From Kiloniellaceae bacterium (GTDB lineage: Bacteria; Pseudomonadota; Alphaproteobacteria; Kiloniellales; Kiloniellaceae), in NCBI GenBank assembly GCA_009377535.1, contig WHTV01000013.1, positions 1-64,000 of the forward strand: a DNA stretch of 64,000 nt, in the 5' to 3' direction. Under the pieces are notes generated by a model. The model made no database searches and had not been told where the DNA came from. It saw only the letters and a list, made by a program, of their open reading frames with translations. The stretch's first letter is position 1; each line of letters begins with the position of its first letter. This document shows positions 1 to 64,000 of this stretch, piece after piece. Both the position numbers and the translations under genes were made by a program.

Positions 1-474
1 GGATCTACCAAGCTGCAGGAGGCCGAGTGGCACTTTCACGTCATCCTCTTCGCCTTCTGCATCGGCTACGCCTACCTGAAGGATGCCCACGTGCGCATTG
101 ACCTGCTGCGCGAAAAGCTCAACGAGCGCACTCAGTGGTGGATCGAGATCGCTGGTATCCTGCTGTTTCTGCTGCCCTACTGCGGCCTGGTTGTGTGGTT
201 CGGCATCAACTTCACCGAGCGTTCCTTTGCCACCAGCGAAATCTCCGCCTCCGCCACCGGCCTTACGCACCGCTGGCTCATCAAGGCGGTCATCCCGATC
301 GGCTTCACCATCCTGGCCCTCAGCGGCATCGCCATCCTGCTGCGCAAGATCGTCGAACTCTTCGGCCCGGAGGACCTGCGCCGCAAGGTGCACGAAATCG
401 AGGAGGCTGAAGTCGAGCATCTCATCGATGTCGTCCCGCCGGAGCTGCTTCGCGACGGGGAGCCGCGACGATGA
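1..474 (+). CDS. TRAP transporter small permease subunit (DctQ), 5' partial
   Basis: The reading frame is open from base 1, so the N-terminus lies outside the window. The product is the small four-helix membrane subunit of a tripartite ATP-independent periplasmic (TRAP) transporter, which takes up organic acids using an ion gradient. The visible part has the DctQ signature near the second helix (a Glu-Trp-His stretch, then a conserved DAHVRIDLL segment), a hydrophobic helix around GILLFLLPYCGLVVW, another around IGFTILALSGIAILL, and a charged C-terminus. The stop overlaps the start of the large permease by four bases (ATGA), so the two are translationally coupled. The periplasmic binding protein is expected upstream, outside the window; the substrate cannot be read from this fragment. 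Confidence 0.9.
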   Translation, partial: GSTKLQEAEWHFHVILFAFCIGYAYLKDAHVRIDLLREKLNERTQWWIEIAGILLFLLPYCGLVVWFGINFTERSFATSEISASATGLTHRWLIKAVIPIGFTILALSGIAILLRKIVELFGPEDLRRKVHEIEEAEVEHLIDVVPPELLRDGEPRR

Positions 475-1841
475 ACTTTTACATTGAGGACTATCTGCCG
501 CTCTTCATGTTCGCGGCGCTGGGCACCTTGCTGTTCAGCGGCTACCCGGTGGCCTTCGTGCTGGGCGGCGTCGGCCTGACCTTCGGCTTCATCGGCATCT
601 ACTTCGACGTCTTCAACTTCATCCAGTTCTTCAACCTGCTGCCGCGCATCTGGGGCGGCATCGCGGAGAGCCTGGTGCTGACGGCGATCCCAATGTTCAT
701 CTTCATGGGCACCATGCTGGAGCGCAGCGGCGTCGCCAATGATCTGCTGAATTGCCTGCAGGTGCTGCTGCGCCGCATACCGGGCGGCCTCGCCCTCTCC
801 GTCACGCTGATGGGCACCATCATGGCGGCGACCACCGGCATCATCGGCGCCTCGGTGGTGATGATGACGCTGCTGGCGCTGCCGGTCATGGTGCAGCAGA
901 ACTACAACAAGCCGCTGGCGACCGGCACCATTGCCGCCTCCGGTACCCTCGGCATCCTGATCCCGCCGTCGATCATGCTGGTGATCATGGCCGAGCTGCT
1001 GGCCCGCTCGGTCGGCAATCTCTTCGTCGCGGCCATCATCCCCGGCTTCATGCTGGCCGGCTTCTACATGCTCTACATTCTGGTGCTCTGCGGATTCAAG
1101 CCGCAGCTGGCCCCGCCCCTACCGGAAGAACAGGGACCCGATTCCCTGCTCGGCATTGCCTTCCTGGCGCTGCGCTCCTTCATCCCGCCGCTCTTCCTGG
1201 TCTTCCTGGTGCTCGGCTCGATCCTCTTCGGCTGGGCCACGCCGACCGAGGCCGCCGGCGTCGGCGCCGCCGGGGCGATCTTCCTGGCCCTCCTGAAGCG
1301 GCGGCTGAGCTTCGCCGTGCTGAAGGACGTGCTCGAGCGCTCGGCGCTGACCGGCGGCATGCTATTCGGCATCTTCCTCGGCGCCACCTGCTTTTCCTAC
1401 GTGTTTCGTGCGCTGGGTGGCGACGACCTCGTCATCGGCATGGTGGAGGGCCTCGGCCTCGGCCCCTGGGGGCTGTTGCTGATCCTCATGGCCATCGTGT
1501 TCTTCCTCGGATTCTTCTTCGACTGGATCGAGATTACCCTCATCGTCCTGCCGGTGTTCTCACCGATCATCGCCGAGCTGGATTTCGGCGATCACGTGGC
1601 ACCCCGGGAAGTGGTCTACTGGTTCGCCATCCTGCTGGCGGTGAACCTGCAGACGTCCTTCCTGACGCCGCCCTTCGGCTTCGCGCTGTTCTACATGAAG
1701 GGGGTGGCACCGCCCGAGGTGAGCATCCAGCACATCTACAAGGGCATCGTTCCCTTCGTGCTGCTGCAGCTGATCGGGCTGGGTCTGGTCATGGCCTTCC
1801 CCGACATCGCGCTCTGGCTGCCGCGAGTGCTGCTGAACTGA
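471..1841 (+). CDS. TRAP transporter large permease subunit (DctM)
   Basis: This 456-residue protein is the large (about 12-helix) subunit of a TRAP transporter and forms the transport channel with DctQ. It has the DctM pattern: a hydrophobic start, LVLTAIPMFIFMGTMLERSG near residues 70-90, the glycine/threonine-rich re-entrant segment with GTLGILIPPSIMLVIMAEL around 157-176, and a second inverted repeat with TPTEAAGVGAAGA near 257-269 and LTPPFGFALFYMKG near the C-terminus. The start ATG lies inside the dctQ stop, preceded by a GGGGAG motif. Nothing shows the substrate. A strong hairpin follows at 1855-1880. Confidence 0.95.
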   Translation: MNFYIEDYLPLFMFAALGTLLFSGYPVAFVLGGVGLTFGFIGIYFDVFNFIQFFNLLPRIWGGIAESLVLTAIPMFIFMGTMLERSGVANDLLNCLQVLLRRIPGGLALSVTLMGTIMAATTGIIGASVVMMTLLALPVMVQQNYNKPLATGTIAASGTLGILIPPSIMLVIMAELLARSVGNLFVAAIIPGFMLAGFYMLYILVLCGFKPQLAPPLPEEQGPDSLLGIAFLALRSFIPPLFLVFLVLGSILFGWATPTEAAGVGAAGAIFLALLKRRLSFAVLKDVLERSALTGGMLFGIFLGATCFSYVFRALGGDDLVIGMVEGLGLGPWGLLLILMAIVFFLGFFFDWIEITLIVLPVFSPIIAELDFGDHVAPREVVYWFAILLAVNLQTSFLTPPFGFALFYMKGVAPPEVSIQHIYKGIVPFVLLQLIGLGLVMAFPDIALWLPRVLLN

Positions 1842-1854
1842 TACTACAAAAAAA

Positions 1855-1880
1855 CGGCGCCGGTCCCCTGACCGGCGCCG
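1855..1880 (-). terminator. Intrinsic terminator between dctM and the DUF2336 gene
   Basis: A perfect 11-bp stem (1855-1865 with 1870-1880) closes a 4-nt loop. Read on the minus strand, the stem is followed directly by seven T residues (complement of the A-run at 1848-1854), the classic rho-independent layout, so it best terminates the minus-strand gene ending at 1922. On the plus strand the tail is only weakly T-rich, but the same stem may also help to end dctM transcripts. Confidence 0.85.
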
Positions 1881-1921
1881 CTTTGGCATTCCCCTGCCGA
1901 ACTCGAAGCTGCCGCCGGGCC

Positions 1922-3046
1922 TCAGGCCGCCAGCTGGCGCAGCTTGTTCATGAGATAGTCGATGTCGTCCTGGGTCATCTTCGAGGAAGGATCCTCGAAC
2001 TGTGTCAACAGGCGCTCGATGATGCGCGCGACGAAGCGCTCGCGGTCGTTGCGCCCGCCGTCATATTCTTCCTCGTTGAGGATCTGCACCGCCGCCCGCA
2101 CCGCGCCGTACAGGCGCTCGGGCATGCGAGCCTTCTCGTAGATCGAGCGCAGGCCGAGGTCGCCGCCGTCGTGGATCAGCTTGCGGGCGTTCTTCGCCGG
2201 CACACCGGCAAGCCGCGCTATGGCCGCCTCGAAGAAAGCCATGTCGCCGACACAGAGCGCGCGAATGATCAAGGTCGGAGTCAGGCGGCCGTTTACGTGG
2301 ATCTGGAAAACCAGTTCCTCGAGATCGTTGCCCGTCGCGTTGCGGCTCAGCAGGCTGACCGTCGCCCTCTCCCGCGTCTGCAGGATCAGGTTTGCAGCTG
2401 CGTCGGCCGGCAGGTCGTGCTTGTTGACCAGATAGCTTTGCAGCTTCTTGGCCATGGCCGAGACCAGGTGCTCGGAGATTGCCGGCGGCAGGCTGGGCCG
2501 ACGCGAAAAGGATTCGGCAACCGCTTCGCTCGCGTTGTAGTCGCTCAGCACGCGCTCGAGCGCGCCCTCGGTCAGCTCCGCCCCTTCGTTGGCGACGAGG
2601 CGCGCGACAGCGGTCTCGTTACCGGTGCCGATCAGCGCATCGGCCACGGCGACCGAGACCTTGCTACGCTGGGCGATGGCAACCTGCTTGGCTGCGGCGT
2701 CCTTGCCGCGCACGATCTCGATGAGGTCGTCGTCGGTCAGCACTTCGGAATATTTCAGGATCGGCAGAGAGACGCTATCGACGTCCTTGGCCAGGGCCAG
2801 CGCGAGGTCGTGCGGCAGATCGGGCGTCGCCCTGAGGTTGGCCGACAGGGCCTCGCGCACCAGCACGTCGGCATCGCCGGCCAGCTTGCGGAAGATTTCC
2901 TCTGCCAGCTTGCGTTCCGCCGCGGTCATGCGCGGATACTTGCGGTCGTACTGCGCCGCGATCTTTGCGGTCGTTTCAGCCCGGACGTCCGATGAAGGAT
3001 CGGCCACCAGGCGGGCAACGTCTTGCTGGGAAAGGCTTCCTGTCAT
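1922..3046 (-). CDS. DUF2336 domain-containing protein
   Basis: This 374-residue, helical, apparently soluble protein belongs to the DUF2336 family, which is widespread in alphaproteobacteria and has no firmly established biochemical role. It begins with LSQQDVARLVADPSSDVRAE and has HEAT-like helical repeats through the middle (conserved LTEGALERVLSD and LPPAISEHLVS segments), with no transmembrane segment. The frame is open to an ATG at 3121, but I chose the internal ATG at 3046 because GAGAGAG precedes it and the family N-terminus begins there. The gene is monocistronic and ends at the terminator at 1855-1880. The family assignment is by recognition of pattern; function is not claimed. Confidence 0.8.
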   Translation of the reverse strand: MTGSLSQQDVARLVADPSSDVRAETTAKIAAQYDRKYPRMTAAERKLAEEIFRKLAGDADVLVREALSANLRATPDLPHDLALALAKDVDSVSLPILKYSEVLTDDDLIEIVRGKDAAAKQVAIAQRSKVSVAVADALIGTGNETAVARLVANEGAELTEGALERVLSDYNASEAVAESFSRRPSLPPAISEHLVSAMAKKLQSYLVNKHDLPADAAANLILQTRERATVSLLSRNATGNDLEELVFQIHVNGRLTPTLIIRALCVGDMAFFEAAIARLAGVPAKNARKLIHDGGDLGLRSIYEKARMPERLYGAVRAAVQILNEEEYDGGRNDRERFVARIIERLLTQFEDPSSKMTQDDIDYLMNKLRQLAA

Positions 3047-3240
3047 CTCTCTCTCGGTCAAAGCCCGAACGAACGCGTGACCCTGCAGGCAATCAGGGAG
3101 TTGGCCTGCACGGCGCCTCAATATGCCGATTATCGGAAGGCGACGTTAATTCATGCTTAAAATTGGGGGCCTATCTCGAGGGCTGCCCGCCCCAAGAACC
3201 GCGGGATTAAGCTCCGCTTAACCAAGAGCCCAAAGGACGG

Positions 3241-3999
3241 CTACTGCCGGCCCAGCAGCGCCTCAGCGACGCCGCGGACCTGGCGATCGACGGCAATGTC
3301 CAGGAATGCTGTGACTTCGAGGTCGCGATCCTCGAAGGCGTCGGCGCCGAGGTTCTGATCCTGCCAGTCCGCCACCTTGCGATCCCGCGCGCGCAACAGA
3401 TCGGCGATCTGCGGCTTGAACAGCGTGACCATGGCGGTGACCCAGCGATTCACCGGCCAGGACGGCTGGGCGTGGTCGATCGAGAAGACGTCGAGCAGGC
3501 GGATCACGTCTTCGGCCTCGTACCACACCTCCCCGGTCACCCAGCGGTTCACGGTGAACAGCCGGAAAGGCAGTCCCGCGGGCGTCATGGCAATGGCCAC
3601 CAGATGGCTCAGCGCGTCGTTCGGATCGTCCGGCGCGACGAAACCGGGCACCTTGGCCGGCTGGATTCCCGGCGGCATTCCCTTGGGCCGCACGAACGTA
3701 TGGAAATGACCATGCTCGTTCTCGAAGCGCTGATCGGAGGCATGGGCGTGGTAGTAGTACTGGCCGTGGGTCTCGTGGTCATAGACGTCGCCCGGCGGGT
3801 AGTGGTCCCACTCATAAAAAGTGCCGTGGTGCTTCAACAACTCGCCGACGATGTTGTCACCGGTCTTGGCCAGGACGCGGTGAACGTCCATCACTTCGGC
3901 GCCGGCCGCTGCCATCGCCTCCAGCGTTTCGACCGGCAGGGTCTCCAGCGGATAGTCGCTGTCGAGCGCGGCGTCCTTGATCATCATTTCGCTTCGCAT
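3241..3999 (-). CDS. Conserved hypothetical protein (DUF6969-like)
   Basis: This 252-residue cytoplasmic protein has no signal peptide or membrane segment. Its centre is rich in aromatic and His residues: YEWDHYPPGDVYD around 63-75, then QYYYHAH and ENEHGHFHTFVRP around 80-105. Two near-identical VNRWVT motifs follow (about 152 and 184). The clustered His/Tyr pattern would suit metal binding, but no known catalytic site is recognisable. I tentatively relate it to the alphaproteobacterial DUF6969 family from memory of its HYP-GDVYD and YYYHAH motifs; this is not certain. No operon partner: the neighbouring exported SUMF1-like gene ends about 70 bases upstream. Confidence 0.6.
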   Translation of the reverse strand: MRSEMMIKDAALDSDYPLETLPVETLEAMAAAGAEVMDVHRVLAKTGDNIVGELLKHHGTFYEWDHYPPGDVYDHETHGQYYYHAHASDQRFENEHGHFHTFVRPKGMPPGIQPAKVPGFVAPDDPNDALSHLVAIAMTPAGLPFRLFTVNRWVTGEVWYEAEDVIRLLDVFSIDHAQPSWPVNRWVTAMVTLFKPQIADLLRARDRKVADWQDQNLGADAFEDRDLEVTAFLDIAVDRQVRGVAEALLGRQ

Positions 4000-4072
4000 C
4001 GTCCCGCTAACCTAGAAAGACTCGCTGCCGCTTGCCAGCTTTCTCTCCAATGACTCGCCGCAAGCCAGGCCG

Positions 4073-4924
4073 CTACTCTACGACGAGCCGAAATCCAATG
4101 AGAATATGCTTCAGCCCGGCCGGCCGCCCATGGCCGGCGGCGGGCCGGCAAACACCGCAGCCGCGATCGTCCCAAGAGCCCCCCTTGACCAGATAGCGCC
4201 CCGGCCCGGCTGGGGTCGCGGTCCATTCGAAGACCTGGCCGGCCGCGTCGAGCAGGCCGTAAGGACTGGCGCCGGCGCGAAAGCGGCCAACCGGCAGAGT
4301 GTCGAAGGGGCCGGCGTCGTGGCTGCTGAGCCGCCGCGGGTCCCAGACGTCGCCCCAGGGGAACCGTCGCCCGTCGGTCCCGCGCGCCGCCTTTTCCCAC
4401 TCCAGCGCGCTCGGCAAGCGCCAACGCCGCCCCGTCTCGGCGCTCAGCCACTCGGCGAAAGCTTCCGCATCGGCATGGGAGACCAGCACCACCGGGTGGT
4501 CTTCGCGCCCCTCCGGCGGTGCGCCATGCCGCCAGGCATGACGCCGCGTGCTCTCATAGGGATGCACCAGGCCGTAGGAGACCCAGGCCGGACGGTCCAC
4601 ATCCGGTGCCGCATGGCCGCTGCCCGCCACGAAGGCGGCATAGAGCCGGTTGGTGACGGGCGTGCGGGTGATGGCGAAGGCGGGCAGGCGCTCCGTGCGG
4701 CGCGGTGCTTCGTCGTCGTACCAGCCCCGCTCGCGCGTCACGCGGTGGCCATAGGCAGCCTCGTCGAGGCGGTAGGCCGCCTCGCGCTCGGCGGCGTCTG
4801 AGCCGGCGACAAAGGCGCCTGCCGGGATCTCGACCACCTGCGGAAGATCGAAGGCGCCGGCGGGCTGCGCCAGGCTCGCCACCAGGACCAGAAGAGCGGC
4901 GATGACCGCGTATGCAAAGCTCAT
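4073..4924 (-). CDS. Exported SUMF1/formylglycine-generating-enzyme-fold protein
   Basis: This 283-residue protein has an N-terminal signal peptide (hydrophobic AALLVLVASLAQPAGA) and a full FGE-sulfatase/SUMF1 domain: PVTNRLYAAFV, HPVVLVSHADAEAFAEWLS, the WRLPSALEWEKAARG motif, FPWGD, GLLDAAGQVFEWT and a C-terminal GGSWDD...IGFRLV. True formylglycine-generating enzymes use a copper-binding Cys pair spaced CxxxxC near the C-terminus; here there is a CxxC at about residues 256 and 259, so sulfatase activation is not assured, and many family members are nonheme-iron or structural proteins. No sulfatase gene lies in the window. The TTG two codons upstream is a poorer start than the ATG at 4924. 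Confidence 0.8.
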   Translation of the reverse strand: MSFAYAVIAALLVLVASLAQPAGAFDLPQVVEIPAGAFVAGSDAAEREAAYRLDEAAYGHRVTRERGWYDDEAPRRTERLPAFAITRTPVTNRLYAAFVAGSGHAAPDVDRPAWVSYGLVHPYESTRRHAWRHGAPPEGREDHPVVLVSHADAEAFAEWLSAETGRRWRLPSALEWEKAARGTDGRRFPWGDVWDPRRLSSHDAGPFDTLPVGRFRAGASPYGLLDAAGQVFEWTATPAGPGRYLVKGGSWDDRGCGVCRPAAGHGRPAGLKHILIGFRLVVE

Positions 4925-4997
4925 GATCAATAGCTTAGCCGGGCCGCCAGACCGCCGGCCATCAACAGCGCTTCACTTTTCGGTGCGGGAGGACCGC

Positions 4998-5426
4998 CTA
5001 GTCGCGCACCACCAGGACCGAGCATTCGGCATGGCGCACCACCCGCGCTGCGTTGGGGCCGAGCAGGTAGTCCTTCAGCTCCGGCCGGTGCGAGGCCATG
5101 ACGATTACGTCGATGCCGTGCTTCTTGGCAAAACCCAGGATTTCTTCGTAGATGGTGCCGCAGGCAACGGCGTGCTGCACCTGGATGCCGTCGGGAATGC
5201 GCTGCCTGACGACGGCGTGCAGGCGCTCGTTGGCGGCCGTCAGCGCCTTTTTTTGATAGTCCACGGGAAAGAAGGAGGACACGAAGCCCTCGCCGAAGTC
5301 CGGCACGATGGCCAGCACGTGCAGGCGTCCGCCGGAGGCTTTGGCCATCTCGACGGCGGTGTTTACGGCCTTCTCCTGGGTGGCGGGATCACCCAGATCG
5401 ATCGGCAGCAGGATTTCCTTGAACAT
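4998..5426 (-). CDS. Universal stress protein (UspA family), TRAP-linked
   Basis: This 142-residue single-domain universal stress protein starts MFKEILLPIDLGDP and ends with the family nucleotide-binding pattern: VIVMASHRPELKDYLLGPNA followed by a terminal VRHAECSVLVVRD. The spacing resembles the ATP-binding G-2x-G-9x-G(S/T) motif, but with GPNA in place of the canonical glycines, so ATP binding is uncertain. The frame extends 12 codons upstream, but ATG 5426 is preceded by AAGGAAGG and matches family starts. It lies 16 bases downstream of the TRAP permease gene. A universal stress protein encoded with a TRAP transporter and regulating uptake is known for TeaD in Halomonas; a similar role here is inference. 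Confidence 0.9.
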   Translation of the reverse strand: MFKEILLPIDLGDPATQEKAVNTAVEMAKASGGRLHVLAIVPDFGEGFVSSFFPVDYQKKALTAANERLHAVVRQRIPDGIQVQHAVACGTIYEEILGFAKKHGIDVIVMASHRPELKDYLLGPNAARVVRHAECSVLVVRD

Positions 5427-5442
5427 GGTCGCGACCTTCCTT

Positions 5443-8079
5443 CTATGCCGTGGCCTCGGCAAGCTGCCGATGCCGCCGGCCGCGCTGCATGAATACGATG
5501 AGGGCCAGGAGCAGCAGGGCCGGAATGTACATCAGTTCCTTGGGCGGCTGGTCGACCGGTTCCTTCACCGTAACGATCTTCTGGTCGAACTCCAGCCCGG
5601 CTGCCTCGGCCGGGGTGCCGAAGGCTGCATTGTCGATCAGCACCTCATCGCCCTCGACGTAGAGCTCCAGGCCGGCCGACTGCAGACGCTCCTCGCCGCT
5701 CGCCCCTTCGCCCAGCGGCAGAAGAGCGATGAAGCTGCGCGGGTTCCCCACCGCATCCAGTCCATCCACCCGCAAGCGCAGGATCTCGCCGGCCTGCATG
5801 CGATCGGCGACCTCGGCGATCTGTGCCGGCGGCATGTCGCGGGTCGGCGGCGAGGCCAGGTCCATCCAGAATCCCGGACGGAACAGCGAAAAGGCGATGA
5901 GCAGCAGTAGGACGGTCTCGTAGGCGCGATTGCGCGCGAGGAAGAATCCCTGTGTTGCCGCTGCAAATATCAGCATGGCCACCGTCGCGACGACAAAGAC
6001 GAAGATTCCGCCGAGCCACCCCACGTTGATCAGCAGCAAGTCGGTGTTGAAGATGAAGAGGAACGGCAGCGCGGCAGTGCGCAGCGAGTAGAAGAACGCC
6101 ACGAAGCCGGTCTTGATGGGGTCGCCGCCCGACACCGCGGCGGCCGCAAAGGAGGCCAGGCCGACCGGCGGCGTCACGTCGGCCATGATGCCGAAGTAGA
6201 AGACGAATAGGTGCACGGCAATCAGCGGCACGATAAGGCCGGCGTCCTGACCGAGCTGCACGACGACCGGCGCCATCAGCGCCGAGACCACGATGTAGTT
6301 GGCCGTGGTCGGCAGGCCCATGCCGAGAATGAGGCTCAGGATCGCCGTCCAGATCAGGATCAGCATGATGTTGCCGAGGGAAAGGATTTCCACCAGTTCG
6401 GCCAGAACCAGGCCGACGCCGGTCTGCGATACCGAGCCGACGATGACCCCGGCGGTGGCCGTGGCGATACCGATGCCGATCATGTTGCGCGCACCGGTCA
6501 CCAGGCCGTCGAACAGCTCCCTCAGGCCTTGCCCGAACCAGCGGGTCAGATCGTGCTGGCCCCGGAAGAAACCGAACAGCGGGCGCTGCGTCAGCACGAT
6601 GAAGATCATGAAGGCCGTCGCCCAGAAGGCGGAGAGGCCAGGCGACATCCGCTCGACCATAAGGCACCAGATCAGGACGATGACCGGCAGGATGAAATGG
6701 ATGCCCGACTTCACCGTCGGACCCACCTTCGGCAAGGAGATGACCGGCGCGTTGGGGTCGTCCAGTTCGAGTTCGGGATAGCCTGAGCCGAAGCGGATAA
6801 GCCCGACGTAGACAACCGTCAGAAGAACCGCGACGAGCCACGGCGTGGCATCGCCCAGCCAAGGCTTCACCCAGCCGAGGCCGTAGTAGAACGCCATCGA
6901 CAGCGCCGAAAAGACCAGGAAGCCGAAGAGGACGCCGCCCGCCACCCGGATGAAGGGCTTGGGCGGTTCGGCGCGGGGCAGGCCCTGCATGTTGGCCTTC
7001 ACGGCTTCCAGGTGCACGATGTAGACCAGCGCGATATAGGAGATGAGCGCTGGAATGAAGGCGTGCTTCACCACCTCGAAATAGGAGATGCCGACGTATT
7101 CCACCATGAGGAAGGCGGCGGCGCCCATCACCGGCGGCATGATCTGGCCGTTCACCGAAGAAGCGACCTCCACCGCGCCTGCCTTCTCCGCCGACAGGCC
7201 GGTTCGCTTCATCATCGGAATGGTGAAGGTGCCGGTGGTGACGACGTTGGCGATGGAGGAGCCGGAGATCAGACCGGTCATGGCAGAGGCGACCACCGCC
7301 GCCTTGGCGGGACCGCCACGGTAGTGACCGAGCAGCGAGAAGGCGACCTTGATGAAGTAGTTGCCGGCGCCGGCCTTGTCGAGCAGGGCGCCGAACAGCA
7401 CGAAGAGGAACACGAAGCTCGTCGAGACCTCCAGCGCAGTACCGTAGACGCCGGACGTCGAGGTCCATTGGTGGTCCACCACCCCGGCCAGGGAAACACC
7501 CTTGTGGGCGATCAGGTTCGGCATGTAGGGACCGAAGAAAGTATAGATCAGGAAGAGCGATGCGATGATCGTCAGCGGTGGGCCGAGCGCGCGCCGCGTC
7601 GCCTCCAGCAGGATTACCATGCCGACGCAGGCCACCACGATGTCCTGCATGTTGGGGTTGGCGGGGCGCTGCGAGATCGAGTCGTAGAACCAGAAGAGGT
7701 AGCTGGCGCAGAAGGCACCGACCAGCGCCAGGACCCAATCCTGGACAGGTATGTGGCTGCGCGGCGAGCGCTTCAGGGCCGGATAGGCGAGGAACGCCAG
7801 GAAGATCGCGAAACCGAGATGGAGGGCGCGCGATTCGGTGTTGTTCAGGACCACCGGCAAGCCGGTGATGCCGGACACCAGGAAGGGCAGCGGCGAGGCG
7901 ATCCAGATCTGGAACAGCGACCAGGCTACGGCCACCCACAGAATGACCTGAAGAGGAAACCCTGTAGGCGAGCGGCCACCGGTATCTGTGGCAGCGACGA
8001 GATCCTGCAGTTCCTCATCGCTCAGCGGCCGCCCGGCGCCCCCTTGCCCGGCACCGCCGGTCCTCGGATCGTCAGCCAT
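5443..8079 (-). CDS. TRAP transporter fused permease (4TM/12TM), TAXI type
   Basis: This 878-residue integral membrane protein fuses the small and large TRAP permease subunits, the form that pairs with TAXI binding proteins. The first third holds the DctQ-like helices; the DctM-like part follows, with GLISGSSIANVVTTGTFTIP (about residues 280-300), VNGQIMPPVMGAAAFLMVEY, and a second set with LGMGLPTTANYIVVSALMAP and DVTPPVGLASFAAAA. After the last transport helices comes a C-terminal extension of about 190 residues, matching the DUF3394 region often found in these fusions, with a periplasmic loop and a final helix near LMYIPALLLLALIVF. It is co-oriented with the binding protein upstream and the universal stress protein downstream. 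Substrate unknown. Confidence 0.93.
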   Translation of the reverse strand: MADDPRTGGAGQGGAGRPLSDEELQDLVAATDTGGRSPTGFPLQVILWVAVAWSLFQIWIASPLPFLVSGITGLPVVLNNTESRALHLGFAIFLAFLAYPALKRSPRSHIPVQDWVLALVGAFCASYLFWFYDSISQRPANPNMQDIVVACVGMVILLEATRRALGPPLTIIASLFLIYTFFGPYMPNLIAHKGVSLAGVVDHQWTSTSGVYGTALEVSTSFVFLFVLFGALLDKAGAGNYFIKVAFSLLGHYRGGPAKAAVVASAMTGLISGSSIANVVTTGTFTIPMMKRTGLSAEKAGAVEVASSVNGQIMPPVMGAAAFLMVEYVGISYFEVVKHAFIPALISYIALVYIVHLEAVKANMQGLPRAEPPKPFIRVAGGVLFGFLVFSALSMAFYYGLGWVKPWLGDATPWLVAVLLTVVYVGLIRFGSGYPELELDDPNAPVISLPKVGPTVKSGIHFILPVIVLIWCLMVERMSPGLSAFWATAFMIFIVLTQRPLFGFFRGQHDLTRWFGQGLRELFDGLVTGARNMIGIGIATATAGVIVGSVSQTGVGLVLAELVEILSLGNIMLILIWTAILSLILGMGLPTTANYIVVSALMAPVVVQLGQDAGLIVPLIAVHLFVFYFGIMADVTPPVGLASFAAAAVSGGDPIKTGFVAFFYSLRTAALPFLFIFNTDLLLINVGWLGGIFVFVVATVAMLIFAAATQGFFLARNRAYETVLLLLIAFSLFRPGFWMDLASPPTRDMPPAQIAEVADRMQAGEILRLRVDGLDAVGNPRSFIALLPLGEGASGEERLQSAGLELYVEGDEVLIDNAAFGTPAEAAGLEFDQKIVTVKEPVDQPPKELMYIPALLLLALIVFMQRGRRHRQLAEATA

Positions 8080-8099
8080 ATCAATTCCCCCGTCTTGGT

Positions 8100-8119
8100 G
8101 GCGCCGTCACGGCGGCGCC
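8100..8119 (-). other. Small hairpin in the leader of the TRAP permease
   Basis: A 7-bp inverted repeat (8100-8106 with 8113-8119, 6-nt loop) lies about 20 bases upstream of the permease ATG on the minus strand, just before the GGGGGA ribosome-binding motif. It could modulate ribosome access or mRNA stability. It is a sequence observation only. Confidence 0.35.
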
Positions 8120-8210
8120 CCTGTCCCCCAGGAAAGCGCCTCACCGCGCTTTATCGAGGTCATCTGCGGCGCCTGATGTCGTCCTGCATGGAAGCCTCAA
8201 GGAAAGGAAG

Positions 8211-8235
8211 AGTGGGCGGGTCGAGCCCGCCCACT
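8211..8235 (-). terminator. Hairpin between TAXI binding protein and permease genes (attenuator or mRNA stabiliser)
   Basis: A perfect 10-bp GC-rich stem (8211-8220 with 8226-8235) with a 5-nt loop sits 10 bases after the binding-protein stop on the minus strand. The downstream sequence is pyrimidine-rich (CTTCCTTTCC) but not a clean T-run. In binding-protein transporter operons such hairpins commonly cause partial termination or protect the upstream mRNA, giving more binding protein than permease; that role is inferred here. Confidence 0.6.
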
Positions 8236-8245
8236 CGAACCGGAA

Positions 8246-9229
8246 TTACATCCAGCCGCGTTCCTTGTAATACCGCTCGGCACCCGGATGCAGCGGGGCA
8301 GAGAGGTTCTTAGTGATCATGTCCGCTTCCTTGAGATTGGCGAAAGCCGGATGCAGGTTCTTGAAGCGGTCGAAATTGTCGAACACCGTCTTGACCACCT
8401 GGTAGATGGTCTCTTCATCCGCCTTGGTGGAGGACACGAAGGTCGCACCGACGCCGAAGGTCTCGACATCTTCGGCAGTCCCGTCGTAGGTGCCGCCGAC
8501 CACCGTGGCCTTGGCGTAGTAGGCATTGTCGTTCACCAAGCTGTCGATCGCCGCCCCGGTCACCGGGATGATGATCGAATCGCAGGAGGTGGTGGCTTCC
8601 TTGATGGTGCCGCTGGGGTGGCCGACGGTGAAGACGATCGCGTCGATCTTGTTGTCGCAGAGGGCGGCGGCCTGCTCGGCCGACTGCAACTCGGCGGCCA
8701 GTTTGAAGTCGCTCATCTGCCAGCCGAGCTTTTCCATCACGACTTCCATGGTGCCGCGGGCGCCGGAGCCGGGATTGCCGACGTTGACGCGCTTGCCCTT
8801 CAAATCGTCGAAGGTCTTGATGCCCGAGTCCTTGCGGGCAACGACGGTGAAGGGCTCCGGATGCACCGAAAAGACAGCGCGCAGCTCCTTGTTGGCCCCT
8901 TGCGGAAACTTGTCGGGCGCGGTGCCGTTGTAGGCATGGTACTGCCAGTCGGACTGGACCACGCCCATGTCCTGCTCGCCGTTGGCGATGGCATTCAGGT
9001 TGGCCACGGAACCGCCGGTCGAGGGCGCCGTGCACTTGATGTTGTGATCAGCCTGGCCGCGGTTGACCAGCCTGCAGATCGACTGGCCGACGACGTAGTA
9101 GACGCCGGTTTGGCCGCCGGTGCCGATGGTGACGAACTTCTCCTGCGCCTGGGCCGTCGCCGCAGCCCCGGCGAGCAGAGCCGCCGCGGACAAACCGAGC
9201 AAAGTGGACTTGAAAGTAGTGGATCTCAT
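8246..9229 (-). CDS. TAXI family TRAP transporter solute-binding protein
   Basis: This 327-residue periplasmic protein has a clear signal peptide (hydrophobic GLSAAALLAGAAATAQAQ, cleavage near residue 29) and the TAXI-family opening: FVTIGTGGQTGVYYVVGQSIC around residues 32-52, then STGGSVANLNAIANGEQDMGVVQSDW. This family binds small carboxylates such as glutamate or 2-oxoglutarate in known members; the ligand here is not determined. It is the first gene of the operon, followed by a hairpin and the fused permease. A GGGAG motif about 10 bases before the ATG supports the start. Confidence 0.95.
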   Translation of the reverse strand: MRSTTFKSTLLGLSAAALLAGAAATAQAQEKFVTIGTGGQTGVYYVVGQSICRLVNRGQADHNIKCTAPSTGGSVANLNAIANGEQDMGVVQSDWQYHAYNGTAPDKFPQGANKELRAVFSVHPEPFTVVARKDSGIKTFDDLKGKRVNVGNPGSGARGTMEVVMEKLGWQMSDFKLAAELQSAEQAAALCDNKIDAIVFTVGHPSGTIKEATTSCDSIIIPVTGAAIDSLVNDNAYYAKATVVGGTYDGTAEDVETFGVGATFVSSTKADEETIYQVVKTVFDNFDRFKNLHPAFANLKEADMITKNLSAPLHPGAERYYKERGWM

Positions 9230-9635
9230 GGGTTGTTCACTCCCAATTCTTGCATCTGTGAATAAAAATGATTTGGCACGCGCCCTCGCGACGACGCGCC
9301 GGACTCCCCCAAAGTGAAGTTGTTGGCCAGGCTCAGGAAAGTCCGCCGACGACCAAGAGCAAGAGCAGACCGAGGCGAATCCGCAAAACGGCCCCCGTCA
9401 TGCCATAGAGGCTCGGCGTGAAAAGCAACGCTTGTCAGAACGCAATTCCCTGTGCCTTTTAGATCGGTGATTGGACCACCGTTATTTTTCCGCCCATTGA
9501 ATACTTCCCGGCGGCGAATTGTCCACCCCCGTTGTTCCAGTCCGGCAAACTTACACGCTTGAGGCGATGTGGCGGCGCGCCGACGCACCGCAGGCACTGG
9601 CCTCCTTGCAGGCCATGATCTAAGCTCCGCGCTGC
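9230..9635. other. Divergent intergenic region between the TRAP operon and the copper genes
   Basis: About 400 bases without a credible gene. It must hold the promoter of the minus-strand TAXI operon and probably that of the plus-strand DUF2946-like gene. An AT-richer stretch lies at about 9256-9276, suitable for a minus-strand promoter. A short imperfect dyad, CGGTG...CACCG, lies around 9465-9481 and could be an operator, but I cannot assign a factor. Nothing else stands out. Confidence 0.5.
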
Positions 9636-10037
9636 ATGCGCCCGCTAGGCTTAAAGTCCAGGATTTTCCGCCTTCTCGCCAGCTTCCTTGCAGCAGGGGG
9701 CCTGCTGGGTCATGGCCTCGCCATGCTGCTGGTCGCCCTGCTGGTACAGGCGCCGGCGACCGCCGAGGCCGAGCTTGCGGGCTACGGCGAGATCTGCACA
9801 GCCGCGAGCGATCCCGCCGAAGGAAACGATCCGGCCCCCGGCCACCCGCCGGGCCGCATCGACGCCTGCCCCGTCTGCACCGCTTTCGCGCAGAGCGGCC
9901 CGGTGGATCTGCCCCAGGCCTTCCAGCTGCCGGCGCGCGCGACAACAGGCACCGTCCAGCTCCCTGTGCAAGAAGCTCCGCCCGCGGCTACCGGCAGGCG
10001 GAGCGCCCTGTCGCGGGGTCCGCCGGCCCTCGCATGA
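9636..10037 (+). CDS. DUF2946-like small exported or membrane-anchored protein, copper-associated context
   Basis: This 133-residue protein has an N-terminal hydrophobic segment (about residues 12-38, LLASFLAAGG then LAMLLVALLV) and a short periplasmic part with a conserved CTA at 54, a His near 70 and a CPVC motif at 78-81. This ICTA...H...CPVC arrangement is typical of DUF2946 proteins, often found beside copper chaperones and TonB copper receptors. The putative PCuAC chaperone follows 123 bases downstream on the same strand, supporting a role in copper handling; binding itself is inferred. No strong ribosome-binding site precedes the ATG, so the start is uncertain. Confidence 0.65.
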   Translation: MRPLGLKSRIFRLLASFLAAGGLLGHGLAMLLVALLVQAPATAEAELAGYGEICTAASDPAEGNDPAPGHPPGRIDACPVCTAFAQSGPVDLPQAFQLPARATTGTVQLPVQEAPPAATGRRSALSRGPPALA

Positions 10038-10160
10038 GTTTTGCGGGCGGAGCTATCCGGCCCCGCCCGCTCGAAGGTGAACCCAAGCATCGCGAGACGA
10101 CTCTTCGCGGCGATCGCTGCCGGACGGGCGCGATGCCGCGAGCCGACAAGGAAACCTCCC

Positions 10161-10693
10161 ATGACCTCTATTCTTTCCCGCCTCTTCCTCGCCGGCGCCG
10201 CCTGGTGGCCGCCGCCGTCGCCGGCTTCAACGCGCCGAGCGCCCTTGCCCGCGATTACAAGCTCGGCGGGCTCAGCATCGCGCATCCCTGGGCCAGGGCC
10301 TCCGCCGGCCCCGCCCGCAACGGGGCGGCCTTCCTGGCGATTGAGAATGCCGGCGGCGCCGATCGTCTGATCGCGATTTCCGGCGAGGTCTGCGAACGCG
10401 CCGAGTTGCACACCCACATGATGGAGGGCGAGGTCATGAAGATGCGCCGGGTGCAATCCGTCGAGGTGCCGGCGAAGGGCAGCGCCGCCCTGCAGCCGGG
10501 CGGCTTCCACATCATGCTGGTCGGCCTGAAGCACCCGCTGCAGGAGGGGGAGCGCTTTCCCCTGACCCTCACCTTCGAGACGGCCGGCGAGATCACCGTC
10601 GAGTTCGCCGTGGAGGGCGTCGGCAGCATGGGCCCCCAGGGCGGTACGGGTCACGACACCATGGACCACGGTACGATGACGCCGGCCAACTGA
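10161..10693 (+). CDS. PCu(A)C family periplasmic copper chaperone, apparent frameshift in the signal peptide
   Basis: Copper chaperone that would deliver Cu(I) in the periplasm, for example to cytochrome oxidase. The mature domain is intact: LGGLSIAHPWARAS, ENAGGADRLIAIS, the metal region ELHTHMMEGEVMKMR and PGGFHIMLVGL, followed by a His/Met-containing tail (HDTMDHGTMTP). The natural ATG at 10161, preceded by AACCTCCC, encodes MTSILSRLFLAGAA, then leaves frame; the rest of the signal peptide (LVAAAVAGFNAPSALA) and the mature domain lie in frame 2. Inserting one C after 10202 restores a single 178-residue protein with a textbook signal peptide. Alternatively translation starts in frame 2 at ATG 10133 with an RRRR-LVAAAVAG leader. 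Sequencing error and true mutation are both possible. Confidence 0.75.
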
Positions 10694-10713
10694 GGCAACG
10701 GCAGTCGGGCTGC

Positions 10714-11571
10714 TTACCGCCCGCCGGTCATCATGCGGCGCGCGGCGTCGGCATCGGCCAGGGGACGGCCGATCACCCTGGCCGCCGCCGCAGCGGCGGC
10801 CACCAGTTCCGCGTTGTCGCGGGCGAGCGCGCCGGACGGCAGGAAGAGGTTGTTCTCGAAGCCGACCCGGGCGTGGCCGCCTAGCGCCGCCGCCGCCGTG
10901 ACGCAGGCGGTCTCCTTCGGTCCGAAGGCGCAGATCGCCCAGGGCAGCTTGGCGGCCTCGGGCCAGGCCTCGAGGGCCGCCAGATAGGCCAGCAGGTCGT
11001 TTGGCTCCGAGCGCTGGCCGGGCGTGTAGCGCCCCAGCACGAAGAGCAGGAAAGCCGGTCCCGGCGGCACCACGCCGGCGGCCTGCAGCCTGGCGAAGCG
11101 CTCGACGTCCTCCGGAGCGTAGAGGATGTACTGCGGCAGCGTGCCGGCCTCGACCAGCCAGGCGAGGAAGTCGCGCGCCGGGTCTTCGTGAGCCGCATCG
11201 GGAACCACCTCGCGGATCGCCAGGCTGACCGCCTCCGGCTCGAGCGCCCGCACCATCGCCATCTGCTCTTCGGGTCCGTAGATGCCGACCGCCTCGCTGG
11301 TGACCTGAATGACCATGCGCTGGCCGACGGCCTCGCGCACCGCCGCCGTGGCCTCGCGATAGGCGCCGACGTCGAGGCTGTGCTTCTGGTCGGCGTCGCG
11401 CACATGCAGATGGATCATGGCGGCCCCGGCCGCCTGGGCCGCCGCCGCGGTGGCGGCCAGCTCCGCCGGTGAAATCGGCACCGCCGGATGATCGGCCTGG
11501 GTCTTGCGCGCGCCGTTGGGCGCCACCGCCAGGATCATCGGCGTCCAGTCGACGGACTCTGCCCTGCTCAT
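10714..11571 (-). CDS. Beta-keto acid cleavage enzyme (BKACE, DUF849 family)
   Basis: This 285-residue TIM-barrel enzyme is of the BKACE family, whose founding member Kce cleaves 3-keto-5-aminohexanoate with acetyl-CoA, giving acetoacetate plus an acyl-CoA. Visible family marks: the metal-binding MIHLHVRDAD (about 56-65), IQVTSEAVGIYGPEEQ (about 97-112), PWAICAFGPKET and HARVGFENNLFLPSGALA near the C-terminus. BKACE members act on many beta-keto acids and the substrate cannot be assigned by sequence reading alone. The gene starts 2 bases after the stop of a class III aminotransferase, which suggests that the aminotransferase supplies the keto acid. Confidence 0.9.
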   Translation of the reverse strand: MSRAESVDWTPMILAVAPNGARKTQADHPAVPISPAELAATAAAAQAAGAAMIHLHVRDADQKHSLDVGAYREATAAVREAVGQRMVIQVTSEAVGIYGPEEQMAMVRALEPEAVSLAIREVVPDAAHEDPARDFLAWLVEAGTLPQYILYAPEDVERFARLQAAGVVPPGPAFLLFVLGRYTPGQRSEPNDLLAYLAALEAWPEAAKLPWAICAFGPKETACVTAAAALGGHARVGFENNLFLPSGALARDNAELVAAAAAAARVIGRPLADADAARRMMTGGR

Positions 11572-11573
11572 GG

Positions 11574-12908
11574 CTAGGCCCCGACTTCGGCCAGCACCGA
11601 ATCGACCGTCCGGCCGAGCTTGTCGACGATCTCGTCGAGATGGGCCTGCTGCACGATGAAGGCGGGCGCCAGCAGCACGTGGTCGCCCCGCTTGCCGTCG
11701 ACGGTTCCGCCGGCGGGATAGCAGACCATGCCTTCCTCCATCGCCCGCTGCTTGATGCGCGCGTTCACCTTCAGCGCCGGGGCGAAGGGTTCCTTGCTGG
11801 CGCGGTCGGCGACCAGCTCGAGGCCGACGAAGAGCCCACGGCCGCGGATGTCGCCGATGTGATGGTGGTTGCCGAAGCGCACCTCCAGGGCCTCGCGCAG
11901 CGCGGCGCCCTGGCGCTGCACGTTTTCCAGCAGGCCCTCGCCTTCGATGGTGTGCTGCACGGCGAGCGCGGCGGCACAGGCCGTGGCATGGCCGATGTAG
12001 GTGAAGCCGTGCTCGAAGGCACCTGAGCCGCCGGCAATGGCGTCGTAGATCCGCCCAGAGCAGAGCATCGCGCCGATCGGCTGGTAACCGCCGCCGAGGC
12101 CCTTGGCGCAGGTCAAGATGTCCGGCGCGATGCCGTCCTGTTCACAGGCGAAGAGGCTGCCGGTGCGGCCCATGCCGCACATCACCTCGTCGAGGATCAG
12201 CAGGACGCCATACTTGTCGCAGATCTCGCGGATGCGCTTGAAGTAGCCGGCGACCGCGGGCACGGCGCCCAGGGTCGCGCCGACCACGGGCTCGGCGATG
12301 AAAGCGGCCACCTTCTGCGGCCCGACCCGCTGGATTTCCGTCTCCAGCGCGTCGGCGACCCGGCGCCCGTAGGCCTCCTCGCTCTCGTCATGCGCCTGGT
12401 GACGATAGGCGTAGCAAGCATCGATATGGCTGGCCGGGCTCAGCAGGGGCTGGTAGGGCGCCCGCCGGGCGGCGTTGCCGCCGACCGAGAGGGCCCCCAG
12501 GGTGTTGCCATGGTAGCTCTGCAGGCGGGCGATGAAGTGGGAGCGCTCCGGTTGACCGTTCTCCAGGTGAAACTGGCGCGCCAGTTTCAGCGCCGTCTCG
12601 TTGGCCTCCGAGCCGCCGGAGACGAAGTAGACCCGCGCCATGCCCTTGGGCGCACGCCGGATCAGGTACTCGGCCAGCGACTCCGAGGCCTCGGTGGTGA
12701 AGAAGCCGCTGTGCGCGTAGGCGATCCTGTCGATCTGGTCCTTGATCGCCTGGATCACCGCCGGATGGCCGTGGCCGAGGCAGGACACCGCGGCGCCGCC
12801 GGAGGCATCGATGTAGCGCTTGCCCGCGCCGTCGAAGAGGTAGGGACCCTCGCCGCCGGCGGCGATGGGGTAGCTGGCCTTGGTGTGGCGCGGGAAGACG
12901 TAGCTCAC
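11574..12908 (-). CDS. Class III (omega) aminotransferase, PLP-dependent
   Basis: This 444-residue fold-type I, class III aminotransferase is related to beta-alanine/pyruvate and other omega-amino acid transaminases. It shows GGAAVSCLGHGHPAV, VYFVSGGSEANETALKLAR, SYHGNTLGALS, the PLP aspartate in LLILDEVMCGMGRTG and the Schiff-base lysine in ILTCAKGLGGGYQPIGAM. The frame is open upstream to 12998, but those residues are Pro/Arg-rich and unlike the family; the GTG at 12908 (SYVFPRHT) gives the usual length. Directly upstream of, and 2 bases from, the BKACE gene: together they could convert an amino acid to a beta-keto acid and cleave it with acetyl-CoA. Donor and acceptor are unknown. Confidence 0.9.
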   Translation of the reverse strand: MSYVFPRHTKASYPIAAGGEGPYLFDGAGKRYIDASGGAAVSCLGHGHPAVIQAIKDQIDRIAYAHSGFFTTEASESLAEYLIRRAPKGMARVYFVSGGSEANETALKLARQFHLENGQPERSHFIARLQSYHGNTLGALSVGGNAARRAPYQPLLSPASHIDACYAYRHQAHDESEEAYGRRVADALETEIQRVGPQKVAAFIAEPVVGATLGAVPAVAGYFKRIREICDKYGVLLILDEVMCGMGRTGSLFACEQDGIAPDILTCAKGLGGGYQPIGAMLCSGRIYDAIAGGSGAFEHGFTYIGHATACAAALAVQHTIEGEGLLENVQRQGAALREALEVRFGNHHHIGDIRGRGLFVGLELVADRASKEPFAPALKVNARIKQRAMEEGMVCYPAGGTVDGKRGDHVLLAPAFIVQQAHLDEIVDKLGRTVDSVLAEVGA

Positions 12909-13182
12909 GGGCGAATGCTCTCGGGCTTGGTGCGGTTGGGAGGGAAGTGGTGGCGATCGCGGAGGCTTTGTGGTTCCGCAGTTTAGGCCAGGGCGCAACG
13001 CCCTGTCACGACAGGCGGCCCCGCGGATTGCGAAGGCCTCCCCTGCGCCCCCTGCAGGCTTTGCCGCCGCGACCGGTGGTCAGCACATTGTCCTGTCCCT
13101 GGCGGGCCAGTAGGATGCGCCGGCCGCGGCGTCGCCGCCGGCCTTCGGGCAGCCGAATGAACCAAGGGGGATGCGACCGGCG

Positions 13183-13698
13183 ATGAACCTGAAAGACCAT
13201 ATCCGCGGGATTCCCGATTTTCCGACGCCGGGCATCCTGTTCTACGACATCTCGCCGCTGCTGGCGCACCCCAAAGCCTGGCAGACAACGGTGGAGCGGC
13301 TGGCCGAGATCGTCCACCAGCACGAGCCCGACGTGCTCGCCGGTATCGAATCCCGCGGCTTCCTGGTGGCAGCGCCGCTGGCCCTGAGGCTCAACAAGGG
13401 CTTCATCATGGTGCGCAAGAAGGGCAAGCTTCCGGGCGCCACCCTGCCCTACACCTATGATCTGGAATACGGCAGCGACACCATCGAGATCCAGGCCGAC
13501 GCCGTGCAGCCGGGACAGAAGGTCTTCCTGCTGGACGACCTGCTGGCGACCGGCGGCACCATGAACGCCGCCGCCCAGTTGCTGCGCTCGGCCGGCGCGG
13601 AGGTGACCGGGTCCGCCTGCATCATCGAGCTGACCTTTCTCAACGGGCGCGACAATCTGGATATGCCCGTCTCGACGCTGATCGCCTACGACAGCTAG
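13183..13698 (+). CDS. apt: Adenine phosphoribosyltransferase
   Basis: This 171-residue enzyme converts adenine plus PRPP to AMP in purine salvage. The N-terminus [20 protein letters not shown] is characteristic, and the PRPP-binding loop [14 protein letters not shown] lies at residues 114-127. [14 protein letters not shown] at about 54-67 and RKKGKLPG at 79-85 are also conserved. Length equals the family norm. ATG 13183 was chosen over ATG 13171 because it leaves normal spacing to the AAGGGGG motif and matches family starts. Single gene; upstream lies the divergent aminotransferase/BKACE operon. Confidence 0.97.
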
Positions 13699-13900
13699 GC
13701 GGCCGCGGCGGGAAAATCCCTGCGTTCGAGCCAAATCCAGGCCTTTTAGGGACAGTTAACTCTAATCAGCTAAGAATCCCTGTTTGCGCGCTATAGGCGA
13801 GCGAGCAGGGGTTTGCCGCGGCTCTCGACTCCGGCAGTCCGGCCTCTGCGCGCCACCGCCCGTGTGTTGTGGATGTTCGGCGTTGGGGTTTACCGAGACC

Positions 13901-16102
13901 ATGTCCGTAGAGGCCGCCACCTTTTCCTTTCCAGCGGCGATGCTGGTCGCCGCCATGGCGCCGGCAATGCTGGCGATCATGGCCCTGGCCTCCGCCCGCC
14001 AGGTGGACGGCAATCCGGCGCTGACCTGGTGGGCTGCGAGCCTCGGGACCGAGGCGCTGCGGCTCGCCGCCCTGGCTGCCGCCTCCGCCTTCAATGCGAG
14101 CTGCTTTCCGGCCGTCCACGAGGGCGGGCAGGCCATCATCGCCTTCCTGCTGCTCGGCGGCACCCTGCGCTTCCTCGGCCACAAGCAACATCTGCGCGCC
14201 CTGCTGGTGGCCGTCGCCCTGGTGTTCAGCGGTACCGCTAGCTGCGTGATCAACCCGCAGGTGCCGTTGCTGGTCCTGGTCGCCCTCAAGCTCGGCACCA
14301 TCGGCGGTGTGGGCTGCGCCGGCATTCTGTTCTGGCGCCACTATCGCCTGCACAGGCGCTTCGCCTCGATCCTCTGCGCCGGCACCCTGCTGGTCTTCAG
14401 CACCTATCTGCTGACCCAGTTGCTCGGCCAGGCCGTGGACCTGCGCATGTCGGCCCTCGATCCCAGCGGTGACTGGCGGGTCGTGCTGCATACCGGCCTG
14501 GTGCTGTCCTGCATGATCTGCATGATCTTCGCGGCCCTCAACGCCGCGCAGCAGGCCAAGGCGACAGCCGAGAAGGCGGCGGAGCGGCAGTCCCGCCTGA
14601 TGAACGCCATCGTCGAGAACATCCCGGTCGGCGTCTGCCTGTTCGACAGCGACCTGAAGCTACTGGCCTTCAACAGCGAGTTCACCAAGCTGCTGGACAT
14701 CCCGCGCGAGCTGCTGGACAGCGGCGCGACCTTCGAGGACCTGGTTCGCTTCAATGCCGAGCGCGGCGGGTACGGCACGCGGGTGACCGCCGAAGAGGTC
14801 GAGCGGCAGACCGAAGTGCTCCTGACCAACTTGCAAGCGCGCATGGAGCAGGTGCGCCCGGACGGCACCGTCTTGGAAAACCGCAATCGCCGGCTGCCCA
14901 ACGGCGGCTACGTCATGGTCTACACGGACATCACCGAGACCAAACGCATCGAAGCGGCGCTCCGCCAAAGTGAACAGCGCTACGCGCTGGCCCTCAGTGG
15001 CGCCAACGAAGGCATCTGGGAGTGGGGCGATCAGGTGGACGGCGTCTACGTGTCGCGCCGCCTGCGCGAGATCGTCGGCATCGACGGCAGCGAGCCGATG
15101 GTCAAGGCCGATGTCTGGATCGGCCGCATCCACCCGGACGACGTCGAAGAAATGCGCGAGCGCATGCGCGAGCATCTGCGCGGTAACACCGAGTACTACG
15201 ACCACGAATACCGCATGCGGGGCGATGACGGGGGCTACCGCTGGGTCCACTCGCGCGGCCTCGGCGTGCGCGACGAGCGCGGGCACGTCTATCGCATGGC
15301 CGGTTCGCTGAGCGACGTGACCCAGCGCAAGCTGGCCGAGCACGAACTGCTGCGCGCCAAGGAATCCGCCGAGCTAGCGAACCGCACCAAGGGCGAATTC
15401 CTGGCCACCATGAGCCATGAGCTGCGCACGCCGCTGAACGCCGTCATCGGCTTCTCCGAACTCATTCTGCAGAAGGTTTTCGGGCCCATCGGCCACGACA
15501 ACTACCGCGACTACATTCAGAACATCCACGAGAGCGGCAATCACCTGCTGACCATCATCAACGATATTCTGGACGTGTCGAAAGCAGAAGCCGGGATGGT
15601 CGATCTCTACGAGGAAGACGTCGACCTGCGCGAAGTAATCGCCTCCGGCATGCGCCTGATCGGGCCGCGTGCGCGGGAGAGCAACATCGCGCTGAGGACC
15701 AACTACGACGAGCCGCTGTCCCTGGTCGTGGCAGATGCGCGCCGGCTGAAGCAGATTCTCATCAACCTCTTGTCCAACGCCGTGAAATTCACGCCGGCGG
15801 GCGGCAGCATCACCATCGAGGCCTGGGCGCGCCCCGGCATGGGTGCCGGCTTCCGCGTCATCGACACCGGGATCGGCATCGCCAAAGAGGACCAGCCCCG
15901 CATGCTGGAGCCTTTCACGCAGGTCGAATCCGGCCTCAGCCGCAAGCACGAGGGCACCGGCCTCGGCCTGCCGCTCTGCAGCGCCCTCATCGAAGTGCAT
16001 GGCGGAGAACTGACCCTGGAAAGCGAACTCGGCGCCGGCACCGCCATCACGGTCATCCTGCCGGAGTCCCGCATCAGCGAAAAGAGCGTGGACGCCGCGT
16101 GA
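13901..16102 (+). CDS. Membrane PAS-domain sensor histidine kinase
   Basis: This 733-residue hybrid-less sensor kinase has six to seven predicted N-terminal membrane helices (residues about 8-210) forming an unassigned sensor region, then a coiled linker, a PAS domain (about 230-345, VENIPVGVCLFDSDLKLLAFN), a second PAS/PAC of the PAS_3 type (about 355-475, ending GSLSDVTQRK), a HisKA domain with phospho-acceptor His506 in MSHELRTPLNA, and an ATPase domain with the N box NLLSNAVKF, G1 DTGIGI near 654 and G2 GTGLGL near 686. No receiver domain and no response regulator adjacent, so its partner is elsewhere. The ATG at 13901 is chosen because the 39 upstream codons are Cys/Arg-rich and unlike a protein start. 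Confidence 0.93.
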   Translation: MSVEAATFSFPAAMLVAAMAPAMLAIMALASARQVDGNPALTWWAASLGTEALRLAALAAASAFNASCFPAVHEGGQAIIAFLLLGGTLRFLGHKQHLRALLVAVALVFSGTASCVINPQVPLLVLVALKLGTIGGVGCAGILFWRHYRLHRRFASILCAGTLLVFSTYLLTQLLGQAVDLRMSALDPSGDWRVVLHTGLVLSCMICMIFAALNAAQQAKATAEKAAERQSRLMNAIVENIPVGVCLFDSDLKLLAFNSEFTKLLDIPRELLDSGATFEDLVRFNAERGGYGTRVTAEEVERQTEVLLTNLQARMEQVRPDGTVLENRNRRLPNGGYVMVYTDITETKRIEAALRQSEQRYALALSGANEGIWEWGDQVDGVYVSRRLREIVGIDGSEPMVKADVWIGRIHPDDVEEMRERMREHLRGNTEYYDHEYRMRGDDGGYRWVHSRGLGVRDERGHVYRMAGSLSDVTQRKLAEHELLRAKESAELANRTKGEFLATMSHELRTPLNAVIGFSELILQKVFGPIGHDNYRDYIQNIHESGNHLLTIINDILDVSKAEAGMVDLYEEDVDLREVIASGMRLIGPRARESNIALRTNYDEPLSLVVADARRLKQILINLLSNAVKFTPAGGSITIEAWARPGMGAGFRVIDTGIGIAKEDQPRMLEPFTQVESGLSRKHEGTGLGLPLCSALIEVHGGELTLESELGAGTAITVILPESRISEKSVDAA

Positions 16103-16105
16103 TCT

Positions 16106-17374
16106 TCAGATATCGCGTCGTTCTTCCATCGCGCAGAAGGCCTCGGCGAAGGCAAGGAGATCTTCATCGCCCCCGGCCGGCGCGATCAGCGAAAGGCCGA
16201 GTGGGCAGCCCTCGACGCGGGCCAGCGGCAGCGTGACCTGCGGCAGCCCGGAAAGCCCGGCAATCGCCGTCAGGCTGAGCACTGCGGCGCGATGCGTGAT
16301 CATCTGGTCGGCGGTGCTGCTGCAAAGCGGCGCGATCCCCGGGGCGGTTGGCAGGCAGAGCAGCGCGTCGCCACCCAACAAGCCGGCGAGGTGCCGGGCA
16401 AAGGCCCTGCGCAGCTCACGCGCCGGCTCCGACTGAGCTTCCGTGATGCTCGCCGCCCAGTCGAAACGCTCCTGGATTTCCGGGCCGAAGGCCGGATGCG
16501 TCGCGGCGATCCAGGCGCCGTGTGTTTCGACGATCTCGCGCGCCTGGATATGGCGGAAGCGCCACATCCAGTCCTCAAGCCCGTCCTCCTCGGCAGCCTG
16601 CACCCGCTCGGCCGACGAAAGGCGCTGACCCAGGCGCTCGACCAGCGGCGCCAGGGCGGCCTGGGCGGCCGGTACTGCCAGCGCAAAGGCGTCCTCGGCA
16701 AGCAGCAGGCGCTTCCACCGCGTGGCATGGCCCTCTCCGTTCAGCAACACGCTGCCGACGCGGCGCAACGTCGCCGCATCGCGCGCAAACCAGCCCACGG
16801 TGTCAAAGCTCGGTGCCAGGGGCATCACGCCCTCCAGCGTGATCCGGTCCTGCGTCGGCCGAAGGCCGAAGAGGCCGCAGTAGGAGGCCGGAATGCGGAT
16901 GGAGCCGCCGGTGTCGCTGCCCAGCGCGGTGTCGGCGAGCCCGCCGGCCACCGCCGCGGCGGAGCCTGAGGACGAGCCGCCCGGAATCCGCCCCGGTGCG
17001 TTCACGTTGGTCGGCGTTCCGAAGTGGTGATTCTGGCCGTTCAGGCTGTAGGCCAGCTCGTCGCTGACCGTCTTGCCGACCAGCTCGGCACCGCCGTCGA
17101 GCAGCGCCTGCACTGCCGCGGCGTGACGCGTTGCCGGCGCGTGCGTGCGCGCCCAGTCGGGATTGCCGCAACCGGTGACGAAACCGGCAACGTCGAAGAT
17201 ATCCTTGGCCGCGAAGGAGAGACCGGCGAGCGGCCCGGTCGGCTTGCCGGCGATGCGGGGTTGCGGGGCCGGCACGAAGGCGCCGAGCGCATCCCAGGCC
17301 GGCCGGCCGGCATCGAGCGCGGCAAAAGGATTGGCCGTCGCCGATTCCTCCGGCTCACCGTCTTGATGGTTCAT
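16106..17374 (-). CDS. Amidase-signature hydrolase
   Basis: This 422-residue amidase-signature enzyme carries the Ser-cisSer-Lys triad: Lys in LSFAAKDIFDVAG (about 58), the glycine/serine-rich stretch PGGSSSGSAAAVAGG (about 135-149), and the catalytic Ser in GSDTGGSIRIPAS (about 157-169). Cytoplasmic, with no signal peptide. It hydrolyses an amide, substrate unknown; short members of about 400 residues act on diverse small amides. It is convergent with the histidine kinase (3-base gap). A second, unrelated-looking amidase lies at 17971 on the other strand, with a small exported protein between them. Confidence 0.9.
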   Translation of the reverse strand: MNHQDGEPEESATANPFAALDAGRPAWDALGAFVPAPQPRIAGKPTGPLAGLSFAAKDIFDVAGFVTGCGNPDWARTHAPATRHAAAVQALLDGGAELVGKTVSDELAYSLNGQNHHFGTPTNVNAPGRIPGGSSSGSAAAVAGGLADTALGSDTGGSIRIPASYCGLFGLRPTQDRITLEGVMPLAPSFDTVGWFARDAATLRRVGSVLLNGEGHATRWKRLLLAEDAFALAVPAAQAALAPLVERLGQRLSSAERVQAAEEDGLEDWMWRFRHIQAREIVETHGAWIAATHPAFGPEIQERFDWAASITEAQSEPARELRRAFARHLAGLLGGDALLCLPTAPGIAPLCSSTADQMITHRAAVLSLTAIAGLSGLPQVTLPLARVEGCPLGLSLIAPAGGDEDLLAFAEAFCAMEERRDI

Positions 17375-17413
17375 CGCCTCGCCCTCTTCCCCTGAATAAA
17401 CCGCAACCCGCGG

Positions 17414-17716
17414 TCAGGTCGCTGTCTCGTCGATCTCCGGTTCCTGCGCCGGCGGCACCGACCTGCCCTGCTTGCGCCGGATGATGATGTCGCCATTCTC
17501 CAACACCTGCGGCAATTCGTACTGCGGAATGCTCTCCACCAGCAAGCCCAGGGCGCGCATCATTTGCTCGATGCCTTCCCGCGCCAGCTCGCTCGGCGAT
17601 TCCTGCCGCGGGGGACCGGCGGCCGTCTCCTGCGCTGCGGCGCTCGCCAACAGCGGCAGTACCAGACAGAGACCGAGCAAGCCTGCCGCCGCCCGGGACT
17701 TTCGTAGCCAATGCAT
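17414..17716 (-). CDS. Small exported conserved protein of unknown function
   Basis: This 100-residue protein has a signal peptide (RKSRAAAGLLGLCLVLPLLASAAAQ is the leader region, cleavage near residue 28) and a mature part of about 70 residues: an amphipathic segment ELAREGIEQMMRALGLLVES, then the conserved IPQYELPQVLENGDIIIRRK and an acidic tail. Similar small exported proteins with a PE-VLENGDIIIRR core occur in many alphaproteobacteria without a known role. GGGAGCAG four bases before ATG 17716 fixes the start; the longer upstream frame is not supported. It may share a transcript with the amidase 39 bases downstream. Confidence 0.75.
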   Translation of the reverse strand: MHWLRKSRAAAGLLGLCLVLPLLASAAAQETAAGPPRQESPSELAREGIEQMMRALGLLVESIPQYELPQVLENGDIIIRRKQGRSVPPAQEPEIDETAT

Positions 17717-17815
17717 CGCTCTGCTCCCTTGCTGACCGATTGTGACTCTAATATAGGGCATACAGGGCAAAAATGACGGCTTTGCGGCACCAGCGCCGGC
17801 GGACCGGCCCCTTCC

Positions 17816-17974
17816 ATGGCTGCGCGAAAGGACATCCTCGACAGAAAAGGGGCGCCGTGCCAGGAATGCGGGGGGCCGGAAGCGACGGAAACCACGCTTC
17901 GCGAGGTCGCCGTCGCCGGCCCCCGATCTGACGCAACCACCCTTGGCAATTACAAGGCAGCTGACAAGGCATGA
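17816..17974 (+). CDS. Possible small ORF with a CxxC motif, coupled to the downstream amidase
   Basis: A 52-codon frame encodes MAARKDILDRKGAPCQECGG and a hydrophilic remainder. Its stop overlaps the ATG of the amidase at 17971 in the ATGA arrangement typical of coupled genes. No recognisable ribosome-binding site precedes it, and the single CxxC is not enough to call a zinc site. It could equally be leader sequence of the amidase mRNA. Confidence 0.25.
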   Translation: MAARKDILDRKGAPCQECGGPEATETTLREVAVAGPRSDATTLGNYKAADKA

Positions 17975-19383
17975 GTGACGACATCGCCCTGATGACCGCG
18001 AGCCGACTGGCAAAGCTCTACCGCGCAGGCGAGCTCTCGCCGGTGGAGGCGACCCGCGCGGCGCTCGACCGCATCGAGCGCTACAACGGCGCGCTGAACG
18101 CCTTCAACCTCGTTGCCGCCGAGCACGCGCTGACCGCGGCGGCGGAGGCCGAAGAGCGCTGGCGCCTCGGCGTCCCGCGCGGTCCGCTCGACGGCGTGCC
18201 GGTTTCGATCAAGGACATCCTGCTGACCAAGGGCTGGCCGACCCTGCGCGGCTCGAAGGCGGTCGCACGCGACCAGGCCTGGGAGGAGGATGCCCCCTCT
18301 GTCGCCCGCCTGCGCGAGCACGGTGCGGTGATGCTCGGCAAGACCACCACGCCGGAGTTCGGCTGGAAGGGCGTCACCGATTCGCCGCTCGATGGCATCA
18401 CCCGCAATCCCTGGAACTCGGCGACCACGCCGGGCGGGTCGAGCGGCGGAGCGGCGGCGGCGCTGGCGGCTGGCATGGGGGCGCTGGCGCTCGGCACCGA
18501 TGCCGGCGGCTCAGTGCGCATTCCCGCCGGCTTCACCGGCACCTTCGCCCTCAAGGCGACCTTCGGGCGGGTGCCGGCCTATCCGTTGAGCCCCTTCGGC
18601 ACCCTCGCCAACGTCGGGCCGATGACCCGCAGTGTCACCGATGCCGCCCTGCTGCTGAACGTCATGGCGGAGCCCGACCCGCGCGATGCCTACAGCCTGC
18701 CCTATGACGGAGCCGACTATCTGCACGGACTGGAGGAAGGCATCGAGGGGCTGAAGATCGCCTACAGCCCGACGCTGGGCGGTCACAAGGTCGATCCCGA
18801 AATCGCCGCCCTGGTGGCCAAGGCGGTCGACAGGCTGGCCGGGCTCGGCGCCGAGATCGTTGAAGCGGGACCCGACATGTCAGGGGCCGAGGAGGTGTTC
18901 CGCATCCACTGGTACGCCGGTGCCGCCAACCTGATGCAGCGCTTCGACGTGGCGGCGCAGGCGGAGATGGATCCGGGCCTGCAGGAGGTCGCCGCCAAGG
19001 GCCGCACCTACAGCATGCTGGACTACCTCAACGCCGTCGCCCGCCGCGAGCAGCTGATGGCTGCCGCCAACAAGTTCCATCAAACCTACGACCTGCTGGT
19101 CACGCCGAGCCTGCCGCGGCCCGCCTTCGAGGCCGGCGAGGAAGTGCCCCTCGGCAGCGCCATGAAGCGCTGGCCCGAGTGGACGCCCTTCACTTACCCC
19201 TTCAACCTGACGCAACAGCCGGCCGCCAGCGTCCCCTGCGGACTGACCAGCGAGGGTCTGCCGGCCGGCCTGCAGATCGTCGGGCCGCGCTTTGCCGATG
19301 CCCTGGTGCTGCGCGCGGCGCGCGCTTTCGAAAAGGCGGCACCCTGGCCCTTCCCAAATCTCGAGCAGACGTTGAAGAACTGA
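17971..19383 (+). CDS. Amidase (amidase-signature family)
   Basis: This 470-residue enzyme has the full amidase-signature triad: Lys in VSIKDILLTKGWPT (about 76), the PGGSSGGAAAALAAG stretch (about 154-168), and catalytic Ser in GTDAGGSVRIPAGFTG (about 175-190). The C-terminal half holds the conserved PFNLTQQPAASVPCGLT and GLPAGLQIVGPRF segments that define this branch. Cytoplasmic; substrate unknown. Longer than the amidase at 16106 and from a different branch, so the two are probably not recent duplicates. Start overlaps the small frame at 17816-17974. Confidence 0.92.
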   Translation: MSDDIALMTASRLAKLYRAGELSPVEATRAALDRIERYNGALNAFNLVAAEHALTAAAEAEERWRLGVPRGPLDGVPVSIKDILLTKGWPTLRGSKAVARDQAWEEDAPSVARLREHGAVMLGKTTTPEFGWKGVTDSPLDGITRNPWNSATTPGGSSGGAAAALAAGMGALALGTDAGGSVRIPAGFTGTFALKATFGRVPAYPLSPFGTLANVGPMTRSVTDAALLLNVMAEPDPRDAYSLPYDGADYLHGLEEGIEGLKIAYSPTLGGHKVDPEIAALVAKAVDRLAGLGAEIVEAGPDMSGAEEVFRIHWYAGAANLMQRFDVAAQAEMDPGLQEVAAKGRTYSMLDYLNAVARREQLMAAANKFHQTYDLLVTPSLPRPAFEAGEEVPLGSAMKRWPEWTPFTYPFNLTQQPAASVPCGLTSEGLPAGLQIVGPRFADALVLRAARAFEKAAPWPFPNLEQTLKN

Positions 19384-19401
19384 AGCGGCTGAAGGCGGGC
19401 G

Positions 19402-19980
19402 CTACCAGGAGAGGATCAGGCGGTCGCCGCGCACTTCGTAGCTATCGAGGCGCTTGAGAAAGCTGATGCCGAGCAGCGACAGACTGCCGGGCGCCTCGCC
19501 GACCGAGGCCGGCAGGTCGTAGAGTTCGAGCTGACCGATGCGCAGGGAGCGCAGGGTCACCGGCGCGGCATGCACAACGCCGGCGGCAGTGCTGTAGCGC
19601 TCGCTGTAGGTCAGCCGCTGCGGCGTCCAGCCGAGGCGGGCGGCATCGTCCGGCGTCAGGTAGATGGAACTGGCACCGGTATCGATGAGAAACTCGATCG
19701 GGCGGCCGTTCACCGTTGCCTCAACCAGGAAGTGGCCGTGCGCGCCGGCCTGGAGGACCAGTTCAGTGGTCGGCGCGGCGGCCGCCCCCTGTGCCTGCGT
19801 TGCCGGCGGTGACGCGGGCAGCCCGGCAGGGCTTGCCGGCTCCCGGTCGATCAGGAAGACGACGGCAAGGCCGCTGACGGCCACCGCCACGGCCAGCTTG
19901 ATGCTATGGCCAAGCAGCCCGCTGCGCGCTGTACCGTCGTGATGAAGGGCAGACATCGTCCCGGTTCCCGATCGCTCCAT
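19402..19980 (-). CDS. Membrane-anchored retropepsin-like aspartic protease (TIGR02281-type)
   Basis: This 192-residue protein has one N-terminal membrane helix (about 27-45), a Pro/Ala-rich linker and a clan AA aspartic protease domain. The catalytic motif is FLIDTGASSIYLTPDDAARLG with Asp100; the domain continues with VHAAPVTLRSLRIGQLEL and ends LLGISFLKRLDSYEVRGDRL. Such single-domain retropepsins act as dimers in the periplasm; targets are unknown. Convergent with the amidase upstream in the map (18-base gap). A second in-frame ATG eight codons in (19956) could be the true start. Confidence 0.88.
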   Translation of the reverse strand: MERSGTGTMSALHHDGTARSGLLGHSIKLAVAVAVSGLAVVFLIDREPASPAGLPASPPATQAQGAAAAPTTELVLQAGAHGHFLVEATVNGRPIEFLIDTGASSIYLTPDDAARLGWTPQRLTYSERYSTAAGVVHAAPVTLRSLRIGQLELYDLPASVGEAPGSLSLLGISFLKRLDSYEVRGDRLILSW

Positions 19981-20181
19981 GTCCCGGCGCGCTTGCGCCG
20001 CAGCCTATGGTGATCCCCAAGCCTTAAGGGTTCTCTTAGCTTCGTGGTTAACGCCGGCAGGCAAGGTGGCCCACCGGCGTTGCAAGCGCGGCGGAAAATC
20101 GCCAACCTTTCGGTAGATTCGCCGGCACGGACCCCTCTCGCGGAGGGGACGGCCGGCAGGACGCCGGAGAGGCTTGGAAAG

Positions 20182-21777
20182 ATGGCAGGGCCTGGCAAGA
20201 CGCAGCGGCGCGGCGCCGTGGCCTGCGGACATCCGGCGACGGCCGCGGCGGCCGAGGCCATGCTGACCGAGGGCGGCAATGCCTTCGATGCGGTGCTGGC
20301 CGCCTTCTGCGCCGCCTGCGTGGCGGAGCCGGTGCTGACCTCGCTCGGCGGCGGCGGCTTCCTGCTGGCCCAGCCGGCGAACGGGAAGCCACTGCTCTAC
20401 GACTTCTTCGTGCAGACGCCGAAGTGCCGCCTCGATCCGGCGCGCCTCGACTTCCACCCCATCCTTGCCGACTTCGGCACCGCGACGCAGGAGTTCCACA
20501 TCGGCCTTGGCGCCGTGGCCGTACCCGGGGCGGTAAAAGGCCTCTTTGCCATTTACCAGGACCTCGCCAGCCTGCCAATGGCGCGCATCGTCGCGCCGGC
20601 AGTGCACCTGGCCCGCGAGGGCGTCGAACTGCGGCCGATCGACGGCTACCTTTTCCAGATCGTGGCGCCGATCCTGCAAGCCAGCGAGGCCTGCCGACGC
20701 ATCTTTCTCTGCGACGACGGCGCGTTGATCGGCACCGGCGCATGGCTGCGCCAGCCGGCGCTTGCCGACAGCTTCGAGGCACTGGCGGCCGAAGGGGAGC
20801 GACTGTTCTACGAAGGCGACCTGGCTGCGCGCCTGGTACGGCTCTGCCGCGAGGCCGGCGGCCTGCTCAGCGCCGCAGACCTTGCCGACTATCAGGTGAT
20901 CCGCCGGCGCCCCTTCGTCTGCGACTATCGCGGTCGCCGGGTGGTGACCAACCCGCCGCCTTCCTGCGGTGGCATGCTCATCGCCTTCGCCCTGTCGCTG
21001 CTCGCCGAAGCGGCGCCGGCGCGTCTCGGCCAGGGTTCGGTGGAGAACCTGCTGCTGCTCGCGCGCATCATGGAACTCACCAACAAGGCCCGCATCGAGG
21101 CCCGCCTGGAAGACGGCACGGAAGCAGCAGCCGAGCGCCTGTTCGACGCCGGTCTGCTCGCGCGCTATCGGAACGAGGTCTGCGGCCAGGCGAGCTTCAC
21201 CCGCGGCACCACCCACATCAGCGTGGTGGACGGCGCGGGCAACCTCGCCGCCATGAGCCTTTCCAACGGCGAGGGCTGCGGCACCCACCTGCCCGGCAGC
21301 GGAATCATGCTGAACAACATGCTGGGCGAGGAGGACCTCAGCCACGGCGGCTTCCACCGCTGGCCGCAAGACAGCCGGTTGTCGTCCATGATGGCGCCGA
21401 CGCTGGCCACCAGCGCCGCGGGCACGCGCTACGCCATCGGCTCCGGCGGCTCCAACCGCATCCGCACCGCGGTGCTCCAGGTTCTCGTCAACCTGCTCGA
21501 CCACGACATGCCGATGGCCGCGGCAACCGAAGCGCCGCGCCTGCACGTCGAGGGCGATGTGGCCAACCTGGAAGGCGTCAATGTGGCAGGCGGCGTGCCG
21601 CCGGAGGTGCAGGGGTTGCTGGCGCAGCAGGGTTACAGGACCATTGCCTGGCCGCTGCACAACCTCTTCTTCGGCGGAGTGCACGGTGTCGCCTTGAGCG
21701 CCGACGGCGCGCTCTCGGCGGCGGGCGATCCGCGTCGCGGCGGCGCCGCCCTGATTGTTTCGCCCAAAACCGGCTAG
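20182..21777 (+). CDS. Gamma-glutamyltransferase-like Ntn hydrolase without signal peptide
   Basis: This 531-residue member of the gamma-glutamyltranspeptidase family would self-cleave before Thr343 in the motif RGTTHISVVDGAGN to give two subunits. Also visible: AVACGHPATAAAAEAMLTEGGNAFDA near the N-terminus (here split to AVACGHPATAAAAEAML and TEGGNAFDA), VLTSLGGGGFLL, and PPPSCGGMLI. Classical enzymes are exported; this one has no signal peptide when started at ATG 20182 (GGAGAGG upstream), and the upstream frame to 20044 does not look like one. It may therefore act on cytoplasmic gamma-glutamyl or other amide substrates. Convergent with gcrA. Confidence 0.88.
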   Translation: MAGPGKTQRRGAVACGHPATAAAAEAMLTEGGNAFDAVLAAFCAACVAEPVLTSLGGGGFLLAQPANGKPLLYDFFVQTPKCRLDPARLDFHPILADFGTATQEFHIGLGAVAVPGAVKGLFAIYQDLASLPMARIVAPAVHLAREGVELRPIDGYLFQIVAPILQASEACRRIFLCDDGALIGTGAWLRQPALADSFEALAAEGERLFYEGDLAARLVRLCREAGGLLSAADLADYQVIRRRPFVCDYRGRRVVTNPPPSCGGMLIAFALSLLAEAAPARLGQGSVENLLLLARIMELTNKARIEARLEDGTEAAAERLFDAGLLARYRNEVCGQASFTRGTTHISVVDGAGNLAAMSLSNGEGCGTHLPGSGIMLNNMLGEEDLSHGGFHRWPQDSRLSSMMAPTLATSAAGTRYAIGSGGSNRIRTAVLQVLVNLLDHDMPMAAATEAPRLHVEGDVANLEGVNVAGGVPPEVQGLLAQQGYRTIAWPLHNLFFGGVHGVALSADGALSAAGDPRRGGAALIVSPKTG

Positions 21778-21789
21778 GCCGGCACGGCG

Positions 21790-21817
21790 CTCCGGCGCGC
21801 CCTAGGCGACGCCGGAG
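21790..21817. terminator. Possible shared hairpin between convergent ggt-like gene and gcrA
   Basis: An 8-bp perfect inverted repeat (21790-21797 with 21810-21817) with a 12-nt loop lies between two convergent genes, 13 bases after one stop and 16 after the other. There is no T-run on either side, so termination efficiency is doubtful; the position is what suggests a bidirectional terminator. Confidence 0.35.
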
Positions 21818-21832
21818 AGATCCGCGACAGCG

Positions 21833-22294
21833 TCAGGCCGCTTGGGAGTCCGAGCGGTTGCGCACGATGTAGGCACGGGCGCAATGCTCGTCGCAATACG
21901 GCTTGCCGGGGATCGCCGGCGCGCCGCAAAAATGAAAATCCTGGTCGCCGGGATCGCCGATCGGCCAGAGGCAGTTCGGCCCCTTGCCGTGGGCGCGGGC
22001 AGCCGCCCTGACCGCACGCTGCACCGGAGCCGGCGCGGCAACCCGCGTCTCGACCCGCTTCGGCGCAGTCTCGGCCTGAGCGACAGCTTTGGGAATGGGT
22101 GCAACGGCAACGCGGCGTACCTGCGGTGTGGTACCGCGTTTGATGGGCGACGGCCGCGCCATCAATTTCATCCGGTGCGCCTTGCCGACCACCGAGTTTT
22201 TCGAAACCCCCAGCAGGCGGCCGATCTCCGACGCGCTTCGGCCTGCTTCCCAGAGCCGCATGAGTTCCGCAACTCGTTCATCTGTCCAAGTCAT
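21833..22294 (-). CDS. gcrA: GcrA family cell-cycle regulator
   Basis: This 153-residue protein is a GcrA-type transcription co-activator, which in Caulobacter binds sigma-70 holoenzyme and methylated GANTC promoters to drive cell-cycle genes. The N-terminal helix-turn-helix reads MTWTDERVAELMRLWEAGRS, then SEIGRLLGVSKNSVVGKAHR; a basic Pro/Ala linker follows; the C-terminal zinc-type domain has NCLWPIGDPG, FHFCGAP and KPYCDEHCARAY with the Cys/His ligands. ATG 22294 is preceded by GAGG and matches the invariant MTWT start; the upstream frame to 22453 is not part of the protein. The upstream region has a palindrome and a GANTC site. Confidence 0.95.
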   Translation of the reverse strand: MTWTDERVAELMRLWEAGRSASEIGRLLGVSKNSVVGKAHRMKLMARPSPIKRGTTPQVRRVAVAPIPKAVAQAETAPKRVETRVAAPAPVQRAVRAAARAHGKGPNCLWPIGDPGDQDFHFCGAPAIPGKPYCDEHCARAYIVRNRSDSQAA

Positions 22295-22331
22295 GGGATT
22301 GCCTCTATGCTTTTGGCTATATGTTGCGGCA

Positions 22332-22405
22332 CCTACTATATATCGTCTAGTAGACGACCAAGCGCACAATATAGCGTAGTAGGGGCGCATGTCCAGGCTG
22401 GAATC
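22332..22405 (-). promoter_or_regulatory. gcrA upstream region with palindrome and one GANTC site
   Basis: This unusually AT-rich stretch upstream of gcrA contains a perfect 7-bp palindrome with one central base at 22343-22357 (TCGTCTA-G-TAGACGA), flanking CCTACTA (22332-22338) and its reverse complement TAGTAGG (22377-22383), and a single GANTC (GAATC) at 22401-22405. GANTC is the methylation site read by CcrM and GcrA in alphaproteobacteria. The palindrome could be the operator of a dimeric regulator; none can be named. Confidence 0.5.
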
Positions 22406-22485
22406 TGTGGAAAACTGCGGTTTCTTGTGGGTCAAGTGAAGGTTCCGTTTCATCCCAAGCGGTTACACCTGCCGGATTGCATCCT

Positions 22486-23088
22486 TCAGTCGAAATTGAC
22501 GGCCTGCCAACGTTCTCCACCACCCTTGTTGTTGTAACCCTCGAACTTCACCACCCAACCAAGCTCTGGGGCGTACCAGGTGCGCTGCTCGGCGCGCCAG
22601 TCGCCGCGCACCTGTTCGGAGACCCGCAGCAGCACGTAGGTGTCGAAGGTGCCGGCCGGCACGGTCACCTGCTCGGTCGTCAGCACCTCGATGCGGTCGC
22701 GCCACGCCTCGCCCGCCAAGCGGCGGGTGAAGGTGACCGCCTTGCCGACCTGGAGCGGAAACAACTGGCCCAGGACACCGCCATCCGGCGGCACGCCGGC
22801 GGCAACGCAGTCCATGCAGATGTGGGCGAAGCTGGAGAAGCTGCGGCCCTCCCAGATCCACGACACGATGAGCCCGTGGGTGCGTCCGACCACACCCTGG
22901 ACCTTCTCGCCGGTGTCGAGGTTCTCCCACACCATGAAGGTGCCTTCCGGCAGGACCCTGAACGGCGCCGCCTGCCCCTCGGCGATCTCCGCCCCGGCGG
23001 TTGACGCTCCCGGAAGCAGACCGGCGACAGCCGCCAGGAAGGCCAGCGCCATCAGGTGGCGGAGGGCCGGAAAAGGCTGCAAAAACAA
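22486..23088 (-). CDS. Exported protein of unknown function
   Basis: This protein of about 200 residues has a signal peptide (MALAFLAAVAGLLPGAS stretch) and a beta-rich mature part: GTFMVWENLDTGEKVQGVVG, a CMDC motif in FAHICMDCVAAG, a middle VGKAVTFTRRL, then VPAGTFDTYVLLR and RTWYAPELGWVVKFEG. The last two motifs resemble those in exported DUF3108-like proteins (YPAGTFxT and a TWYxPELGxV end), which suggests a similar fold without giving a function. The start is uncertain: TTG 23088 has the best ribosome-binding site (GGGGGAG, 5-base spacing), while an ATG lies at 23052. Confidence 0.6.
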   Translation of the reverse strand: MFLQPFPALRHLMALAFLAAVAGLLPGASTAGAEIAEGQAAPFRVLPEGTFMVWENLDTGEKVQGVVGRTHGLIVSWIWEGRSFSSFAHICMDCVAAGVPPDGGVLGQLFPLQVGKAVTFTRRLAGEAWRDRIEVLTTEQVTVPAGTFDTYVLLRVSEQVRGDWRAEQRTWYAPELGWVVKFEGYNNKGGGERWQAVNFD

Positions 23089-23360
23089 GGCAACTCCCCC
23101 GAAGATGGGCGCGGCCACAGGCAACAGGCCGTCGGCCGCGGCGGCTGGAGACTAGCTCATGGAATGCTAAAGATGAAAGCCTCGCATACCGACCCAGCCT
23201 ATACCCGGGCGCGTCCGAAGCTGGCCGTGGCGCGCAGGCGGCAGCGCCCGCTGCCGCTCATCGCCTGAGCCGTGCCGCTGGCCTTGCCCGGCCTCATCTG
23301 CTAGGGAATCGCCGCCCGAAGGGCCGGCAAAACTCCAGGGAATACTCAAGAAAGCAAACC

Positions 23361-23930
23361 ATGACCGAACCGCGCTTTGTCTCCTCCCCCAAGGGGATCG
23401 CCGCCGGCATCCTCGCCATGGTGGCCATCGTCGCGCTGTCCAACTACGTGGTGCAGTTTCCGATCAACGACTGGCTGACCTGGGGTGCGCTGACCTATCC
23501 GGCTGCCTTCCTGGTCACCGACCTGACCAACCGCACGCTTGGCCCCAAGGCGGCGCGCACGGTGATCTGCGTCGGCTTCGCGCTGGCAGTGGTGTTGTCG
23601 GCCTGGCTGGCGACGCCGCGCATCGCCATCGCGTCGGGCACCGCCTTCCTGGTCGCCCAGCTGCTCGACGTCGCGGTGTTCAACAGGCTGCGAGCCGGGG
23701 CGTGGTGGCGGGCGCCGCTGGTCTCCTCGACCCTCGGCTCCATCGTCGACACACTGCTGTTCTTCTCGATCGCCTTCGCCGCCACCGGCCTGCCGTGGGT
23801 CACCTGGGCGCTCGGCGACTTCGGCGCCAAGATGGCGATGGCCGCGCTGATGCTGGTGCCCTTCCGCCTGCTGATGCCGGCACTGCGCCCGCAGATCGCC
23901 AAGAAGGACCTGCCTCACCCCGCCGGCTAG
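23361..23930 (+). CDS. VUT family queuosine-precursor transporter (YhhQ-like)
   Basis: This 189-residue polytopic membrane protein (about six helices) has the family signature TYPAAFLVTDLTNRTLGPKAAR (split here: TYPAAFLVTDLTN and RTLGPKAAR) at about 50-71, ASGTAFLVAQLLDVAVFNRL near 93-112, and APLVSSTLGSIVDTLLFFSI near 120-139. The family imports queuine or preQ precursors for the wobble modification of tRNA; E. coli YhhQ is the characterised member. No queuosine genes are nearby. The last four bases overlap the end of the convergent CHASE2 gene. Confidence 0.9.
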   Translation: MTEPRFVSSPKGIAAGILAMVAIVALSNYVVQFPINDWLTWGALTYPAAFLVTDLTNRTLGPKAARTVICVGFALAVVLSAWLATPRIAIASGTAFLVAQLLDVAVFNRLRAGAWWRAPLVSSTLGSIVDTLLFFSIAFAATGLPWVTWALGDFGAKMAMAALMLVPFRLLMPALRPQIAKKDLPHPAG

Positions 23931-25210
23931 AGCCTTACCGCGCGGTAGACCCAGGCGGCGGCGAAGGCAAAGGCCATTGCCACGGTCGGCTGCGCCAGCG
24001 GCATCAGCCAGCTCTCCCGCGCCAGCATCACCACGGCGAGATAGCCCCAACCTGCCACCACCACCAGCACCGCCGGCGCCACGAAGCGGGAGTCGATGCG
24101 CAACACCGCCCAGGCGACGGCCAGCGCCAGCAGCGCAGCAACAAAGAACACGGCCAGCTGCGGCAGGACCTTCACCGCCTCGCGCAGCAACAGGTTGCGC
24201 ACCGCTACCGCGCTCACCAGGACCTCGGGCAGGGTCCCCGCCGCACCGCTGTCCCGGTTGCTGGCCACCAGGCTCTGCATGAGCGGCAGGCGGCAGCGCT
24301 CGGCGTAGCGGGCTGTGCTCGTCACATCGAGAAAGCGTGCCGAGGTGAGCCGGTGCAAGCGCGCCAGGTCGGTGCGCCCGAAGATCACCACCTTGCCGTC
24401 GAAGTGCTTGCGGAAGAAGTCCTCCTCGCCGTCTTGCGAGCAGGCATAGAGGTCGCCGAGGGAAAATACAGGAATCCCACCCTTGCCGCCTTGGAAGTTC
24501 AGCAGCATGGCATTGGATTCCGAACCTGGCACCGCATGCCGCCCAAGCAGCAGATCGCTGCCGTTCAGCAGGTGCGGGCGCTCGCCGATCACGCGGGCGG
24601 CCAGTTCGAGCACCAGCGTCGGCTTGATGCTCACGCTGCCGCTGCGGTCATGGCTGTTCTCATAGAGCGCGGCGTGGCGCAGCACGCCGTCGGCGTCGGG
24701 ATAGAGCCCGATGTGACGCATGTTGCGGTCACTGTCGACCGCCGCCGCATGTTCCGGTGTGGGGCCCAGGCGGTCGGGCGCCGGCGCCGTACGGCCGAGC
24801 ACCATGCGCCGCTGCGCCGCGGCCTCGCTGAGCACGGCGAGGTAGTCGGCGTCGTAGCCCTCGACGGCGGCACCGGCAGAAGCGACGAAGGCCTGGTGCT
24901 GTGCGACCACCAGCGCACCGGCGTCCAGCGTCCGACGCATCACCTCGGCGATCTGCGGGGTCCAGAGTTCCGGCGGCAGCCGCTCGAAGGGCGGACGCAG
25001 GGCGGTGTCCCGATCGAGGGCGACGACCACCACCGGCGAGGGCTCCGCCCGCAGCCGTCGGCTCGACAGATCCTGGCCGTAAAGCTCCTGCCGCGCGCGC
25101 AGCAGGAGGTCATAGGCCGGGCCTTCCAAGCCGCGCAGCGGCGGCTGAATCGCCAAAAATGCTGCCACCCCCGGGATGGCCAGCACTGCAAGCCCATCAA
25201 ACCAACGCAT
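23927..25210 (-). CDS. CHASE2-domain membrane protein lacking an output domain
   Basis: This 427-residue protein has one N-terminal helix (LAVLAIPGVAAFLA), a periplasmic CHASE2 sensor domain of about 290 residues (marks: LRGLEGPAYDLLLRARQEL, VVVVALDRDTALRPPFERLP, FQGGKGGIPVFSLGDLYAC, GKVVIFGRTD) and three C-terminal helices ending WVYRAVRL. In most proteins CHASE2 feeds a cytoplasmic adenylate cyclase, diguanylate cyclase or kinase; here the protein stops right after the last helix, with no frame continuing a catalytic domain downstream. It may signal through a separate partner. ATG 25210 is preceded by GGAGGAG; the upstream TTG start (25285) is less likely. Confidence 0.85.
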   Translation of the reverse strand: MRWFDGLAVLAIPGVAAFLAIQPPLRGLEGPAYDLLLRARQELYGQDLSSRRLRAEPSPVVVVALDRDTALRPPFERLPPELWTPQIAEVMRRTLDAGALVVAQHQAFVASAGAAVEGYDADYLAVLSEAAAQRRMVLGRTAPAPDRLGPTPEHAAAVDSDRNMRHIGLYPDADGVLRHAALYENSHDRSGSVSIKPTLVLELAARVIGERPHLLNGSDLLLGRHAVPGSESNAMLLNFQGGKGGIPVFSLGDLYACSQDGEEDFFRKHFDGKVVIFGRTDLARLHRLTSARFLDVTSTARYAERCRLPLMQSLVASNRDSGAAGTLPEVLVSAVAVRNLLLREAVKVLPQLAVFFVAALLALAVAWAVLRIDSRFVAPAVLVVVAGWGYLAVVMLARESWLMPLAQPTVAMAFAFAAAWVYRAVRL

Positions 25211-25285
25211 GGCCCGTTGCGGCTCCTCCGACCCTTCCGGCCCCTTGCCGGAACCCTGCCTCAGGAAAGAGGCCCCAGATTTCAA

Positions 25286-25643
25286 ACCGGGGCTAGTGTC
25301 CTAGATGCCCCAGCCAAGCTTAGCGGATCGTTAAGCCTGATTGGGGCGGGCATATTCGCTGCCCCAAGTGGAATAAACCCCTCGACCGCCGGTCCTATGG
25401 GGAAGCGATCGCAAGGCGGTGCCCCTGGCCGTCTTGCTCAGGTGGAAAGCGAAGACCGCCCAGCGGTGACAACGGCGGTCTCCCTTTCCGGGTCGATGAA
25501 AATGCGGGCGTGCCCTTCCCTCACAGCCCGTAGAGGCGGCCGGCGCAGCTCTCTCCCCTAGCGCCGGCCGCCGTCCCCGGACCTGCCTGCGCCCGTCTTC
25601 TTGCCTGTTGAGTCCAGTGGCCTTCCCTTTGGAGATTCGAGCA
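25286..25643. other. Divergent intergenic region, CHASE2 gene to lipoprotein gene
   Basis: About 360 bases (counted from the longest CHASE2 frame) with no credible gene. It should hold two divergent promoters. A short dyad GCCGGCGCAG...GCGCCGGCC lies around 25540-25570 and could end a short transcript. No convincing small frame with a ribosome-binding site, and no RNA gene, was recognised. Confidence 0.4.
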
Positions 25644-25898
25644 ATGAACAAGTCAGTCTTCTTCACCAGTCTTGCCGCGGCCGCCATGGCCTTTGGCCTT
25701 GCCGCCTGCGAGGAACAGCAGGCCTCGGATGACGCCACCACGCCGATGCAACAGCAGGGCGCCGTACCGCCAGCCGAAGACAGCGGCAGCGCGCCGGACT
25801 CCACGGCACCGCAAGGGACCGAATCGCCGACCATGCAGCCGCCGACCGAGGAGCCCACGACGGAGGAGCCCGGAACCGGCGGGTCGACGACCCAGTAA
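25644..25898 (+). CDS. Small lipoprotein with a Thr/Pro/Glu-rich tail
   Basis: This 84-residue predicted lipoprotein has a leader MNKSVFFTSLAAAAMAFG and the lipobox LAAC, lipidated Cys22. The mature part (EEQQASDDATTPMQQQ onward) is acidic and low in complexity, with repeated PTEEP/TEEPG units at the C-terminus, so it is probably unstructured and tethered to a membrane. GGAG eight to nine bases before ATG 25644 fixes the start; the 12 upstream codons are not part of it. It precedes the sigma/anti-sigma pair on the same strand, with about 265 bases between, so co-transcription is possible but unproven. Confidence 0.8.
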   Translation: MNKSVFFTSLAAAAMAFGLAACEEQQASDDATTPMQQQGAVPPAEDSGSAPDSTAPQGTESPTMQPPTEEPTTEEPGTGGSTTQ

Positions 25899-26163
25899 AC
25901 AGCCGACCGCGGAACGGCCGGGGGGAGCCCTGCGGGTCGGTGGCGCTTCGGTGCCATGGAACCCGCAGATTCCCGCCGGCCGAGCCGCGCAAGGTGAAAA
26001 TCCCAGGCGCCGGCAGTTTGTCATGAATGCGGCAATCGACACCACAATTCGTCACAAATCAGACCTCTTAAGGTTCCAGGACAGTCTTGGGACCCCTGCC
26101 TACCTTCACCCCGTGCGCACCGGCGTCCCGCCCGTCGCACTGAGGGAAAATAGGCAGGAGGCA

Positions 26164-26679
26164 ATGAGCGTGGCGACGACGGATTCGACGGTTCTCGAGC
26201 ACATCCCTGGACTTCGACGCTATGCCCGTGCCCTGGCGGGCAACACGGCGGAAGCCGACGACCTGGTGCAGGAATGCCTCAGCCGAGCGCTGGCCAGGCG
26301 TCAGAAAGCGGCGGAGATCCGCAACCTGCGCGCTTACCTCTTCACCATCCTGCACAACGCCCATGTCGACCGCCTGACCGAGCGCCGGCGCTGGAACTAC
26401 GCTGTTCCCGACGAAGCGCTGGAGAACCTGACGGCGCGCCCGGCCCCGCAGCTCGGCTTCCTGGAGCTGCACGATCTCGCCGACGCGCTGGAGCGGCTGC
26501 CGGAGGAGCAGCGCCAGGCGGTGCTGCTCGTCGGCTACGAGGGGCTCGCCTACAAGGAAGCGGCGGAAGTGCTGGACGTGCCTATCGGCACCGTCATGTC
26601 GCGGCTCTCGCGCGGGCGCGAGGCGCTGCGCCGCATGATGATCGGCGCGCCGATGGCCAACCTTCGGAAGGTGCAATGA
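26164..26679 (+). CDS. ECF-type RNA polymerase sigma factor
   Basis: This 171-residue group IV sigma factor has region 2 at about 12-75 (RYARALAGNTAEADDLVQEC, then NLRAYLFTILHNAHVDRL) and region 4 at about 105-160 (LPEEQRQAVLLVGYEGLAYK, EAAEVLDVPIGTVMSRLSRG). It would direct RNA polymerase to a stress regulon. An ideal AGGAGG precedes the ATG. Its stop overlaps the start of the membrane anti-sigma factor in ATGA form, so both are made together. No PhyR/NepR partners are present, which argues against this being the general stress factor EcfG. Confidence 0.93.
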   Translation: MSVATTDSTVLEHIPGLRRYARALAGNTAEADDLVQECLSRALARRQKAAEIRNLRAYLFTILHNAHVDRLTERRRWNYAVPDEALENLTARPAPQLGFLELHDLADALERLPEEQRQAVLLVGYEGLAYKEAAEVLDVPIGTVMSRLSRGREALRRMMIGAPMANLRKVQ

Positions 26680-27680
26680 CGCCAGCCCGGCCAATCAATG
26701 ACAACGCGGTTCCCGAAGACGACCTGCAGGCCTATGTCGACGGGCAGCTCGACAGCCATCGCCGGGCTGCGATCGAGTCCTACCTGGCGGCCCATCCCGG
26801 CGAGGCGGCGCGCCTGGCCGCCTATCGTGCGCAGAACATCAGTCTCCACGCCCTCTTCGATCCACGCCCGGACAAGTCCGCACGCGACAACACCCTGCCA
26901 CCGCGCATGGCGGCCCTGGCCGGCGTGCTTGACGCCGCGCTGAAGGAGTCCCCAACACGCGCCCTAAGCACACGCCGCTGGCGCAGCCTTGCGGCCTCCG
27001 TCGCCCTGATGATCACCGCTGGAGCCGCCGGCTGGGTCTTTCTGGAGCAGGTGGGGGGACGCGACGATCCCCTCGTCGCCTTCACGCGGCAGGCAGCTGA
27101 GGCCCCGCTGCAGCCGGTCGTTGAGGCGCAGAGCAGCGAGCGGCAAGTCGTTACCTGGCTCGCGGCCCAGCCGGGCGACGTGCCAGCGACGGTGCCGGAC
27201 CTGGAGACGTTCGGCTTCAGCCTGGCGAGCGAGCGCCTGCTGGCCGGTAACGGCGGCCCGCCGGCCGCCCAGTTGCTTTACCAGAACGAAGCGGGTCAGC
27301 GCGTGACCCTCACCATGCGGACCGGCGGCAAGGCGGGGAAATCCAGCTTTACCTTTGCGCGCGACGGCGATGGCGCGCAATTCCTCTGGCAGGACTCGCA
27401 CATGGCCTACAGCCTGGCCGGCAGCATGGCCCAGGAGAGTCTGCTAAAGATCGCCGAGGCAGTGAGCCGCAGCCTGCGCGAGGACGCACAGACTACCGCG
27501 CGACAGGAGACGACGGAAACGACTGCACCGCTCTCTGCGGCGCCGGAAGCTGCCGACGGCGACACGACTGCGCCGCTCAAGGCGGCGCCGCCGGCTGCCG
27601 GATCGGCCCCGCTGCTCGACAAGAGCCCCTTGATTCCGGTGCCGCTGACCGAAGCCGGCGGCCAGCCCAAGGAAACCTGA
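26676..27680 (+). CDS. Transmembrane anti-sigma factor
   Basis: This 334-residue partner of the ECF sigma factor upstream has an N-terminal cytoplasmic anti-sigma domain (VPEDDLQAYVDGQLDSHRRA at 12-31, with ESYLAAHPGEAARLAAYRAQ following) without the HxxxCxxC zinc motif, one membrane helix at about 104-124 (SLAASVALMITAGAAGWVFL), and a periplasmic domain to about 270, followed by an Ala/Thr/Pro-rich tail. The arrangement is like RsiW/ChrR-type regulators: the periplasmic part senses a signal and the sigma factor is then released. The signal is not evident. Four-base overlap with the sigma gene. Confidence 0.9.
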   Translation: MTPARPINDNAVPEDDLQAYVDGQLDSHRRAAIESYLAAHPGEAARLAAYRAQNISLHALFDPRPDKSARDNTLPPRMAALAGVLDAALKESPTRALSTRRWRSLAASVALMITAGAAGWVFLEQVGGRDDPLVAFTRQAAEAPLQPVVEAQSSERQVVTWLAAQPGDVPATVPDLETFGFSLASERLLAGNGGPPAAQLLYQNEAGQRVTLTMRTGGKAGKSSFTFARDGDGAQFLWQDSHMAYSLAGSMAQESLLKIAEAVSRSLREDAQTTARQETTETTAPLSAAPEAADGDTTAPLKAAPPAAGSAPLLDKSPLIPVPLTEAGGQPKET

Positions 27681-27708
27681 GGCCGGCCACCGTTTTCCGC
27701 GCCGGCTT

Positions 27709-28185
27709 TCATGCCCGCGCGGCGCTGTTCTCGCCGAGAACCTTCTCCAGTTGGCCGAGCAACCAGTTCCAGCCGCTTTCGCGCTGCCCCACATTATCGC
27801 CGCCGTCGAAGAAGGCGGCCTGCTCGGTGTAGATCAACCGCGCTCCCTTGCCGTCGGGCCGAACCTCCATGGTCGCCAGCGAAGCGGAAATCGGTTTCTC
27901 GTCGAGCCGCATCGTGTAGGCGAAGACGATGCGGCGGTCCGGCACGATGTTCAGGAACACGGTGTCGTTGATGTGCAAGGGGCCGCCCGGCTGCCGCCCC
28001 GTCGAGTACTCTCGGCCGCCGACGCGAAAGTCGAGTTTGTGTTCGACGTCTTCCCACCCATCGGCGTCACCGAACCAGCGTTGCTTCATGGCGGGCCGCG
28101 ACCAGGCCGCGAAGACCTCGGCGGGCGTGGCATCGAAGCGGCGCTCGACCGTGAAAGTGGCATGCTCTGCGGAAGGAGCGTTCAT
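27709..28185 (-). CDS. SRPBCC (AHSA1-type) family protein
   Basis: This 158-residue START-like fold protein of the AHSA1 (activator of Hsp90 ATPase homologue 1-like) branch has the FDATPAEVFAAWSRPAMKQRW opening (split: FDATPAEVFAAW, SRPAMKQRWFGD), a DFRVGGREYSTG middle and a terminal GWNWLLGQLEKVLG. It probably binds a small hydrophobic ligand or acts in detoxification; family members next to helix-turn-helix repressors are common. AAAGGAA precedes ATG 28185. It lies 44 bases downstream of an NTF2-like gene; both are divergent from an HxlR regulator. No ligand can be named. Confidence 0.9.
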   Translation of the reverse strand: MNAPSAEHATFTVERRFDATPAEVFAAWSRPAMKQRWFGDADGWEDVEHKLDFRVGGREYSTGRQPGGPLHINDTVFLNIVPDRRIVFAYTMRLDEKPISASLATMEVRPDGKGARLIYTEQAAFFDGGDNVGQRESGWNWLLGQLEKVLGENSAARA

Positions 28186-28229
28186 CAGGGATTCCTTTCG
28201 GATTGCTGGTTTCGGCAATCGCCGCAGCC

Positions 28230-28604
28230 TCAGGCTGCCGCGTCGAAGATCGCGAAAAGATGGTCGGGGTGGTTGCCGAAGTAGACGTCCACCTGGACGA
28301 TCTGACCGCCCTCGGCGCGGAAGTACTCGGCGCAACGGTACTCCGCCCCGGAATTCAGCGTCGCCACGTAGCGCACCATCGCCTCGTTGCCGTCGGTGAG
28401 GACGGCCTCGAAGTCGACGGCACGGATCTTGCCGCTGCCGGGCCAGCACTCCTGAAAGTATGTCGCCTTGTCGATCCGGTTGCCGAGCGGGCAGCGGAAA
28501 ACGAAATCCTCCCGCAGAAGCGCCTCCAGCACCTCCCGGCGCTTCGAGATGTAGGCGCCGAAGTAGCTGCGCACGAGGTCGGCGATGTCTTGCTGCTTTG
28601 CCAT
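28230..28604 (-). CDS. NTF2-like/SnoaL-type protein
   Basis: This 124-residue cystatin-like alpha+beta barrel protein has typical marks: an N-terminal helix (IADLVRSYFGAYISKRREVL), LLREDFVFRCPLGNRIDKA, YFQECWPGSGKIRAVDFEAV and the terminal strand QIVQVDVYFGNHP. Such proteins are small-molecule enzymes or binding proteins; function cannot be set. It is the first gene after the divergent operator region and probably forms an operon with the SRPBCC gene. GGAGGTGACC upstream is a strong ribosome-binding site. Confidence 0.88.
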   Translation of the reverse strand: MAKQQDIADLVRSYFGAYISKRREVLEALLREDFVFRCPLGNRIDKATYFQECWPGSGKIRAVDFEAVLTDGNEAMVRYVATLNSGAEYRCAEYFRAEGGQIVQVDVYFGNHPDHLFAIFDAAA

Positions 28605-28627
28605 GGTGGGTCACCTCCTGATCAGTT

Positions 28628-28689
28628 AACCAGTTGCATATAACAACCGGTTGCAGATTATGATCAATGGTGCGATAATGCAAGCGGTT
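28628..28689. promoter_or_regulatory. Three copies of an AACCRGTTGCA operator-like repeat between hxlR-type gene and NTF2/SRPBCC genes
   Basis: Direct repeats AACCAGTTGCA (28628-28638) and AACCGGTTGCA (28645-28655) are 17 bases apart, start to start; an inverted, slightly degenerate copy lies at 28679-28689 (reverse complement AACCGCTTGCA). They fill the divergent promoter region between the HxlR-type regulator (start 28723) and the NTF2-like gene (start 28604). Repeats of this type in a divergent region typically bind the dimeric winged-helix regulator encoded next door; this is inference. Confidence 0.6.
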
Positions 28690-28722
28690 TTTCTTTGCCC
28701 GCGGATTTCAGGAGAAAACGGG

Positions 28723-29229
28723 ATGTCCGGTTCACACCGATCGGGATGCCCAATCAACCTCACCCTGGAGGTGCTGGGCGACAAATGGTCCCTGTTGATC
28801 CTGCGCGACATGATGTTCGGCAACCGCCGGCACTTCCGCGAGCTGCTGCGCTCCGAGGAAGGCATCTCCTCGAACATCCTGGCGGACCGCCTGAAGATGC
28901 TGCTCGAAGAGGGCCTGATCACCAAGGCCGACGACCCCAGCCACAAGCAGAAGGCCATCTACAGCCTGACCGAGAAGGCCATCGAGTTGTTGCCGGTCTT
29001 TGCGCAGATCGGCGCCTGGGGCACCCGCCACCTGCCGGTGAGCGAGGAGCTCTCGATCCGCGCCAAGCTGCTGGCGGACGGTGGGCCGCCGATGTGGGAA
29101 GATTTCATGGCCGAGCTGCGCGAGGCGCACCTGGGGATCGCGCCTCGCAAGCGACAGGTCCCCTCGGTCGCCGAACGCCTGCGGGCGGCCTACGAAGAGG
29201 TGTGCGCCAGGCAGGCGGCCAAGACCTAG
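28723..29229 (+). CDS. HxlR family transcriptional regulator
   Basis: This 168-residue winged-helix regulator has the HxlR pattern: a conserved Cys near the N-terminus (SGCPINLTLEVLGDKW), LLILRDMMFGNRRHFRELLR, EEGISSNILADRLKMLLEEG and a wing with KAIYSLTEKAIELLPV, plus a C-terminal extension of about 55 residues beyond the usual length. The N-terminal Cys is the redox or aldehyde-sensing residue in HxlR-type factors such as HypR. AGGAG before ATG 28723 fixes the start. It diverges from the NTF2-like/SRPBCC pair, which it probably controls through the repeats at 28628-28689. Confidence 0.92.
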   Translation: MSGSHRSGCPINLTLEVLGDKWSLLILRDMMFGNRRHFRELLRSEEGISSNILADRLKMLLEEGLITKADDPSHKQKAIYSLTEKAIELLPVFAQIGAWGTRHLPVSEELSIRAKLLADGGPPMWEDFMAELREAHLGIAPRKRQVPSVAERLRAAYEEVCARQAAKT

Positions 29230-29254
29230 GCCGTACCGCCAGTCGGGAGCGTCT

Positions 29255-30082
29255 TCATCCGAAGCGCTTGAAGCGGTCCTCGAGTTCCGCAAAGCCGACG
29301 GCCTCCGACAAGGCGCCGAAGCTGCCGCCTTCAATGATTTCCTGCGCCGCCCGCAGGCAGCTGCCATAGGCCAGGCGGGCCAGCGCCGCGCCAACGCTGA
29401 TGCGCCTGACGCCGGCATCGGCAAGCTGCCGCACCGTGAAAGCGGCGCCGGGCAGTCCCATCACCACGTTGACCGGCCGGTTCACGGCGGCGCACAGGCT
29501 GCGAATCTCTTCAAGGCTGCGCAGGCCGGGGGCGTAGAGCACGTCGGCGCCGGCCTCGGCAAAGGCCTGCAGCCGACGGATGGTGTCGTTGAGATCAGGC
29601 CGCCCCCACAGATAGTTCTCGCAGCGCGCGGTCAACACGAAGTCGTGGGGAAGCGATCGTGCCGCCTCGACCGCCGCCGCGATGCGTTCGACCGCTAGGG
29701 GAAAGTCGAAGATCGGGTCGTCACGGCGATTGGTGTGGTCCTCGATCGAACAGCCCGCCAGCCCGGTCGCCGCGGCGGCATGGATCGTCTCCGCCACGCT
29801 GTCGGGCGAGTCGCCGAAGCCCTTCTCCAAATCGGCCGAAACAGGCAGCTCGCTGGCCGTGACGATGGCGCGGCAATGCGCCAGCACCTCGTCGCGCGAT
29901 GACCTGCCTTCCGGCCTGCCCAGGGAGAACGCGAAGCCCGCGCTGGTCGTCGCGAGGGCCTCGAAGCCCAGGGATGCGAGGAGGCGGGCGGTGCCCACGT
30001 CCCAGGGATTGGGAATGACAAAGGCGCCTTCGCGCTCGTGCAGCGCGCGGAAAGACGCAGCCTTGCTTGCCTGGTCTGACAT
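29255..30082 (-). CDS. Isocitrate lyase/PEP mutase family protein
   Basis: This 275-residue TIM-barrel protein of the isocitrate lyase/phosphoenolpyruvate mutase superfamily has FVIPNPWDVGTARLLASLGF near residue 22-41, SADLEKGFGDSPDSVAETI (metal-binding Asp/Glu), GCSIEDHTN and VLTARCENYLWG, the last in place of the KxCGH loop of true isocitrate lyase. Such short members form or break carbon-carbon or carbon-phosphorus bonds next to a carboxylate, and many have unknown substrates. AAAGG upstream supports ATG 30082; the longer upstream frame is not coding-like. It is convergent with the HxlR gene (25-base gap). Confidence 0.88.
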   Translation of the reverse strand: MSDQASKAASFRALHEREGAFVIPNPWDVGTARLLASLGFEALATTSAGFAFSLGRPEGRSSRDEVLAHCRAIVTASELPVSADLEKGFGDSPDSVAETIHAAAATGLAGCSIEDHTNRRDDPIFDFPLAVERIAAAVEAARSLPHDFVLTARCENYLWGRPDLNDTIRRLQAFAEAGADVLYAPGLRSLEEIRSLCAAVNRPVNVVMGLPGAAFTVRQLADAGVRRISVGAALARLAYGSCLRAAQEIIEGGSFGALSEAVGFAELEDRFKRFG

Positions 30083-30194
30083 GTCGGGAAACCTTTCGCA
30101 GAAAAACGGTGCCGCCGCCAAGGGGCGGCCGGCAAGGATCGCCATGCTATCAGGTTTCTCCTGACGCCCTCCTGTCAGCAGGCCTGCAGTGTTC

Positions 30195-30893
30195 CTAGAC
30201 CGCTGCGGCGCACGGCGCCTTGGCGCCGAGGCCGTCGTAGAGATCCAACAGCCGCCCGAACCAGGCGGCCACCGGGTCGTCGTCGTCCAGCAGGTTCTGC
30301 GGCGAGGCGCAACGCGCCCACTGAAGCGCACCGAAGACGATGTAGTCGGCATAGGCCGGCTCGTCGCCGCCGAGGAAGGCGACGTCCTTTACCGTCAGGC
30401 GCAGCGGCGTCAGCACGGCGTGGAGGTGCTTCAGGTTTTCCGCCTTGGCCGCGCTGTAATCCTCCAGCGTTGCGCCCAGGGCCGCCTCGCGGCTCTCGCG
30501 GAAATAGCCGAGGTCGTCGGCGTGCAGGATCTTCACGATGTCGGCGATGATGAGGCGCACCAGCGCCGGGTGCAGCTGCCCCTCCGCCCAGCGCTTGATG
30601 AAGAGCGCGCCGCCGCGGGCATCGACGCTACCGAACAGCGCCGGCCGGTCGGGGTAGGCATCCTCCAGGTAGCAGGCGATCTCCCAGGAGTCGTGGATCA
30701 CCTTCTCGCCGTCGACCAGCACCGGCACACGCCCCTGCCCCGAGAAGGCGATGGCCTGCTTCTCGGTGAAGCGCCAGGGAACGGTCTCCACCGCCAGGAC
30801 CTTGTGGGTCAGTGCCATCTTCGTGCGCCAGCAATAGGGGCTGAAGCGCAGCAGCGGATCGGCCGCCGCAAGATCATACATCCTCAAGATCAT
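30195..30893 (-). CDS. Glutathione S-transferase family protein
   Basis: This 232-residue protein has a thioredoxin-like N-terminal domain (MYDLAAADPLLRFSPYCWRT, conserved SPYCWR with a Cys in the active-site position; VPVLVDG; cis-Pro motif) and an all-helical C-terminal domain. Such proteins conjugate glutathione to electrophiles or isomerise substrates; the target is unknown. The start is ambiguous: ATG 30893 preserves the family M-x-x-x-YDLA opening, while ATG 30881 is four codons later. Either start overlaps the 3' end of the S9 peptidase gene, implying coupling. Confidence 0.9.
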   Translation of the reverse strand: MILRMYDLAAADPLLRFSPYCWRTKMALTHKVLAVETVPWRFTEKQAIAFSGQGRVPVLVDGEKVIHDSWEIACYLEDAYPDRPALFGSVDARGGALFIKRWAEGQLHPALVRLIIADIVKILHADDLGYFRESREAALGATLEDYSAAKAENLKHLHAVLTPLRLTVKDVAFLGGDEPAYADYIVFGALQWARCASPQNLLDDDDPVAAWFGRLLDLYDGLGAKAPCAAAV

Positions 30894-33051
30894 CTCTCCC
30901 GGCCTTGCCGCAGACCAGCAGCGCGAAGGCATAGGACAGTGCCACCTCGTGCAGCTTGTCGAAGCGTCCCGACGCGCCGCCGTGGCCGGCCGTCATCACC
31001 GTCTTCAGCAGCAGCAGGTTGTCGTCGGTCTTGGCCGCCCGCAGCCGGGCCACCCACTTGGCCGGCTCCCAATAGGTGACGCGCGGGTCGGTGAGCCCGG
31101 CGGTCGCGAGGATCGCCGGATAGGCCTTGGCCTCGACGTTGTCGCAGGGCGAATAGGCGGCGATGGTGCGGTAGGCCTCGAGGCTCTCCAGCGGATTGCC
31201 CCACTCCGGCCATTCCGGCGGCGTCAGCGGCAGGTCCTTATCGCACATGGTCGTCAGCACGTCGACGAAAGGCACCTCGGCGACGATGCCGCGAAATAGG
31301 TCCGGGCGCAGGTTGGCGACCGCGCCCATCAGAAGGCCGCCGGCCGAGCCGCCGTGGCCGACGATCTGGCCGGCGCGGGTGAAACCCTGCCCGATCAGCG
31401 CTTCCGCCGCCGAGATGAAGTCGCGGAAGCTGTTGGACTTCTTGTCCAGCTTGCCGTCGAGATACCAGCCGTAGCCCTTGTCGGTGCCGCCGCGGATGTG
31501 CGCGATGGCGTAGATGAATCCACGGTCGATCAGGCTGAAGCGGTTGGTCGAAAAGGCGGCCGGGATGGCGTGGCCGTAGGAGCCATAGCCGTAGAGCAGC
31601 AGCGGTGCCGAGCCGTCGAGCGGCGTCGTCTTGCGGTAGACCAGGGAAACCGGCACTTCCTCGCCGTCGTGGGCGCGGGCCAGGATGCGGCGCGCCACGT
31701 AGTCGTCGGCATTGTGGCCGCTCGGCACCTCCTGCTCCTTGCGCAGCACCCGCCGCCGGCTCGCCATGTCGTAGTCGTAGACCCGCTGCGGCGTGGTCAG
31801 CGAGGAATAGGCGAAGCGCAGGCTGGCGGTGTCGTAGAGGTAGCCGGGTATCAGGCCCAGGGAGTAGGCCTGCTCGTCGAAGGCGATGGCGTGCTCCGCG
31901 CCGGAAGCCCAGGCGGTGACGACGATGCGCGGCAGGCCGGCCTCGCGCTCCAAGCGGACGAGATAGTCCTTGAACACCTCCAGGCCGAGAATCAGACAGC
32001 CCGGCCGGTGCGGCACCAGGTCGCGCCACTGCGCGCGCCCCGGCGTCGCGATGGGCGCCTCGACGATCTTGAAGTCGATGGCGCCGTCGGCGTTGGTCAG
32101 GATGAGGAAGCGCGCGCCGTGGTCGCTGACGTCGTACTCGAGGCCGCGCTCGCGCACCGCGATGAGGACCGGCGCGCTTTCGGGGGCGGCCGCGTCGACC
32201 ACCCGCGCCTCGGAGGTGGTGTGGTCGTGCGCCGAGATGACGATGAAGCGGTCGCTCTCGGTCTTACTGAGGCCGACGAAGAAGCCGGGGTCCGGCTCCT
32301 CGTAGACCAGCACGTCCGCTGCGGTATCGTCGCCGAGGCGGTGGCGGTAAACTTTGGAGGGGCGGTGCTCCTCGTCGAGCGTCACATAGAACAGCGTGCG
32401 GCCGTCGTTGGCCCAGACCAGGCTGCCCTGTGCCTCCTCGATGGTGTCGGGCAGCAGCGTGCCGTTGGAGAGATCCTTCACGTTGATACGGTAGCGCTCC
32501 GAGCCGTTGCGGTCGACGGCATAGGCCAACAAGCCATGGTCGGGGCTGTGCTCGCAGGCGCCGACCCGGAAGAAGTTCTCGCCCTCGGCCTCGCGGTTGC
32601 CGTCGAGCAACACCTGCTCGCCCTCCCGGCCGGATCCGTCGGCCGCCCAGCCCCCTCCCAGGGCATCGGCCGGGCAGCGGCAGAACACCGGGTGCTGGCC
32701 CCCGGTCTCGAAGCGCTGGTAGTAGGCATAGAGCCCGTCCGGGCTCGGCACCGAGCTGTCGTCCTCCTTGATGCGCCCCTTCATCTCGGCGAAGAGCTGC
32801 TGCTGCAGCGTCGCCGTGGGCGCCATCGCCGCCTCGGTATAGACGTTCTCGGCTTCCAGGTAGGCGCGGATCTCCGCATCCAGCACAGCGGGGTCGCGCA
32901 TCACGTCGCGCCAGTTGTCGGCGCGCAGCCAGGCATAGGGATCCTCGCGGGTCACCCCGTGCAGGGTGACGCGCGTCGGCTTGCGCGGCGCCAGCGGCGG
33001 GCGCGTCGGACCGGCAGAGGTGGCAATGCCTTCGATTCTATCGGTAGACAT
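30874..33051 (-). CDS. S9A family peptidase (oligopeptidase B-like)
   Basis: This cytoplasmic serine oligopeptidase of about 725 residues has an N-terminal beta-propeller domain (about 70-430) and a C-terminal alpha/beta-hydrolase domain. The nucleophile is Ser569 in GHGGSAGGLLMG; conserved HIRGGTDKGYGWYLDGK-type segment (HIRGGTDKGYGWY) and AHGG- near the end (MTAGHGGASGRFDK with the catalytic His) are visible. Oligopeptidase B cleaves short peptides after basic residues. ATG 33051 was preferred to ATG 33066. The gene overlaps the following GST start and lies 81 bases downstream of the LEA2-type lipoprotein gene. Confidence 0.93.
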   Translation of the reverse strand: MSTDRIEGIATSAGPTRPPLAPRKPTRVTLHGVTREDPYAWLRADNWRDVMRDPAVLDAEIRAYLEAENVYTEAAMAPTATLQQQLFAEMKGRIKEDDSSVPSPDGLYAYYQRFETGGQHPVFCRCPADALGGGWAADGSGREGEQVLLDGNREAEGENFFRVGACEHSPDHGLLAYAVDRNGSERYRINVKDLSNGTLLPDTIEEAQGSLVWANDGRTLFYVTLDEEHRPSKVYRHRLGDDTAADVLVYEEPDPGFFVGLSKTESDRFIVISAHDHTTSEARVVDAAAPESAPVLIAVRERGLEYDVSDHGARFLILTNADGAIDFKIVEAPIATPGRAQWRDLVPHRPGCLILGLEVFKDYLVRLEREAGLPRIVVTAWASGAEHAIAFDEQAYSLGLIPGYLYDTASLRFAYSSLTTPQRVYDYDMASRRRVLRKEQEVPSGHNADDYVARRILARAHDGEEVPVSLVYRKTTPLDGSAPLLLYGYGSYGHAIPAAFSTNRFSLIDRGFIYAIAHIRGGTDKGYGWYLDGKLDKKSNSFRDFISAAEALIGQGFTRAGQIVGHGGSAGGLLMGAVANLRPDLFRGIVAEVPFVDVLTTMCDKDLPLTPPEWPEWGNPLESLEAYRTIAAYSPCDNVEAKAYPAILATAGLTDPRVTYWEPAKWVARLRAAKTDDNLLLLKTVMTAGHGGASGRFDKLHEVALSYAFALLVCGKAGRDDLEDV

Positions 33052-33132
33052 AGATTTCACCAACATATTCTATCATGGCGTTCGCATGCTCCTGGCCTGT
33101 CGGGCGCGCCGCCCCGGCCGCGACTCCCGCGC

Positions 33133-33609
33133 TTAGATGGCCTCGCCCGGGCCGCCCGGACGCTGCAGGTGGAAGCTGCCTTCGGACTCGTAGGGCACCG
33201 AGTGCCGCTGCAGGCTGTTCATGTAGGCGAGGCCGTGCAACCGGTAGGCAAGGTCGCCGTGCTCGGCCAACAGCAGCATCTGCCGCACCAGGTCGATAAG
33301 CGTGGTGGAAGCCGTTACAGAGATCCGGCCTTCGCTGAGGCGCGGGATGGTCACCCGCTGGTTGCTGAAGCCGCGGGCAAAGGCCTCGCCATTGACCTCG
33401 AGGTCGAAGGTCAGGCCGTCGAGCGGCAGGGCAAAGTCGTTGGGATTGCCGATCCAGAGGTCGATCTCGAAGCGTTGCTCGAAGACGCTGCTCTCCAGCA
33501 GACGCAGATCCACCACCCTGACCAGGGGCGGAATCGGATCGGCGGTCCCGCAAGCTGCAAGCAGCAGCACCGCCGCGACAACGGCAGCCCTGGCCGGGGC
33601 GAGAGTCAA
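33133..33609 (-). CDS. LEA type 2 family lipoprotein
   Basis: This 158-residue predicted lipoprotein has a hydrophobic leader and lipobox LLAAC (lipidated Cys20), followed by a beta-sandwich WHy/LEA2 domain: VVDLRLLESSVFEQRFEIDL, WIGNPNDFALPLDGLTFDLE, NGEAFARGFSN and a VTIPRLSEGRISVTAS strand. Such proteins are stress-associated in many organisms; here its role is unknown. It begins with TTG inside the stop of the AsmA gene (TTGA overlap), so it is almost certainly translationally coupled to AsmA, suggesting a shared envelope role. Confidence 0.85.
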   Translation of the reverse strand: MTLAPARAAVVAAVLLLAACGTADPIPPLVRVVDLRLLESSVFEQRFEIDLWIGNPNDFALPLDGLTFDLEVNGEAFARGFSNQRVTIPRLSEGRISVTASTTLIDLVRQMLLLAEHGDLAYRLHGLAYMNSLQRHSVPYESEGSFHLQRPGGPGEAI

Positions 33610-35609
33610 TTTCCGAGCAGACGCTTCTTGAGGTCGAGCGGGCCGCTGGAGCCGTCGTCGCTGTCCGAGCTGCCGCCAGGCTTCAGGCTGTCCAGCAGAT
33701 CCTTGGCTCCTTCACCCTCCTGCAGCTTCTCGATGACGGCGGCGGGATCCTTCACCTGATCCTTCAGCATGCTCTCGAGGTCCGGCCCGTAGGAGATGTC
33801 GTGCCACGGCCCGCTGACCTTGATCGGCACTGCGATGCCCGAAGCATCGGAAGCGCCGCCCTGGCCTTCGATGCTGCCGACCAGCTTGGGCTTCACCTGG
33901 TAGTCGACCGTGCGCGGCGGCAGCGGAACCTTGCCCGCCCCGCTCATCCGCAACAACGGTGCGACCAGCGAAAGGTCGTCGTTGCTGACGATTCCCTTGT
34001 CGATGGTGAAGGTGCCGGACAGTTCGGCGAAATCCGTCGCCTGGGCGTCATCGAAAGACTGCTCGATGGCCGCCGTCGAGATGTCGCGCACCATGGCCGC
34101 CAGGTTGATGCCCTTGATGGCCCCGTCGCGGAACACCACACCACCGTCGCCGTTGAGGTTGGAGACCAGCTCGCGCTGGCTGCCGCCGGTGGTCTGCACG
34201 GAGAACTTGCTCTCCGTGGTGCCGAGGATGCGGTCGAACTTCGCCAGGTCATTGAGGAAGGGACCGGCCTGGAAGTTCGCCAAGTCGAAATCGGCCGTGA
34301 TGGCGGGCTTGCCGCTGCTGCCGTCGACCACCACCTTGCCCTTGCCGGAGCCCTCGTAGAGCTGCATCTCCGCCAGGTCCGCCGTCAGCTTGCTGTCCTG
34401 CAGCACCACGGTCAGGCTGCTCTGGCCGATCTTCACGTCCTTGAACTGGATGCTGCTGGCATTGAAGGCGAGGTCGGCATTCACCGCGCCGAGCCCGGAG
34501 ACGTCGATCGGCTCGTCGCTCCAGTCGCCGCCACCGGCCGCCCCGTCACCGGCTTGGCCTGCCTCGGCCGACTCCTGCTCCGGTGGCAGGTAGGGATTGA
34601 CGTTCAACTGGTCGACCGTCAGCTCTGCCTTGATCATCGGCTTGGCGCCGGTGGCGTCGACCGCGAAAAGACCCTCGCCGGCGATATCGTCGAGCTTCAG
34701 CTTGGCTTCAGTGAGCGCGACCTTGGCGCCCGTCATCTCCAGCTGGCCGGCGATGTTGAAGGGGCCGAAACCATCGCCCGGAAAGTCCAGCGGATTGCCG
34801 GTCCAGGCAGCGAGATTGCGGAGCGAGGGCACGTCGAGCTGCAGTGCGCCCTGCAGGCCGAGCGCTTCGGCACTACGCGCAGCGCCGTCGAAAGCGAAGG
34901 TCACCGGCGCGGAGTCGATCTTCATGGCGAGGTTGGTGGTCTCTCCGGCCATCAGGGCGCTTGGGTTCTCCGCGTTCATTTCCAGTGCGATCTTCTCACC
35001 GTTCCAGATTGCCGATCCTTCCGCCGCGAAGGGCGAGGACAGCGAGAGCAGCGAAAGCTCCATGTTCACCTCGCTGACCGTCATCGCCTGGTCGCTCCGG
35101 CGGTCGAGGTAGTTGAGGGTGCCGTCGTTCAGGCGCACCTCGCCGAGGCGGATTTCGCTGACCGGCGAGGCTCCGCCGCCCGAATCGCCGGCATCGCCGG
35201 AGGGGGCCGTGGTCTCCCCGGTCGTCTGCAGCTGCCAATTGGGCACTCCCTGGGCGTCGACCTCGAGGTTGATCACCGGCCTTTCCAGGATAAAGCGGTC
35301 GATGGCCACCTCGCCGCTCAACAGCGGCAGCAGCTGCAAGGCGACGTCGAGGCGCTCGACGGTCGCCATCTCCGGCGTCGAGGCGCCCGGCGCATTGGCA
35401 AAGCCGACGTTTTCCACCGAAACGGCGATGACCGGAAGCAGCGAGAGCGAGATGTCGCCGTCGATGCGCAGGTCGCGCCCGGTGGCCTCCTTCGCGCGGG
35501 CCTGGATCTCACCCTTGTAGCTGTCCAGAGGGATCAGGAAGGGGGCGACGACCACCGCCACGAGGAGCAGCAGCACCACGACGCCCAGTCCGATGAGCAG
35601 CTTCTTCAT
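33606..35609 (-). CDS. AsmA family protein
   Basis: This 667-residue inner-membrane protein has one N-terminal anchor (LLIGLGVVVLLLLVAVVVAP) and a long periplasmic beta-rich domain. The N-terminal AsmA signature includes YKGEIQARAKEATGRDLRID and the C-terminal AsmA_2 domain contains a NLNGDGGVVFRDGAIKGINL repeat, FAELSGTFTIDKGIVSNDDL and YQVKPKLVGS. AsmA-like proteins form lipid-transfer bridges or aid outer-membrane assembly in Gram-negative bacteria; this annotation is of that family, not of a defined pathway. GGAGG before ATG 35609 supports the start. Overlaps the LEA2 lipoprotein gene. Confidence 0.93.
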   Translation of the reverse strand: MKKLLIGLGVVVLLLLVAVVVAPFLIPLDSYKGEIQARAKEATGRDLRIDGDISLSLLPVIAVSVENVGFANAPGASTPEMATVERLDVALQLLPLLSGEVAIDRFILERPVINLEVDAQGVPNWQLQTTGETTAPSGDAGDSGGGASPVSEIRLGEVRLNDGTLNYLDRRSDQAMTVSEVNMELSLLSLSSPFAAEGSAIWNGEKIALEMNAENPSALMAGETTNLAMKIDSAPVTFAFDGAARSAEALGLQGALQLDVPSLRNLAAWTGNPLDFPGDGFGPFNIAGQLEMTGAKVALTEAKLKLDDIAGEGLFAVDATGAKPMIKAELTVDQLNVNPYLPPEQESAEAGQAGDGAAGGGDWSDEPIDVSGLGAVNADLAFNASSIQFKDVKIGQSSLTVVLQDSKLTADLAEMQLYEGSGKGKVVVDGSSGKPAITADFDLANFQAGPFLNDLAKFDRILGTTESKFSVQTTGGSQRELVSNLNGDGGVVFRDGAIKGINLAAMVRDISTAAIEQSFDDAQATDFAELSGTFTIDKGIVSNDDLSLVAPLLRMSGAGKVPLPPRTVDYQVKPKLVGSIEGQGGASDASGIAVPIKVSGPWHDISYGPDLESMLKDQVKDPAAVIEKLQEGEGAKDLLDSLKPGGSSDSDDGSSGPLDLKKRLLGN

Positions 35610-35742
35610 ATCTGTTCGACCTCCGATGGAGGCGCCGACCACTCAGGCGGCCGCGCCGTTGTCCCCCGACAATTCCAATTTCGTTACCCAGCGTTCCCGC
35701 GACGGCCTTCGCAACTGTCGCGTTCCCTGTCCACTGCCCTTC

Positions 35743-36573
35743 CTAGTCGGCTGCGGCACCGACCATGTGCATCGTGCGCTGCGGAAAGGGAATGGTGATG
35801 TTCTCCATGTCCATCCTGTTTTTCAGGTTCTTGGTCAAATCGAACTTCAGCCCCCAATAGTCGGCGGCATTGCACCAGACACGCACGACGAAGTTGACCG
35901 AGCTGTTGCCCAGGTCGGTAACGGCGGCCATCGGCTCCGGCTCCGCGACGACGCGAGAATCCTTCTTCATTTCGTCGATGATCGCCGCGAGGGCTTTGTC
36001 GATGTCGTCCTCGTAGGCGATACCGATCACAATGTCGACCCGCCGCGTCGGATGGAAGGAATAGTTCTTTATGGCCGAGCCCCAGATCTGCGCATTCGGT
36101 GCGAGGATCTGCACGTTGTCCGGGGTCGCCAGTTCGGTGATGAAGAGGGAAATATCCTTCACCGTGCCGGCCAGCCCGCCGCCCTCAATGTAGTCGCCGA
36201 TCTTGAACGGCCGGAACAGCAGCAGCATGACGCCGGCAGCAACATTGCTGAGCGTGCCTTGCAGTGCCAGTCCGATGGCCAAGCCGGCGGCACCGAGCGC
36301 CGCGATGAAGCTGGTAGTCTCCACGCCGAACTGCGACAGCACGGCGATAACTGTGAAAATGATGACGGCGTAATAGGCGAGGCTCGAGAAGAAGCTGCGC
36401 AGCGTTGCGTCGATGTTCTTGAACCTGCTGAGACCCCTGCTGATGCTGCCGCGCGCCCATCCGGCGACGACGAAACCGATGATGAGAATGACGATGGCGC
36501 CGAGGACGCTCAGCCCGTAGCTGGCCACCAGGGCCATCACCATCGTCCAGACTTCTTCGATGGCTTGCTCCAC
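35743..36573 (-). CDS. Small-conductance mechanosensitive channel (MscS family)
   Basis: This 276-residue channel protein has three membrane helices and the MscS core. The pore-lining helix reads GAAGLAIGLALQGTLSNVAA (about residues 85-104), with FRPFKIGDYIEGGGLAGTV starting the cytoplasmic beta domain and an alpha/beta C-terminus ending FPQRTMHM. It releases solutes on hypo-osmotic shock. GTG 36573 is chosen because GGGGGAG lies four bases before it; the ten upstream codons lack family similarity. It stands alone, 134 bases from the AsmA gene. Confidence 0.94.
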   Translation of the reverse strand: MEQAIEEVWTMVMALVASYGLSVLGAIVILIIGFVVAGWARGSISRGLSRFKNIDATLRSFFSSLAYYAVIIFTVIAVLSQFGVETTSFIAALGAAGLAIGLALQGTLSNVAAGVMLLLFRPFKIGDYIEGGGLAGTVKDISLFITELATPDNVQILAPNAQIWGSAIKNYSFHPTRRVDIVIGIAYEDDIDKALAAIIDEMKKDSRVVAEPEPMAAVTDLGNSSVNFVVRVWCNAADYWGLKFDLTKNLKNRMDMENITIPFPQRTMHMVGAAAD

Positions 36574-36603
36574 TAAGCTCCCCCTTCCAACTGCCTGCCT
36601 CAA

Positions 36604-36886
36604 AATGCCTATGCCAAGGCCCGTCCCATCGGCGGCCGCGCTGTCGTCGGCCGGCCGCTGACCGGCCCAATGAACACGTTGCGAAGGGTTTCGCCATACT
36701 AAACCGGAAACGCAGGGAAGCGAATGCTTCGTGCAGATCGGAATAGGAGTTTTCGCCTGATTCGGCCGGATTCCTGCGCAGACTAGAGCCCAGCGCGCCG
36801 TGGCGATCCAAAAACATTTCTGTGACCCTCACAACCTGAGGGATACGAGGCCTTTGCAGCTCTTGCGCGGAGGTGTCGGTCTTTCC
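36604..36886. other. Intergenic region between mscS-type gene and cobB
   Basis: About 280 bases with no credible gene. It must contain the promoter of the minus-strand MscS gene, including AT-rich sequence around 36680-36760. A small hairpin at 36826-36842 near the cobB end is described separately. Confidence 0.4.
36826..36842 (-). terminator. Weak terminator-like hairpin after cobB
   Basis: A 6-bp stem (36826-36831 with 36837-36842, loop of 5) lies about 45 bases after the cobB stop on the minus strand. The downstream sequence contains ATGTTTTTGG, so a T-run follows at a distance. A short stem makes this a moderate candidate for the end of the cobA-cobB transcript. Confidence 0.4.
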
Positions 36887-38224
36887 TCAAGCCGCCTCGC
36901 GGTCGATGAGATGCAGGAAAGACCCAAAGACACGGCCGTTGTGCTGGCCCACCGGCCCTAGATCGTCGCCGCCGGCCGAAGCGGCACGAAACAGCGCCGT
37001 CGCCGCCGGCCCTTCGCTGCCCAGCACGCGGGCGTAGTGGAATTCGTGGCCCCGGAAAGCCGCGCCGGCGGTGCCGAGAAGCCCCGACGCCAGCAGTTCG
37101 GCTCTGCGGTAGCCGAGATGGCGCTGCGGCGTCTTGAAGGAGCTTTCCAGCGGCAGCAGCCCCGCCATGGCATGGCGCGCGCCCTCGGCGTCCTCCAGCC
37201 CCTGGCCGAGAACCATGTATCCGCCGCACTCGCCGTAGATTGTCGCGCCGTCCGCCGCCGCGGCCCTGAGACCGTCCAGAAAGCGCGATGCGGCGGCCAA
37301 GCGGCCCGCCTCCAGTTCGGGATAGCCGCCGGGCAGGTAGATCGCCGTGGCGGCCGGGTCGGGCGCTTGATCGGCCAAAGGTGAGAAGGCCACGACCTCC
37401 GCCCCGGCCCGGCGCCAGCCCTGCAGCACCAGCGGATAGGCAAAGGCAAAGGCGACGTCCTCCGCCACGGCAATGCGCTGGCCCAGTGGCGGCAAGGGCG
37501 CTGCCGGAGCAGCGCTGCCCGACAGCCCGGCGGGGCGTGCCGCCGCCAGCAGCGCGGTGACGTCGACCTGCGCCGCGACCGCGGCAGCGGCAGCTTCGAG
37601 GAAGGCTTCGAGGTGATCGTCCTCCGCCGCCTGCACGAGGCCGAGGTGGCGCGAGGGCCGCGCCAGCCCGGGATCGCGCCGCAGCGCGCCGAAGACGGTG
37701 AAGCCGGCATCCGCACAGGCCGCCCGTAACAGGCTCTCGTGGCGCGGGCTCGCGACATTGTTCAGGAGTATCCCGGCCAGCGTGACTTCGGCATGGAAGC
37801 CGGCGAAGCCCCGCGCCAGGGCGGCGACCGAGGCGCCCATGCCCTGGCAGTCTACCACCAGCACCACCGGCCAGCCGGTCAGCGCAGCGAGCTGCGCCGT
37901 CGAGCCGGCGGCCAGGCCGAGCGCGTCGCGCGCCGGCGCGCCGTCGAAGAGGCCCATGACGCCCTCGCCAAGGATCAGCTCGGCACCCTCGGCAGCCTCG
38001 GCGAGCGCGGCCGCCAGGGTTTCCGGCCGCATCGCCCAGCCGTCGAGATTGAGGCAGGAACGCCCGCTGGCGGCGCGGTGGAAACCGGGATCAATGTAGT
38101 CGGGACCGACCTTCACGGAGCCGACCGTCCGGCCCAAATTGCGCAGCCGGCGCAGCAGGGCGAGGGTGAGCGTGGTTTTGCCGCTGCCCGAAGCGGGGGC
38201 AGCGAGGAGCAGGCCGCGGGTCAT
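36887..38224 (-). CDS. cobB: Cobyrinate a,c-diamide synthase
   Basis: This 445-residue enzyme amidates the a and c side chains of (hydrogeno)cobyrinate using glutamine and ATP. The P-loop APASGSGKTTLT is at residues 9-20, VGSVKVGPDYIDPGFH and MGLFDG follow; the class I glutamine amidotransferase domain has the nucleophile Cys333 in YGECGGYMVLG and RGHEFHYARV with the catalytic His. Start ATG overlaps the stop of cobA (ATGA). It is the last gene of this short operon, followed by a weak terminator. The family cannot be told apart as CobB (late cobalt) or CbiA (early cobalt) from motifs alone. Confidence 0.95.
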   Translation of the reverse strand: MTRGLLLAAPASGSGKTTLTLALLRRLRNLGRTVGSVKVGPDYIDPGFHRAASGRSCLNLDGWAMRPETLAAALAEAAEGAELILGEGVMGLFDGAPARDALGLAAGSTAQLAALTGWPVVLVVDCQGMGASVAALARGFAGFHAEVTLAGILLNNVASPRHESLLRAACADAGFTVFGALRRDPGLARPSRHLGLVQAAEDDHLEAFLEAAAAAVAAQVDVTALLAAARPAGLSGSAAPAAPLPPLGQRIAVAEDVAFAFAYPLVLQGWRRAGAEVVAFSPLADQAPDPAATAIYLPGGYPELEAGRLAAASRFLDGLRAAAADGATIYGECGGYMVLGQGLEDAEGARHAMAGLLPLESSFKTPQRHLGYRRAELLASGLLGTAGAAFRGHEFHYARVLGSEGPAATALFRAASAGGDDLGPVGQHNGRVFGSFLHLIDREAA

Positions 38225-39060
38225 CCGGTCTCGCGCCGCCGGGAGGGACCTAGCGGATCGGGGTCGAGCACGCGGCCGGCGGCGAGGCCCTGCCAGTCGA
38301 GTCCGGCGCGCAGGCGCACCACCTCTCCGACCACCACGATGCAGGGTGGCTCGATGCCGGCAGCGGCGATGTCCTCGGCGCAGCGCGCCAAGGTGGTTTC
38401 CAGGATGACCTGCTCGGGTAGGGTCGCCTGGCTGACCACGGCGACCGGCTCCTCGGCCGGCCGGCCATGCTGCAGCAGAGCACCGGCGATGGCGGCGATG
38501 TGCTTGAGGGCCATGTAGAGCACGACGACCGGCGAACCCTTGGCAAGCGCCGCCCAGTCGAGGCCGTCCGGCACGGCACCGCCGACGCCGTGGCCGGTGA
38601 CGAAGGTGACGGCGGAGTTGGTGTCGCGGTGGGTCACCGGAATGCCGGCATAGGCAAGGCCGCCGATGCCGGCGGAGATGCCGGGGATGACGCGGAAGGG
38701 CACCCCGGCGGCGACCAGTGCCAGGGCCTCCTCGCCGCCACGGCCGAACACGAAGGGGTCGCCGCCCTTCAGGCGCAACACCCGCTTGCCGGCCTTGGCG
38801 AGGCGCACCAGGCGCTGCGAGATGTCGGCCTGAACCGGTGAGGGCTTGCCGCCGCGCTTGCCAGCAAAGATCCGCTCGCAATCCGGCCGCGCGAGGTCGA
38901 GGATGGCGCTCGCCACCAGGGCATCGTAGACCACCGCATCGGCCTGCTGCAGCCCGTTCACCGCGTGCAAGGTCAAAAGGCCCGGGTCGCCTGGCCCGGC
39001 GCCGACCAGCCACACGCTGCCGGCCTCGAAAATCGGCAGGGAAAGATCATCAGTTTCCAT
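38221..39060 (-). CDS. cobA: Uroporphyrinogen-III C-methyltransferase
   Basis: This 279-residue SAM-dependent methyltransferase of the SUMT type makes precorrin-2 from uroporphyrinogen III, the entry step to cobalamin (and sirohaem). Conserved: VWLVGAGPGDPGLLTL near the N-terminus, DAVVYDALV, GGDPFVFGRGGEEA (about residue 106-119), VIPGISAGIGG, YAGIPVTHRDTNS, and ALKHIAAIAGAL. The start is uncertain: ATG 39060 was preferred to the upstream GTG at 39069. It diverges from cbiD with only about 70 bases between, so the promoters must overlap. No siroheme-type CysG domain is fused. Confidence 0.95.
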   Translation of the reverse strand: METDDLSLPIFEAGSVWLVGAGPGDPGLLTLHAVNGLQQADAVVYDALVASAILDLARPDCERIFAGKRGGKPSPVQADISQRLVRLAKAGKRVLRLKGGDPFVFGRGGEEALALVAAGVPFRVIPGISAGIGGLAYAGIPVTHRDTNSAVTFVTGHGVGGAVPDGLDWAALAKGSPVVVLYMALKHIAAIAGALLQHGRPAEEPVAVVSQATLPEQVILETTLARCAEDIAAAGIEPPCIVVVGEVVRLRAGLDWQGLAAGRVLDPDPLGPSRRRETG

Positions 39061-39131
39061 GAAGCGCACTCTAGACGGCAGGAGGCCGGCCGTCCTGGTC
39101 AGTGGAAAGCCGGTAATTGTAGAATAGCGAC

Positions 39132-40225
39132 ATGACTCGCAAACCGGAAGGCGCGTTGCGGCGCGGCTGGACCACAGGGGCCTGCGCCACAGCGGCCACC
39201 AAGGCTGCCTACACGGCGCTGCTCACCGGGCAGTTCCCGGATCCCGTCTCCATCACCCTGCCGAAGGGCGAGCAGCCGGCCTTCGCGCTGACCCGCGAAG
39301 CGCTGTCGGACGACTCGGCCAGCGCCGCCATCGTGAAGGACGCCGGCGACGACCCGGACGTCACCCATCTGGCCACCGTGCAGGTGACCCTGCGCCGCAC
39401 CGCGCCCGGCAGCGGAGTCGTCTTCAAGGCCGGCGCCGGCGTCGGCACCGTCACCAAGCCGGGGCTGCCGCTGCCGGTCGGCGAGCCGGCCATCAACCCG
39501 GTGCCGCGGCAGATGATGCGCCAGGTGGTGGCCGAGGTCGCCGCCGGGCATGGCGACGCCGGCGACGTGGAGATCGAGATCTCCGTCGATAATGGCGCGG
39601 CCCTGGCCAAGCAGACCTGGAACCCACGCCTTGGCATTCTCGGCGGCCTTTCCATCCTCGGCACCACCGGGGTGGTGGTGCCGTTCTCCTGCTCGGCCTG
39701 GATCCATTCGATTCACCGAGGCATCGACGTGGCGCGGGCCCTCGGTCTTGGCCACGCGGCCGCCTGCACTGGTTCGACCTCCGAGGCGGCCGTGCAGCGC
39801 CTCTACCACCTGCCGGAGAGCGCCCTGCTCGACATGGGCGACTTCGCCGGCGGCCTGCTGAAGTACTTGCGCCGGCACCCGCTGCCGCGCCTCACTCTGG
39901 CCGGCGGCTTCGGCAAACTCTGAAGCTGGCGGCCGGCCATCTCGATCTGCATTCGGGGCGTAGCCAGGTCGACTTCGACCTGCTGGCGGAGACCCTCGCG
40001 GGCCTCGGCGCCGCGCCGGCGCTGCTGGCCGAGGCGCGCCAGGCCAACACGGCCAAGCAGGTGCTCGACCTGGCAGCGGCGGCCGGCCTGCCGTTGGCCG
40101 ACGCCGTGGCCGCGCGAGCCCGGGCCGCCGCACTCGGCGTCCTCGACGGGGCGATCGAGGTGGAGGTCATGATTTTCGACCGTAGTGGAAATCTCGTCGG
40201 CCAGGCGCCAGGTTGGCCGTCATGA
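39132..40225 (+). pseudogene. cbiD: Cobalt-precorrin-5B (C1)-methyltransferase, interrupted by a one-base frameshift
   Basis: CbiD methylates C1 of cobalt-precorrin-5B in cobalamin synthesis. The first frame runs to TGA at 39921-39923 (263 residues) and shows GWTTGACATAATKAAYTALL, NPVPRQMMRQVV, ILGGLSILGTTGVVVP and LLDMGDFAGGLLKY. It then stops just at FGKL. The missing C-terminus lies in the neighbouring frame from 39923: KLAAGHLDLHSGRSQVD, ANTAKQVLDLAA, IFDRSGNLVGQAPGW, ending at 40225. Restoring one C in CTCTGAAG, at about 39921, gives one protein of normal length, about 364 residues. Either an assembly error or a real recent inactivation. The restored end overlaps the cobK start by four bases, as expected for a once-intact operon. 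Confidence 0.88.
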
Positions 40226-40986
40226 GCGAATCCCCCCTCAGACAACCGAAGCGCATCCTGCTGCTTGGCGGCACCGGCGACTCGCGGCTGCTGGCCGAAA
40301 GCCTCGCCGAGCGCGCGGGCGTCGAGGTGATTTCCTCCCTCGCCGGCCGCACCGAGCAGCCCGCCACCCTTCCGGGAGGCTTGCGCATCGGCGGCTTCGG
40401 CGGCGTCGAGGCGCTGGCTGACTATCTGGTAAGCGAACGCATCGACCTGCTCGTCGACGCCACCCATCCCTTCGCCGCAAGGATCTCCGACAACGCGGAG
40501 GACGCTTGCCGTCGGACCGGCACGCCACGGCTGCTGCTGGCCCGACCGCCCTGGCGCGAGGTCGAGGGCGACACCTGGATCCGGGTGCCTGACGCCGAGG
40601 CGGCCGCCGCGCAGCTGCCGGGGCTGGCCGAGCGCGTCTTCCTCTCCGTCGGCCGACAGGAACTGGAAGCCTTCTCCGACCTGCCGCGGGTCCAGTTCCT
40701 GGTGCGCATGGTCGACGCGCCACGCGGCGCCCTGCCCCTGCACGATTACCAGGTGGTGCTGGGCCGCGGCCCTTTCGACGAGAACGGCGAGCGCGCCCTC
40801 TTCCTGCTGCACGGCATCCAGGCGCTGGTCACCAGGAACTCCGGCGGCGAGGCGACCTACGCCAAGATTGCGGTGGCGCGCGAGCTCGGTGTGCCGGTGG
40901 TCATGATCGAGCGGCCGCCGCTGCGGGAGCAGGAAACCGCCGCCTCGGTCGAGGAAGCGCTCGACTGGATCTCGGCGCGGCTTTAG
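40222..40986 (+). CDS. cobK: Precorrin-6A (cobalt-precorrin-6A) reductase
   Basis: This 254-residue NADPH-dependent reductase of the corrin ring (CobK/CbiJ) has a Rossmann start RILLLGGTGDSRLLAESLAE, LLVDATHPFAARISDNAEDA (conserved HPFA motif), VFLSVGRQELEAFSDL, RMVDAP and TRNSGGEATYAKI. It reduces precorrin-6A to the dihydro form. ATG 40222 overlaps the restored cbiD stop in ATGA form; a TTG nine bases earlier is a less likely start. It ends the plus-strand pair; about 200 bases separate it from the SulP gene. Confidence 0.95.
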   Translation: MSESPLRQPKRILLLGGTGDSRLLAESLAERAGVEVISSLAGRTEQPATLPGGLRIGGFGGVEALADYLVSERIDLLVDATHPFAARISDNAEDACRRTGTPRLLLARPPWREVEGDTWIRVPDAEAAAAQLPGLAERVFLSVGRQELEAFSDLPRVQFLVRMVDAPRGALPLHDYQVVLGRGPFDENGERALFLLHGIQALVTRNSGGEATYAKIAVARELGVPVVMIERPPLREQETAASVEEALDWISARL

Positions 40987-41190
40987 CTAGCCTCCCTTCA
41001 CCTTCGCCGACGGCCTTTCCATTTTCATGTTGCGGTGCAGCAATAACGCGCCTATCACTAGCCCATTCGCTCGGACCCGGTGAGATTCCGGGTGGCTCCG
41101 CCGGCCGCCGATCCGCCGGAAAACCCGCCAGAACCAACCCACTGCAAACGGATCCAGTCATCCGCGTGGGTTCCGCTAACCGGGATCTCC

Positions 41191-42675
41191 ATGAATTCTC
41201 TCTTCGCCTACCGCGACCAGTGGTTCGGCAACATCCGCGGCGACGTGCTGGCCGGGTTGGTTGTTGCCCTGGCGCTGATTCCCGAAGCCATCGCCTTTTC
41301 GATCATCGCCGGCGTCGACCCCAAGGTGGGCCTTTTCGCCTCCTTCTCGATCGCGGTCCTCACGGCGTTCACCGGCGGCCGCCCCGGCATGATCTCGGCT
41401 GCTACCGCCGCCACGGCGGTGCTGATGATCACCCTGGTCAAGGACCACGGGCTGCAGTACCTGCTGGCGGCGACGGTCGTCGCCGGCCTGCTGCAGATTG
41501 CCGCCGGATGCCTGCGGCTCGGCTACCTCATGCGTTTCGTATCCCGCTCGGTGATCACGGGCTTCGTCAACGCGCTGGCGATCCTCATTTTCCTCGCACA
41601 GCTGCCGGAACTCATCGGCGTGCCCTGGCTGACCTACGTCATGGTCGCCGCGGGTCTCGCGATCATCTATCTGTTCCCCTTCCTCACCAAGTCGATCCCC
41701 TCGCCGCTCATCTGCATCCTGGCCCTGACGGCCGTTGCAATAGGCTTCGGCCTCGACGTGCGGATCGTGGGCGACATGGGCGAGCTGCCCTCCACGCTGC
41801 CCGTGTTCCTTCTGCCGGACTTGCCGCTGACCTTCGAGACGCTGATGATCGTGCTGCCCTATTCGGCAGCGGTGGCGGCGGTGGGCCTGCTGGAGTCGCT
41901 GATGACCGCCACCATCGTCGATGACCTGACGGATACCCCGAGCAACAAGAACCAGGAGTGCATCGGCCAGGGCATCGCCAATACGGCCACCGGCTTCATC
42001 GGCGGCATGGCGGGCTGCGCCATGATTGGCCAGTCGATGATCAACGTAAAATCGGGTGGACGCGGCCGGCTATCCACCTTCTGCGCCGGCGCCTTCCTGC
42101 TGTTCATGATTGTGGTGCTCGGCGACTGGGTGAAGCAGATCCCCATGGCGGCGCTGGTCGCCATCATGATCATGGTGGCAATCGGCACCTTCAGCTGGTC
42201 GTCGATCAAGAATCTGAAGGACCATCCGCGGAGTTCGTCCGTGGTCATGCTGGCGACGGTCGCCTGCGTGGTGTTCACCCACAACCTGGCGATCGGCGTG
42301 CTGGTCGGCGTGCTGCTGTCGGGCATCTTCTTTGCCTGGAAGATCTCGCAAATCTTCCGCGTCACCTCGACCCTTTCCGAAGACGGCACGGCGCGTCGCT
42401 ACGTGGTCGAGGGCCAGGTCTTCTTTGCTTCCGCCGACGCCTTCACCGCCGCCTTCGACTTCAAGGAGGCGCTCGAGAAGGTCACCATCGACGTCAGCCG
42501 CGCCCACATCTGGGACATTTCAAGCGTCGCGGCGTTGGATATGATCATTCTGAAGTTCCGCCGCGAGGGCGCCGAGGTCGAGATCCTCGGGCTGAACAAG
42601 GCCAGCGAGACCATCGTCGACAGGCTGGCAATTCACGATAAGCCCGGGGCGCTCGAACGCCTCATGGGGCACTGA
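41191..42675 (+). CDS. SulP family inorganic anion transporter with STAS domain
   Basis: This 494-residue transporter has about 11 to 12 membrane helices in the SulP core ([20 protein letters not shown] at 13-32, typical of the family, and [16 protein letters not shown]) and a C-terminal STAS domain from about residue 395 ([19 protein letters not shown], then [20 protein letters not shown]). Family members move sulfate, bicarbonate or dicarboxylates; the substrate is not shown. The start ATG 41191 is preceded only by a weak GGGAT; the upstream frame from 41080 is low in family resemblance. The two-domain stress protein follows 20 bases downstream, suggesting one operon. Confidence 0.92.
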
Positions 42676-42695
42676 AGGGCTGCAGGGAGGAAACC

Positions 42696-43550
42696 ATGGC
42701 AAAGCTCATCGCACTGGTGGATGGATCGATCTATTCGCAGAGCGTCTGCGACCATGCCGCTTGGATCGCAAGTCGCACGCGGGCGGCGGTCGAGGTTCTG
42801 CACGTGCTCGGCCGGCGCGAGACGGCAAGCGCTCCCGCCAATCTTAGCGGCAACATCACGCTCGGCGCGCGCACGGCGCTGCTGGCGGAGTTGAGCGCCC
42901 TCGACGAGCAGCGGGCCAAGCTGGCACAGAAGCGCGGTCGGGCAGTCCTCGACGACGCCAAGACGCGCATCGAGGCAGCCGGTATAGAGGGGGTAACGAC
43001 GAAGCTCAGGATTGGCGACTTCGTGGAAAGCGTCGCCGAGTTGGAGATCGAGGCCGCGATGGTGGTGGTCGGCAAGCGCGGCGAGGCGGCCGACTTCGCC
43101 AAGCTGCACCTCGGCTCCAACCTCGAGCGGGTGGTGCGTTCAAGCAGCAAGCCGGTCTTCGTCGCTTCGCGCGCCTTCAAGCCGATTGAGCGCTTCCTCA
43201 TCGCCTATGATGGCGGCACAAGCAGCATGAAGGCAGTGGACCACATCGCGCGCAGCGAGCTTTTCGCCGGTCTGAAGTGCCGCTTGTTGACCGTAGGGCC
43301 GGAGACGGAAGAGAGCCGCAAGCGGCTGGACGATGCCCAGGCCGTGCTGAGGGCCGGTGGCTATGCGGTGGATACCGCGGTGCTTCCGGGCCAGCCCGAG
43401 GTCGTGATCTCTCAGGTGGTTGAATCCGAAGGGATCGACCTCCTGGTGATGGGTGCCTACGGCCATTCCCGCATCCGCAGCCTGATCATCGGCTCCACGA
43501 CGACGGAGATGGTGCGTTCCTGCAGGATTCCGGTGGTGTTGTTCCGCTGA
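42696..43550 (+). CDS. Universal stress protein with two tandem Usp domains
   Basis: This 284-residue protein has two universal stress protein domains: domain one (about 1-150, LIALVDGSIYSQSVCDHAAW, AAMVVVGKRGEAADFAKLHLG, ending PVFVASRAF) and domain two (about 160-284, RFLIAYDGGTSSMKAVDHIA, LLVMGAYGHSRIRSLIIGST with a canonical nucleotide-binding G-x2-G-x9-G(S/T) motif, RIPVVLFR). Only the second domain carries the full ATP-type motif. A strong GGGAGGAA ribosome-binding site precedes ATG 42696. Next to a SulP gene, a pairing seen in several proteobacteria; a regulatory link to anion uptake is inference. Confidence 0.92.
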   Translation: MAKLIALVDGSIYSQSVCDHAAWIASRTRAAVEVLHVLGRRETASAPANLSGNITLGARTALLAELSALDEQRAKLAQKRGRAVLDDAKTRIEAAGIEGVTTKLRIGDFVESVAELEIEAAMVVVGKRGEAADFAKLHLGSNLERVVRSSSKPVFVASRAFKPIERFLIAYDGGTSSMKAVDHIARSELFAGLKCRLLTVGPETEESRKRLDDAQAVLRAGGYAVDTAVLPGQPEVVISQVVESEGIDLLVMGAYGHSRIRSLIIGSTTTEMVRSCRIPVVLFR

Positions 43551-43735
43551 GAGAAACCGCCGGCCCGGCCGCAGCCTGTCGGCAGTTAGCTCGGCACGGG
43601 AAAGGCCAGCCTCTAATTTCGCGCAGCAGCGAAGGCTACAAGTCTGCGTGAGGAAAGCTGCAATGCCATGGCTCGCTGGGCTATGATGCCGGGACGAAGC
43701 TCGACCAGCGTCAGCCCGGATTGCAGGAGGTACCT

Positions 43736-44317
43736 ATGTGTGGCGCCACTGCGCGAACAGCGATCATGGTTCTCATACTTACAGGGGTCGCCCTTGCGCT
43801 GCCCACGCAAGGCGCCGCCGCCCGGAGTGCGTCGGCGGCGGCCACGGCCTTTGTCAACGGCGACAGGGGGCCGCCCCTGCACATCGTCAAGGTTCGGGGT
43901 GGTCATCGCTTCGTCGGTCATCGGGTGCACCACGCCGGACCGCGCGCGCTCCATCGCTGGCAGAGGCACAGCAGGCACGCCGCCGGAAAGCTTGCCGTCC
44001 GCGCCTTCCAGCGCAATGCGGCTCATCACGCCGGCTTCCACAATCGGACGTGGCGTCGCGTCAGCAAGCCTGCCTTCCGTGCTCCCCAAAGGCATGGCTT
44101 CAGCGGGGCCCGCCTGATTTCCGTCGACCGATCTGGAACGCAGCGGTTTGATGGGCACAGCGTTGTGGTATTCAAGGGACCCGGCTTGCACAGTTTTGCG
44201 GGGGACCCTCGGCAAGCGCGGCACGGTGCGGGCGGCAGCAAGCTTATTCTCTTGCCCTCCTCACCCCGCTTCAAGCACATCGTCGTCGTGCCGTCCCACC
44301 GCCACGTCGTCGACTAG
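43736..44317 (+). CDS. Exported basic, His/Arg-rich protein of unknown function
   Basis: This 193-residue protein has a clear signal peptide (hydrophobic AIMVLILTGVALALPTQGAA, cleavage near residue 30) and a mature part very rich in His, Arg and Gly (HRFVGHRVHHAGPRALHRWQ, then HGFSGARLISVDRSG). No domain is recognised. An ideal AGGAGG five bases before ATG 43736, a stop at a normal distance and a strongly signal-peptide-like start support it as real. A metal-binding or nucleic-acid-binding role would fit the composition but is not shown. The mature region could be poorly structured. Convergent with greB (39-base gap). Confidence 0.6.
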   Translation: MCGATARTAIMVLILTGVALALPTQGAAARSASAAATAFVNGDRGPPLHIVKVRGGHRFVGHRVHHAGPRALHRWQRHSRHAAGKLAVRAFQRNAAHHAGFHNRTWRRVSKPAFRAPQRHGFSGARLISVDRSGTQRFDGHSVVVFKGPGLHSFAGDPRQARHGAGGSKLILLPSSPRFKHIVVVPSHRHVVD

Positions 44318-44356
44318 GGCCGATCTGGTTGCGAAGGCTTCAGACTGCGCGGTGGG

Positions 44357-44830
44357 TCAGCTGACCTCTTCGATGTCGAGGGACTTCACGCCCTGGGGCG
44401 TTTCGACCTCGACGCCGGCGCCGGCGGTCTTGCCCATGAGGGCGCGGGCTACCGGCGAGCCGATGGAGATCTCGCCGCGCTGCATGTCGGCCTCGTCGTA
44501 GCCGACGATGCGTATCCTGTGGGAGCGGTCATCCTCGTCGATGTAGGTGACCGTGGAGCCGAAGCGCACCCGCCCCTGCGCGGTCTGGTGCTCCGGACGC
44601 ACCACGGTCGCATTCTCCAGGCGGCGGGCGAGCCAGTCGCAGCGGCGGTCGATCTGGCGCAGACGCTGCTTGTTGTAGATGTAGTCCCCGTTCTCGCTGC
44701 GATCGCCGTTGCCGGCAGCCCAGGAGACGATGGCGCAGACCTGGCGGCGTTCTTCCTGAAGCTGCCTCAACTCCTGCTGGAATCGCGCGAGGCCTTCGGG
44801 GGTAATCAGGGTGCGGAAATCGTCAACCAT
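44357..44830 (-). CDS. greB: Transcription elongation factor GreB
   Basis: This 157-residue transcript-cleavage factor stimulates RNA polymerase to cut backtracked RNA. It has the coiled-coil N-domain (LITPEGLARFQQELRQLQEE, then NGDRSENGDYIYNKQRLRQI with the conserved Asp/Glu acidic tip) and the C-terminal FKBP-like domain (GSTVTYIDEDDRSHRIRIVG, SPVARALMGKTAGAGVEVET). The GENGDYI-IYNK tip and the basic patch favour GreB over GreA. Its start is 12 bases downstream of the mscL stop, so the two may be co-transcribed. Confidence 0.93.
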   Translation of the reverse strand: MVDDFRTLITPEGLARFQQELRQLQEERRQVCAIVSWAAGNGDRSENGDYIYNKQRLRQIDRRCDWLARRLENATVVRPEHQTAQGRVRFGSTVTYIDEDDRSHRIRIVGYDEADMQRGEISIGSPVARALMGKTAGAGVEVETPQGVKSLDIEEVS

Positions 44831-44842
44831 CGTCCGCTCGCG

Positions 44843-45286
44843 TCAGGTGGGCTCGATCTGCGACGTGCAGTGGGGGCAGCGGATCGCCTTGATCGGAATC
44901 GAGGTGGTGCAGAAGGGGCAGGATTTCTCCGACGGCACCGGCGGCGGCACCGCTTCCTTGCGCTTCAGATTGTTCACCGCTTTCACGACCAGGAAGATGG
45001 CGAAGGCGATGATCACGAAGTCGATCAAGGTGTTGACGAAGAGGCCGACGTTCCAGGTCGCCGTCCCGGCGGCCTGGGCTTCTTCGAGCGTGGCGTAGTC
45101 GCCGCCGCCCAAGACAACGAAAATGTTGGAGAAATCGACCCCGCCCAGGAGCAGCCCGATGGGTGGCATGAGAATGTCGGAAACAAACGACGTCACGATC
45201 TTGCCGAAGGCGGCACCGATCACGATACCGATGGCCATGTCGAGCACGTTGCCCCGCATGGCGAATTCTTTGAACTCTTTCAGCAT
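44843..45286 (-). CDS. mscL: Large-conductance mechanosensitive channel with C-terminal zinc ribbon
   Basis: This 147-residue MscL protein has the conserved N-terminal amphipathic helix and TM1 ([40 protein letters not shown]), the periplasmic loop and TM2 ([20 protein letters not shown]). Instead of the usual charged helical tail it ends in a rubredoxin-like zinc ribbon with Cys123, Cys126, Cys137 and Cys140 (CPFC...CPHC). The channel opens on extreme membrane tension. The zinc ribbon is uncommon in MscL and might control assembly or gating; that is inference. It sits between the exported MBL-fold gene and greB. Confidence 0.93.
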
Positions 45287-45415
45287 ATCGGTTTTTCCCC
45301 AAGCAATTGACCGACCACCCCCGGGGCCGTCGCACCGTCACGGCGGCACTCGTCAGCGAGATTAAAGCCACAGCCCGGCAACCGGAAGCGCCAAAGCGGC
45401 GCCGGGGCGGGGCTG

Positions 45416-46219
45416 TCACCCACCGCCGAGCACCAGGACGGTGGGTTGTTTCGGCAGGGTACGGAGTGAAACCTCGACGGTGGGGCCCCGCGACATCCTG
45501 ATATCGAAGTCTCCGGCCATGCCGGCCAGGAAGGCGTCCAGGGAGCGGCTGCCGAAATAGTGCATGGGAATGACGAGGCTGGCACGCAGGTCCTGCAGCA
45601 CCTCGATCATCGACGGCAGATCCAGAGTCATGCTGCCGTCGACCGGGGCAAAAACTACATCCAGGCGACCGATCCGCGCGAGCTGCTCCGCATCCGGCTT
45701 GTGGTGCAGGTGGCCGAGATGCCCGATGCAGAGGTCCGCAACCTCGAAGATGAAGATCGAGTTGCCGAAGCGCTCGACGGTGCCGCCCCATGATCTGATG
45801 TCCGTCGGCACATTGCGGATGTAGACATCGGCCACGGTGAGGTCGTGAACGGCCGCTCCGCCCTCCGGATTCCACCCCCTGAGGACATGCTCGATTGCCG
45901 GATCAGGAAAGGGCGTGAAGTGGGTTTCGTGGGCGTGGTTCATCGTCACCACGCTCGGCGCCGACCCGCGGCCGGCATAGCCGTTGTAGTCGGTTGCGAT
46001 CACCACGCCGGCCGGCGTTTCCAGGCGGAAGGTGGAGTGGCCGACGTAGGTGATCTCGACCGACCCGCTCGCCTGGACCGGCGCAAAGCTGACGGGGATG
46101 ACGCCCGGCCGCTGCTCCACATAAGCGATGCAGTTGCTGGCCAGGGCGGCCACCGGCAAGAGCACAAGGGACGACAACAGTGCGAGATACGCGGTCACGC
46201 CAAAAAGGAGCCTGGTCAC
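45416..46219 (-). CDS. Exported metallo-beta-lactamase-fold hydrolase
   Basis: This 267-residue protein has a signal peptide (LLFGVTAYLALLSSLVLLPV, cleavage near residue 30) and an MBL-fold domain. The metal site reads VTMNHAHETHFTPF, where HxHxTH replaces the classical HxHxDH, plus GHLGHLHH near residue 170-177 and IPMHYFG near the C-terminus. Related proteins are L-ascorbate-6-phosphate lactonase-like hydrolases; exported members of this group are less common. Substrate unknown. GTG 46219 is chosen because AGGAGG lies six bases before it, better than ATG 46255. It lies 107 bases downstream of cobM and could be transcribed with it. Confidence 0.8.
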   Translation of the reverse strand: MTRLLFGVTAYLALLSSLVLLPVAALASNCIAYVEQRPGVIPVSFAPVQASGSVEITYVGHSTFRLETPAGVVIATDYNGYAGRGSAPSVVTMNHAHETHFTPFPDPAIEHVLRGWNPEGGAAVHDLTVADVYIRNVPTDIRSWGGTVERFGNSIFIFEVADLCIGHLGHLHHKPDAEQLARIGRLDVVFAPVDGSMTLDLPSMIEVLQDLRASLVIPMHYFGSRSLDAFLAGMAGDFDIRMSRGPTVEVSLRTLPKQPTVLVLGGG

Positions 46220-46326
46220 ACCGTTCCTCCTGCGAGCGCTTGCCTTGGCTGCCATTGTGTCAGCACTGGCCAGAGCATTCCAGGGGGAACGGCAGCCGCT
46301 CCTGTCAGGCTCGACGGCGCAATCGG

Positions 46327-47091
46327 TCAAGCGCTGCGCTTGGGGCGCAGCACGTGGACGTGGGTGGGGTCGTAGAGCTTGCTGTCGATGAAGTCGGTCT
46401 CGCCCAGCACCCGGCCCACCAGAATGAGGGCCGTGCGGGTGATCTTGGCGGCGCGCACCTTCTCGCGGATGTCGCTCAGGCTGCCCCTGATGATCTGCTG
46501 GTCCGGCCAGGAGGCGCGGTAGACCACCGCCACCGGACAGTCGGCGCCGTAGAAGGGCGTCAACGCCGCCTCGATGTGCTTCAGGTTGCGGATCGACAGG
46601 TGAATGGCCAGCGTCGCGCCGGACTTGCCGAGGGTCGCCAGATCCTCACCCGCCGGCATGGCGGAGGCCTTCATGGCGGTGCGCGTCAGGATCACGGTCT
46701 GGCTCACCTCCGGCAGGGTGAGCTCGCTTTCCAGCGCCGCAGCGGCGGCCGCATAGGCCGGCACGCCGGGCACGATCTCGAAGGGGATGTCGAGGGCGCG
46801 CAGGCGGCGGATCTGCTCGGCGATGGCGCCGTAGAGCGAGGGGTCGCCGGAATGCACCCGCGCCACGTCCTGGCCCGCCGCGTGGACGGTCTCGATCTCG
46901 GAGAGGATGGTGTCGAGGGTCATGGGTGCGGTGTCCATCACCTTGGCGCCCGCGGGAGCGAAGGCAACAACCTCGGCCGGCACCAGGGAGCCGGCATAGA
47001 GCACCACGGGGCAGCGCGCGATGAGGTCGCGCCCGCGCAGGGTAATGAGATCGGGCGCGCCGGGGCCGGCGCCGATGAAGTAGACCGTCAT
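46327..47091 (-). CDS. cobM: Precorrin-4 C11-methyltransferase
   Basis: This 254-residue SAM-dependent corrin methyltransferase (CobM/CbiF) methylates C11 of precorrin-4. Conserved marks: VYFIGAGPGAPDLITLRGRD at 3-22, VVLYAGSLVPAEVVA, ARVHSGDPSLYGAIAEQI, VPGVPAYAAAAAALESELTL and ALILVGRVLG. Start ATG overlaps the end of the cbiG-cobJ fusion gene (ATGA). It is the last cobalamin gene in the long minus-strand operon; the exported MBL gene follows. Confidence 0.96.
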   Translation of the reverse strand: MTVYFIGAGPGAPDLITLRGRDLIARCPVVLYAGSLVPAEVVAFAPAGAKVMDTAPMTLDTILSEIETVHAAGQDVARVHSGDPSLYGAIAEQIRRLRALDIPFEIVPGVPAYAAAAAALESELTLPEVSQTVILTRTAMKASAMPAGEDLATLGKSGATLAIHLSIRNLKHIEAALTPFYGADCPVAVVYRASWPDQQIIRGSLSDIREKVRAAKITRTALILVGRVLGETDFIDSKLYDPTHVHVLRPKRSA

Positions 47092-48929
47092 GCCGCGTCC
47101 TCCGATGTGGCCTTCGCCTTGCCCGCGTAGCTGCCCTGCTTTGCGGCGTAGCCGCGGGGCGTATAGACCCAGGTGCCGCCGTCGCCGCGCGCCACGCGCC
47201 GCGTCTCGCTGGAGCCGACCAGCACCACCGTCAGCATGTCCACCATGTCAGGCGTGAGCTCGGCGAGATCGACCGCGGTGACGCTCTCGCCCGGGCGACC
47301 GAGGTTGCGCGCCAGCACGACGGGCGTGTCGTCGGGGCGATGCTGGCGCAAGATCGCCACGGCGTCGGCAAGCTGCCGCCTGCGGCGCTTGGAGACCGGG
47401 TTATAGAAGGCGATGACGAAGTCGCCTTCCGCCGCCGCCCGCACCCGGCGCTCGATGGCCGTCCAGGGCGTCAGCAGGTCGGAAAGCGAGATGGTGCAGA
47501 AGTCGTGCCCCAAGGGCGCGCCGGCGCGGGCCGCCGCCGCCTGCAGCGCCGAGACGCCGGGCATGACGGTGACGCCGACACGCTGCCAGTCGGCGCGATC
47601 GCCGCATTCCAGCAGCTCGAAGACCAGGGTCGCCATGGCGTAGATGCCGGGATCGCCGGAGCAGACGAGCGCCACGGCGCGGCCCTCGGCGGCGAGATCC
47701 AGTGCCACGTGGACGCGCTTTTCCTCCTCGCCCAGCTCGTAGCCGTGGCGCGCCTTGCCGACGGCGAGCGGGCCCAGCAGATCGAGATAGAGGCCGTAGC
47801 CGACGAGGTCGCTGGCGCGCAGCACGGCGGCCTCCACTTCCGGCGTGCGCCAGAGCGGATCGCCCGGGCCGGTGCCGACGACCGCAAGCGTGCCACGCCC
47901 ACGACCGACGGCCGTGGCATCGACAACCTCCGGCGCGAGCGCGATCGCGCAGGTGGCGCGCTGCGACTTGGTCTTGGCGACGACCAGCTTGCCCTCCGGC
48001 CCGGCGGCGGCGAGCGCCGCGCCCTCGGCGACGCCGTGGCAGCCGACCTCGCGGAACACCAGGTCCGAAGGTCTTGCGAGGCGCGGCGTCTCGGCTTCCA
48101 GGGTCGCGGCGTCGAAGAAGCGCGCCGGCACGCCCAACGAGTCGGCGAGATGCAGCACCGCCGCCTCGTCGGACTTCACGTCGATGGAGAACACGCCGGC
48201 GATGGCCAGCCGCGACAGTCCCGCTTCGGCCAAGGTAGCGCGCACCAACTCCTCAAGCTCTGGTGCATCGGCATGACGTTCGCAGCCGACGCCGAGGCAG
48301 ACGCTTGCCGGATGATAGACGAGGCAGTCGGGGGCCGGCGTGCCCAGCCGTTCCGTCGCCTGGATCGTCAGCGCGCCGTCTTCATCGAAGGGCAGGCTGC
48401 TGTCGGCCAGCCAGGGCGCCTCGCCTTCCAGACGTAGGCCCCGGCCGCCGAGCAGCGCTGCGGTGAAACCCTTGTAGTGTTCCGGATTGCCGAGACGCCA
48501 GCCCGCGGGCGGTGCGTCCAGCGCCAGGCCGAAGCGGCGGTCGCCGGCGGTGGTGACAGCGGCCTCGACGCCCAGCGCCTGCGCAATGGCCTTGGCCAGC
48601 TCGTTGGCGCCGCGATGACCGCCGAGCAGCGGCACCACCGCGCTGCCGTCCTCGGCGACGGCGACGACCGGCGGCTCCGCACGCTTGTCGGCGATGAGCG
48701 GTGCCAGGGCGCGGATCAGCGTGCCCGCCGCGCAGAGCCCGACCACGGGCCGGCCGTCGAGGAACGCCGCCTGGACCTGCGCGGTGAAGTCATCGAAGAA
48801 GATATCGGCCTCGGCGACGCGGCCGCGGCGAGCGAAGACCAGGGCGCCAGGCAGCACCGACTTGAGGCGCGTCGCCAGAGTGGCCCCGCCGGGGGTCAAG
48901 ATGATGAGCGCGGGCGCCAGTGCCGTCAT
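47088..48929 (-). CDS. cobJ: CbiG-CobJ fusion: cobalt-precorrin-5A hydrolase and precorrin-3B C17-methyltransferase
   Basis: This 613-residue fusion has residues about 1-340 matching CbiG (GLCAAGTLIRALAPLIADKR, VPLLGGHRGANELAKAIAQA; and the CbiG-C/CobE part with CLGVGCERHADAPELEEL and GVFSIDVKSDEAAV), which opens the delta-lactone of cobalt-precorrin-5A, and residues about 345-613 matching CobJ/CbiH (LAVVGTGPGDPLWRTPEVEA, SGDPGIYAMATLVFELLE, VMPGVSALQAAAARAGAPLG, FCTISLSDLLTPWTAIERRV), the ring-contracting methyltransferase. This CbiG-CobJ fusion order is known in alphaproteobacteria. CbiG is normally a cobalt-early-pathway member. Four-base overlap with cobM and with cobI. Confidence 0.94.
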   Translation of the reverse strand: MTALAPALIILTPGGATLATRLKSVLPGALVFARRGRVAEADIFFDDFTAQVQAAFLDGRPVVGLCAAGTLIRALAPLIADKRAEPPVVAVAEDGSAVVPLLGGHRGANELAKAIAQALGVEAAVTTAGDRRFGLALDAPPAGWRLGNPEHYKGFTAALLGGRGLRLEGEAPWLADSSLPFDEDGALTIQATERLGTPAPDCLVYHPASVCLGVGCERHADAPELEELVRATLAEAGLSRLAIAGVFSIDVKSDEAAVLHLADSLGVPARFFDAATLEAETPRLARPSDLVFREVGCHGVAEGAALAAAGPEGKLVVAKTKSQRATCAIALAPEVVDATAVGRGRGTLAVVGTGPGDPLWRTPEVEAAVLRASDLVGYGLYLDLLGPLAVGKARHGYELGEEEKRVHVALDLAAEGRAVALVCSGDPGIYAMATLVFELLECGDRADWQRVGVTVMPGVSALQAAAARAGAPLGHDFCTISLSDLLTPWTAIERRVRAAAEGDFVIAFYNPVSKRRRRQLADAVAILRQHRPDDTPVVLARNLGRPGESVTAVDLAELTPDMVDMLTVVLVGSSETRRVARGDGGTWVYTPRGYAAKQGSYAGKAKATSEDAA

Positions 48930-49630
48930 GTCCAGGCCTCGCCGCGCCGGTGGAAGAGGATCATCGAGAAATAGGGGGCGCTGTCGGCGTCCAGATCTCG
49001 CAGCGGCAGGATGCGCTGCTCGTCCATGGTGGCACGCTCCACGTAGCGGGCGCGGTCCAGCAGGCCGAGGATACGCAGGACCTTGCGCACCTTCTGCAGG
49101 TGGCGACCGACCTTGACGATCGCCGCCGCCTCGGCATCGCGCAGCAACTGCGCCAGCACGTGCTCATCCAAGGTCGCCGGAATCACGGTCAGCACGTCGT
49201 TGCGGGCGGCCAGCGGCGCACCGAGCACCGCCGCGCAGGCGGTCAGCGAGGAAACGCCGGGCACCACCTCCACCGGGAAGCGCTCGGCGATGCGCCCGAA
49301 GAGATACATGAACGAGCCGTAGAAGAAGGGGTCGCCCTCGCAGAGCGCGGCCACGTCGCGGCCGGCGGCGAGATGCCCACCTATCTCCTCGGCCGCCCGG
49401 TCGTAGACCTCCTGCGCCGGAAAGCGTGCCGCCACCATGGGCATGCGCAGCACGATCTCGGTCTGCCCGCCCGGCAGGTGGTCGGCGACGATGGCGCGGG
49501 CCAGGCTGTCGCCCTCCTCCGGCGCCGGATAGGCCAGCACCGGTGCCGCCTGCAGCAGGCGCAGTGCCTTCAGGGTGATGAGTTCGGGATCGCCGGGGCC
49601 GATGCCGAGACCGTAGAGGGTGCCGGTCAT
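48926..49630 (-). CDS. cobI: Precorrin-2 C20-methyltransferase
   Basis: This 234-residue SAM-dependent methyltransferase (CobI/CbiL) methylates C20 of precorrin-2 to give precorrin-3A. Marks: LYGLGIGPGDPELITLKALR, LRMPMVAARFPAQEVYDRAA, LCEGDPFFYGSFMYLFGRIA, VVPGVSSLTACAAVLGAPLA, IVKVGRHLQKV and ALRDLDA-like end with APYFSMILFHR. The start ATG 49630 overlaps the cobL stop in ATGA form, fixing the reading. It follows cobL and precedes the cbiG-cobJ fusion with overlaps on both sides, showing a compact operon. Confidence 0.96.
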   Translation of the reverse strand: MTGTLYGLGIGPGDPELITLKALRLLQAAPVLAYPAPEEGDSLARAIVADHLPGGQTEIVLRMPMVAARFPAQEVYDRAAEEIGGHLAAGRDVAALCEGDPFFYGSFMYLFGRIAERFPVEVVPGVSSLTACAAVLGAPLAARNDVLTVIPATLDEHVLAQLLRDAEAAAIVKVGRHLQKVRKVLRILGLLDRARYVERATMDEQRILPLRDLDADSAPYFSMILFHRRGEAWT

Positions 49631-50847
49631 GATTTTACACTCACAGGTTTGGTCGCCGCATATTGAGTGACCGGCATCATCGGCCGCCAGCCCTGGAACG
49701 GCCCGACCGGCTCGGCACGGAAGATGGCGAAGCGGATGAGCGCGCCGCCTTGGGCTTTCTGCCAGGCGAGCAGCACAGCTTCGCTCTCCAGCGTTACCGC
49801 ATTGGCGACCAGGCGGCCGCCCGGCTTCAGCGCCGCCCAGCAGGTTTCGACCAGGCCGGCCTTGGAGACGCCGCCGCCGACGAAGATCGCATCGGGTGCT
49901 GCCAATCCCTCGAGGGCGGCCGGCGCCTCGCCGGCAACGATCTGCAGGGTGGGCGTGCCGAGGCTCTCTGCGTTTTCGGCGATCATCGTGCGGCGCTCCG
50001 CCTTGCGTTCGATGGCGACGGCGCGGGCGCGCGGCGCCGCGCGCATCCACTCCACCGCGACCGAGCCGCAGCCGGCGCCGACGTCCCACAGCAGCCCGCC
50101 CGGCACCGGCGCCAGGGCGGCGAGCGTGGCGGCGCGCAGCTCGCGCTTGGTCATCTGACCGTCGTGATGGAAGGCCTCGTCGGGCAGGCCCGGCGTGCGC
50201 GGCAGCAGCAGCGCCTCGGGGCCGGCGACGCAGTCGACCGCCAGGGTATTGAGGTCGGCGACGTCATTGGCGGTCCAGGCTGCGGCCGTGCCGTCGAAGC
50301 GGCGTTCCCTTTCGCCATCGAGATGTTCCAGCAGACTCAGGTAGCTGGCGCCGTAACCGCGCTCGCAGAGCAGCGCCGCGACCGCCGCCGGCGTCGTCGC
50401 GTCCTCGCTGAGGATCAGCAGCTTGGCATTGGGTTGCAGGTAGGGGTGCAGCAGAGAGAGCGGGCGACCGTGCAGCGTGAGACAGTCGACTTCCGCCAGC
50501 GGCCAGCCAATCCGGGCGGCCGCCAGAGAGAAGGCAGACCGCCCGGGCAGGATGGCAATCTCGCTACGCGGGATTCGACGCAGCAACGAGACTCCGATCC
50601 CATACCACAGAGGATCGCCGGATGCCAAAACGCAAACGCGCGTGCCGCGACGAGATTCGATCTCGTCGAGCAACGCCGAAAGCGGAGACGGCCAGGCAAG
50701 ACGCTCGCGGCTGTCGTCCGGCAGCATCGCCAGATGTCGCGCGCCACCGATCAGAACCTGCGCATCGTCGACCAGCGCGCGCGCCGGCGCGGTGAGGCCG
50801 GCGAGTCCGTCCTCGCCGATGCCGACGATGGAAAGCCAAGGTGCCAT
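49627..50847 (-). CDS. cobL: Precorrin-6Y C5,15-methyltransferase (decarboxylating)
   Basis: This 406-residue bifunctional methyltransferase (CbiE-CbiT fusion) methylates C5 and C15 and decarboxylates precorrin-6B, giving precorrin-8X. N-terminal CbiE domain: WLSIVGIGEDGLAGLTAPAR, LASGDPLWYGIGVSLLRRIP. C-terminal CbiT domain: MTKRELRAATLAALAPVPGG, LLWDVGAGCGSVAVEWMRA, the SAM-binding motif, and IFVGGGVSKAGLVETCWAA. ATG 50847 gives the usual start; ATG 50859 is also possible. The fused CobL form is typical of the oxygen-dependent route. Overlaps cobI; starts 18 bases after the cobH stop. Confidence 0.95.
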   Translation of the reverse strand: MAPWLSIVGIGEDGLAGLTAPARALVDDAQVLIGGARHLAMLPDDSRERLAWPSPLSALLDEIESRRGTRVCVLASGDPLWYGIGVSLLRRIPRSEIAILPGRSAFSLAAARIGWPLAEVDCLTLHGRPLSLLHPYLQPNAKLLILSEDATTPAAVAALLCERGYGASYLSLLEHLDGERERRFDGTAAAWTANDVADLNTLAVDCVAGPEALLLPRTPGLPDEAFHHDGQMTKRELRAATLAALAPVPGGLLWDVGAGCGSVAVEWMRAAPRARAVAIERKAERRTMIAENAESLGTPTLQIVAGEAPAALEGLAAPDAIFVGGGVSKAGLVETCWAALKPGGRLVANAVTLESEAVLLAWQKAQGGALIRFAIFRAEPVGPFQGWRPMMPVTQYAATKPVSVKS

Positions 50848-50865
50848 GCGCTCCAACATGGCTGC

Positions 50866-51504
50866 CTACAGTCCGGCGCGCGCCAGCGCGTTCACGGCGG
50901 CGGCCGCCATGGCACTGCCGCCGCGCCGGCCGCGCAGAGTCAGATAGGCCACGCCGAGATCGGCAGCGATCAGCGCGTCCTTGGATTCGGCGGCGCCGAC
51001 GAAGCCGACCGGAAAGGCGAGGATCGCCGCCGGGCGCGCCGCGCCGGCCTGCAGGATTTCGATGAGACGATAGAGCGCCGTCGGCGCGTTGCCGATGGCG
51101 ACCACCGCGTCCTTGAGGTCGTCGCCCCAGAGGTCGACGGCGGCGGCCGAACGTGTCGTGCCGAGGCGCTGCGCCAGTTCGGGCGTGCGCGGGTCGTTGA
51201 GGGTGCAGAGCACGCGGTTGTCGGCCGGCAGGCGCGCCCGGGTCACGCCATCGGCCGCCATCTCGCAGTCGGCCAGTACCGCCGCACCGGCCCGCAGCGC
51301 GGCACCCCCGGCCGCCGCCACGTCGCCGCCGAAGGCCAGATCCGACACAATCTCCGGCATGCCGCAAGCGTGCACCACGCGCAGCGCGATCTCGCCGATG
51401 TCGCCCGGCAGGGCGGAAAGGTCGGTCTCCGCGCGCACGATCTCGAAGGAGCGCCTGGTGATCTCCTGCGGATCGCGGAGGTAGCTGTCGAGGGTCGTGG
51501 TCAT
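50866..51504 (-). CDS. cobH: Precorrin-8X methylmutase
   Basis: This 212-residue enzyme moves the C11 methyl to C12, making hydrogenobyrinate. Marks: the start TTTLDSYLRDPQEITRRSFE, IALRVVHACGMPEIVSDLAF with the catalytic His, ADCEMAADGVTRARLP, CTLNDPRTPELAQRLGTTRS, AVVAIGNAPTALYRLIEIL, and FPVGFVGAAESKDAL. GAGGTGG before ATG 51504 fixes the start; the 17 upstream codons are part of the intergenic repeat. It follows cbiX with about 127 bases between, which hold the palindromic repeat pair. Confidence 0.97.
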   Translation of the reverse strand: MTTTLDSYLRDPQEITRRSFEIVRAETDLSALPGDIGEIALRVVHACGMPEIVSDLAFGGDVAAAGGAALRAGAAVLADCEMAADGVTRARLPADNRVLCTLNDPRTPELAQRLGTTRSAAAVDLWGDDLKDAVVAIGNAPTALYRLIEILQAGAARPAAILAFPVGFVGAAESKDALIAADLGVAYLTLRGRRGGSAMAAAAVNALARAGL

Positions 51505-51525
51505 GCCGCCACCTCGCACCAGACC

Positions 51526-51610
51526 GTCACCCTCGGGCTTGACCTGAGGGTCCATGCTTCAGTCGTCCGAGCGGTTGCCCTGGATGCTCGGATCAAGTCC
51601 GAGCATGACA
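51526..51610. repeat. Inverted pair of REP-like palindromic elements between cbiX and cobH
   Basis: Two copies of a roughly 28-base palindromic element face each other. Copy one (51526-51553) reads GTCACCCTCGGGCTTGACCT then GAGGGTCCA. Copy two is inverted; its reverse complement (51584-51610) reads GTCATGCTCGGACTTGATCC then GAGCATCCA. Copy two folds as a perfect 9-bp stem (51584-51592 with 51598-51606) with a 5-nt loop; copy one has one mismatch. This resembles the dispersed extragenic palindromes common in alphaproteobacteria. It lies inside an otherwise tight operon and may act on mRNA stability or transcription. Confidence 0.7.
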
Positions 51611-51631
51611 ATTGTAAAGCGGTATCCATCG

Positions 51632-52669
51632 TCACGCCGGCTGCTTCTTCATGCTGACCGGCCCGAGGGGGTGGTCGGCATGGGGATAGGGATGATGCCC
51701 ATGATCATGCGCGTGGGCGTGGTCATGGTGGTGATGATGCCTATGATCCTGTCCATACCCGTGATCGTGGTTGTGGTGGTCGTGCGCGGCGACGCCGCTG
51801 CCGATGCCTTCCACGTGGTGGTGGTGGCTTTCCTGCGCCAGACCGACCTCCGCCTCGAAGCCGAGCACCTGCGCGCGGTACTTGCAGAGCTTGCAGTTCA
51901 TCAGGTTCTCGCCGTCGAGGATCTCCTGCACGCGCTCGGCGAAGGCGTCGAGCACAGCGGGATGGTCGTTCAGGTAGCCGGCCTTGACGAATTCGATGTC
52001 GGGATGGCGCGCGGCGACGAGGTCTGTGTGGTCGTAGATGCGCTGCACCAGGATGCCGGTGAAGAGGAAATAGGGGAACACGACGATGCGCCTGTAGCCG
52101 AGCTTGGCAGCATGCTCCAGCCCCGGCTCGACCAGCGGAAAGGTGACGCCGGAATAGCAGGTCTCGCCCCAGCCGAAGCCGAAGCCTTCCCACAGCAGGC
52201 GCATGATCTTGGCGACGTTGGAATTGGCGTCGGGATCGGAAGCGCCGCGCCCGACCACCATCAGCAGCGTCTCGTGGCGCGGCACGTCGCTGCCGGCGGC
52301 TTCCAGCGCTTCCTCGACGCGGGCGGCGGCGGCCTGCAGCAGCTTGGGATCGATGGCCAGCTCACGTCCGTAGTCGATGGTCATCTCGGGATGCCGGGCC
52401 TGGTAGGTGTTCAGCACCGAGGGAATGTCGTTCTTCGCGTGACCGGCGGCAAACAGCATGCCCGGCACGGCGAGGCAGCGGGTAACGCCCTTCGCGCGCA
52501 GCTTGTCCAATCCCTGGCGGATGATCGGCGTGGCGAACTCCAGGAAGCCGCTCTCGACATCGTACTGCGGCAGGCGCGCGCGGATGCCGCGGGCCACGGC
52601 CTCGAACTCGCTGACCGCGCCGGCATCGCGGCTGCCGTGGCCGCAGACCATCACGCCGAACTTCTCCAT
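51632..52669 (-). CDS. cbiX: Sirohydrochlorin cobaltochelatase CbiX with metal-binding tail
   Basis: This 345-residue two-domain class II chelatase (long CbiX) inserts Co2+ into sirohydrochlorin in cobalt-early synthesis. Catalytic His11 is in MVCGHGSRDAGAVSEFEA and a second in MLFAAGHAKND (His77). The C-terminus carries an MxCxxC motif (MNCKLC, 257-262), reported to bind a redox-active iron-sulfur centre in the Bacillus megaterium homologue, and a long His-rich tail (282-332, with HHHHHDHAHAHDHGHH) likely to store metal. AGGAG seven bases before ATG 52669 fixes the start. It stands among late-cobalt genes (cobN) in the same operon. Confidence 0.95.
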   Translation of the reverse strand: MEKFGVMVCGHGSRDAGAVSEFEAVARGIRARLPQYDVESGFLEFATPIIRQGLDKLRAKGVTRCLAVPGMLFAAGHAKNDIPSVLNTYQARHPEMTIDYGRELAIDPKLLQAAAARVEEALEAAGSDVPRHETLLMVVGRGASDPDANSNVAKIMRLLWEGFGFGWGETCYSGVTFPLVEPGLEHAAKLGYRRIVVFPYFLFTGILVQRIYDHTDLVAARHPDIEFVKAGYLNDHPAVLDAFAERVQEILDGENLMNCKLCKYRAQVLGFEAEVGLAQESHHHHVEGIGSGVAAHDHHNHDHGYGQDHRHHHHHDHAHAHDHGHHPYPHADHPLGPVSMKKQPA

Positions 52670-52724
52670 CACCCTACTCCTTGCAACGCCTGCCTATTGC
52701 CTGACTTGCCGGCCGGGCCGGACT

Positions 52725-54239
52725 TTACGGGGCTCTCTGGGGGCGGGGCAAAGGGAAATGCGCCACGCCGCGCGCACGCGCCATCTCAAGCACGCGGTCC
52801 AGATCGAGATGCGCCTCCAGATGCGCCGCGAGCTTGTCGAGGGTCGCCTCCACCTGGGCGTCATAGGACAGGCCCGAGACGGCACGGTCCTGCAGCCCGG
52901 CGAGAAAGGCCGCCCGGAAAGCGTCGTCGGCGAAGAGCCCATGCAGGTAGCAGCCCGCAACCTGTCCGTCCTCGGAGACAGCGCCTTGCGGCCGCCCTTC
53001 CAGAACGAGGAAAGGCCGCGCCAGGCCCTCGCCTTCGCTTACGCCGACATGCATCTCGTAACCCCTGACGGGCGCGCCGCTTTCCGAATGGGTCCCGCGC
53101 ACCTCCTTCAGTGCCTTCTCGCCGGTCAGCAGCGTTTCCACGTCCAGGAGGCCGAGGCCGGCGGCGGTCGCGCCCGCCGGGCCTTCGATGCCCTCGGGGT
53201 CCAAGACGCACCGGCCCAGCATCTGGTAGCCGCCGCAGATGCCGAGCACCCTTCCGCCGCGGCGCAGGTGCGCCGCAAGGTCGATGTCCCAGCCTTGGGC
53301 GCGCAGGAAGGCGAGATCGGCCAGCGTGGCCTTCGAGCCCGGCAGGATCACCAGGTCGGCATCGCCCGGCAACGCCCGGCCGGGCGCGACGAAGTCGACC
53401 GTCACGTCGGGCTCGGCGATCAGCGGATCGAAATCGTCGAAGTTGGCGATGCGCGCCAGTTGCGGCACGGCGATCTTGATGGCGCGCGCCGACGCCGTCG
53501 CGGCGCGGGAGAGTGCCACAGCATCCTCGGCCGGCAGTTTCGAGGCCGCCGGGAAAAAGGGCACGACGCCGAGGGACGGCCAGCCGGTGCGCCCGGTGAT
53601 GATGGCGAGGCCCTCGTCGAAGAGGCTGACGTCGCCGCGGAACTTGTTCACCACATAGCCGGCGACGCGGCCCGCCTCCGCCTCGCTCAAGACCGCATGG
53701 CTGCCGACCAGGGAAGCGATGACGCCGCCGCGGTCGATGTCGGCGACGAGGATCACCGGCAGGTCGGCGGCCTCGGCGAAGCCCATGTTGGCGATGTCGC
53801 CGCGGCGCAGGTTCACCTCCGCCGGGCTGCCCGCCCCCTCGACGATGATAAGGTCGGCTTGCGCCTGCAGGCGGGCGAAGCTCTCCAGCACCCGGGGCAG
53901 CAGCTCACCTTTCAGCGCCTGGTACTCGCGCGCCCGTGCGTTGCCGCGGATGCGGCCCTGCACCACCACCTGGGCACCGACCTCGCTCTGCGGCTTCAGC
54001 AGCACCGGGTTCATGTCGGTGACCGGCGCCACGCCGCAGGCCCGCGCCTGCAGCGCCTGGGCGCGGCCGATCTCGCCGCCGTCTGCCGTCACGGCGGCGT
54101 TGTTGGACATGTTCTGCGGCTTGAAGGGTCGCACGGCGAGGCCGCGCCGGGTGAAGGCACGACAGAGCCCGGCCACCAGCAGCGACTTGCCGACATCGGA
54201 GCCGGTGCCCTGCAGCATGATGGCCGGAGTCGAGCTCAA
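52725..54239 (-). CDS. cobQ: Cobyric acid synthase (adenosylcobyrinate amidase)
   Basis: This 504-residue enzyme adds four amides (b, d, e, g side chains) to adenosylcobyrinate a,c-diamide with glutamine and ATP. N-terminal DTB-synthetase-like domain: [61 protein letters not shown]-terminal class I glutaminase domain: [13 protein letters not shown] with the catalytic Cys, and GCYLHGLF with the His. The TTG at 54239 overlaps the cobO stop (TTGA) and yields the canonical [12 protein letters not shown] start; ATG 54218 would truncate the first strand. It is between cobO and cbiX in the operon. Confidence 0.95.
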
Positions 54240-54871
54240 AACTCGATTCCCCTCTGGGCCTTCACCCCTTGTTCGCGGAAGGGGTGCTTCACCTGGGTCA
54301 TCTCGGTCACCAGGTCGGCCACCTCGATGAGCTCCGGCTTGGCGTTGCGCCCGGTCACGATGACATGGAGCATTTCCGGGCGCTTGCCGAGGAAGTCCAC
54401 CACCTCCGCCAGCGGCAGATAGTCGTAGCGCAGCACGATGTTGATCTCGTCCAGCAGGATCATGTCGTAGGGGCGATCGGCAGCGCGGCAGGCCTCGATC
54501 ATCTCCTGCGCCATCTCCCAGGCGCCCCTGGCGGCGGCGATGTCGCGGGCGCGGTCCTGGGTATCCCAGGTGAAGCCCTCGCCCATCGCCTTGATCGTCA
54601 CCTGGTCGCCGAACTTCTCCAGTGCCGTGCGCTCGCCGGTCTCCCATTTGCCCTTCACGAACTGCACGATGCCGACCTTCATGCCGTTGCCGAGAGCGCG
54701 GAACACCAGGCCGAAGGCGGCCGTCGACTTGCCCTTTCCCTTGCCGGTGTGGACGATGAGCAGACCCTTCTCCTTGGTCTTGTCGGCCAGCATCTTCTCG
54801 CGCGCGGCCTTACGCTTCTTCGCCTTCTCGTTGGCGCGGGCGTTGATTTCGTCTTCGGTCTGCTCAGTCAT
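54236..54871 (-). CDS. cobO: Cob(I)yrinic acid a,c-diamide adenosyltransferase (CobO/BtuR type)
   Basis: This 211-residue P-loop transferase puts the 5'-deoxyadenosyl group on Co(I) of cobyrinate a,c-diamide. P-loop [14 protein letters not shown] at 41-54; then [36 protein letters not shown] and [20 protein letters not shown] (Walker B-like), and [19 protein letters not shown]. The start ATG 54871 is preceded by GGAGGT, a strong site, and lies 2 bases from the cobN stop. N-terminal residues 10-35 are a charged helix rich in Lys/Arg. The stop overlaps the TTG start of cobQ. Confidence 0.97.
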
Positions 54872-54873
54872 CG

Positions 54874-57800
54874 TCAGGCGACCTCCAGGCGCCTCAGAGC
54901 CGTCAATTCGGCGGTGGCGGAATTGGAACGCGGGCGCCAGAGGCCGCGCTCCTGGGCCTCCACCAGGCGCTCGGCCATCTCCGTCAGCGCCGCCGGGTTG
55001 TGGGCTTGCAGGAAGGATCGCACGGCCGGGTCTTCCAGGTAAGCGGCATAGACGGCATCGAAGTGATGATCCGCGACGGCGCCGGTGGTGGCCGCGAAGG
55101 CAAAGAGGTAGTCGACCGTCGCCGCCATCTCGAAGGCGCCTTTGTAGCCGTGGCGCATGACGCCGGCGATCCACTTGGGATTGACCACGCGGGCGCGCAC
55201 CACGCGGGCGATTTCTTCCTCCAGGGTGCGGATCTTCGGGCTCTCCGGGCGCGAGTGATCGTTGTGGTAGACGACGGGCCGGGTACCGGAGAGGTGCTCC
55301 ACCGCCGCCGTCATGCCGCCCTCGAACTGGTAGTAGTCGTCGGAATCCAGCAGGTCGTGCTCGCGGTTGTCCTGGTTGTGCACCACCGCCTCGATTTTCT
55401 TCAGGCGATCCTCGAAAAGACCCTGCGCCGCCTGGCCGCCGGCGCCGGCGCCATAAGCGTAGCCGCCCCAGGCGAGGTAGGCCTTGGCGAGGTCTGCCGC
55501 CTCCTGCCAGCCGCGCTCGTCGATGAGGGCCTGCAGGCCGGCGCCGTAGGCGCCCGGCTTGGAGCCGAAGACGCGGAAGCCGGCGCGCCTTGATGCTTCC
55601 TCCTCCGAGGCGCCTTCGGCGATCAATCTCGCGCGATCCTCGGCGACCTGCGCCGCCAGGGGATTCTGCGCGGCCGGCTCGTCGAGCGCCGCCACCGCAC
55701 GCGCCGCCGAGTCCACCAGGTCGATCTGCGCCGGGAACGCATCGCGGAAGAAGCCGGAGACGCGCAGGGTCACATCGACACGCGGACGGTCGAGCACCGA
55801 GAGCGGCAGAATCTCGAAGCCGGTGATGCGGCGCGAGGCGGTCTCCCAGGTCGGCTTCACGCCCATCAGGGCCAATGCCTGGGCGATGTCGTCGCCGCCG
55901 GTGCGCATGTTGGCGGTGCCCCAGGCGGAGAGTGCCAGGCGGCGCGGCCAGGCACCCTCCTCCTGACGATGGCGCAGCAGCAGGCGTTCGGCGGAGGCCC
56001 AGCCGAGCTGCCAGGCCGCCGGTGTCGGCACGGTGCGAGTGTCGACCGAGTAGAAGTTGCGTCCCGTCGGCAGCACGTCGAGACGCCCGCGGGTTGGCGC
56101 GCCGGAGGGCCCCGGCTCGACGAAGCGCCCCCTAAGGCCGGTCAGCAGGCCGGCGATTTCGGCATCGCCGGAGGCAGCGACGGCGGGGCGCACTGCCAAC
56201 TCAATCGTCGCCAGCACCGCGGCACTGCGCGACCAGCCCGGATCGGACTTGCGGTCTCCGGCGACCAGCGCCTGCGCCAGGCCTTCCAGGCGCTCCAAGG
56301 TGTCGCCCTGGCTGCGCCAGCCCTGCGGCGTGCCGAGCGCGCTCGGGCGCGGTCCCTCCCAGGCTGCACCCAGCACGCAGTCCAGCGGGTCGAAGCCCGC
56401 CAAACCGAGGTCGGCCGCCAGCGCACGGATCAGCGAGGCGTCACCGCCTTCGCCGCGACCGCGCGGCACGCGGGTCAGCGCGACCAGCAGGTCGGTCAGC
56501 TGGCGACCCTCCGGAGCGGCGCCGAAGATGTGCAGGCCGTCTCGGATCTGCATCTCCTTCAGCTCGCAGAGGTGGTTGTCGAGCTTGCCGAGCGCGCTAT
56601 CGTGATCGTCTCCCTCAGCGATGCCGCAGTCCTTGTCGAGGCCGCTGGCGGCCGCAAGCTCCAGAATATCCTGGCGCAGCACCTTCAGGCGCCGCGGATC
56701 AAGGCCCGAGGCCTCGTAGTACTCGTCGACCAGGCGCTCCAGCTCGGCCAGTGGGCCATAGGTCTCGGCGCGGGTCAGCGGCGGCGTCAGGTGGTCGACG
56801 ATGACCGCCTGGGCGCGGCGCTTTGCCTGGGCGCCTTCGCCCGGGTCGTTCACGATGAAGGGATAGAGGTGCGGCAGCGGGCCGAAGACGGCTTCCGGGA
56901 AGCAGGCCTCGCTGAGCGCCAGCGCTTTGCCCGGCAGCCATTCCAGGTTGCCGTGCTTGCCCATGTGGACCACCGCCTGCACGCCGACCGCCTCACGCAG
57001 CCAGGCGTAGAAGGCGAGGTAGCCGTGCGGCGGCACCAGGGCGGGGTCGTGGTAGCTTGTCACCGGGTCGATGTGGTAGCCGCGCGCCGGCTGCAGCCCG
57101 ATGACCATCTTGCCGAGCTTGTAGGCGGCGAGACGGAAGGCCTCGCCCTCGACGAAAGGGTCCGACTCGGGTTCGCCCCAGCGCGCCGTGACCGCGTCCT
57201 TTACGGCCTCCGGCAACTTGGCGAAGAAACGCTTGTAGGCCGTCACGGCGTAGAGTTCGCCGCCGGCCCGCGCGCGGCGGTCGGAGAGGTCGTTGGTCGG
57301 CCCGGCCGCCAGCCGCTCGATGAGGGCCTGGCCGTCGGCCGGCAGCTCGCCGGTGTCGTAGCCCTCGGCCTTGAGCGCGCGCAGCAGATTCATGGTGCCC
57401 GCCGGCGTGTCCAGCCCCACGCCGTTGCCGAGCCGCCCGTCGCGGTTGGGGTAGTTGGCCAGCACGATGGCCAGCGTGCGCTTGACCGCCGGAAGGCGTC
57501 TGAGGCGCAGCCAGTTCGCCGTCAGCGCCGCCACGAAGTCGATGCGATCCGCCTGCGGCTCGTAGGCGACCACCGACGCCTGGGTCTCCGCGTCGTAGCG
57601 CGCTTCGCCCTTGAAGGAGACGGCCCGGGTGAGCACCCGGCCGTCGACCTCCGGAAGTGCGACATTCATCGCGATGTCGCGCGCCGACAGGCCGGTGGTG
57701 CCGGCCGCCCAGGCGGCGGCATTGCCGCCGGAGAAGACCACCTGCAAGACCGGCCCGTCGCAGGCATCGAAGGGCGTCTCGGCCCGCGCCGCGCCGGGTG

Positions 57801-58614
57801 CCGAAAGTGCAAAGCCGGTGGCGTTCAGCACGATCTCCGCCCCGGAGTCCGTCAGCAGGCCGCGCACCACCTCGGCGGACTGGCTGTCCTTCAGGCTGTT
57901 GCAGTAGAGCGGCAGCGGGTTCACGCCGCGGGCGCTGAGCGCAGCGATGAGCGCATCCACCGGCGCCAGGTTGCCGGCCTGCAGCAGGGCCCGGTAGAAC
58001 ACCACGGCCGCCACCGGCGCCGCCGTCTGCCAGTGAGCGCGCAGGTCGTCGAGGCCCGGCTGGGACCTGCCCGGCCAGTAGAGCCCGGCGCGCAGCAGCG
58101 GGCGCGGTTCCTGCCACTCGCTGTCATGGCCGAGCAGGCTGGCGGCATAAAGCAGGAAATGGCGGGCGTTGTCCGGCCCGCCTTCGATGCAGTAGCGCCA
58201 AAGCCGGAAGGCGGCCTCTTCCTCGAGCGTCGTGTAGGCCGAGAGGCCCGGGTCCGGCTGCTCGTCGCCGGGCAGCAGGGCGAGCTTGATGTCCTGCGCG
58301 CGGCAGGCGGCATGGATCTGCTCCACGCCGTAGGGCCAGTAGCTCTCGCCGCCCAGCAGGCGCACCACCACCAGCTTCGCGCCCGCGATGACCTGCTCGA
58401 CATAGAGATCGACCGAGAGATTGTGGCCAAGCTGCATGAGGTTGGCGAGGCGCAGGCTGGGCGCGCCCTCGCCCAGGGTCGCCTGCGCCGCCGCCAGCGC
58501 CGCCAGCTCGGTATCTGCCGCCGAGAGGAAGACGATATCGCCGGGGTCCTGGCCGAGGTCTACCGCTTCAGAGCCGTCGCTGACCGTGCCGGGCGTCGCC
58601 TGGAGAAGATGCAT
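54874..58614 (-). CDS. cobN: Cobaltochelatase subunit CobN
   Basis: This 1246-residue large subunit of the ATP-dependent aerobic cobaltochelatase, which works with CobS and CobT, inserts cobalt into hydrogenobyrinate a,c-diamide. Length is typical. Marks: LGHNLSVDLYVEQVIAGAKL and GGESYWPYGVEQIHA near the N-terminus, VVHMGKHGNLEWLPGKALAL in the middle, DPGEGAQAKRRAQAVIVDHL, and DSDDYYQFEGGMTAAVEHLS with HNDHSRPESPKIRTLEEEIA toward the C-terminus. CobS and CobT are not in the window. It follows cobW by 12 bases and precedes cobO by 2. It competes in role with cbiX of the same operon. Confidence 0.97.
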   Translation of the reverse strand: MHLLQATPGTVSDGSEAVDLGQDPGDIVFLSAADTELAALAAAQATLGEGAPSLRLANLMQLGHNLSVDLYVEQVIAGAKLVVVRLLGGESYWPYGVEQIHAACRAQDIKLALLPGDEQPDPGLSAYTTLEEEAAFRLWRYCIEGGPDNARHFLLYAASLLGHDSEWQEPRPLLRAGLYWPGRSQPGLDDLRAHWQTAAPVAAVVFYRALLQAGNLAPVDALIAALSARGVNPLPLYCNSLKDSQSAEVVRGLLTDSGAEIVLNATGFALSAPGAARAETPFDACDGPVLQVVFSGGNAAAWAAGTTGLSARDIAMNVALPEVDGRVLTRAVSFKGEARYDAETQASVVAYEPQADRIDFVAALTANWLRLRRLPAVKRTLAIVLANYPNRDGRLGNGVGLDTPAGTMNLLRALKAEGYDTGELPADGQALIERLAAGPTNDLSDRRARAGGELYAVTAYKRFFAKLPEAVKDAVTARWGEPESDPFVEGEAFRLAAYKLGKMVIGLQPARGYHIDPVTSYHDPALVPPHGYLAFYAWLREAVGVQAVVHMGKHGNLEWLPGKALALSEACFPEAVFGPLPHLYPFIVNDPGEGAQAKRRAQAVIVDHLTPPLTRAETYGPLAELERLVDEYYEASGLDPRRLKVLRQDILELAAASGLDKDCGIAEGDDHDSALGKLDNHLCELKEMQIRDGLHIFGAAPEGRQLTDLLVALTRVPRGRGEGGDASLIRALAADLGLAGFDPLDCVLGAAWEGPRPSALGTPQGWRSQGDTLERLEGLAQALVAGDRKSDPGWSRSAAVLATIELAVRPAVAASGDAEIAGLLTGLRGRFVEPGPSGAPTRGRLDVLPTGRNFYSVDTRTVPTPAAWQLGWASAERLLLRHRQEEGAWPRRLALSAWGTANMRTGGDDIAQALALMGVKPTWETASRRITGFEILPLSVLDRPRVDVTLRVSGFFRDAFPAQIDLVDSAARAVAALDEPAAQNPLAAQVAEDRARLIAEGASEEEASRRAGFRVFGSKPGAYGAGLQALIDERGWQEAADLAKAYLAWGGYAYGAGAGGQAAQGLFEDRLKKIEAVVHNQDNREHDLLDSDDYYQFEGGMTAAVEHLSGTRPVVYHNDHSRPESPKIRTLEEEIARVVRARVVNPKWIAGVMRHGYKGAFEMAATVDYLFAFAATTGAVADHHFDAVYAAYLEDPAVRSFLQAHNPAALTEMAERLVEAQERGLWRPRSNSATAELTALRRLEVA

Positions 58615-58626
58615 CGCCCGCGCGGC

Positions 58627-59661
58627 CTAACCCGCGACCGCCGCGCGGATCGCCGCCTCGTCCAGGCCGGTCTCGCCGATGAAGACGAGGCGCGTGGCGC
58701 GGGCTTCCTCCGGGCGCCAGTCGCGATCATAGTAGTGCTGCAATCGTTCCCCCACGCCCTGCACCACCAGGCGCATGGCTTTGCCGGTGACGGCGGCGAA
58801 GCCCTTCACGCGCAGCACACCGTGGGCGGCGATCACCGGGCGCAGGCGCGCCAGCAGCGCATCGGGATTCGCCGCCTCGCCGAGTTCCACCGAGAACGAG
58901 GTGAAGTCGTCGTGGTCGTGTTCGCCGGTCGCATCGTGGTGCGACCAGCGGCTGTCGAGGTCGTCCTCCGCCGCCGCGTCGAGGCCGAGCAGCACCGCGA
59001 TGTCGATGGCGCCGTGGCTGGCGCGCAGGATCTTCACCGACGGGCGCAGGTGACGGGCCACCGTCGCCTCCACCGCGGCGAGCTGTGCTTCGTCCAGCAG
59101 GTCGGCCTTGTTGATGACCACCATGTCGGCGCAGGCGAGCTGCTCCTCGAAAAGCTCTTCCAGCGGCGTGTCATGGTCGAGTGAGTCGTCCGCTTCACGC
59201 TGCGCCGCCACGGCCAGGGGATCGCCGGCGAAGAGGCCGTCAGCCACCGCCGGGCCATCGATCACCGTGATGACGCCGTCGACCGTCGTGCGCGTGCGCA
59301 CTTCCGGCCAGGCAAAGGCCTTCACCAGCGGCTTCGGCAGCGCCAGGCCCGAGGTCTCGATGACGATGTGGTCGGGCGGCTGCGGCCGGTCGAGCAGCGC
59401 CTGGATGGTCGGCAGGAAGTCGTCGGCCACGGTGCAGCAGATGCAGCCGTTCGCCAGTTCCACCACGTCGTCCTCGCGGCAGTCCTCGATCCCGCAGCCC
59501 TTGAGGATTTCGCCGTCGACGCCGAGATCGCCGAATTCGTTGATCACCAGGGCGATGCGCCGCCCCCCGGCATTCTGCAGCAGGTGGCGGATGGTCGAGG
59601 TCTTGCCGGCGCCGAGGAAGCCGGTGATCACGGTGGCGGGAATCTTCGCGGGTGCTGGCAT
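58627..59661 (-). CDS. cobW: Cobalamin biosynthesis GTPase CobW (COG0523)
   Basis: This 344-residue G3E-family GTPase metallochaperone associated with cobalt supply has Walker A VITGFLGAGKTSTIRHLLQN near residues 11-30, the CxCC metal-binding motif ELANGCICCTVADDF, NKAD in VVINKADLLDEAQLA for guanine binding, and a C-terminal CobW_C domain. A His/Asp-rich internal stretch (SRWSHHDATGEHDHDDF) could bind metal. The bacterial CobW is thought to deliver cobalt to CobNST. It opens the long cobalamin operon; no cobalamin riboswitch was seen in the 166 bases upstream, which hold two strong hairpins. Confidence 0.95.
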   Translation of the reverse strand: MPAPAKIPATVITGFLGAGKTSTIRHLLQNAGGRRIALVINEFGDLGVDGEILKGCGIEDCREDDVVELANGCICCTVADDFLPTIQALLDRPQPPDHIVIETSGLALPKPLVKAFAWPEVRTRTTVDGVITVIDGPAVADGLFAGDPLAVAAQREADDSLDHDTPLEELFEEQLACADMVVINKADLLDEAQLAAVEATVARHLRPSVKILRASHGAIDIAVLLGLDAAAEDDLDSRWSHHDATGEHDHDDFTSFSVELGEAANPDALLARLRPVIAAHGVLRVKGFAAVTGKAMRLVVQGVGERLQHYYDRDWRPEEARATRLVFIGETGLDEAAIRAAVAG

Positions 59662-59700
59662 GATCTACCTGTTGTTCTGCGCGGCCCTGAGGGTGAACCG

Positions 59701-59750
59701 GAAGCGGCCCCGGATCAAGGCCTCAGGAGGCGTCAATCCGGGGCCGCTTC
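59701..59750. terminator. Long perfect hairpin between pntB and cobW
   Basis: A perfect 15-bp GC-rich stem (59701-59715 with 59736-59750) encloses a 20-nt loop, itself able to form a small 4-bp helix. It lies 40 bases upstream of cobW and 78 bases downstream of pntB, both on the minus strand. There is no T-run beside it, so factor-independent termination is not certain; it may be a terminator aided by position, an attenuator for the cob operon or an mRNA-stabilising structure. Confidence 0.6.
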
Positions 59751-59778
59751 ATCAGCTGGCGATGATGGCCCGAAAGCC

Positions 59779-59800
59779 GCTGCCGGGCTGTCCCGGCAGC
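59779..59800 (-). terminator. Second hairpin downstream of pntB
   Basis: A perfect 9-bp stem (59779-59787 with 59792-59800, loop CTGT) lies 28 bases after the pntB stop on the minus strand, followed by GGCTTTCGGG. It is a good terminator-like candidate for the transhydrogenase operon. With the larger hairpin just downstream it forms a tandem pair before cobW. Confidence 0.55.
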
Positions 59801-59827
59801 GACCGATTCCGGCTTGCCGGCGAGACC

Positions 59828-61228
59828 CTAGTCGCGCTCCAGCCCCTTGACGATGTCCTCGCACATCTTCTTGGCGTCGCCGAACAGCATCATGGTGTTG
59901 CCGCGGAAGAACAGCTCGTTCTGCACGCCGGCGTAGCCGCTGGCCATGGAGCGCTTCACGAAGAGCACCTGACCGGACTTGTCGACGTCGAGGATCGGCA
60001 TGCCGTAGATCGGCGAGGCCGGGTCGGTCTTGGCCGCCGGGTTGGTGATGTCGTTGGCGCCGATGACAAAAGCGACGTCGGTGGCGCCGAAGTCGCGGTT
60101 GACTTCGTCCATCTCGAAGACCTCGTCATAGGGCACGTTGGCCTCCGCCAGCAGCACGTTCATGTGGCCGGGCATGCGGCCGGCCACCGGATGGATGGCG
60201 TAGCGCACATCGACCCCCGAGGCCTTCAGCAGATCCGCCATCTCGCGCAGGGCGTGCTGGGCCTGGGCCACCGCCATGCCGTAGCCGGGGACGATGATGA
60301 CCTTGGTCGAGTTCTTCATCAGGAAGGCCGCGTCGTCGGCGGAGCCCGCCTTCACCTGACGATCGTCATCGCCATCACCAGCGGCTGCGCCCGCGGTCTC
60401 TCCGCCGAAGCCGCCGAGGATGACGTTGAAGATCGAACGGTTCATCCCCTTGCACATAATGTAGCTGAGTATGGCGCCGGACGAGCCGACGAGCGCACCG
60501 GTGATGATCAGCAGGTTGTTCTGCAGGGTGAAGCCGATGCCGCAGGCCGCCCAGCCGGAATAGGAGTTCAGCATCGATACCACGACCGGCATGTCGGCGC
60601 CGCCGATCGGCAGGATCAGCAGGAAGCCGAGCGCCAGGGCGACCAGCACGATGAGCCAGAACACCAGCGGCGCCTCGTCGATGCAGAGGAACACGACGAG
60701 CGCCACCATCAGGATGCCGAGCGCGGCGTTCAGCGGGTGCTGCAGCGGGAAGACCAGCGGCCTGCCGGTGACCAGGCCCTGCAGCTTGGCGAAGGCGACC
60801 AGCGAACCGGTGAAGGTGATGGCGCCGATCGCGACACCGAGGGACATCTCGATGATGCTGGCGAGCTTGATGTCGCCGGGCACGCCGATGCCGTAGGCTT
60901 CCGGCCGGTAGAAGGCCGCCGCCGCGACGAAGACTGCGGCGAGGCCGACCAGGGAGTGGAAGGCCGCCACCAGCTGCGGCAACGCGGTCATCTTGATGCG
61001 CAGGGCGATGACCGTTCCGATGCCACCGCCGATCAGGATGGCGACGACGATCAGCGCGTAGTTCACCACCCCCGGCGTCGCCAGGGTGGTGAGGATGGCG
61101 ATGGCCATGCCGACCATGCCGTAAATGTTGCCGGCGCGGCTGGTCGTCGGATGCGACAGCCCGCGCAGCGCCAGGATGAAGCAGACGGAGGCGACGAGAT
61201 ACAGCAGCGCTGCGAGATCAGCGTTCAT
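59828..61228 (-). CDS. pntB: Proton-translocating NAD(P) transhydrogenase subunit beta
   Basis: This 466-residue beta subunit has about nine membrane helices (residues 1-250) and a C-terminal NADP(H)-binding domain (about 290-466). It moves hydride between NAD(H) and NADP(H), driven by proton flow. The NADP-binding domain contains VIIVPGYGMAVAQAQHALRE, YAIHPVAGRMPGHMNVLLAE, the conserved DVAFVIGANDITNPAA and LFVKRSMASGYAGVQNELFF. Membrane marks: HSLVGLAAVFVAAAAFYRP. Last gene of a three-gene operon, 15 bases after the alpha-2 gene; two hairpins follow. Confidence 0.97.
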   Translation of the reverse strand: MNADLAALLYLVASVCFILALRGLSHPTTSRAGNIYGMVGMAIAILTTLATPGVVNYALIVVAILIGGGIGTVIALRIKMTALPQLVAAFHSLVGLAAVFVAAAAFYRPEAYGIGVPGDIKLASIIEMSLGVAIGAITFTGSLVAFAKLQGLVTGRPLVFPLQHPLNAALGILMVALVVFLCIDEAPLVFWLIVLVALALGFLLILPIGGADMPVVVSMLNSYSGWAACGIGFTLQNNLLIITGALVGSSGAILSYIMCKGMNRSIFNVILGGFGGETAGAAAGDGDDDRQVKAGSADDAAFLMKNSTKVIIVPGYGMAVAQAQHALREMADLLKASGVDVRYAIHPVAGRMPGHMNVLLAEANVPYDEVFEMDEVNRDFGATDVAFVIGANDITNPAAKTDPASPIYGMPILDVDKSGQVLFVKRSMASGYAGVQNELFFRGNTMMLFGDAKKMCEDIVKGLERD

Positions 61229-61243
61229 GATTGTCCAGCCCCC

Positions 61244-61654
61244 TTACTTTTTCTTCTTGAACATGGACAGCATGCGCTGGGTGACGATGAAGCCGCCGAA
61301 GATGTTCACCGAGGCGAGGATCACCGCGAGCACGCCCATCACCTCGCTGAAGCCGAACTCGGCCGGCCCGGCGGCGATCAGAGCGCCGACGATGATGACC
61401 GAGGAGATCGCGTTGGTGACGGCCATCAGCGGCGAGTGCAGGGCCGGCGTCACCCGCCAGACCACGTGGTAGCCGACGAAGACCGCCAGCACGAAGACGG
61501 TGAGGCCGACCACCAGGGCGGAGCCGCCGCCCTGCCCGGCGCTTTCCGCCGTCAGCCGGCTCGCCTCGACGGCCAGCGAGGCCACCTCGGCAGCCAGATC
61601 CTGCGCCTCATTCGCAATCTCTGCGGCGCGCTCAGAGAAGGTTTCATTGGCCAT
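61244..61654 (-). CDS. pntAB: NAD(P) transhydrogenase subunit alpha-2 (membrane part)
   Basis: This 136-residue membrane segment of the alpha subunit is a separate polypeptide as in Rhodospirillum rubrum. An N-terminal Glu/Ala-rich soluble helix (about 1-45) precedes three or four membrane helices ([60 protein letters not shown], then [17 protein letters not shown], with a highly basic end). It lies between pntAA (5-base gap) and pntB (15-base gap). GGGAGG before ATG 61654 fixes the start. Confidence 0.95.
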
Positions 61655-61659
61655 GGGCG

Positions 61660-62886
61660 TCAGCCTCCCTGTCCGTCGCTAGAGTTGTCGCTTGGTTCCG
61701 CTGCGCCCTCGGACGGCGCGGCCGGAGGTGCCGCCGGCTCCTTCCGTGGCTCGTCCTTGGGGGCGAGAGATGGATGGACGACCTTGCCGTCGCGGATGAT
61801 GCAGGTATCGGCGACGATCTTGTCTTCCCAGTTCACCGCCAGCTGCTTCGACTCCTTGTCGACCAGCAGTTCGATGAAGTTGTAGATGTTGCGGGCATAG
61901 AGTGCCGAGGCGTCGGCGGCCAGGCGGCTCGGCACGTTCAGGTGGCCGACGACCTTCACGCCCTTGTGGTCAACCACCTTGCCGGCCTCGGACAGCTCGC
62001 AGTTGCCGCCATTCTCCACCGCCAGGTCGACGATCACCGAGCCCGGCTTCATCGATTCGACCATCTCGCGTGAGATGAGTTTCGGTGCCGGGCGGCCCGG
62101 GATGAGGGCCGTAGTGATCACGATGTCCATCTTCTTGATGGTTTCGGCGATCAGTGCCGCCTGCTTCTTCTGATATTCGGCGCTCATCTCCTTGGCGTAA
62201 CCGCCCGATGTCTCGGCCTGCTTGAACTCTTCGTCCTCGACGGCCACGAACTTGCCGCCGAGACTTTCCACCTGCTCCTTGGCGGCCGGGCGCACGTCGG
62301 TCGCCGAGACGATGGCGCCGAGGCGCTTGGCGGTGGCGATGGCCTGCAGGCCGGCGACGCCGGCACCCATGACCAGCGCCTTGGCCGGTGGCACGGTGCC
62401 GGCCGCCGTCATCATCATCGGGAAAGCCGAGCCGTAGACCGCGGCGGCATCGAGCACCGCCTTGTAGCCCGCCAGGTTGGACTGCGACGACAGCACGTCC
62501 ATGGACTGGGCGCGGGTGATGCGCGGGATGAGGTCCATGGCGAAGACCGTGGCGCCGCTCGCGGCCAACGGCGCCAACTCGTCGCCGGCGCGGAAGGGAT
62601 CGGCGATGCAGACCAGCAGGGCACCTGATTTCAGGCCCTTGGTCTCGCTCGGCAGCGGGCGGCGCACCTTGGCGATCACGTCGGCGCTGCCGAAGGACAC
62701 TGTGGCGTCGGCGGCGATGGTCGCGCCGGCCTTCTCGTAGGCTTCGTCGGGGATCGAGGCGCCCTTGCCGGCGCCGGTCTCGACCGCGACCTCAAAGCCG
62801 AGAGCGACCAGTTTCTTCACCGTTTCAGGCGACGCGGCGACGCGCGCCTCATCCGGGCGCTGTTCCTTCGGAATAGCGATCTTCAT
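61660..62886 (-). CDS. pntAA: NAD(P) transhydrogenase subunit alpha-1 (NAD-binding)
   Basis: This 408-residue soluble dI component binds NAD(H). It opens with [20 protein letters not shown], as in alanine dehydrogenase/PNT proteins, has the Rossmann motif [20 protein letters not shown] near residues 166-185, [20 protein letters not shown] and [20 protein letters not shown]. It ends in a Pro/Ala/Glu-rich tail after the fold; the alpha-2 membrane part is a separate gene, matching the R. rubrum three-subunit type. An AAGGGGA motif precedes the ATG. First gene of the operon; the promoter lies in 62887-63228. Confidence 0.96.
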
Positions 62887-63228
62887 GCCTTGGATGTCCC
62901 CTTGTCTGCCCGCAATGATGCCCCGAGATCTACCCCGACGTTTTCCAGAACGATTCCAGACTTAGCCTTAAGATGCCGAAAATAGTCTCAAAACTTCTAA
63001 GGTCAACGCAATTAGCCGATGGACCTAGTCTGCATGTTAATGACCGGCGCGCTCGAACGTTTCAACCCAATTCTGCGCTTGGGCGACGCTTCAGACCACT
63101 TTAGCGGCCTCTTGAGGCAGATGCGGGCTGGGTACCAGACCGGCCGGACCCCAGCGGCGGTGGACAGCGGGTGGCACGACCGATAAGAGGGACGGCGAAG
63201 AGACCACTGCCGCCACGGGGAGGAATCG
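62887..63228. other. Divergent intergenic region, pntAA to sulfotransferase
   Basis: About 340 bases with no credible gene. AT-rich sequence at about 62940-63015 (runs such as CCGAAAATAGTCTCAAAACTT) is the likely promoter zone of the minus-strand transhydrogenase operon. The plus strand downstream part (63120-63228) is GC-rich and should carry the leader of the sulfotransferase gene. No hairpin or known riboswitch was recognised. Confidence 0.45.
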
Positions 63229-64000
63229 GTGAAGCTGCTTTCGGGCGCCGAAGAGCTGCAGGGGCTGCTCGCTGCCGCCGGTCCCTTCATCGTCACCGGA
63301 GTGACCAAGTCGGGCACCACCTGGCTGCAGCGCATGCTCGACAGCCACCCGGAGGTCGCCTGCGGCGGCGAGAGCAAGCTGAACGTCTTTCTCACCCAGC
63401 TCGGCCCGGCGCTGCGCGAGTACAACAGCACCCTGGCCAAGACCAACGACAAGATCTACCGCGAGCAGGCCGTCTATCCACCGCTCGGCCAAGCCCAGGC
63501 GCTGGCCATCATGCAGTATCTCTTCCTCGACCGCCTGGGGGCCGTGCGCCGCGCCGCTGAGGCCGACGGCAAGGCGGGCGCCCTGAAGTGGATCGGCGAC
63601 AAGGATCCGGACTACAAGCGCGAGCTGGTCTCCTGGCGCGCCATCCTGCCGGAGGCGCGCGTGGTCTCCACCGCCCGCGACGGGCGCGACTGCTACGTCT
63701 CCCTGTGGTTCCACCTCTACCCCGAGCGCGATCCCCTGGCCGGCGAAAACCGCGCCGACTTCGTCGGCCGCATCCAGGGCCACGCCACCACCTGGCGCGA
63801 CACCATGGCGAAGTTCCGCAAGGACGCCGACGCGCATCCCGGGCGCCACTTCGCGATCCGCTACGAGAGCCTGCTGGCCGGCGCAGAGACGGAAATGGCG
63901 CGTCTCTTCGAGTGGTTCGGCTGCGATGCCTCGGGGGCTACCGTGGCCGAGGTGGTGGCGCGCAACGCCTTTGCCGTCGCCTCCGGCGGCCGCCGGCCCG
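63229..64000 (+). CDS. Sulfotransferase domain protein, 3' partial
   Basis: The frame from GTG 63229 (GGGGAGGA upstream) is open to the window end, giving 257 residues. It encodes a PAPS-dependent sulfotransferase: the 5'-phosphosulfate-binding loop is VTKSGTTWLQRMLDSHPEV at about 25-43, and the 3'-phosphate-binding region is VVSTARDGRDCYVSLWFHLY near residues 145-164, with HFAIRYESLLAGAETEMARL further on. Acceptor unknown; bacterial members sulfate carbohydrates, lipids or peptides. The C-terminus and the following gene are outside the window. It is divergent from the transhydrogenase operon. Confidence 0.88.
   Translation, partial: MKLLSGAEELQGLLAAAGPFIVTGVTKSGTTWLQRMLDSHPEVACGGESKLNVFLTQLGPALREYNSTLAKTNDKIYREQAVYPPLGQAQALAIMQYLFLDRLGAVRRAAEADGKAGALKWIGDKDPDYKRELVSWRAILPEARVVSTARDGRDCYVSLWFHLYPERDPLAGENRADFVGRIQGHATTWRDTMAKFRKDADAHPGRHFAIRYESLLAGAETEMARLFEWFGCDASGATVAEVVARNAFAVASGGRRP

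Follow-up and report, generated by a model that had tools for sequence, protein, structure and literature searches.

The export leader of a PCu(A)C copper chaperone gene is divided between two reading frames in the 64,000-nucleotide stretch of DNA that we analysed (the window), whereas in 7/7 congeners it is unbroken and continuous with the domain. Judging by the sequence comparison with relatives, the gene ancestrally starts at the 10161 ATG, and the frame change is found in this genome only. We regard the case as an ordinary PCu(A)C gene whose frameshift is probably a sequence artefact, with nothing novel in it. The features on which the argument rests are the following.

9636..10037, + strand: small DUF2946 protein, the upstream neighbour (Pfam PF11162, E 1.9e-7)
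10133..10202, + strand: alternative in-frame ATG and RRRR leader, probably not native (no counterpart in relatives)
10146..10160, + strand: ribosome-binding region of the ancestral start, ACAAGGAAACCTCCC just 5' of the ATG (aligns with the ribosome site of G002 and G007)
10161..10202, + strand: ATG and first half of the leader, MTSILSRLFLAGAA, frame 1 (translation; homologous start in congeners)
10190..10205, + strand: most likely region of the one-base frame change (frames compared; codon model switch at 10202)
10203..10693, + strand: second half of the leader, LVAAAVAGFNAPSALA, and the mature PCu(A)C copper chaperone, in the other frame (PF04314 match)
39132..40222, + strand: cbiD, split by a one-base loss at 39923/39924 (NCBIfam profile over two frames; congeners; alignment)

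A copper chaperone read in two frames

PCu(A)C chaperones (PF04314) work in the periplasm, where they supply cytochrome oxidase and other enzymes with copper, and Hx10Mx21HxM is their copper-binding motif. We compared both frames of the PCuAC gene separately. The 10161 ATG is preceded by GACAAGGAAACCTCCC, with a good ribosome site (AAGGAAA), and opens a frame that translates as MTSILSRLFLAGAAWWPPPSPAST... and meets a stop before the gene ends; after MTSILSRLFLAGAA it gives WWPPPSPAST..., which is unlike a leader. One frame over, at an offset of a single base, LVAAAVAGFNAPSALARDYKLGG... leads into a complete PCu(A)C protein with its stop at 10693, and the frame read from 10103 (...MPRADKETSHDLYSFPPLPRRRRLVAAAVAGFNAPSALARDYKLGGLSIAHPWAR...) is open to that same stop. 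Congruently with the translations, a codon-usage model switched into the coding frame of the chaperone at 10202, and there are no runs of N within the 64-kb window. The original prediction, in which the 10161 ATG opens a signal-like peptide but falls out of frame, with the remaining leader and the full chaperone lying in the other frame, is thus borne out by the translations and by a PF04314 match that covers the full length of the domain.

The identification of the product as a PCuAC copper chaperone, also proposed there, agrees with the profile search, which returned an E value of 6e-38 and 129.5 bits (curated cut-off, 29.4) over the full profile (1-109). By hand count in the translation, the copper motif is present as H-THMMEGEVMK-M-RRVQSVEVPAKGSAALQPGGF-H-I-M. 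The body of the chaperone is intact, full length and without stops, and is 63% identical to that of G002. Despite low sequence identity, a DUF2946 match lies just upstream of PCuAC in 7/7 congeners, so that the pair forms a conserved neighbourhood. The gene resembles other PCu(A)C genes in its full-length domain and copper site, in the presence of both halves of the export leader and in a DUF2946 neighbour kept across the genus, and departs from its relatives in a leader spread over two frames, in this assembly alone. Elsewhere in the window (5443-9229, − strand), a TRAP transporter large subunit (DctM) with DUF3394 adjoins an NMT1-like (TAXI-type) solute-binding protein.

Each of the seven congeners (7/7) has one PCuAC gene in which ATG, leader and domain share a single frame, as exemplified by the G002 leader, MQRFLSAAFGAALLLAGSLFAAPPVAAQEVKF. 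At the level of the family, the gene was present in 22 of the 23 genomes searched (this genome counted), and the carriers other than this genome show a single-frame leader with the ATG located 23-36 codons before the comparison point. In G002 and G007, the two nearest congeners, the ribosome site and the ATG align on those of 10161 or lie at most two bases off. These single-frame leaders, together with the aligned start, are what identifies 10161 as ancestral and the frame change as private. The relatives had been singled out beforehand as the place to look for the same frame and an RRRR leader; the 7 congeners and the family orthologues turned out to be single-frame throughout, and none carries an RRRR leader. 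A contig scan with the protein yielded no second sequence from the same species, only distant relatives at ≤51% identity, and the exact leader pattern had no match in viral contigs.

Origin of the one-base loss

We consider it fairly likely that the one-base loss in PCuAC arose as an error in the consensus or assembly of a fragmented draft and not in the organism. The assembly amounts to 4.43 Mb in 317 contigs and is 91% complete, and the same window holds a second split gene, cbiD, the gene for cobalt-precorrin-5B C1-methyltransferase. The NCBIfam cbiD profile NF000849 is matched at positions 7-264 by the frame 39132-39923 and at 265-361 by the piece that follows in a different frame. In 7/7 congeners cbiD runs through 367-378 codons in a single open frame; aligned with three of these genes, the sequence here lacks one base at 39923/39924. 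This shift is probably a consensus error as well; the site does not fall within a long homopolymer and hence carries no pointer to one sequencing technology. That two conserved genes 30 kb apart in a fragmented assembly each lack one base favours error over recent mutation, and since both split genes are otherwise undamaged, consensus errors fit best.

We also used a codon model to look for frame switches that lack a start codon. In this genome it detected 3 over the 557 kb scanned: 1 within the window, that of cbiD, and 2 across 493 kb outside it. G007 gave 0 over 1.2 Mb and G002 gave 1 over 387 kb, counts so low that the difference in rate between genomes is only suggestive. The scan is blind to the shift in PCuAC, where the upstream piece has just 14 codons. 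The 2 putative switches outside the window, at L099:1353 and L106:8775 (both − strand), lie on other contigs, have no start codon close by and were seen by codon usage only. Because antisense shadow frames swamped a homology-based count of frameshifts, in which G007 proteins were compared with pieces of this genome and G002, the cbiD event alone was taken from it.

Both possibilities, error and genuine change, have precedent. When the interrupted genes of M. smegmatis were resequenced, 28 of 73 proved to be sequencing errors, about 4 per Mb; most of the interrupted genes tested were not, which indicates that interruptions can be real (PMC1852416). The case described here is like those interrupted coding sequences (ICDS) of bacterial genomes in that a conserved gene, whole in relatives, is split by one base, and differs from that study, which resequenced its genes, in that the split is known from the deposited sequence (PMC1852416).

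A real and recent mutation in the strain is possible but, in our judgement, rather unlikely. It would render the 10161 peptide useless and leave the chaperone unexported, or weakly exported from 10133. The shift is present in the deposited sequence, the in-frame ATG at 10133 is followed by a leader with an AxA-type end (SALA), and genuine frameshifts are common in bacterial genomes; but the nearby loss in the conserved cbiD and the fragmentation of the assembly make error likelier, and the mature domain shows no decay. Moreover, a whole-genome search found the PCuAC family match at 10277-10600 to be the sole copy in the assembly, so that a real loss of the leader is less expected, though the assembly may lack ~9% of the genome.

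The in-frame start at 10133

A start at 10133 would encode MPRADKETSHDLYSFPPLPRRRRLVAAAVAGFNAPSALA, in a reading frame that is open from this position, and from far upstream, to the stop. The suggestion that such a start would still give a usable leader stood in part: the in-frame ATG exists and export is possible, but the leader is weaker than those of the congeners, with a best 18-residue Kyte-Doolittle mean of 0.95 in its core versus 1.64-2.53. If the shift were real, this leader could provide some export, without being the native design. That the shift is real and that the only PCu(A)C is now made from the ATG upstream, its arginine-rich leader changing the route or efficiency of export, seems to us very improbable.

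We find it equally hard to accept that the native design of this organism is the 10133 start with its RRRR leader and that the 10161 ATG is there by chance. The uninterrupted frame would suit such a design, and RRRRLVAAAV loosely resembles a charged n-region preceding a hydrophobic core. However, the RRRR leader occurs in no relative, the conserved ribosome site belongs to 10161 while none is evident before 10133, and the core is the less hydrophobic one given above. Furthermore, RRRR is what the Ala/Gly codons of the true leader (Ala-Gly-Ala-Ala) give when read one frame off, and G002 and G007 likewise contain it out of frame. Finally, a prfB-like programmed shift of the ribosome within the leader is scarcely credible: two overlapping frames do meet within a few codons, but no relative needs such a shift (frame change in 0/7 congeners), neither a slippery run nor a stop is evident at the junction, cbiD in the same window has an unrelated one-base shift and, unlike in prfB-type frameshifts, the site is not conserved among congeners.

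Consequences for annotation and copper delivery

If the loss is a consensus error, as we favour, the PCuAC gene would start at 10161, with one base missing from its signal-peptide codons in the assembly. As is predicted for its family, the protein would be exported through the Sec route, bind copper at Hx10Mx21HxM and hand it to enzymes such as cytochrome oxidase. On the deposited sequence, gene callers will probably begin PCuAC at 10133 or further upstream and thereby give it a false N-terminus, and the miscalled start may hide the export signal from annotation. Likewise, cbiD would be called broken, and an incomplete cobalamin pathway could be scored in error. If, on the other hand, the shift is real, the secretion of PCu(A)C in this organism would rest on the weak alternative leader from 10133.
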